Assembly (NCBI GenBank): GCA_023250585.1
Contig: JAHFAK010000044.1
Location: 1 to 16,630 of the forward strand
Direction: 5' to 3'
Length of the DNA: 16,630 bases
Source of the DNA: Deltaproteobacteria bacterium
GTDB taxonomy: Bacteria > Bdellovibrionota_F > JAHFAK01
The notes beneath the pieces were generated by a model. The model saw nothing but the letters and a program-made list of their open reading frames with translations, had not been told where the DNA came from and searched no databases. This document shows, piece after piece, positions 1 through 16,630 of the stretch (positions within the stretch are counted from its first letter, which is position 1; every line of letters begins with the position of its first letter). The position numbers and the translations under genes were made by a program.

Positions 1-7
1 ATGAAGA

Positions 8-88
8 TGGATCCCGTGGTCAAGCCACGGGATGACAAACGGGAAACACTCTCAAATTGTCATCCCGCGGCTTGACCGCGGGATCCAG
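8..88. repeat. REPIN-like doublet of GC-rich palindromes
   Basis: Two copies of one palindromic repeat face each other. The first has arms ATCCCGTGG (11-19) and CCACGGGAT (25-33) around TCAAG. The second has arms ATCCCGCGG (62-70) and CCGCGGGAT (76-84) around CTTGA. The flanking bases (TGGATCC/GGATCCA outside, GATGACAA/TTGTCATC inside) also match in inverted orientation, so the pair forms a larger inverted repeat, the layout of REPIN elements. Further single copies lie at 7613-7643 and, degenerate, at 15216-15246. No gene is visible in 1-214. The GC-rich stems could also help end transcription of the gene that stops at 215, but neither is followed by a T-tract. Confidence 0.8.
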
Positions 89-214
89 TTCCATAGAGAA
101 ATTACTTAATCCCTCCCATTTACTGAGCTGGTACAACAAAGAAACAGAATCAAAAGAAGATATGGATGACTGCAATTCCAGCAACAAAGCAGGTCGCCGG
201 TTTTGAAACAAGTT

Positions 215-1183
215 CTAAAATACAAACGTTGGTGCCAGATAGACCGAATATTCGCCATTATATTTTACAAAATTATCACTCGCATCATATGCTCGAAATC
301 TATCATAGCGAAAGCCGAGCATAAAGCCGGTATAAATTTTTGGGAAAAATTTATAGGCTTCGATTTTTTGAAGCGTAAAGATATTCAAAGGACTTCTATA
401 ATCCGAACTCGCGATATGCCACTGATATTGGTAACGCACATCTGTCCAAAAAAAATTTCCCGTTTTGTCCGCTTTTTTATTGAATTGATGTTCGCGCATG
501 AGAAAAAGAGTAACAGCATCTATAAATTCACGATTGTCATGAAACATCGGCCCGATTTCGAAACGCCATGAAATAGTTTCATCCTGAAATGTTTTGGAAC
601 CTTTGACTTTATATAAAACGTCAAACCAATTATCTTGCCTGCTGAAAAAATTCTGTTCTCGTCTATTTGAGTAATCAATGATCCATCCTGAAAGTGCATA
701 GCCGACTTGATCTTTTTTCTTAATATCAGTTGTCCCAACAACGCGAGAAAATGGAATTACTTCACCAAAAAAAAGTGAAAACACGTACGGTTTTTCTTCT
801 CCACCTGCAGTAACACGAATGAGATTCAAGGTTTCAGACAGATCAAAAAGTGTAAAATGATCATAAAAGCTTGTATGATCTTCATGAAGGTATGTACCCA
901 AATGATAATACGGATATGAAGTTGCTTCAAAAACGATATATCCCGGCAAAAGCGATTTTTTAAACATCTCAAGATAGAGATCCCCTTCGCTCATATCAAC
1001 GAGATTTCGTGGTTCGCGCTTTTTAAAATCGAATTGAAAATCTATAAACGATTTGCGAATACCCAACTCAAGTGCGGTAGCAACGCGATGGCCGCCGATC
1101 TTTGTGCCGAATGAATACTGAAGAGCAAAAGAATAAAATGAATAGAAAAAAACAAAAAAAGCAGCAAGCAAAAATCGTATCAT
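215..1183 (-). CDS. Putative outer-membrane beta-barrel protein, unknown function
   Basis: This 322-residue protein begins with a signal peptide: MIRF, then a hydrophobic phenylalanine-rich stretch to about residue 20, with likely cleavage after SFA. The mature part alternates aromatic and polar residues (YSFGTKIGG, RYQYQWHIASSDY, YTGFMLGFRYDRF) and ends in a terminal Phe (APTFVF). This pattern is typical of outer-membrane barrels inserted by BamA, so location in the outer membrane is inferred from composition. I recognise no specific family. Its ATG overlaps the stop of the helicase gene as ATGA (1180-1183), so the two are probably translationally coupled. That is an odd pairing of an exported protein with a DNA helicase. 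Confidence 0.7.
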   Translation of the reverse strand: MIRFLLAAFFVFFYSFYSFALQYSFGTKIGGHRVATALELGIRKSFIDFQFDFKKREPRNLVDMSEGDLYLEMFKKSLLPGYIVFEATSYPYYHLGTYLHEDHTSFYDHFTLFDLSETLNLIRVTAGGEEKPYVFSLFFGEVIPFSRVVGTTDIKKKDQVGYALSGWIIDYSNRREQNFFSRQDNWFDVLYKVKGSKTFQDETISWRFEIGPMFHDNREFIDAVTLFLMREHQFNKKADKTGNFFWTDVRYQYQWHIASSDYRSPLNIFTLQKIEAYKFFPKIYTGFMLGFRYDRFRAYDASDNFVKYNGEYSVYLAPTFVF

Positions 1184-3345
1184 AGATTTTTAATTGTATC
1201 TTGAAGGCAATTTTTAAGTCCAGAAAATCTTCTTTCAATTTTATTGGTAGTAATTGCAAGTTCGAGAGCTTTTCGGCTACCTATAAGAATCACCAGTTTT
1301 GCTCCTCTGGTAATTGCGGTATAGATAAGATTTCGTTGAAGCATCATAAAGTTTTGCGTGTGGACAGGAACAATAACGCTTTCGTATTCACTGCCTTGAG
1401 ATTTATGAATCGTAATTGCATATGCTAAATCAAGCTCATCGAGTTCATTAAACTCGAATGAAACAATTTTACCCTCAAAATTTACCATGATTTCTTGAAG
1501 ATCTTGATCAATATTTTTAATGACACCAATATCGCCATTATAAATATCTTTATCGTAATTATTTTTGAGTTGGATGACACGATCATCGACATGAAATGTG
1601 CGAGAGCCACGTGTAACACCGGCATAATTGTGATTCATGAGTTTTTGTAATTCACTATTCATAGTCATCGTTCCCAAAAGTCCTTTATTCATGGGGCAGA
1701 GAACTTGAGGATAGGAATGCAATCCAAATGAATTTTTCAGTTGTTCTTTTTGTATAAAAACTTTTTTTATTTCTTCTAAAATATTTTCGGCGGATTCACA
1801 CTCAAGAAAAAAGAAATCGCTTTTTGTGTGCAAAGAATTATCAGTTTCGGGAAAAATTCCCTGATTTATTTTATGGGCATTACGAATGATATGGCTATCA
1901 TCTTTTTGGCGAAATATTTCTTTCAAGAAAACACAAGGCAACGATGATGATGAAATAAAATCACGAAGCACATTGCCGGGACCGACACTCGGCAGCTGGT
2001 CCACATCACCGATAATAACAACTTTTGTTTCTGAAACAAGTGATTGAAAAAGATCATTTGCAAGTGTAATATCAAGCATGGAAGCTTCATCAATAATCAA
2101 CACATCGGTTTTGAGGCGATTCTCTCCATTATACAAAAAAGTTCGTGTTTTCGGCTGGAATTCAAGCAGACGATGAATAGTCTTTGCTTCAGTTCCCGTA
2201 AGCTCTTGCATGCGTTTTGCAGCTCGCCCTGTTGGAGCACATAAGGCAACCGATAATCCGTCTTGTTTGAATAATTGAATCAATGCTTTAGTGATTGTCG
2301 TTTTTCCGGTGCCCGGCCCCCCGGTAATAATTACAATTTTTTCTTTTCGTGCTCTACGAATTGCCTCTTTTTGTTCATACGTAAAATCAAATGCCCCATA
2401 TGAAGAATTAATAGCGATATCCGACTCGCTATTATAAGAATTCGATGACAGAATACGGTGAATATTTTTTGCCACATTTTTTTCTGCGTCATACAATAGA
2501 GATAAATAAACAATATTGTTATTTTCTGAATCTTCGGTACGAACAACTTTACGTTCTTTTTCTAAAACATTCATACCGTCGTAGACAACATGATCCTCGG
2601 TTTGTAAGAGCTCTGTGGTAATCTCCATTAATGGCAAGTATGGAAAATACGTGTTCCCATGAGTAGCTCGTTCACGTAATACATAGATTATTCCTGCTTT
2701 TGCTCTTTGAACTGAATGAGGCGAGATACCAAGTTTTAAAGCAATCGTATCTGCAGTTTTAAATCCAATTCCGTAAATATCATATGAAAGCCGATACGGA
2801 TCTTCTTTCAAAATCTCGAATGCTTTCTTTTTATAGGTTTTATAAATTTTAACCGCATGAGTAACAGAAACACCCTTTTCTTGTAGAAACATCATAATGT
2901 CTTTAATATCTTTTTGTTCTTCCCATGCTGTTTTAATAATGGAAACACGATGCTCCCCAATACCATCGACTTCTTTTAAACGCTCAATAGAATTTTCGAT
3001 AATTTCAATTGTTTGAGTACCAAAGCGCTTAACAATTCGCTCAGCCATCGCTGGGCCGATGCCTTTAATAAGACCAGATGCCAGGTATTTTTTAATTCCT
3101 TCTATCGTATTTGGAGTAATCGCAATATAATTATTAACTTTAATCTGAGGGCCATATTTTTTATTAGTAATCCATTCTCCCCAAATTTTGACGTGCTCTC
3201 CCTCGTGTAAATCAATAAACGTACCGGTTACAACAATATTTTTACCGCGAATAGTATCGATAACTTTTGCGATAGTGTAGTGATTATCTTGATTATAAAA
3301 AATGATCTTATCGACTGTTGCTTCGAAAATTTCTTTACTGTTCAT
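1180..3345 (-). CDS. recD2: RecD2-type ATP-dependent DNA helicase
   Basis: At 721 residues this is close to the usual RecD2 length (about 740). The N-terminal domain has helix-hairpin-helix segments (GLIKGIGPAMAERIV near 91-105, VDGIGEHR near 126-133, YGIGFKTAD near 191-199). The superfamily 1B helicase motifs follow in order: Walker A GGPGTGKTT (342-350), motif Ia CAPTGRAAKRM (369-379), motif II LIIDEASML (416-424), motif III GDVDQLPSVGPG (446-457), motif IV FRQ (478-480), motif V TIHKSQGSEY (645-654) and motif VI YTAITRG (675-681). RecD2 is a 5'-3' helicase acting without RecBC in DNA repair and recombination, in the cytoplasm. The start lies 12 nt after the GIY-YIG gene stop, with no clear Shine-Dalgarno. 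All motifs look intact. Confidence 0.96.
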   Translation of the reverse strand: MNSKEIFEATVDKIIFYNQDNHYTIAKVIDTIRGKNIVVTGTFIDLHEGEHVKIWGEWITNKKYGPQIKVNNYIAITPNTIEGIKKYLASGLIKGIGPAMAERIVKRFGTQTIEIIENSIERLKEVDGIGEHRVSIIKTAWEEQKDIKDIMMFLQEKGVSVTHAVKIYKTYKKKAFEILKEDPYRLSYDIYGIGFKTADTIALKLGISPHSVQRAKAGIIYVLRERATHGNTYFPYLPLMEITTELLQTEDHVVYDGMNVLEKERKVVRTEDSENNNIVYLSLLYDAEKNVAKNIHRILSSNSYNSESDIAINSSYGAFDFTYEQKEAIRRARKEKIVIITGGPGTGKTTITKALIQLFKQDGLSVALCAPTGRAAKRMQELTGTEAKTIHRLLEFQPKTRTFLYNGENRLKTDVLIIDEASMLDITLANDLFQSLVSETKVVIIGDVDQLPSVGPGNVLRDFISSSSLPCVFLKEIFRQKDDSHIIRNAHKINQGIFPETDNSLHTKSDFFFLECESAENILEEIKKVFIQKEQLKNSFGLHSYPQVLCPMNKGLLGTMTMNSELQKLMNHNYAGVTRGSRTFHVDDRVIQLKNNYDKDIYNGDIGVIKNIDQDLQEIMVNFEGKIVSFEFNELDELDLAYAITIHKSQGSEYESVIVPVHTQNFMMLQRNLIYTAITRGAKLVILIGSRKALELAITTNKIERRFSGLKNCLQDTIKNL

Positions 3346-3357
3346 ATAAGCAAATTT

Positions 3358-3597
3358 CTATAAAAAATGTTTTTTTGTAAAGGCTTTGCCGGAGCCATGT
3401 TTGAGATACTTTTCGAAGGCAAAAGCTTTCTCTTTATTTCTAAACCAAATAGCTACTTCTATACGCCAAGGAATGTATTTTGAAGTATGAGGCATCTTAC
3501 CAGAATTATGTATTGTTAATCTTTCTTTTAAATTTTTTGTTATACCTATATAATCTTTATTCTGGTACTTTTCACTTCTTAAAATATATACATACAT
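3358..3597 (-). CDS. GIY-YIG domain protein (UPF0213/COG2827-like)
   Basis: This is a stand-alone GIY-YIG domain of 79 residues. The signature is MYVYILRS at the N-terminus and DYIGIT (15-20), followed by the conserved Arg26, His30, the HTSKY segment (37-41) and Glu62 (FEKYLK), the expected metal ligand. Small proteins of this family resemble the nuclease domain of UvrC and homing enzymes. Members are common in bacteria and their substrate is generally unknown. It lies directly upstream of the RecD2-type gene on the same strand (12-nt gap), so co-transcription is likely and a DNA-repair role is possible but unproven. The first ATG is used; no Shine-Dalgarno is apparent. Confidence 0.88.
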   Translation of the reverse strand: MYVYILRSEKYQNKDYIGITKNLKERLTIHNSGKMPHTSKYIPWRIEVAIWFRNKEKAFAFEKYLKHGSGKAFTKKHFL

Positions 3598-3609
3598 AAA
3601 AAATCAATT

Positions 3610-3755
3610 GTCCTGCTTCGCCTTATAACATCTATATTTATCTTTGTCCCACCGGGCTACGCAGGACATGCTCCGCTCAACAAAACTAAGTTATGAGCAG
3701 GATGGCTTGCCATGCGTAGCTCGCTGCTTTGTGAAACAAAGCCGAGCGGAGCATG
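3610..3755. repeat. Nested inverted repeats downstream of tRNA-Ala
   Basis: Several inverted repeats are nested in this gene-free stretch. They are GTCCTGC (3610-3616)/GCAGGAC (3661-3667), GCTACGCA (3656-3663)/TGCGTAGC (3713-3720), CATGCTCCGCTC (3667-3678)/GAGCGGAGCATG (3744-3755), and a tight hairpin GCTTTGT (3726-3732)/ACAAAGC (3736-3742) extended by GCTCG/CGAGC (3719-3747). The last right arm overlaps the tRNA 3' end by two bases. On the minus strand the hairpin begins about 6 nt past the tRNA, so it may affect 3' processing or act as a U-less terminator. It may equally be a dispersed palindromic element lodged at the tRNA. Confidence 0.7.
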
Positions 3756-3826
3756 GAGCTGAAGGGGATCGAACCCTCGACCTCGTGAATGCCATTCACG
3801 CACTCTCCCAACTGAGCTACAGCCCC
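3754..3826 (-). tRNA. tRNA-Ala (anticodon GGC)
   Basis: Read on the minus strand, the 73-nt sequence folds as a cloverleaf. The acceptor stem is GGGGCTG/CAGCTCC, and it includes a G3-U70 wobble pair, the classic identity element for alanyl-tRNA synthetase. The D arm is GCTC...GAGT. The anticodon stem is CGTGA/TCACG around ATGGCAT, giving anticodon GGC (reads GCC/GCT). The T arm is GAGGG-TTCGATC-CCCTT, and the discriminator base is A73. CCA is not encoded; the genomic bases after A73 are TGC. The 5' end lies 4 nt after the hepT stop, so its promoter must be inside or upstream of hepT unless it is processed from that mRNA. Confidence 0.97.
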
Positions 3827-3830
3827 TTGA

Positions 3831-4277
3831 TTAGGTTTTGGTAATGCTTGCTTTGATTCGCTGTAATGTCCCTTCTATTTCAGGAAAAAAATCAATAATA
3901 ATATCATACATTTCTTTTCGTTCTTCAGGAATATATTCATGTGCTATTTTATTACGAAGATTACGGATGCCAATCCACTCGTCAACACTTCGAAGAATGA
4001 TACCTCGCTTTTCCATGCGAAGGAGAATATCACGGATGCTTCCTTCTGAAATACCATCAACGTACATCTCAAAACTCCGGAAGCATTTTGCTATACATAT
4101 CTCTACTGTTCTTTCAAACCGACTCGAAAGAGCATCATATGGTTCAAGCTCCTCCGGTGAATAACTTCTACTGGGATCAAATGGCTGTATACGATGTATT
4201 GAATCAGCAAGCAATACAAATGCCTTCTCTGTTTTTTCAATATTTTCTTGTACGAGTGAAAATTGTTTATTCATCAT
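3831..4277 (-). CDS. hepT: HepT-like HEPN-domain toxin (RNase)
   Basis: This 148-residue, all-helical protein has the HEPN active-site signature RNKIAHEY at residues 108-115, that is R-x4-H-x-Y. In studied HepT/MntA pairs, Arg and His form the RNase centre and the Tyr is AMPylated by the partner MntA, which silences the toxin. Here Arg108, His113 and Tyr115 are all present, so the toxin looks intact. The gene overlaps the upstream mntA by 11 nt (4267-4277), implying coupled translation. Initiation at either of the two adjacent ATGs is possible. Its stop is only 4 nt from the tRNA-Ala 5' end. HepT toxins are reported to act on tRNA or mRNA; any link to this tRNA is inference. Confidence 0.9.
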   Translation of the reverse strand: MMNKQFSLVQENIEKTEKAFVLLADSIHRIQPFDPSRSYSPEELEPYDALSSRFERTVEICIAKCFRSFEMYVDGISEGSIRDILLRMEKRGIILRSVDEWIGIRNLRNKIAHEYIPEERKEMYDIIIDFFPEIEGTLQRIKASITKT

Positions 4278-4617
4278 GATACTCCCATAATTCTACAAGA
4301 TTTTCTTTAATCACCTCTATAAAAGGAATCTTCCCTTCTTGAAATTCAGCACGAGAAATAACTTTGGTATCAATTTTTTGATCATCGCTCTTTTTAATGA
4401 CACATGCTTCAAAGTCGAGGATTGTTTTCAATGTATTCTTCAAGACTTTTGGCTCATCTATAACAATAAGTATATCAACATCTCCTCCTCGTTTCCTCGG
4501 ATTGGTTCTCGACCCAAAAAGGTAGGCTTTTGCTCCTTTGAACGGAAAGCACCTCTCTAATGCATTAACTATCGCTTCTCGTACTTCAGGTGATAATCGA
4601 ATCTGTTTCTGCTCCAT
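4267..4617 (-). CDS. mntA: MntA-like nucleotidyltransferase antitoxin
   Basis: This is a minimal nucleotidyltransferase of 116 residues. The catalytic strand carries GSRTNPRKRGGDVDI (35-49), matching G-S-x9-D-x-D with metal-binding Asp46 and Asp48. MntA antitoxins transfer AMP from ATP to the tyrosine of the R-x4-H-x-Y motif of the cognate HEPN toxin. The gene comes first in the pair and overlaps hepT by 11 nt, the usual antitoxin-first order. The ATG is 10 nt from a plausible -10 box, so the transcript would be nearly leaderless. I see no helix-turn-helix domain, so self-regulation by this protein alone is not evident. Confidence 0.9.
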   Translation of the reverse strand: MEQKQIRLSPEVREAIVNALERCFPFKGAKAYLFGSRTNPRKRGGDVDILIVIDEPKVLKNTLKTILDFEACVIKKSDDQKIDTKVISRAEFQEGKIPFIEVIKENLVELWEYHDE

Positions 4618-4627
4618 AGAAGTACGT

Positions 4628-4656
4628 AGTATGATACAAATTTTAATCTACTTCAA
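4628..4656 (-). promoter_or_regulatory. Putative promoter of the mntA-hepT-tRNA-Ala unit
   Basis: On the minus strand, TTGAAG (4656-4651) and CATACT (4633-4628) are separated by exactly 17 bp. The -10 box matches TATAAT in four of six positions. The mntA ATG lies 10 nt further on, leaving a leader of only a few nucleotides. This is sequence resemblance only. Confidence 0.45.
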
Positions 4657-4739
4657 TTAAAACCGTATGCGATTTTGTTCATTATCGAATAGTAAAGATA
4701 AAAGGCGAGAAAATTAATAGGCATGTCGTACCAGCTCCG

Positions 4740-4999
4740 GAAGGTGTGAAAAAATCAAGAGAGGGCTGCATTTGCTGAAAAAGAGCGATAGGAAACTGAA
4801 ATGTCCAATGCGACTGTCATTGCGAAAACCTGAAGGGTTTGAAGCAATCTCTTCTTACATATGCACGATTGCCGGAGTTTATCCCGAACCTGCTTGAGAT
4901 TGCTTCGTCGGACAAGAAAACGTGTCCTCCTCGCAATGACAGAAGCCTGCACGTTGTCATTGCGAGCGTCTGCGAGAAATCTCAGTTTTTCACACCTTC
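4740..4999. mobile_element. MITE-like element with 14-bp terminal inverted repeats
   Basis: GAAGGTGTGAAAAA (4740-4753) and TTTTTCACACCTTC (4986-4999) form a perfect 14-bp inverted repeat enclosing 260 bp. TCCG directly flanks both ends (4736-4739 and 5000-5003), as a 4-bp target duplication would. Inside is a second palindrome: TGTCATTGCGA (4815-4825)/TCGCAATGACA (4931-4941), with GAAGCAATCTC (4841-4851)/GAGATTGCTTC (4896-4906) within it. A third partial copy starts TGTCATTGCGAGCG at 4955. No convincing coding sequence lies inside, so the element would be non-autonomous. The GTCATTGCGA core resembles dispersed intergenic palindromes of many bacteria. The 4618-5089 interval otherwise holds only promoters. 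Confidence 0.6.
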
Positions 5000-5053
5000 T
5001 CCGTTATGGGGTTATTTAGATGTCAGCTATTATCCAAATTTAGATAATACATA

Positions 5054-5080
5054 TTGACAAAAGAGTGAAATGAGTATAAC
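5054..5080 (+). promoter_or_regulatory. Putative promoter of the AAA ATPase gene
   Basis: A consensus TTGACA (5054-5059) is followed by TATAAC (5075-5080), but the 15-bp spacer is shorter than ideal; TAACGT at 17 bp is a weaker alternative. The ATG at 5090 is 9 nt beyond TATAAC and no Shine-Dalgarno precedes it, so the mRNA would be nearly leaderless. Confidence 0.4.
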
Positions 5081-5089
5081 GTATCAATA

Positions 5090-6484
5090 ATGAAGGAAGA
5101 TTTTACCATCCATAATTTATTTTGGAAAAGTCCTGAAGAATTTTTACGCTATGACCCTCATTTATCCAAACTATCTGAACTTTCTCTGATATATCATTCT
5201 CCATTGATTAAAGAAATTTCCGATGCAGGCCATGGAATCTATATCTTAACGGGAGGAAGGCAAGTCGGTAAATCAACACTCCTTAAATTACTGATCAAAA
5301 AGATATTAAATGAACGGAAGCTACAACCGAAGCACATTTACTATCTTCCCTGTGATACTATTCTTGATTTTAAAGGCCTCTTATTTGAGATTGAACAGTT
5401 TTGCAATCCGAAAAATAATAGTGAACCCTTTATGCTCATTTTGGATGAAATTTCGTATGTTACTGAATGGGAGAGAGGGATTAAAAGTTTGGCAGATTCT
5501 GGATTGTTTACACAAGGAATGGTCATCATTACGGGATCAGACACTTATTTATTGAAAAAAGCAATGATGGCGTTTCCGGGAAGACGGGGAAAAGCAGATA
5601 AGCACGATTTTCATCTCCATCCTCTTTCCTTTCATGAATATGTTGAACTCAAAGATAGCACGCTTCATTCTGCGTTACAGGATACTCGTGAAGAATTTCA
5701 TGAGAACTGCACTATTACACGAAACCGAGAGGAACATGCATATGGCAAACTACAGAAACTCTTTAATGAGTATCTACTGTGCGGCGGATATCTACGGGCA
5801 ATCAACGATTATGCAAAAGATAAAAGCATACATTCTGCAACCTATAATACCTATATTCAATGGATTATTGGGGATATATTAAAACGAGGGAAAAGCGAAA
5901 ATTACTTGCATGAGATAATAAAAACATTAATTCCTCGGATTGCTAGCCAAATTACCTGGAATGATTTTGCTTCAAAATTATCAATCGAGCATCATCAAAC
6001 CGTTATTGATTATATTGATATCCTTACTCGTATGGATATTGTCGTTGTTTTACAGGCATTAATAGAAAATAAATTAGAAGGTGCTCCAAAAAAAGCAAAA
6101 AAAGTTCACTTCTTTGATCCATTTATTTTTCATTCTTTACATGGCTGGGTTATGAGTACAAAAGAACCATACACATTATCGGATAAAGTCTTAAAAAGTA
6201 ATTCTCATGTACACAACGCATTGATTGAAGGTATAGTTGCTTCACTTTTTCATCGAAACAATAAAATTTTTTACATCAAAGCAGAAAAAGAAGTTGATAT
6301 TGTTCTTATAAAGAATAATGCTTTTTTCCCTATTGAGATAAAAAATTCTCTCTCCATTGATAAAAAAGAAATTAAGCAGATACTCAAATATAAAAAAGGT
6401 ATTGTTGGCTATGAAGGAACTACGATCAATACCCTTGATACGATTACTCTCATGCCAATTCCACTACTCGCTTATTGTGCATAA
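5090..6484 (+). CDS. AAA_14/DUF4143-type ATPase with PD-(D/E)XK-like C-terminus
   Basis: This 464-residue protein has a P-loop ATPase domain at the N-terminus: Walker A LTGGRQVGKST (53-63), Walker B FMLILDE (114-120) and sensor VIITGSD (145-151). The middle region contains LSFHEYVEL (179-187), typical of the AAA_14 plus DUF4143 architecture. Near the C-terminus, EVDIVLI with Asp403 followed by IEIK with Glu416 and Lys418 matches the D...E-x-K core of PD-(D/E)XK nucleases, as is usual in this family. Such ATPases are abundant in bacteria and archaea, often near toxin-antitoxin genes, but their role is poorly known. The gene stands alone after a MITE-like element and has no visible Shine-Dalgarno. 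Confidence 0.9.
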   Translation: MKEDFTIHNLFWKSPEEFLRYDPHLSKLSELSLIYHSPLIKEISDAGHGIYILTGGRQVGKSTLLKLLIKKILNERKLQPKHIYYLPCDTILDFKGLLFEIEQFCNPKNNSEPFMLILDEISYVTEWERGIKSLADSGLFTQGMVIITGSDTYLLKKAMMAFPGRRGKADKHDFHLHPLSFHEYVELKDSTLHSALQDTREEFHENCTITRNREEHAYGKLQKLFNEYLLCGGYLRAINDYAKDKSIHSATYNTYIQWIIGDILKRGKSENYLHEIIKTLIPRIASQITWNDFASKLSIEHHQTVIDYIDILTRMDIVVVLQALIENKLEGAPKKAKKVHFFDPFIFHSLHGWVMSTKEPYTLSDKVLKSNSHVHNALIEGIVASLFHRNNKIFYIKAEKEVDIVLIKNNAFFPIEIKNSLSIDKKEIKQILKYKKGIVGYEGTTINTLDTITLMPIPLLAYCA

Positions 6485-6594
6485 TTATACATAGTACTCA
6501 TACTAAGTTACTGATCAAAAGATTAGAAATTGAATATGACTGACGCTTTTTGACGGGAAGCTAACAATCAGCTTGTCGCTGCTTGTCACTTATT

Positions 6595-7512
6595 CTAAAA
6601 CACTTGAGCACATGGCGAATTAGCTGGTACTGATTTATTTTTCGCAATAATTGATCTTAACCATTCAAGTCCTGCTGTTTTATACTTAGAAATAGTCTTC
6701 TGAGTAATGCCCAATCCTGATTCAATATCTTGAAAACTCTTTCCTTCTATAAACAGCATCCGCAGTACTGTCGCCTGTTGCTTCGATAATTGACCTAGCA
6801 ACTCCTCATTATTCCTTACTAATGATCCATCCGGATCAGCAAGCTCTCGTAACCGTTCAAGCCCTGCTGTCTTATGCTGAGAAACAGTATGCTGAACAAT
6901 GCCCAATTCTGATTCAATATCTTGAGGACTCTTACCTTCGATAAACAGCATCCGTAGTACTTTCGCCTGCTGCTTCGATAATTGACTGAGCAACTCCTCA
7001 TTATTCCTTACTAATGATCCATCTGGATCAGCAAGCTCTCGTAACCGTTCAAGCCCTGCTGTCTTATGCTGAGAAACAGTATGCTGAACAATGCCCAATT
7101 CTGATTCAATATCTTGAGGACTCTTTCCTTCGATAAACAGCATCCGTAGTACTTTCGCCTGCTGCTTCGATAATTGACTGAGCAACTCCTCATTATTCCT
7201 TACTAATGATCCATCTGGATCAGCAAGCTCTCGTAACCGTTCAAGCCCTGCTGTCTTATGCTGAGAAATAGTCTTCTGAGTAATGCCCAATCCTGATTCA
7301 ATATCTTGAGGACTCTTTCCTTCAAGATAGAGCTTTCGCAGCACTGTCGCCTGTTGCTTCGGTAATTGACCAAGCAACTCCTCATTGCTTTCAACAAATT
7401 TTCTTTCGCTTTCTTTTTGTTCTGCTAAAGTCTTGGCATAGCTAACAGACGATCCTGATAACAGTATACCTATAATGAATAGTACTGAATAGAAAAGTTT
7501 AGTATGTTTCAT
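6595..7512 (-). CDS. Predicted exported protein with four sigma-70 region-4-like HTH repeats
   Basis: The 305-residue protein starts with a clear Sec signal peptide (MKHTK, a hydrophobic core near 7-20, likely cleavage after SYA at 24-26). Four units with an exact 64-residue period follow, starting at residues 43, 107, 171 and 235. Each contains LSKQQAKVLRMLFIEGKS, then QDIESELGI, then a recognition-helix-like TVSQHKTAGLERLREL. This pattern matches region 4 of sigma factors (L-x-Q-x-V-L...EI-x-LGI...TV-x-x-x-x-x-x-L-x-x-L-R). The fourth unit is truncated and followed by a Cys-containing tail (CAQVF). A strong GGAGGG (7523-7518) sits 5 nt before the ATG, which fixes the start. A DNA-binding fold on an exported protein is contradictory, so its true function is unknown. 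It may bind nucleic acid outside the cytoplasm or the repeats may serve as a scaffold. Confidence 0.85.
   Translation of the reverse strand: MKHTKLFYSVLFIIGILLSGSSVSYAKTLAEQKESERKFVESNEELLGQLPKQQATVLRKLYLEGKSPQDIESGLGITQKTISQHKTAGLERLRELADPDGSLVRNNEELLSQLSKQQAKVLRMLFIEGKSPQDIESELGIVQHTVSQHKTAGLERLRELADPDGSLVRNNEELLSQLSKQQAKVLRMLFIEGKSPQDIESELGIVQHTVSQHKTAGLERLRELADPDGSLVRNNEELLGQLSKQQATVLRMLFIEGKSFQDIESGLGITQKTISKYKTAGLEWLRSIIAKNKSVPANSPCAQVF
6643..7386 (-). repeat. Tandem 192-bp coding repeats (four units)
   Basis: Units occupy 7386-7195, 7194-7003, 7002-6811 and 6810-6643 (the last partial). Units 2 and 3 differ at only about two of 192 positions by eye, whereas units 1 and 4 are more diverged. 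This implies a recent duplication or gene conversion of the middle unit. The repeats keep frame, so copy number can change without breaking the protein. Confidence 0.95.
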
Positions 7513-7517
7513 TGCTA

Positions 7518-7561
7518 CCCTCCATGATATCTTTCTCTATCATAATGATTTAATATGTCAA
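7518..7561 (-). promoter_or_regulatory. Putative promoter and strong RBS of the HTH-repeat gene
   Basis: On the minus strand TTGACA (7561-7556) is followed after 16 bp by TAGAGA (7539-7534), preceded by TGA, an extended -10. GGAGGG (7523-7518) is among the best Shine-Dalgarno sequences in the window and lies 5 nt from the ATG. The strong RBS contrasts with the nearly leaderless starts of several neighbouring genes. Confidence 0.5.
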
Positions 7562-7612
7562 TAATTATTAGTAACTCACCTTCCCGCAGTTTAGATTATA
7601 ATCTTCTTGATC

Positions 7613-7643
7613 GTCATCCTGCGGCTTGACCGCGGGATCCAGT
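7613..7643. repeat. Single copy of the GC-rich palindromic repeat
   Basis: GTCATCCTGCGGCTTGACC followed by GCGGGATCCAGT is nearly identical to the copy at 59-89, with one arm base changed (CCTGCGG for CCCGCGG). It lies in the 388-bp gene-free stretch 7513-7901, between the HTH-repeat gene and a second palindromic element. Confidence 0.85.
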
Positions 7644-7653
7644 AATCATAGTA

Positions 7654-7776
7654 ATACTAAGTTGCATTCAAACGCTAACTGCGTTGGCTTCGTCGTCGGC
7701 TCCTCAACGTACTATTACGTACGTTTGCGTCGCCTTCTCCTTGCCGACGTTTATCATTTTGAATGCAACTTAGTAT
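7654..7776. repeat. Long palindromic element with 19-bp terminal inverted repeats
   Basis: ATACTAAGTTGCATTCAAA (7654-7672) and TTTGAATGCAACTTAGTAT (7758-7776) are perfect inverted repeats around 85 bp. Inner arms CGTCGGC (7694-7700)/GCCGACG (7743-7749) and the ACGTAC...GTACGT core near 7708-7724 extend the fold. The interior is more GC-rich than its surroundings and contains no plausible gene. This looks like a small dispersed palindromic or MITE-like element. Confidence 0.75.
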
Positions 7777-7901
7777 GATACCTTTTGATGGAAAGCCGAC
7801 AGTTAACTTTTCGTTAAAAAAAAGACGCAGAAAAAGCTTTAAATATTGCTGAAAAGATATATTCTTTTGTTGTATCAAAAATGAAAAGGAATCTAATACT
7901 T

Positions 7902-8243
7902 ATGAATACAAAAGAAAATTTAGCCCAAAAACAATGTGAGCCATGCGAAGGAATTGGAAAATCACTAACTGAAGAAGAAGCACGCAAGTATATTAAACAA
8001 GTTAATGATTGGAAAATCTCTCCAAATAAGAAGTCAATCTATCGAGAATGTACCTTCAAAAATTTTATGGCCGCAATTTCGTTTATTAATCACATTGCAG
8101 ATCTTGCAGAACACGAGGGGCATCATCCCGATCTTCATCTGACGAATTATAAATCCTTGCGCATCGAACTTACGACCCATGCCCTCAATGGCCTTTCGAA
8201 AAACGACTTTATCTTAGCGGCAAAGATTAATGAGATATGTTAA
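7902..8243 (+). CDS. phhB: Pterin-4a-carbinolamine dehydratase
   Basis: The product matches the small PCD/DCoH family (about 100 residues). It has the N-terminal CEPCEG box (12-17 from this start), a DWK segment (36-38), and the hallmark AEHEGHHPDLHL (69-80) with the active-site His cluster, followed by ELTTHALNGLSKNDFILAAKI. The enzyme dehydrates 4a-hydroxytetrahydropterin, recycling the cofactor of aromatic amino acid hydroxylases; many bacteria carry it without an obvious hydroxylase, and none is seen here. I chose ATG 7902 because AAAGGA (7885-7890) precedes it and it fits family length. An upstream in-frame ATG at 7881 is possible. The stop overlaps the convergent MNT gene by 4 bp. Confidence 0.93.
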   Translation: MNTKENLAQKQCEPCEGIGKSLTEEEARKYIKQVNDWKISPNKKSIYRECTFKNFMAAISFINHIADLAEHEGHHPDLHLTNYKSLRIELTTHALNGLSKNDFILAAKINEIC

Positions 8244-8587
8244 GAATTTCTGTAAGCAGGTTTGATTATTTTTCCATGAGTTTTTATTTCATGAATGAGT
8301 GTGCTAAACCGATCATTAAGGTCTCGGGGATTCAAAGGAATGGGTTCTAACTTTGAGTCTATGTGTAATGCAAGTTTGCGAAGAAGGACTAATTCCTTGA
8401 AGTTATTATTTCCAAATTGAGAAGAAATAACTGCAAGATCAATATCACTATCAGTATGTGATTTTTCTTGAGCAAATGATCCAAAAAGAATTGTTTTATC
8501 AACCGTAATACCTTCTCTTTCAAGAAGTTTAATAAAATCTTGAATTTTTTTTTGTATTACCTTTTTTATGCGTGCTTTTTTAGCCAT
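8240..8587 (-). CDS. MNT-type nucleotidyltransferase, partner of the upstream HEPN protein
   Basis: This 115-residue protein is a minimal nucleotidyltransferase with GSFAQEKSHTDSDIDLAV (36-53). That fits G-S-x10-D-x-D, with Asp48 and Asp50 as metal ligands. A basic, lysine-rich helix precedes it (MAKKARIKKVIQKK). It overlaps the HEPN gene by 22 nt and is second in the pair, the reverse of the mntA-hepT order at 3831-4617. It probably acts as antitoxin by modifying or binding the HEPN partner. Its stop codon overlaps that of the convergent phhB gene, with no room for a separate terminator. Confidence 0.88.
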   Translation of the reverse strand: MAKKARIKKVIQKKIQDFIKLLEREGITVDKTILFGSFAQEKSHTDSDIDLAVISSQFGNNNFKELVLLRKLALHIDSKLEPIPLNPRDLNDRFSTLIHEIKTHGKIIKPAYRNS

Positions 8588-8952
8588 ACAAGAATTTCCT
8601 TTGTTTCATTGAGGTATTTTTGGGTAAATGAACGAGTAGCCTTTTTATAAAAGCTTAATTTATAATCATCATAACGGGTTTTAATATTAAATGAAGTTAT
8701 TTCAATCAAGCTATGTTTCAAATCTATGGACAATGGAATTCCTGCTTTTTCCGCAAGCCGAATAAGATCATGAGTAAATGGAGGAGCGCTTTCAGTATTT
8801 TTCACAATAATCGCTTTTAGATATTTTTCAACACTAAGGTGACAAAAAAATAGGGAATAATGAAATTTTTTGTTCTTAAATAACGATTTGGCGACCTCAT
8901 AATCTTGCTCAGATGAATGAATCCAATAGCGAATAACCTCTTCTCGCTTCAT
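8566..8952 (-). CDS. HEPN domain protein (COG2250-like), putative toxin
   Basis: The 128-residue helical protein follows the COG2250/PF05168 pattern. It has SSEQDYEVAKSLF near 13-25, then FFCHLSVEKYLKAIIV (35-50), THDLIRLAEKAGI (60-72) and a C-terminal KTRYDDY (91-97). The canonical R-x4-6-H of RNase-active HEPN proteins is not obvious, as is common in this subfamily. RNase activity therefore cannot be assumed. It is the first gene of a two-gene unit and its 3' end overlaps the MNT gene by 22 nt. It belongs to a different subfamily from the HepT at 3831-4277. No convincing promoter or Shine-Dalgarno was found upstream. Confidence 0.85.
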   Translation of the reverse strand: MKREEVIRYWIHSSEQDYEVAKSLFKNKKFHYSLFFCHLSVEKYLKAIIVKNTESAPPFTHDLIRLAEKAGIPLSIDLKHSLIEITSFNIKTRYDDYKLSFYKKATRSFTQKYLNETKEILVWLKKHA

Positions 8953-9016
8953 AAAGACTATGGTATCAGATGATATAAGACGCTGTAAAGTTTATTGATT
9001 TTTACAAGCAATCCAT

Positions 9017-9045
9017 TTGACAAAATTAATTCATCGTGTTAATAG
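9017..9045 (+). promoter_or_regulatory. Promoter of the 1099-residue exported protein gene
   Basis: Consensus TTGACA (9017-9022), a 17-bp spacer and TAATAG (9040-9045) are joined by an extended -10 TG (9037-9038). The ATG at 9067 follows a leader of about 14 nt that contains AGG (9058-9060) as a weak ribosome binding site. Confidence 0.6.
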
Positions 9046-9066
9046 GTATCTTTAATCAGGTTAAAG

Positions 9067-12000
9067 ATGAAAAGGATTATCGTCATAAGTATCTTTGGAT
9101 GTTTTGTATTATCCATTTATGGATACGCCCTCGACTGTGCACAATTATTCATTACTCCTACAGGGGAATCATGGAAGGTAGAAAGACTCGTCTACAGTCC
9201 GGGAGGGATACAGAACGCAGGCTTTACGGACTCTAATGGCAATCCAATTACAAAAGATTTTTTTGGAAACTACCCTCATTGGATCTATGTTATAAAAAAT
9301 AATGATTCTCTAGAGATTCGTTATTATGGTCCTCAAGATATAATTCGGGAATTTCCGGGGCATCAAAGCGAGATTGACTCTTTACGAAAATCAAAAAAAG
9401 AGGAACTCGAAATCTATCAAGAAAAATCCCGTCATATTAATACTGCTCGACGGGTGTTCGGATTAGCATTGATAGAAGAAAAGAGCATAGGAGATCGACA
9501 CTATACTGAAATCGATCAAGCCTATAAAGAAACCCACAATATGCTCTCTCTTCTATCACAAGAAGTAACCCTCGAAGCATTTACCGGTATACTCGGAAAT
9601 CTTTCCAAGCTTGGTAATTACTTACAAAAAAAGAAGCTTTCGAGTATTTCTGAGGATACGAGAATAAAGCTTATTGCAGTTTTAGAGAAAATCAAGGAAG
9701 GAAAAGCACTGACTCATGATGAAATACAATTTCTCATTCGACTCCATGAAGATATTATTACGTATCTTGAAGCTCATGATTTTAGTAAAGAGCGTTTGAG
9801 TTGGGGGCGTCGCCATGCTGTTTCCGAAGATACACTCTATCGCGCAAAGACTCCTGCATATCATGCCAATGTGTGGATTGCACATTGGATTCTCAAGAAT
9901 TTTGCCTCACGACTTCATGAGCTAACGATCATCGATATTGGAGCAAATAGCAGTATTTTATTTCAAGTTATGAATGAACTTAATCCTCGAGTTGCTCAAA
10001 ATATTATTGATTTTGAAAAGGATCCTGAAATCTATCGTGGAGCTCCTAATTCAATGAAAGTGCGAGGAGATATAGGAATCCTTGATGAGAAAACTCATTT
10101 ACCCAGAATAGAAGAAGCATCTGATGATTTAGCGGAACAATTTGTATCGACTCCTCATAATTTTGACATAGCAATAGCAAGCTTTATCTATGAACAGCTT
10201 GAACCACGTGAAGTTCGTTCATCACTTATTGCATTGGAGAATCTTTTAAGAGAACCAAAGGAAGGCGATGAACCACCAATTCTTATAATTGCATTGCCTG
10301 AGCATTCGCCGCTTATTGGATCAAACCTTGATCGAATACTGACGAACAATGGCTATACACCGATACTCGTCGAGGCACTGAAAAAAGTATCGTTAACACA
10401 GGAAGCAAAGGAACGAATAAGAAATGACCATGGTAATGAAGCACTTTCAATCCTTGAAGAAGCAGTGGACAAGGCATTTCATATAGGGGTCTATAGAAAA
10501 GAAGAATCTGCAGATAGTACAAAACTTGAAAAAATTAAGGTATCGGAATTAACGATACGTGAAAAGGTATCGAGTCCGAAGAAAAATGGAAAGCCACAAG
10601 AGGAAAGAAAAGTCGAATTTACTATTGAAAAGCTCAGGAATCTTGATTTACTTGCAGGTCTAAAAGCAGCTGACTTTACAACTGAAGCAGAGGGCGATGG
10701 TATCTCTATCCGAAGTCTTGTGAGTGATCCCGTCTATGCTGATTTTGAAGCACGACTTGCCTCTCTCGAGTATTTTCGTGGTCATCTCACGAGGGCTGAT
10801 CAAACGATGCTCGATTCAATGGTAACACTACTCAAAAACCAAAACACAACCTATCTTACACAGACTCAGGTAAATTTTGTCATGAATAAGCCTACTGAAA
10901 TCACACTCAAATATAGTCAGGCAATAGAGGCATCAACACCTATTCAACGAAAATTACAATTTGACTATGACCAAGCATATAAAGACCGTCGATCCGAAAT
11001 TATTACCGAAGTATCTGAAGGCAGAGAATCTGCTGCCATTGCTAAGCTAGGACGAGAGCTCAAGAACAAAGCCTATTCGCTATGGCAGCTCTTTGAAATT
11101 GAAGAAGAATATCGTATGAAGCATGATCAGGCAAGTCTTGTAGATGAAGTACGCAAGAAGTTTTCATCGTATGATTTTTCGGCAATTGAAGTTGGTGAGA
11201 TAGAGACATTCATCGATTCTGAAACAGGGGCTTTGCAGATTATTATTGATAATTATGGAAAAGGATTTAGAGAAAACAACGGAGCACGGTTAAGTCTCGA
11301 GGCATTAATTGAGCACTATGATTCAACGACGAGAAAAGATCTACAAGAAGTGATGAATCAACAAGAATTTAAAGCTAGGGATGGGGATACTATTAAATCA
11401 GGAATTTCGCATAATGGCTTTAAAGGACCATTTTATCGGTATTATCTCATGTGGCGGAGGATTTTGAAGGCCGCACGAGAAAAAAACCCCTCGATAGATC
11501 CATCGAAATGGTATGAACGAAAAACAGCAGAACTACTTTTAGAGCACCTTGGTGTTGAACCATCAATTGAAAAATTAGTAACCGAATATAGAGCACAGAT
11601 AGATCAATTCCTTAATCCTGAAACCGGGGCTTTGCAGATTATTATTAATAATTATAGAAAAGGATTTACGACAAACAACGGAGCAAGGTTAAGCCTCAAG
11701 GCATTAATTGAGCACTATGATTCAACGACGAGAAAAGATCTACAAGAAGTGATGAATCAACAAGAATTTAAAGCTACGGATGGGAATATTATTAAATCAG
11801 GAATTTCGCATAGTGGCTTTAAAGGACCATTTTATCGGTATTATCTCATGTGGAGGAGGATTTTGAAGGCTGCACGAGAGAAAGATCCCTCGATAGATCC
11901 ATCGAAATGGTATGAACAAAAAACAGCAGAACAACTTTTGAAGCACCTTGGTTTTGAATTATCAATAGAGCGATTAATCGAAAAACATACGGCACAGATC

Positions 12001-12366
12001 AATCAATTCCTCGATCCTAAAATGGGGTCACTGCAGATTATTATTGATAATTATGGAAAAGGATTTGCAGCAAACAACGGAGCAAGGTTAAGCCTCAAGG
12101 CATTAATTGAGCACTATGATTCAACGACGAGAAAAGATCTACAAGAAGTGATGAATCAACAAGAATTTAAAGCTGCGGATGGGAATACTATTAAATCAGG
12201 AATTTCGCATAGTGGCTTTAAAGGACCATTTTATCGGTATTATCTCATGTGGAGGAGGATTTTAAAAGCTGCACATGAATTTGATCCGTCTATCAATCCT
12301 GATGAATGGCACACACGAGAGACTGCAGAAAAATTACTTATGTACCTTAAGGCTCAACGGAAATAA
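9067..12366 (+). CDS. Exported multidomain protein: methyltransferase-like domain plus three 133-aa repeats
   Basis: The 1099-residue protein starts with a signal peptide (MKRIIVIS, hydrophobic to about residue 19, likely cleavage after GYA). Residues 95-245 are mostly charged helix. Residues 270-435 resemble a class I SAM methyltransferase: TIIDIGANSSILF (287-299) as motif I, IIDFEKDP (313-320) after strand 2, VRGDIGIL (332-339), and FDIAIASFIYEQL (366-378) as motif IV. The glycine-rich loop is degenerate, so catalysis is uncertain. A helical linker (480-710) leads to three 133-residue repeats from residues 712, 845 and 978, each with EHYDSTTRKDLQEVMNQQEF and FKGPFYRYYLMWRRILKAA. I do not recognise the repeat family. 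Its role is unknown, but it is probably periplasmic, surface-bound or released. Confidence 0.85.
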   Translation: MKRIIVISIFGCFVLSIYGYALDCAQLFITPTGESWKVERLVYSPGGIQNAGFTDSNGNPITKDFFGNYPHWIYVIKNNDSLEIRYYGPQDIIREFPGHQSEIDSLRKSKKEELEIYQEKSRHINTARRVFGLALIEEKSIGDRHYTEIDQAYKETHNMLSLLSQEVTLEAFTGILGNLSKLGNYLQKKKLSSISEDTRIKLIAVLEKIKEGKALTHDEIQFLIRLHEDIITYLEAHDFSKERLSWGRRHAVSEDTLYRAKTPAYHANVWIAHWILKNFASRLHELTIIDIGANSSILFQVMNELNPRVAQNIIDFEKDPEIYRGAPNSMKVRGDIGILDEKTHLPRIEEASDDLAEQFVSTPHNFDIAIASFIYEQLEPREVRSSLIALENLLREPKEGDEPPILIIALPEHSPLIGSNLDRILTNNGYTPILVEALKKVSLTQEAKERIRNDHGNEALSILEEAVDKAFHIGVYRKEESADSTKLEKIKVSELTIREKVSSPKKNGKPQEERKVEFTIEKLRNLDLLAGLKAADFTTEAEGDGISIRSLVSDPVYADFEARLASLEYFRGHLTRADQTMLDSMVTLLKNQNTTYLTQTQVNFVMNKPTEITLKYSQAIEASTPIQRKLQFDYDQAYKDRRSEIITEVSEGRESAAIAKLGRELKNKAYSLWQLFEIEEEYRMKHDQASLVDEVRKKFSSYDFSAIEVGEIETFIDSETGALQIIIDNYGKGFRENNGARLSLEALIEHYDSTTRKDLQEVMNQQEFKARDGDTIKSGISHNGFKGPFYRYYLMWRRILKAAREKNPSIDPSKWYERKTAELLLEHLGVEPSIEKLVTEYRAQIDQFLNPETGALQIIINNYRKGFTTNNGARLSLKALIEHYDSTTRKDLQEVMNQQEFKATDGNIIKSGISHSGFKGPFYRYYLMWRRILKAAREKDPSIDPSKWYEQKTAEQLLKHLGFELSIERLIEKHTAQINQFLDPKMGSLQIIIDNYGKGFAANNGARLSLKALIEHYDSTTRKDLQEVMNQQEFKAADGNTIKSGISHSGFKGPFYRYYLMWRRILKAAHEFDPSINPDEWHTRETAEKLLMYLKAQRK
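11200..12363 (+). repeat. Three tandem 399-bp coding repeats
   Basis: Units begin at 11200, 11599 and 11998 and keep an exact 399-bp period. A 75-nt core is identical by eye in all three (11302-11376, 11701-11775, 12100-12174), and the following GGCTTTAAAGGACCATTTTA block is also identical. Third codon positions are unchanged in these cores, which points to recent duplication or ongoing gene conversion. The unit ends are more diverged, and the third unit has its own C-terminus. Confidence 0.95.
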
Positions 12367-12370
12367 GAGT

Positions 12371-13531
12371 TTAAAGAGCTCGACGTTCTATAATAACTTT
12401 AAATTGTTCTGATTCACTATCGTTAATAAATTGAATATGAGGATAATGTTTTAAAGCTCGTAGGATTCCTAAGCCAACCCCTCGATAGGGAATCATTTTT
12501 GACATGACCGATGTGAGGATTGGATTACGAATTATAGAGACACCATGGGTGATATTTTCAACAGTTAAAGCATTCGGTAATTTACCGGGGTTAATTATCT
12601 CGATACGATTATCAAGAATAAAAATTCGAATCGGTGCACTGATATAATAATCACGATGAAGGTACGCATTAGTAAGTATTTCCTCAAAAACAATGCGTGG
12701 AATTTCGAGTTCACCTTCGGTGTTGATACCTTGGCCTTTCTGGATTTTTCGAATATTACGTAATATAAAACTCATCATTTCCTGATATTGAAATACCAGT
12801 GTTCCTTTGGCGTCTCTACTTTCAATATATTCATCGGTTGTTACATCATTTCCTTTAAAACACATACCTTTGGTAATGAATTGCGGATAGAATTTTTGAG
12901 GATTGTTAGCAAAAAGCATAATACCGCTGAATCGAAGATGAGGCGGTTCTGCGAGCTTTATATTTTTAAGAATCTGATCACAAGATCCGTCAACTTCATC
13001 AAAATCAATTTCATAATTTTTTTTATAAAAATTCTTAAAGGCTTCAAAATTGATATCATTGAGTGTCGATTCATTACACACGTGCTCATCAGCATACATT
13101 TTTCCCGATTCTTGAAAGAGTCTCTGCAACTCTTCTTCGGAAATTCTTCGCTTGTCAGCTCCATACCTTTTTACATATATCCCTTTATTTGTTGAATAAG
13201 GTTTACTTGAACCCTCTTTAAGGAAAATTACAACAAGTTTTTTATCCTCAATATCATAAACTTTGGTAAGAGGATTAATCGGAGGTTTGATTTTAGTCAT
13301 AACCGTATTAGAAATCAGTTGATTTAATTTACGTATCTCATCAGGAGATAAACCCATTAATTTTCCTGAATCATTAACACCAACAATAATAATTCCTCCA
13401 TGCGCGTTTGAAAATGCAACAAGTTCTTCCGCAAGTTTTTCTTCATTAATAATTTTTTCCTTTAATTGGGTAAAACTATCCTCTCCGCGCCGGATTCTTT
13501 CGAGTATTTCTTTGGATTCCATAGTAAACAT
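12371..13531 (-). CDS. AlbA_2 (Schlafen-like)/RecG-like ATP-binding protein
   Basis: The 386-residue product has an N-terminal AlbA_2 domain (PF04326 type): SFTQLKEKI (19-27) in the place of the usual EFKE motif and AFSNAHGGIIIVGVND (39-54). A C-terminal GHKL ATPase-like part (HATPase_c_4 type) follows, with FEEILTNAYLHRDY as N-box and RIEIINPGKLP after it. Proteins of this type are often annotated as RecG-related or transcriptional regulators, but the activity is usually unknown. A longer frame opens with TTG at 13567, but that TTG is the first half of a good -35 box. I prefer ATG 13531, with ATG 13522 as an alternative. It converges on the large exported-protein gene with a 4-bp gap. Confidence 0.88.
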   Translation of the reverse strand: MFTMESKEILERIRRGEDSFTQLKEKIINEEKLAEELVAFSNAHGGIIIVGVNDSGKLMGLSPDEIRKLNQLISNTVMTKIKPPINPLTKVYDIEDKKLVVIFLKEGSSKPYSTNKGIYVKRYGADKRRISEEELQRLFQESGKMYADEHVCNESTLNDINFEAFKNFYKKNYEIDFDEVDGSCDQILKNIKLAEPPHLRFSGIMLFANNPQKFYPQFITKGMCFKGNDVTTDEYIESRDAKGTLVFQYQEMMSFILRNIRKIQKGQGINTEGELEIPRIVFEEILTNAYLHRDYYISAPIRIFILDNRIEIINPGKLPNALTVENITHGVSIIRNPILTSVMSKMIPYRGVGLGILRALKHYPHIQFINDSESEQFKVIIERRAL

Positions 13532-13538
13532 GTGCGTT

Positions 13539-13567
13539 ACTATAGGGGTAATCCAATTTTGGGTCAA
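13539..13567 (-). promoter_or_regulatory. Promoter of the AlbA_2 gene, nearly leaderless
   Basis: On the minus strand TTGACC (13567-13562), a 17-bp spacer and TATAGT (13544-13539) form a near-consensus promoter. ATG 13531 is 7 nt past the -10 box, about where transcription should start, and no Shine-Dalgarno is present. A leaderless mRNA is therefore likely. Confidence 0.6.
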
Positions 13568-13573
13568 TTCATT

Positions 13574-13602
13574 TTGACATATACCTTAATACCTATTAGT
13601 TA
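13574..13602 (+). promoter_or_regulatory. Weak putative promoter of the exported glycosylase gene
   Basis: TTGACA (13574-13579) is consensus, but the -10 at 17 bp, TAGTTA (13597-13602), is poor. The TTGACA lies 6 bp from the divergent TTGACC of the AlbA_2 promoter, so the two -35 boxes sit back to back and could be controlled together. Confidence 0.35.
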
Positions 13603-13617
13603 CTCTACCAGTGTTCT

Positions 13618-14451
13618 ATGCGGAAAATGAAACAATTCAAATGCATTCTCACTATTGTTATTGTCTTTTGCCTTTTTGTGGTGAACGATGTACATGCCCT
13701 GTGTAACGATATGTTTGGATTACCTCCTACAGGCAAATTGACACAATTCGAAGAAATATTTACGCATCTCTATAAACGTTACGGTTCTCGTGGCTGGTGG
13801 CCGCTCTTTAGCGAAGATTCACAAGCGCCGAAATATATTCCAGGAAATTATGGGAAGAAATCGGAAAATGAACAATTAGAAATTATTGTCGGATCAATAC
13901 TTACTCAAAATACTTCCTGGAAAAATGCAGAAACAGCCCTTGTAAATCTCAATACACAAAAGCTTTTGAGGATTGAAGAACTTTCCAAAATAAGTGAAGA
14001 AGAACTTGCCGATGTTATTCGTCCTTCACGATTTAGTAAACAAAAAGCAAAAACAATTAAGGGAATTGTCAAATTTCTTGAGAACGAATCTCTCGAAGCA
14101 TTGGAGCAATTATCGATTCCCGAATTACGTAAAAAACTTTTGGCGCTCTATGGCATTGGAAATGAAACAGCGGATTCAATAATTCTTTATGCCTTTAACG
14201 GGCTGAGCTTTGTGATCGATGCTTATACAAAACGAATTTTCTCACGGGTTGGGCTTATAGAGGAATCCATCTCTTATACTAATCTACAAAATGAAATTAC
14301 AAAAAATATTCCACAAAACGGAGCACTTTATAATGAATATCATGCTCTTATTGTTGCCCTGGCACAGGATCATTGCACAAAAAAACCGACATGTTCTCTC
14401 TGTCCGATTAAAAATCTCTGTACAACAGGATCGTGTGTGCCTCATTTTTGA
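13618..14451 (+). CDS. MagIII/EndoIII-like DNA glycosylase with N-terminal signal peptide
   Basis: The 277-residue product contains a complete HhH-GPD glycosylase of the COG2231 (endonuclease III-related, MagIII) type. It has WWPL (60-63), SILTQNTSW (93-101), the hairpin LYGIGNETADSI (177-188) and the catalytic Asp201 in FVIDAYTKR. Four Cys (253, 259, 262, 268; C-x5-C-x2-C-x5-C) should bind a 4Fe-4S cluster. EndoIII's catalytic Lys is replaced by Glu183, which predicts a monofunctional glycosylase. In front lies an added segment: MRKMK, a hydrophobic stretch (9-22), and likely cleavage after VHA, followed by LCNDMFGLPPTGKL. An exported repair enzyme is unexpected. A misjudged start is unlikely, because the next in-frame Met (31) would remove the signal but leave PPTGKL unexplained. 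Either ATG 13618 or ATG 13627 keeps the signal. Confidence 0.92.
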   Translation: MRKMKQFKCILTIVIVFCLFVVNDVHALCNDMFGLPPTGKLTQFEEIFTHLYKRYGSRGWWPLFSEDSQAPKYIPGNYGKKSENEQLEIIVGSILTQNTSWKNAETALVNLNTQKLLRIEELSKISEEELADVIRPSRFSKQKAKTIKGIVKFLENESLEALEQLSIPELRKKLLALYGIGNETADSIILYAFNGLSFVIDAYTKRIFSRVGLIEESISYTNLQNEITKNIPQNGALYNEYHALIVALAQDHCTKKPTCSLCPIKNLCTTGSCVPHF

Positions 14452-14464
14452 ATAAAAGACCCTC

Positions 14465-14493
14465 TTGACATGACCACTTAAAAGTGGTATTCT
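14465..14493 (+). promoter_or_regulatory. hicAB promoter with palindromic operator in the spacer
   Basis: TTGACA (14465-14470) and TATTCT (14488-14493), with TGG as extended -10, are 17 bp apart. The spacer is almost filled by ACCACTTAAAAGTGGT (14473-14488), with perfect 7-bp arms around AA. A repressor bound there would block RNA polymerase. The obvious candidate is HicB, which carries a helix-turn-helix and represses its own operon in known systems. Confidence 0.7.
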
Positions 14494-14519
14494 TGTATAA
14501 GATTCTTAAGAAAGCGTAT

Positions 14520-14702
14520 ATGCCGTTAAGCGGGAAAGAGATGCTTAAAGAATATTTATCGTATGGTTGGATTAAATTACGGCAACAAGGCTCTCATGTA
14601 ATTGTTTGTAAAGGTGAGCTTAGAGAAACGATCCCAATGCATAAAGAACTTAAGAAGGGATTAGAGAAAGCGCTATTAAAAAGATTAAGAAAGGGAGACT
14701 AG
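14520..14702 (+). CDS. hicA: HicA-family mRNA interferase toxin
   Basis: The 60-residue product is typical HicA: MPLSGKEMLKEYLSYGW, then RQQGSHVIV with the catalytic His26, then TIPMHKELKKGL. HicA has a double-stranded RNA binding-like fold and cleaves mRNA. A longer frame using GTG 14484 would start inside the -10 region, so ATG 14520 is preferred; it gives the usual family length. Only a weak AAGAAAG (14508-14514) precedes it. The stop lies 1 nt before hicB, giving a toxin-first operon. Confidence 0.93.
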   Translation: MPLSGKEMLKEYLSYGWIKLRQQGSHVIVCKGELRETIPMHKELKKGLEKALLKRLRKGD

Positions 14703-14703
14703 T

Positions 14704-15129
14704 ATGAAATATCACTTTAAAATCAAAAAAGAAAAAAGTGGGTTTTCAGCTTCCTGTATTGAACTTATTGGATGTAGAACAGAAGCAGACACTCGTGAGG
14801 AGCTATTAAAAAATATGCAAGAGGCTCTTAATCTCTATTTAGATGAACCGGCAACATCTCACGAGGTTTTTCCCTTACCCAAAGAAAGAATACGAGGACG
14901 TACTATTATTGAAGTCGAATGCGATGTCCGCATTGCTTTTGCTCTGCTTATGCGGCAGGCTCGTCTTAAAGAGCAACTCACCCAAAGAAAAGCAGCAGAA
15001 AAATTAGGATATGCCAATGTCTTTGCCTATCAAAAGCTTGAAAATGGAGAGACGGCAAACCCTACTCTGACTACCATCAAAAAAATTAAAGAAGTCCTTC
15101 CTAAACTCAATTTGAAGTTTGTTTTTTAA
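14704..15129 (+). CDS. hicB: HicB-family antitoxin with C-terminal HTH
   Basis: The 141-residue protein has the HicB N-terminal degenerate RNase H-like domain: GFSASCIELIGCRTEADT (13-30), followed by EELLKNMQEALNLYLDE, which binds and blocks HicA. From about 83 to 137 lies an XRE-type helix-turn-helix (LTQRKAAEKLGYANVFAYQKLENG). That domain should bind the palindrome in the hicAB promoter. AGGGAG (14694-14699) is a good Shine-Dalgarno 4 nt before the ATG, stronger than that of hicA, consistent with excess antitoxin. A weak hairpin terminator follows. Confidence 0.94.
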   Translation: MKYHFKIKKEKSGFSASCIELIGCRTEADTREELLKNMQEALNLYLDEPATSHEVFPLPKERIRGRTIIEVECDVRIAFALLMRQARLKEQLTQRKAAEKLGYANVFAYQKLENGETANPTLTTIKKIKEVLPKLNLKFVF

Positions 15130-15143
15130 AAACTATCGCCTAA

Positions 15144-15175
15144 AGTCGAAAGAATTTACTTTTGACTGTGTTTTT
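15144..15175 (+). terminator. Weak rho-independent terminator after hicB
   Basis: AGTCGAAAG (15144-15152) pairs with CTTTTGACT (15159-15167), eight Watson-Crick pairs and one G-U, around a 6-nt loop. GTG and five T (15171-15175) follow. The stem is AT-rich, so termination may be partial. Confidence 0.5.
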
Positions 15176-15215
15176 CATAGGCGGGATGACATATAAGGGG
15201 AAGTCCCCAAAATCC

Positions 15216-15246
15216 TCATTCCGCAGCTTGACCACGGAATCCAGTT
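15216..15246. repeat. Degenerate copy of the GC-rich palindromic repeat
   Basis: TCATTCCGCAGCTTGACC followed by ACGGAATCCAGTT keeps the order and loop of the copies at 59-89 and 7613-7643, but the arms are mutated (ATTCCGCAG/CCACGGAAT). A half-copy GCGGGATGAC lies at 15181-15190, so this may be a decayed doublet. Between them GGGG and CCCC flank AAGT (15197-15208). Confidence 0.65.
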
Positions 15247-15257
15247 TAGTCCCTATC

Positions 15258-15300
15258 TTGACTTATTTCCATATATATGGAATAATCTATATATATGGAA
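15258..15300 (+). promoter_or_regulatory. Promoter-operator of the wHTH-MNT/HEPN pair; leaderless start
   Basis: TTGACT (15258-15263) and AATAAT (15281-15286, with TGG before it) are 17 bp apart. The perfect 16-bp palindrome TTCCATATATATGGAA (15267-15282) fills the spacer. A second half-site, ATATATATGGAA (15289-15300), repeats 18 bp downstream and contains the start codon itself. The ATG (15295) is 8 nt past the -10, so it should be at or near +1. The winged-helix domain of the first gene is the likely repressor. Confidence 0.65.
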
Positions 15301-15834
15301 ATTATAAAAAATGTAATCTTTTCGACTCCACTGTTACGAGTATTAGATGTTCTTTTGCAGCATTCAAATCAAGAGCTAAACGATACTGAAATTATACAAA
15401 AGGTTACGGGAGCTAAGAGAGCTGCAATTCATCGTGCACTTCAGAAGCTTGCAGATTTTCACATAACCGAGAGAGTACATAAGGGTAGACGCTGTTATAA
15501 TCAAATCGACCTCGACAATACATGGCTTTTACCGTTTAAAATAGCACTGAATATTCTCGAAATATCTCCACTCGTGAATAGAATTAAGAAACTTTCCATT
15601 AAGATTATTCTTTTTGGAAGTAGGTCACAGGGAACAAATTGTCATGATAGTGATTTTGATCTCTTGATAATCAGCTCAAAGAAAGATCTCATCATACGAG
15701 AAATAAATAGAGTTGACGAGAGTCATCGAATACAACCGATAATAAAAACACCTGAGGAAATACTGAATGTAGAAAAAAATGATCCTGTATTTTTTAAAGA
15801 AGTACATCGAGGAGTTATTGTATGGGAAAAATAG
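15295..15834 (+). CDS. Winged-helix MNT nucleotidyltransferase, putative autoregulating antitoxin
   Basis: This 179-residue protein fuses two parts. Residues 1-75 form a winged helix-turn-helix (VLDVLLQHSNQELNDTEI, then RAAIHRALQKLADFHI, then a basic wing VHKGRRCY). Residues 100-179 form a minimal nucleotidyltransferase with GSRSQGTNCHDSDFDLLI (108-125; G-S-x10-D-x-D, Asp120 and Asp122). The fusion suggests an antitoxin that both modifies or binds its HEPN partner and represses its own promoter. It overlaps the HEPN gene by 13 nt. The ATG lies close to the promoter and has no Shine-Dalgarno. Confidence 0.9.
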   Translation: MEIIKNVIFSTPLLRVLDVLLQHSNQELNDTEIIQKVTGAKRAAIHRALQKLADFHITERVHKGRRCYNQIDLDNTWLLPFKIALNILEISPLVNRIKKLSIKIILFGSRSQGTNCHDSDFDLLIISSKKDLIIREINRVDESHRIQPIIKTPEEILNVEKNDPVFFKEVHRGVIVWEK

Positions 15835-16274
15835 AACTGGAATTCGAGAAATGTCTTTCGAAAGGACAGATTAAAGCCTTTAGTGACGGACCAAAACTTG
15901 TGGGTAAACAACTCAAAATAGCTGAAGGAGATTTGGCGGAAGCTCAAGAAGGACTCACCCGTAAGAAATGGAAATGGTCTACGATTCAAGCCTATTATTC
16001 AATGTTTCATACAGCACGAGCGCTTCTTTACGCCAAAGGCTTCAGGGAGCATCATCATCGCTGTTTACGAATTGCAATTTCTCATCTCTATGTATCTGAA
16101 GATACAGCATTTCATGCATTAGTTTCAGATTTTCAACTTGCTAAAATGATGCGCGAGAATGCGGATTACGCCGATGATTTTTCAGAGAATGGGGCGAATA
16201 AACTCGTTAGTTCAGCAGAACGTTTCTTAAAAATCGTTCGGAAAATTTTAAGAAGACCAATCCAGATTATATAA
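15822..16274 (+). CDS. HEPN domain protein (COG1895-like), putative toxin
   Basis: The 150-residue helical protein follows the COG1895 HEPN pattern. It has AEGDLAEAQEGL (34-45), then the helix AYYSMFHTARALLYAKGF (57-74), then a His-rich turn REHHHR (75-80), and finally MMRENADYADDF (109-120), where this subfamily usually has R-x-x-A-D-Y. A strict R-x4-6-H RNase motif is not clear. It is second in the operon, overlaps the antitoxin-like gene by 13 nt and ends with no visible terminator. It is the third HEPN protein in the window and of a third subfamily. Confidence 0.87.
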   Translation: MGKIELEFEKCLSKGQIKAFSDGPKLVGKQLKIAEGDLAEAQEGLTRKKWKWSTIQAYYSMFHTARALLYAKGFREHHHRCLRIAISHLYVSEDTAFHALVSDFQLAKMMRENADYADDFSENGANKLVSSAERFLKIVRKILRRPIQII

Positions 16275-16356
16275 ACTTCTTTTACTCCTTTATCATTTGA
16301 CAAAAGAATAGTTGCAACACTTACCAATTTTTTTCGGGAGATCTGGGGATTAAAGG

Positions 16357-16379
16357 GCCGGCTGCCTTGAACAGCCGGC
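16357..16379. other. GC-rich stem-loop in a leader-like region
   Basis: GCCGGCTG (16357-16364) and CAGCCGGC (16372-16379) form a perfect 8-bp stem around CCTTGAA. It is followed by seven A on the plus strand, so it is not a canonical terminator there; on the minus strand the T-tract lies upstream instead. It sits about 40 nt before a very strong ribosome binding site. TTGACA at 16297-16302 could serve as a -35 box, but its -10 is poor. Confidence 0.7.
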
Positions 16380-16418
16380 TAAAAAAAGGTTTAACCAAAT
16401 TTTTCAAGGAGGAGGAAT

Positions 16419-16496
16419 ATGAAAAAGCTCACTTCATATAAAGTGCAATTTCCATACCAAATTATAATGTATCTAATAATTGAAGGTAATTATTAG
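16419..16496 (+). CDS. 25-codon ORF with a very strong Shine-Dalgarno; small protein or gene remnant
   Basis: AAGGAGGAGG (16406-16415) precedes ATG 16419 by 3 nt, the strongest ribosome binding site in the window. The frame encodes MKKLTSYKVQFPYQ, then a hydrophobic IIMYLII, then EGNY, and stops at TAG 16494. Reading continues in the same frame for 14 codons to TAA 16539. This may be a genuine small protein with a short hydrophobic segment. It may also be the surviving 5' end of a formerly well-expressed gene cut by rearrangement. I recognise no family. Confidence 0.4.
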   Translation: MKKLTSYKVQFPYQIIMYLIIEGNY

Positions 16497-16553
16497 AGTT
16501 TTAGCACATTTTTAAAAGATAATGAGGCTTTATTTGTTTAAATAGTGAGTAGA

Positions 16554-16617
16554 CTTTGTCCTAATAACGAGACATTTAAGCCCCCATCATTGACTCTATT
16601 TTCCATATAGGACAAAG
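16554..16617. repeat. 10-bp inverted repeat at the window edge
   Basis: CTTTGTCCTA (16554-16563) and TAGGACAAAG (16608-16617) are perfect inverted repeats around 44 bp. The last 130 bases hold no other recognisable gene. The pair could be a hairpin or one end of an insertion element that continues beyond the window. Confidence 0.5.
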
Positions 16618-16630
16618 AATGTCAATTCTT

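What the first reader, a model, noticed from the sequence alone, without database searches (positions are those of the whole stretch)
6595..7512. Exported protein made of four sigma-70 region-4-like HTH repeats
Seen: a clear signal peptide, then four in-frame 64-residue units that each resemble the -35-recognising HTH of sigma factors. Known: sigma region 4 works on RNA polymerase in the cytoplasm and is normally present once. Inference: the units have been reused, either as an extracytoplasmic nucleic-acid-binding array or as a repeat scaffold delivered into another cell.
Basis: partly seen in the sequence, partly recalled or inferred. Interest (0 to 1): 0.72.

Follow-up and report, generated by a model that had tools for sequence, protein, structure and literature searches.

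The report
Exported four-unit sigma-4-like HTH array
A bacterium from a sparsely sampled phylum encodes a protein with a secretion signal followed by four copies of the small DNA-reading domain normally found once in sigma factors, and it appears to belong to a group of normally cytoplasmic proteins that this genome exports with a shared short end-tag, which may be a new protein-sorting signal.

Summary
On the minus strand, 7512-6595 is a 305-aa ORF with a GGAGG ribosome-binding site 6 nt before its ATG, a classical Sec signal peptide (VSYA|K), and four in-frame 64-aa units. Each unit passes the Pfam cut-off for sigma-70 region 4. One unit folds at pLDDT 90, and its best PDB matches are region 4 of ECF-type sigma factors. 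The array is a 192-bp tandem repeat; units 2 and 3 differ by two silent bases. No comparable tandem protein was found in about 780 other genomes, plasmids or viral contigs. New here: the last five residues, CAQVF (the protein's only Cys), match a motif C-x(1,2)-[VILM]-F. In a 40% sample of this genome that motif lies just after the signal peptide (16 of 179; 1.2 expected) or at the exact C-terminus (3; 0.02 expected) of exported proteins. Carriers include cytosolic-type enzymes: DNA glycosylase, methyltransferase, threonine aldolase, proline dehydrogenase, dipeptidase, diacylglycerol kinase. The protein is best read as one of a cohort of Sec-exported, end-tagged, cytosol-type proteins, whose HTH array probably binds DNA outside the producer's cytoplasm. 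Export, fold and tag enrichment rest on sequence; DNA binding and destination are inferred. The organism could not be named.

The parts
6595..7512 (-). ORF P0001, 305 aa: signal peptide plus four sigma-70 region-4-like HTH units plus C-terminal CAQVF
7519..7523 (-). Shine-Dalgarno GGAGG, 6 nt before the ATG
   Evidence: upstream sequence ...ATCATGGAGGGTAGCA|ATG
7435..7512 (-). Sec signal peptide, residues 1-26 (n-region KHTK, hydrophobic core LFYSVLFIIGILL, cleavage VSYA|K)
   Evidence: rule-based
7213..7404 (-). HTH unit 1, residues 37-100
   Evidence: AF2 model
7021..7212 (-). HTH unit 2, residues 101-164
6829..7020 (-). HTH unit 3, residues 165-228; two synonymous differences from unit 2
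6637..6828 (-). HTH unit 4, residues 229-292, most divergent
6598..6612 (-). C-terminal CAQVF (residues 301-305, only Cys of the protein), match to the cohort motif C-x(1,2)-[VILM]-F
9067..12366 (+). P0003, exported 1099-aa cohort neighbour: signal peptide, CAQLF just after it, three C-terminal units of about 130 aa (399-bp repeats); methyltransferase-like middle part by eye only
13618..14451 (+). P0002, exported cohort neighbour: signal peptide plus CNDMF leader of about 42 aa in front of a HhH-GPD DNA glycosylase whose homologues elsewhere lack the leader

Best explanation
P0001 is a genuine Sec-exported protein made of four tandem tetrahelical HTH domains of the sigma-70 region 4 (ECF-like) type, built up by repeated 192-bp in-frame duplication. 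It belongs to a cohort of otherwise unrelated, cytosol-type proteins that this bacterium exports with a signal peptide and a short terminal tag C-x(1,2)-[VILM]-F, usually just after the cleavage site and, in P0001 and two other ORFs, at the very C-terminus. Proposed working: Sec moves it across the inner membrane, the tag serves a second sorting or anchoring step (cell surface, vesicle, or another cell), and the four HTH units bind double-stranded DNA multivalently outside the producer's own cytoplasm. Supported by sequence: signal peptide, ribosome-binding site, fold and repeat number, motif enrichment. Inferred: that the motif is a sorting tag, that the HTHs bind DNA, and where.
For: ORF, ribosome-binding site and signal peptide. 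Each unit above Pfam cut-offs; unit model matches sigma region 4. Identical or conservative units: 2 versus 3 differ by two synonymous bases, dN/dS about 0.4 for unit 1 versus 2 (weak). Tag: 16 of 179 signal-peptide ORFs in 893 kb of this genome carry the motif within 30 residues after the hydrophobic core, against 1.16 (maximum 5) in 300 shuffles; 3 end exactly in it, against 0.023 (maximum 1); 0 of 581 other ORFs end in it. It was noticed in contigs C1-C34 and then recurred in C35-C56 (3 N-terminal hits; about 0.1 expected with the slightly wider pattern used there) and C57-C77 (5; 0.12 expected). Only 1-2 hits, none convincing, in the one same-class genome and 40 other genomes (1 of 43 and 1 of 88 signal-peptide ORFs). 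Carriers are mostly non-homologous and include cytosol-type domains. P0002's homologues elsewhere start after the leader.
Against: P0001 bears the motif at the C-terminus, not in the common N-terminal position, and this was noticed after the fact; only three C-terminal cases are known. Some of the 16 N-terminal hits are poor (L033:4782 and L088:2014 look like lipoproteins or membrane proteins; L026:6351 uncertain). The mature protein is nearly neutral (pI 6.6), and residues that contact the -35 element in primary sigma factors are not kept (own reading). The signal peptide was judged by a home-made rule. No homologue exists to show conservation of the architecture.
Confidence: 0.4

Rival explanations
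1. Injected effector: P0001 and the other tagged cytosol-type proteins pass through the envelope and act in the cytosol of another cell (host, prey or neighbour), where the HTH array binds that cell's DNA or transcription machinery. This is a stronger form of the best explanation.
For: The tagged cohort needs cytosolic substrates or cofactors: threonine aldolase with its PLP lysine motif kept (SKGLGAPVGS), proline dehydrogenase, diacylglycerol-kinase domain, methyltransferase, DNA glycosylase with a C-X5-C-X2-C-X5-C cluster. These would be of little use in a periplasm.
Against: No secretion machinery or host was identified. The organism and its lifestyle are unknown. Sec export followed by entry into another cell is uncommon.
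Confidence: 0.22
2. Extracytoplasmic helical scaffold: the region-4 fold is kept only as a stable, easily duplicated helical brick for protein contacts or spacing; no DNA is bound. Region 4 binds proteins too (beta-flap, anti-sigma factors).
For: Near-neutral charge. The primary-sigma DNA-contact arginines are replaced. Long-period tandem arrays in this genome sit almost only in exported ORFs (5 of 6 ORFs).
Against: Surface positions of the recognition helix remain polar and are similar between units (Q-K/H-T-I/V-S-Q/K-H/Y-K). Own-genome RpoH region 4 is equally neutral.
Confidence: 0.25
3. Recent, functionally empty chimera: a signal peptide joined by chance to a region-4 fragment and then amplified by neutral tandem duplication.
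For: Orphan in all searches. Units 2 and 3 are almost identical in DNA. dN/dS between older units is only mildly below 1 (0.41-0.85). MITE-like repeats and toxin-antitoxin-type genes nearby.
Against: Good ribosome-binding site, an intact 306-codon frame, conserved HTH core in all four units, and a C-terminal motif shared with two other exported ORFs.
Confidence: 0.1
4. Cytoplasmic or membrane-tethered regulator: the N-terminal hydrophobic stretch is an uncleaved anchor with the HTHs inside, so an ordinary DNA-binding regulator.
For: HTH domains normally act in the cytoplasm; membrane-bound HTH regulators exist (own knowledge: CadC/ToxR type, with the opposite order of domains).
Against: Hydrophobic core of about 13 residues and an A-x-A type site fit a cleaved signal peptide; the positive n-region predicts N-in/C-out, putting the HTHs outside. 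The end motif matches exported proteins and not the 581 other ORFs.
Confidence: 0.05

Closest known systems
Sigma-70 region 4 (Pfam PF08281 Sigma70_r4_2 / PF04545 Sigma70_r4), ECF-type
   Same: Each 64-aa unit is this domain by profile and by predicted fold.
   Different: Four copies in tandem, no region 2, behind a signal peptide; not a sigma factor. The genome has its own RpoD, an RpoH-like and an ECF sigma factor.
LuxR/GerE-type HTH (PF00196; e.g. EvgA)
   Same: Related HTH; units match it too.
   Different: Scores lower than region 4 (5.3e-25 against 4.2e-32), and the top structural matches are sigma domains.
Exported DNA-binding surface proteins, e.g. C. difficile lipoprotein CD1687 (PMC10175255) and S. 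aureus IsaB (PMC2670837)
   Same: Precedent, by their titles and abstracts, for exported bacterial proteins that bind nucleic acid outside the cell; a functional analogy only.
   Different: Not compared in sequence; nothing indicates that they carry sigma region-4 repeats.
Terminal sorting tags of exported bacterial proteins (PEP-CTERM, GlyGly-CTERM, type IX C-terminal domain; own knowledge)
   Same: Short or modular terminal signal shared by non-homologous exported proteins.
   Different: Motif here is C-x(1,2)-[VILM]-F, found at either end, without the hydrophobic helix and basic tail of the CTERM tags.

Membership tests
Sigma-70 family sigma factor | Region 4 HTH domain | tested here: met
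   All four units above PF08281 and PF04545 cut-offs; fold match
Sigma-70 family sigma factor | Region 2 (-10 recognition, core RNA polymerase binding) | tested here: not met
   No sigma-70 region 2 family in the Pfam scan of P0001; the sequence outside the units is signal peptide, linker and a short tail
Sigma-70 family sigma factor | Acts in the cytoplasm (no export signal) | tested here: not met
   Signal peptide with its own ribosome-binding site; rule-based, no SignalP
Tagged export cohort of this genome (proposed here) | Sec signal peptide | tested here: met
Tagged export cohort of this genome (proposed here) | C-x(1,2)-[VILM]-F at the mature N-terminus or exact C-terminus | tested here: met
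   CAQVF at residues 301-305; C-terminal version, as in L051:5469-7277 and L081:1283-1567
Tagged export cohort of this genome (proposed here) | The motif acts as a sorting signal | not testable with these tools
   needs reporter fusions
Extracytoplasmic DNA-binding protein | Binds DNA outside the cytoplasm | not testable with these tools
   fold is compatible; charge is neutral

The most novel reading that the evidence does not exclude
This lineage has an undescribed two-step export route: Sec signal peptide plus a C-x(1,2)-[VILM]-F tag placed at either end of the mature protein, which relocates intact cytosol-type enzymes and a four-unit sigma region-4 array out of the cell or into another cell, where the array works as a programmable-looking multi-HTH DNA binder.
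Probability: 0.22. Interest if true: 0.88.

Novelty: new variant of a known kind. Interest (0 to 1): 0.6.

Why it matters
Sigma region 4 is one of the best-known bacterial DNA-reading domains and is normally found once, inside a sigma factor, in the cytoplasm. A tandem, exported version would be a new use of it. The broader point is testable at once: a short motif shared by unrelated exported proteins that look like cytosolic enzymes suggests an unrecognised sorting signal in a poorly sampled phylum. If real, it would define a secretome that ordinary annotation files as 'cytoplasmic enzymes'.

Tried and rejected
(1) Homologues of P0001: own genome (single copy), 98 and 386 relatives, a further 392 genomes of another phylum and 2 more, species-genome contigs, viral contigs, plasmids: nothing tandem. 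The three weak hits are ordinary single-region-4 sigma factors. (2) Naming the organism through RecD2 in the species-genome collection: no match; only one other genome of its phylum is held. (3) AF2 of the whole protein as a single sequence: pLDDT 50, used only for secondary structure; unit 1 alone reached about 80. (4) Considered that the signal peptide was a mis-called start: rejected, ribosome-binding site at the ATG and no common start codon before TTG46. (5) Considered the cohort motif a lipobox: rejected for most members, which have an A-x-A type site 0-5 residues before the Cys and no [LVI]-x-[GA]-C; a few regex hits are probably lipoproteins and are named. (6) Considered that the motif is general in bacteria: 2 hits, neither convincing, among 131 signal-peptide ORFs of 41 other genomes, against 16 of 179 here (Fisher p = 0.006). 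(8) Paper searches gave no description of such a protein or tag.

Full report
Observation. The finding lies on the minus strand. The ORF 7512-6595 encodes 305 residues. A GGAGG sequence lies 6 nt before the ATG, and the next in-frame ATG/GTG/TTG codon, TTG46, lies inside the first unit, so the signal peptide MKHTKLFYSVLFIIGILLSGSSVSYA|K belongs to the gene. A rule-based check calls it a type I signal peptide; SignalP was not available. The rest is four 64-residue units and a short tail ending SVPANSPCAQVF. In DNA the units form a 192-bp tandem array of 3.8 copies with 92% match. Units 2 and 3 differ by two synonymous bases; the other pairs differ by 25-37 bases and 12-18 residues, with dN/dS of 0.33-0.85 in both directions of comparison, which is only weak evidence of selection.

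What the units are. Every unit on its own passes the curated cut-offs of PF08281 and PF04545. The whole protein scores 4.2e-32 and 2.5e-30, against 5.3e-25 for the LuxR-type GerE model. An AF2 model of unit 1, aligned with the other three, has mean pLDDT 90, though the other four AF2 models of that job were at 50-59. Its closest solved structures are region 4 of SigL, SigF, SigD, SigR and other sigma factors (TM to 0.80, rmsd about 1 A over 51-54 residues for the best rows). The fold claim therefore rests on three independent lines: profile, predicted structure, and the repeat of the pattern in all units. There is no region 2, so it is not a sigma factor. The genome has a normal RpoD, an RpoH-like sigma and an ECF sigma.

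Relatives. None was found. The protein is single-copy in its genome and absent, as a tandem array, from 386 genomes of its wider kin, from 392 genomes of another phylum, and from viral, plasmid and species-genome collections. The searches need exact 8-residue matches and are blunt; the profile searches are better. Only one other genome of the phylum is held, so the orphan status may reflect poor sampling.

The export cohort. Two neighbours in the window are also exported and also carry something unexpected. P0002 (13618-14451) is a HhH-GPD DNA glycosylase with a leader of about 42 residues (signal peptide, then LCNDMF). Its best homologues in other genomes start where the glycosylase starts and lack the leader. 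P0003 (9067-12366) has a signal peptide, then CAQLF, and three repeats of about 130 residues at its C-terminus. This led to a search for the motif C-x(1,2)-[VILM]-F in 893 kb of stretches from the same genome. Among 179 signal-peptide ORFs, 16 have it in the 30 residues after the hydrophobic core, against a mean of 1.16 and maximum of 5 in 300 shuffles. Three end exactly in it (P0001, L051:5469-7277, L081:1283-1567), against a mean of 0.023. None of 581 other ORFs ends in it. The motif was noticed in the first half of the sample and recurred in two later batches. In the same-class genome G001 and in 40 other genomes it is at background (2 of 131, neither convincing; Fisher p = 0.006). A few of the 16 look like lipoproteins or membrane proteins (L033:4782, L088:2014) and one is uncertain (L026:6351), so about 13 are convincing. 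A further carrier, the threonine aldolase L026:7378-8577 (CEHIF), falls outside the count because an acidic residue in its leader fails my signal-peptide rule.

What the cohort contains. Apart from one pair (L037/L084) the carriers show no homology to each other. Recognisable ones are cytosol-type: DNA glycosylase, HAD hydrolase, threonine aldolase with the PLP-lysine motif kept, peptidase E of family S51 with GTSAG kept, proline dehydrogenase, a methyltransferase and a diacylglycerol-kinase domain. The last of these carries the tag at its C-terminus (AACGRIF), like P0001. So P0001 is not an isolated oddity: it is one of a set of proteins whose domains normally work in a cytosol but which carry a signal peptide and a shared terminal motif. 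In P0001 the motif holds the only cysteine (residue 301).

How it probably works. Shown by sequence: coding frame, ribosome-binding site, signal peptide by rule, HTH fold, and motif enrichment. Inferred: Sec export; the motif as a signal for a second sorting or anchoring step; DNA binding by the HTH array; location outside the producer's cytoplasm. I put about 0.9 on export, 0.95 on the fold, 0.7 on the motif being functional in P0001, and 0.45 on DNA binding as the purpose of the array. The need of the cohort for PLP, flavin, ATP, SAM or an iron-sulphur cluster (family knowledge) argues that the destination has cytosol-like contents, which would favour delivery into another cell; but no machinery or host was identified.

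Against. The mature protein is nearly neutral (pI 6.6), and by my own alignment the arginines that read the -35 element in primary sigma factors are not kept. A structural scaffold is therefore a serious rival. The C-terminal motif in P0001 was noticed after the N-terminal one, and only three such cases are known. The signal-peptide rule is crude. The genome is a draft of 164 contigs and was sampled, not read whole.

Comparison and novelty. The domain is known; the architecture (signal peptide plus four region-4 units, no region 2) was not found elsewhere in these searches, and paper searches found no description. It works, at most, like exported DNA-binding surface proteins such as CD1687 (PMC10175255) and IsaB (PMC2670837), to which no sequence relation was tested. 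It is rated as a new variant of a known kind. The proposed tag is the more novel part and the easier one to test.

Noticed in passing
genome stretches L022-L104 and window 9067-12366, 13618-14451: C-x(1,2)-[VILM]-F motif just after the signal peptide (16 of 179) or at the exact C-terminus (3) of exported proteins of this genome, many with cytosol-type domains; possible undescribed sorting tag.
   Followed up: partly
window 13618-14451: DNA glycosylase (HhH-GPD, C-X5-C-X2-C-X5-C cluster) with an added signal-peptide leader that its homologues in other genomes lack.
   Followed up: partly
window 9067-12366: Exported 1099-aa orphan with three C-terminal units of about 130 aa (399-bp tandem repeat, 90% match); the region around residues 270-450 resembles a SAM methyltransferase by eye, no Pfam support.
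   Followed up: no
window 7640-7785: Palindromic, MITE-like intergenic element directly upstream of P0001: 42 matches, about 25 of them over 94% identical, across the genome.
   Followed up: partly
window 3831-4617, 8240-8952, 15295-16274: Three pairs of small genes that look like nucleotidyltransferase/HEPN toxin-antitoxin modules (by eye), plus an AAA_14 ATPase (5090-6484) and an AlbA_2 protein (12371-13567), within 16.6 kb.
   Followed up: no
L033:1559-4432, L047:3700-8973, L050:2499-4745: Long-period tandem repeats (108-402 bp) in this genome lie almost only in exported ORFs (5 of 6 ORFs, the window's two included).
   Followed up: no
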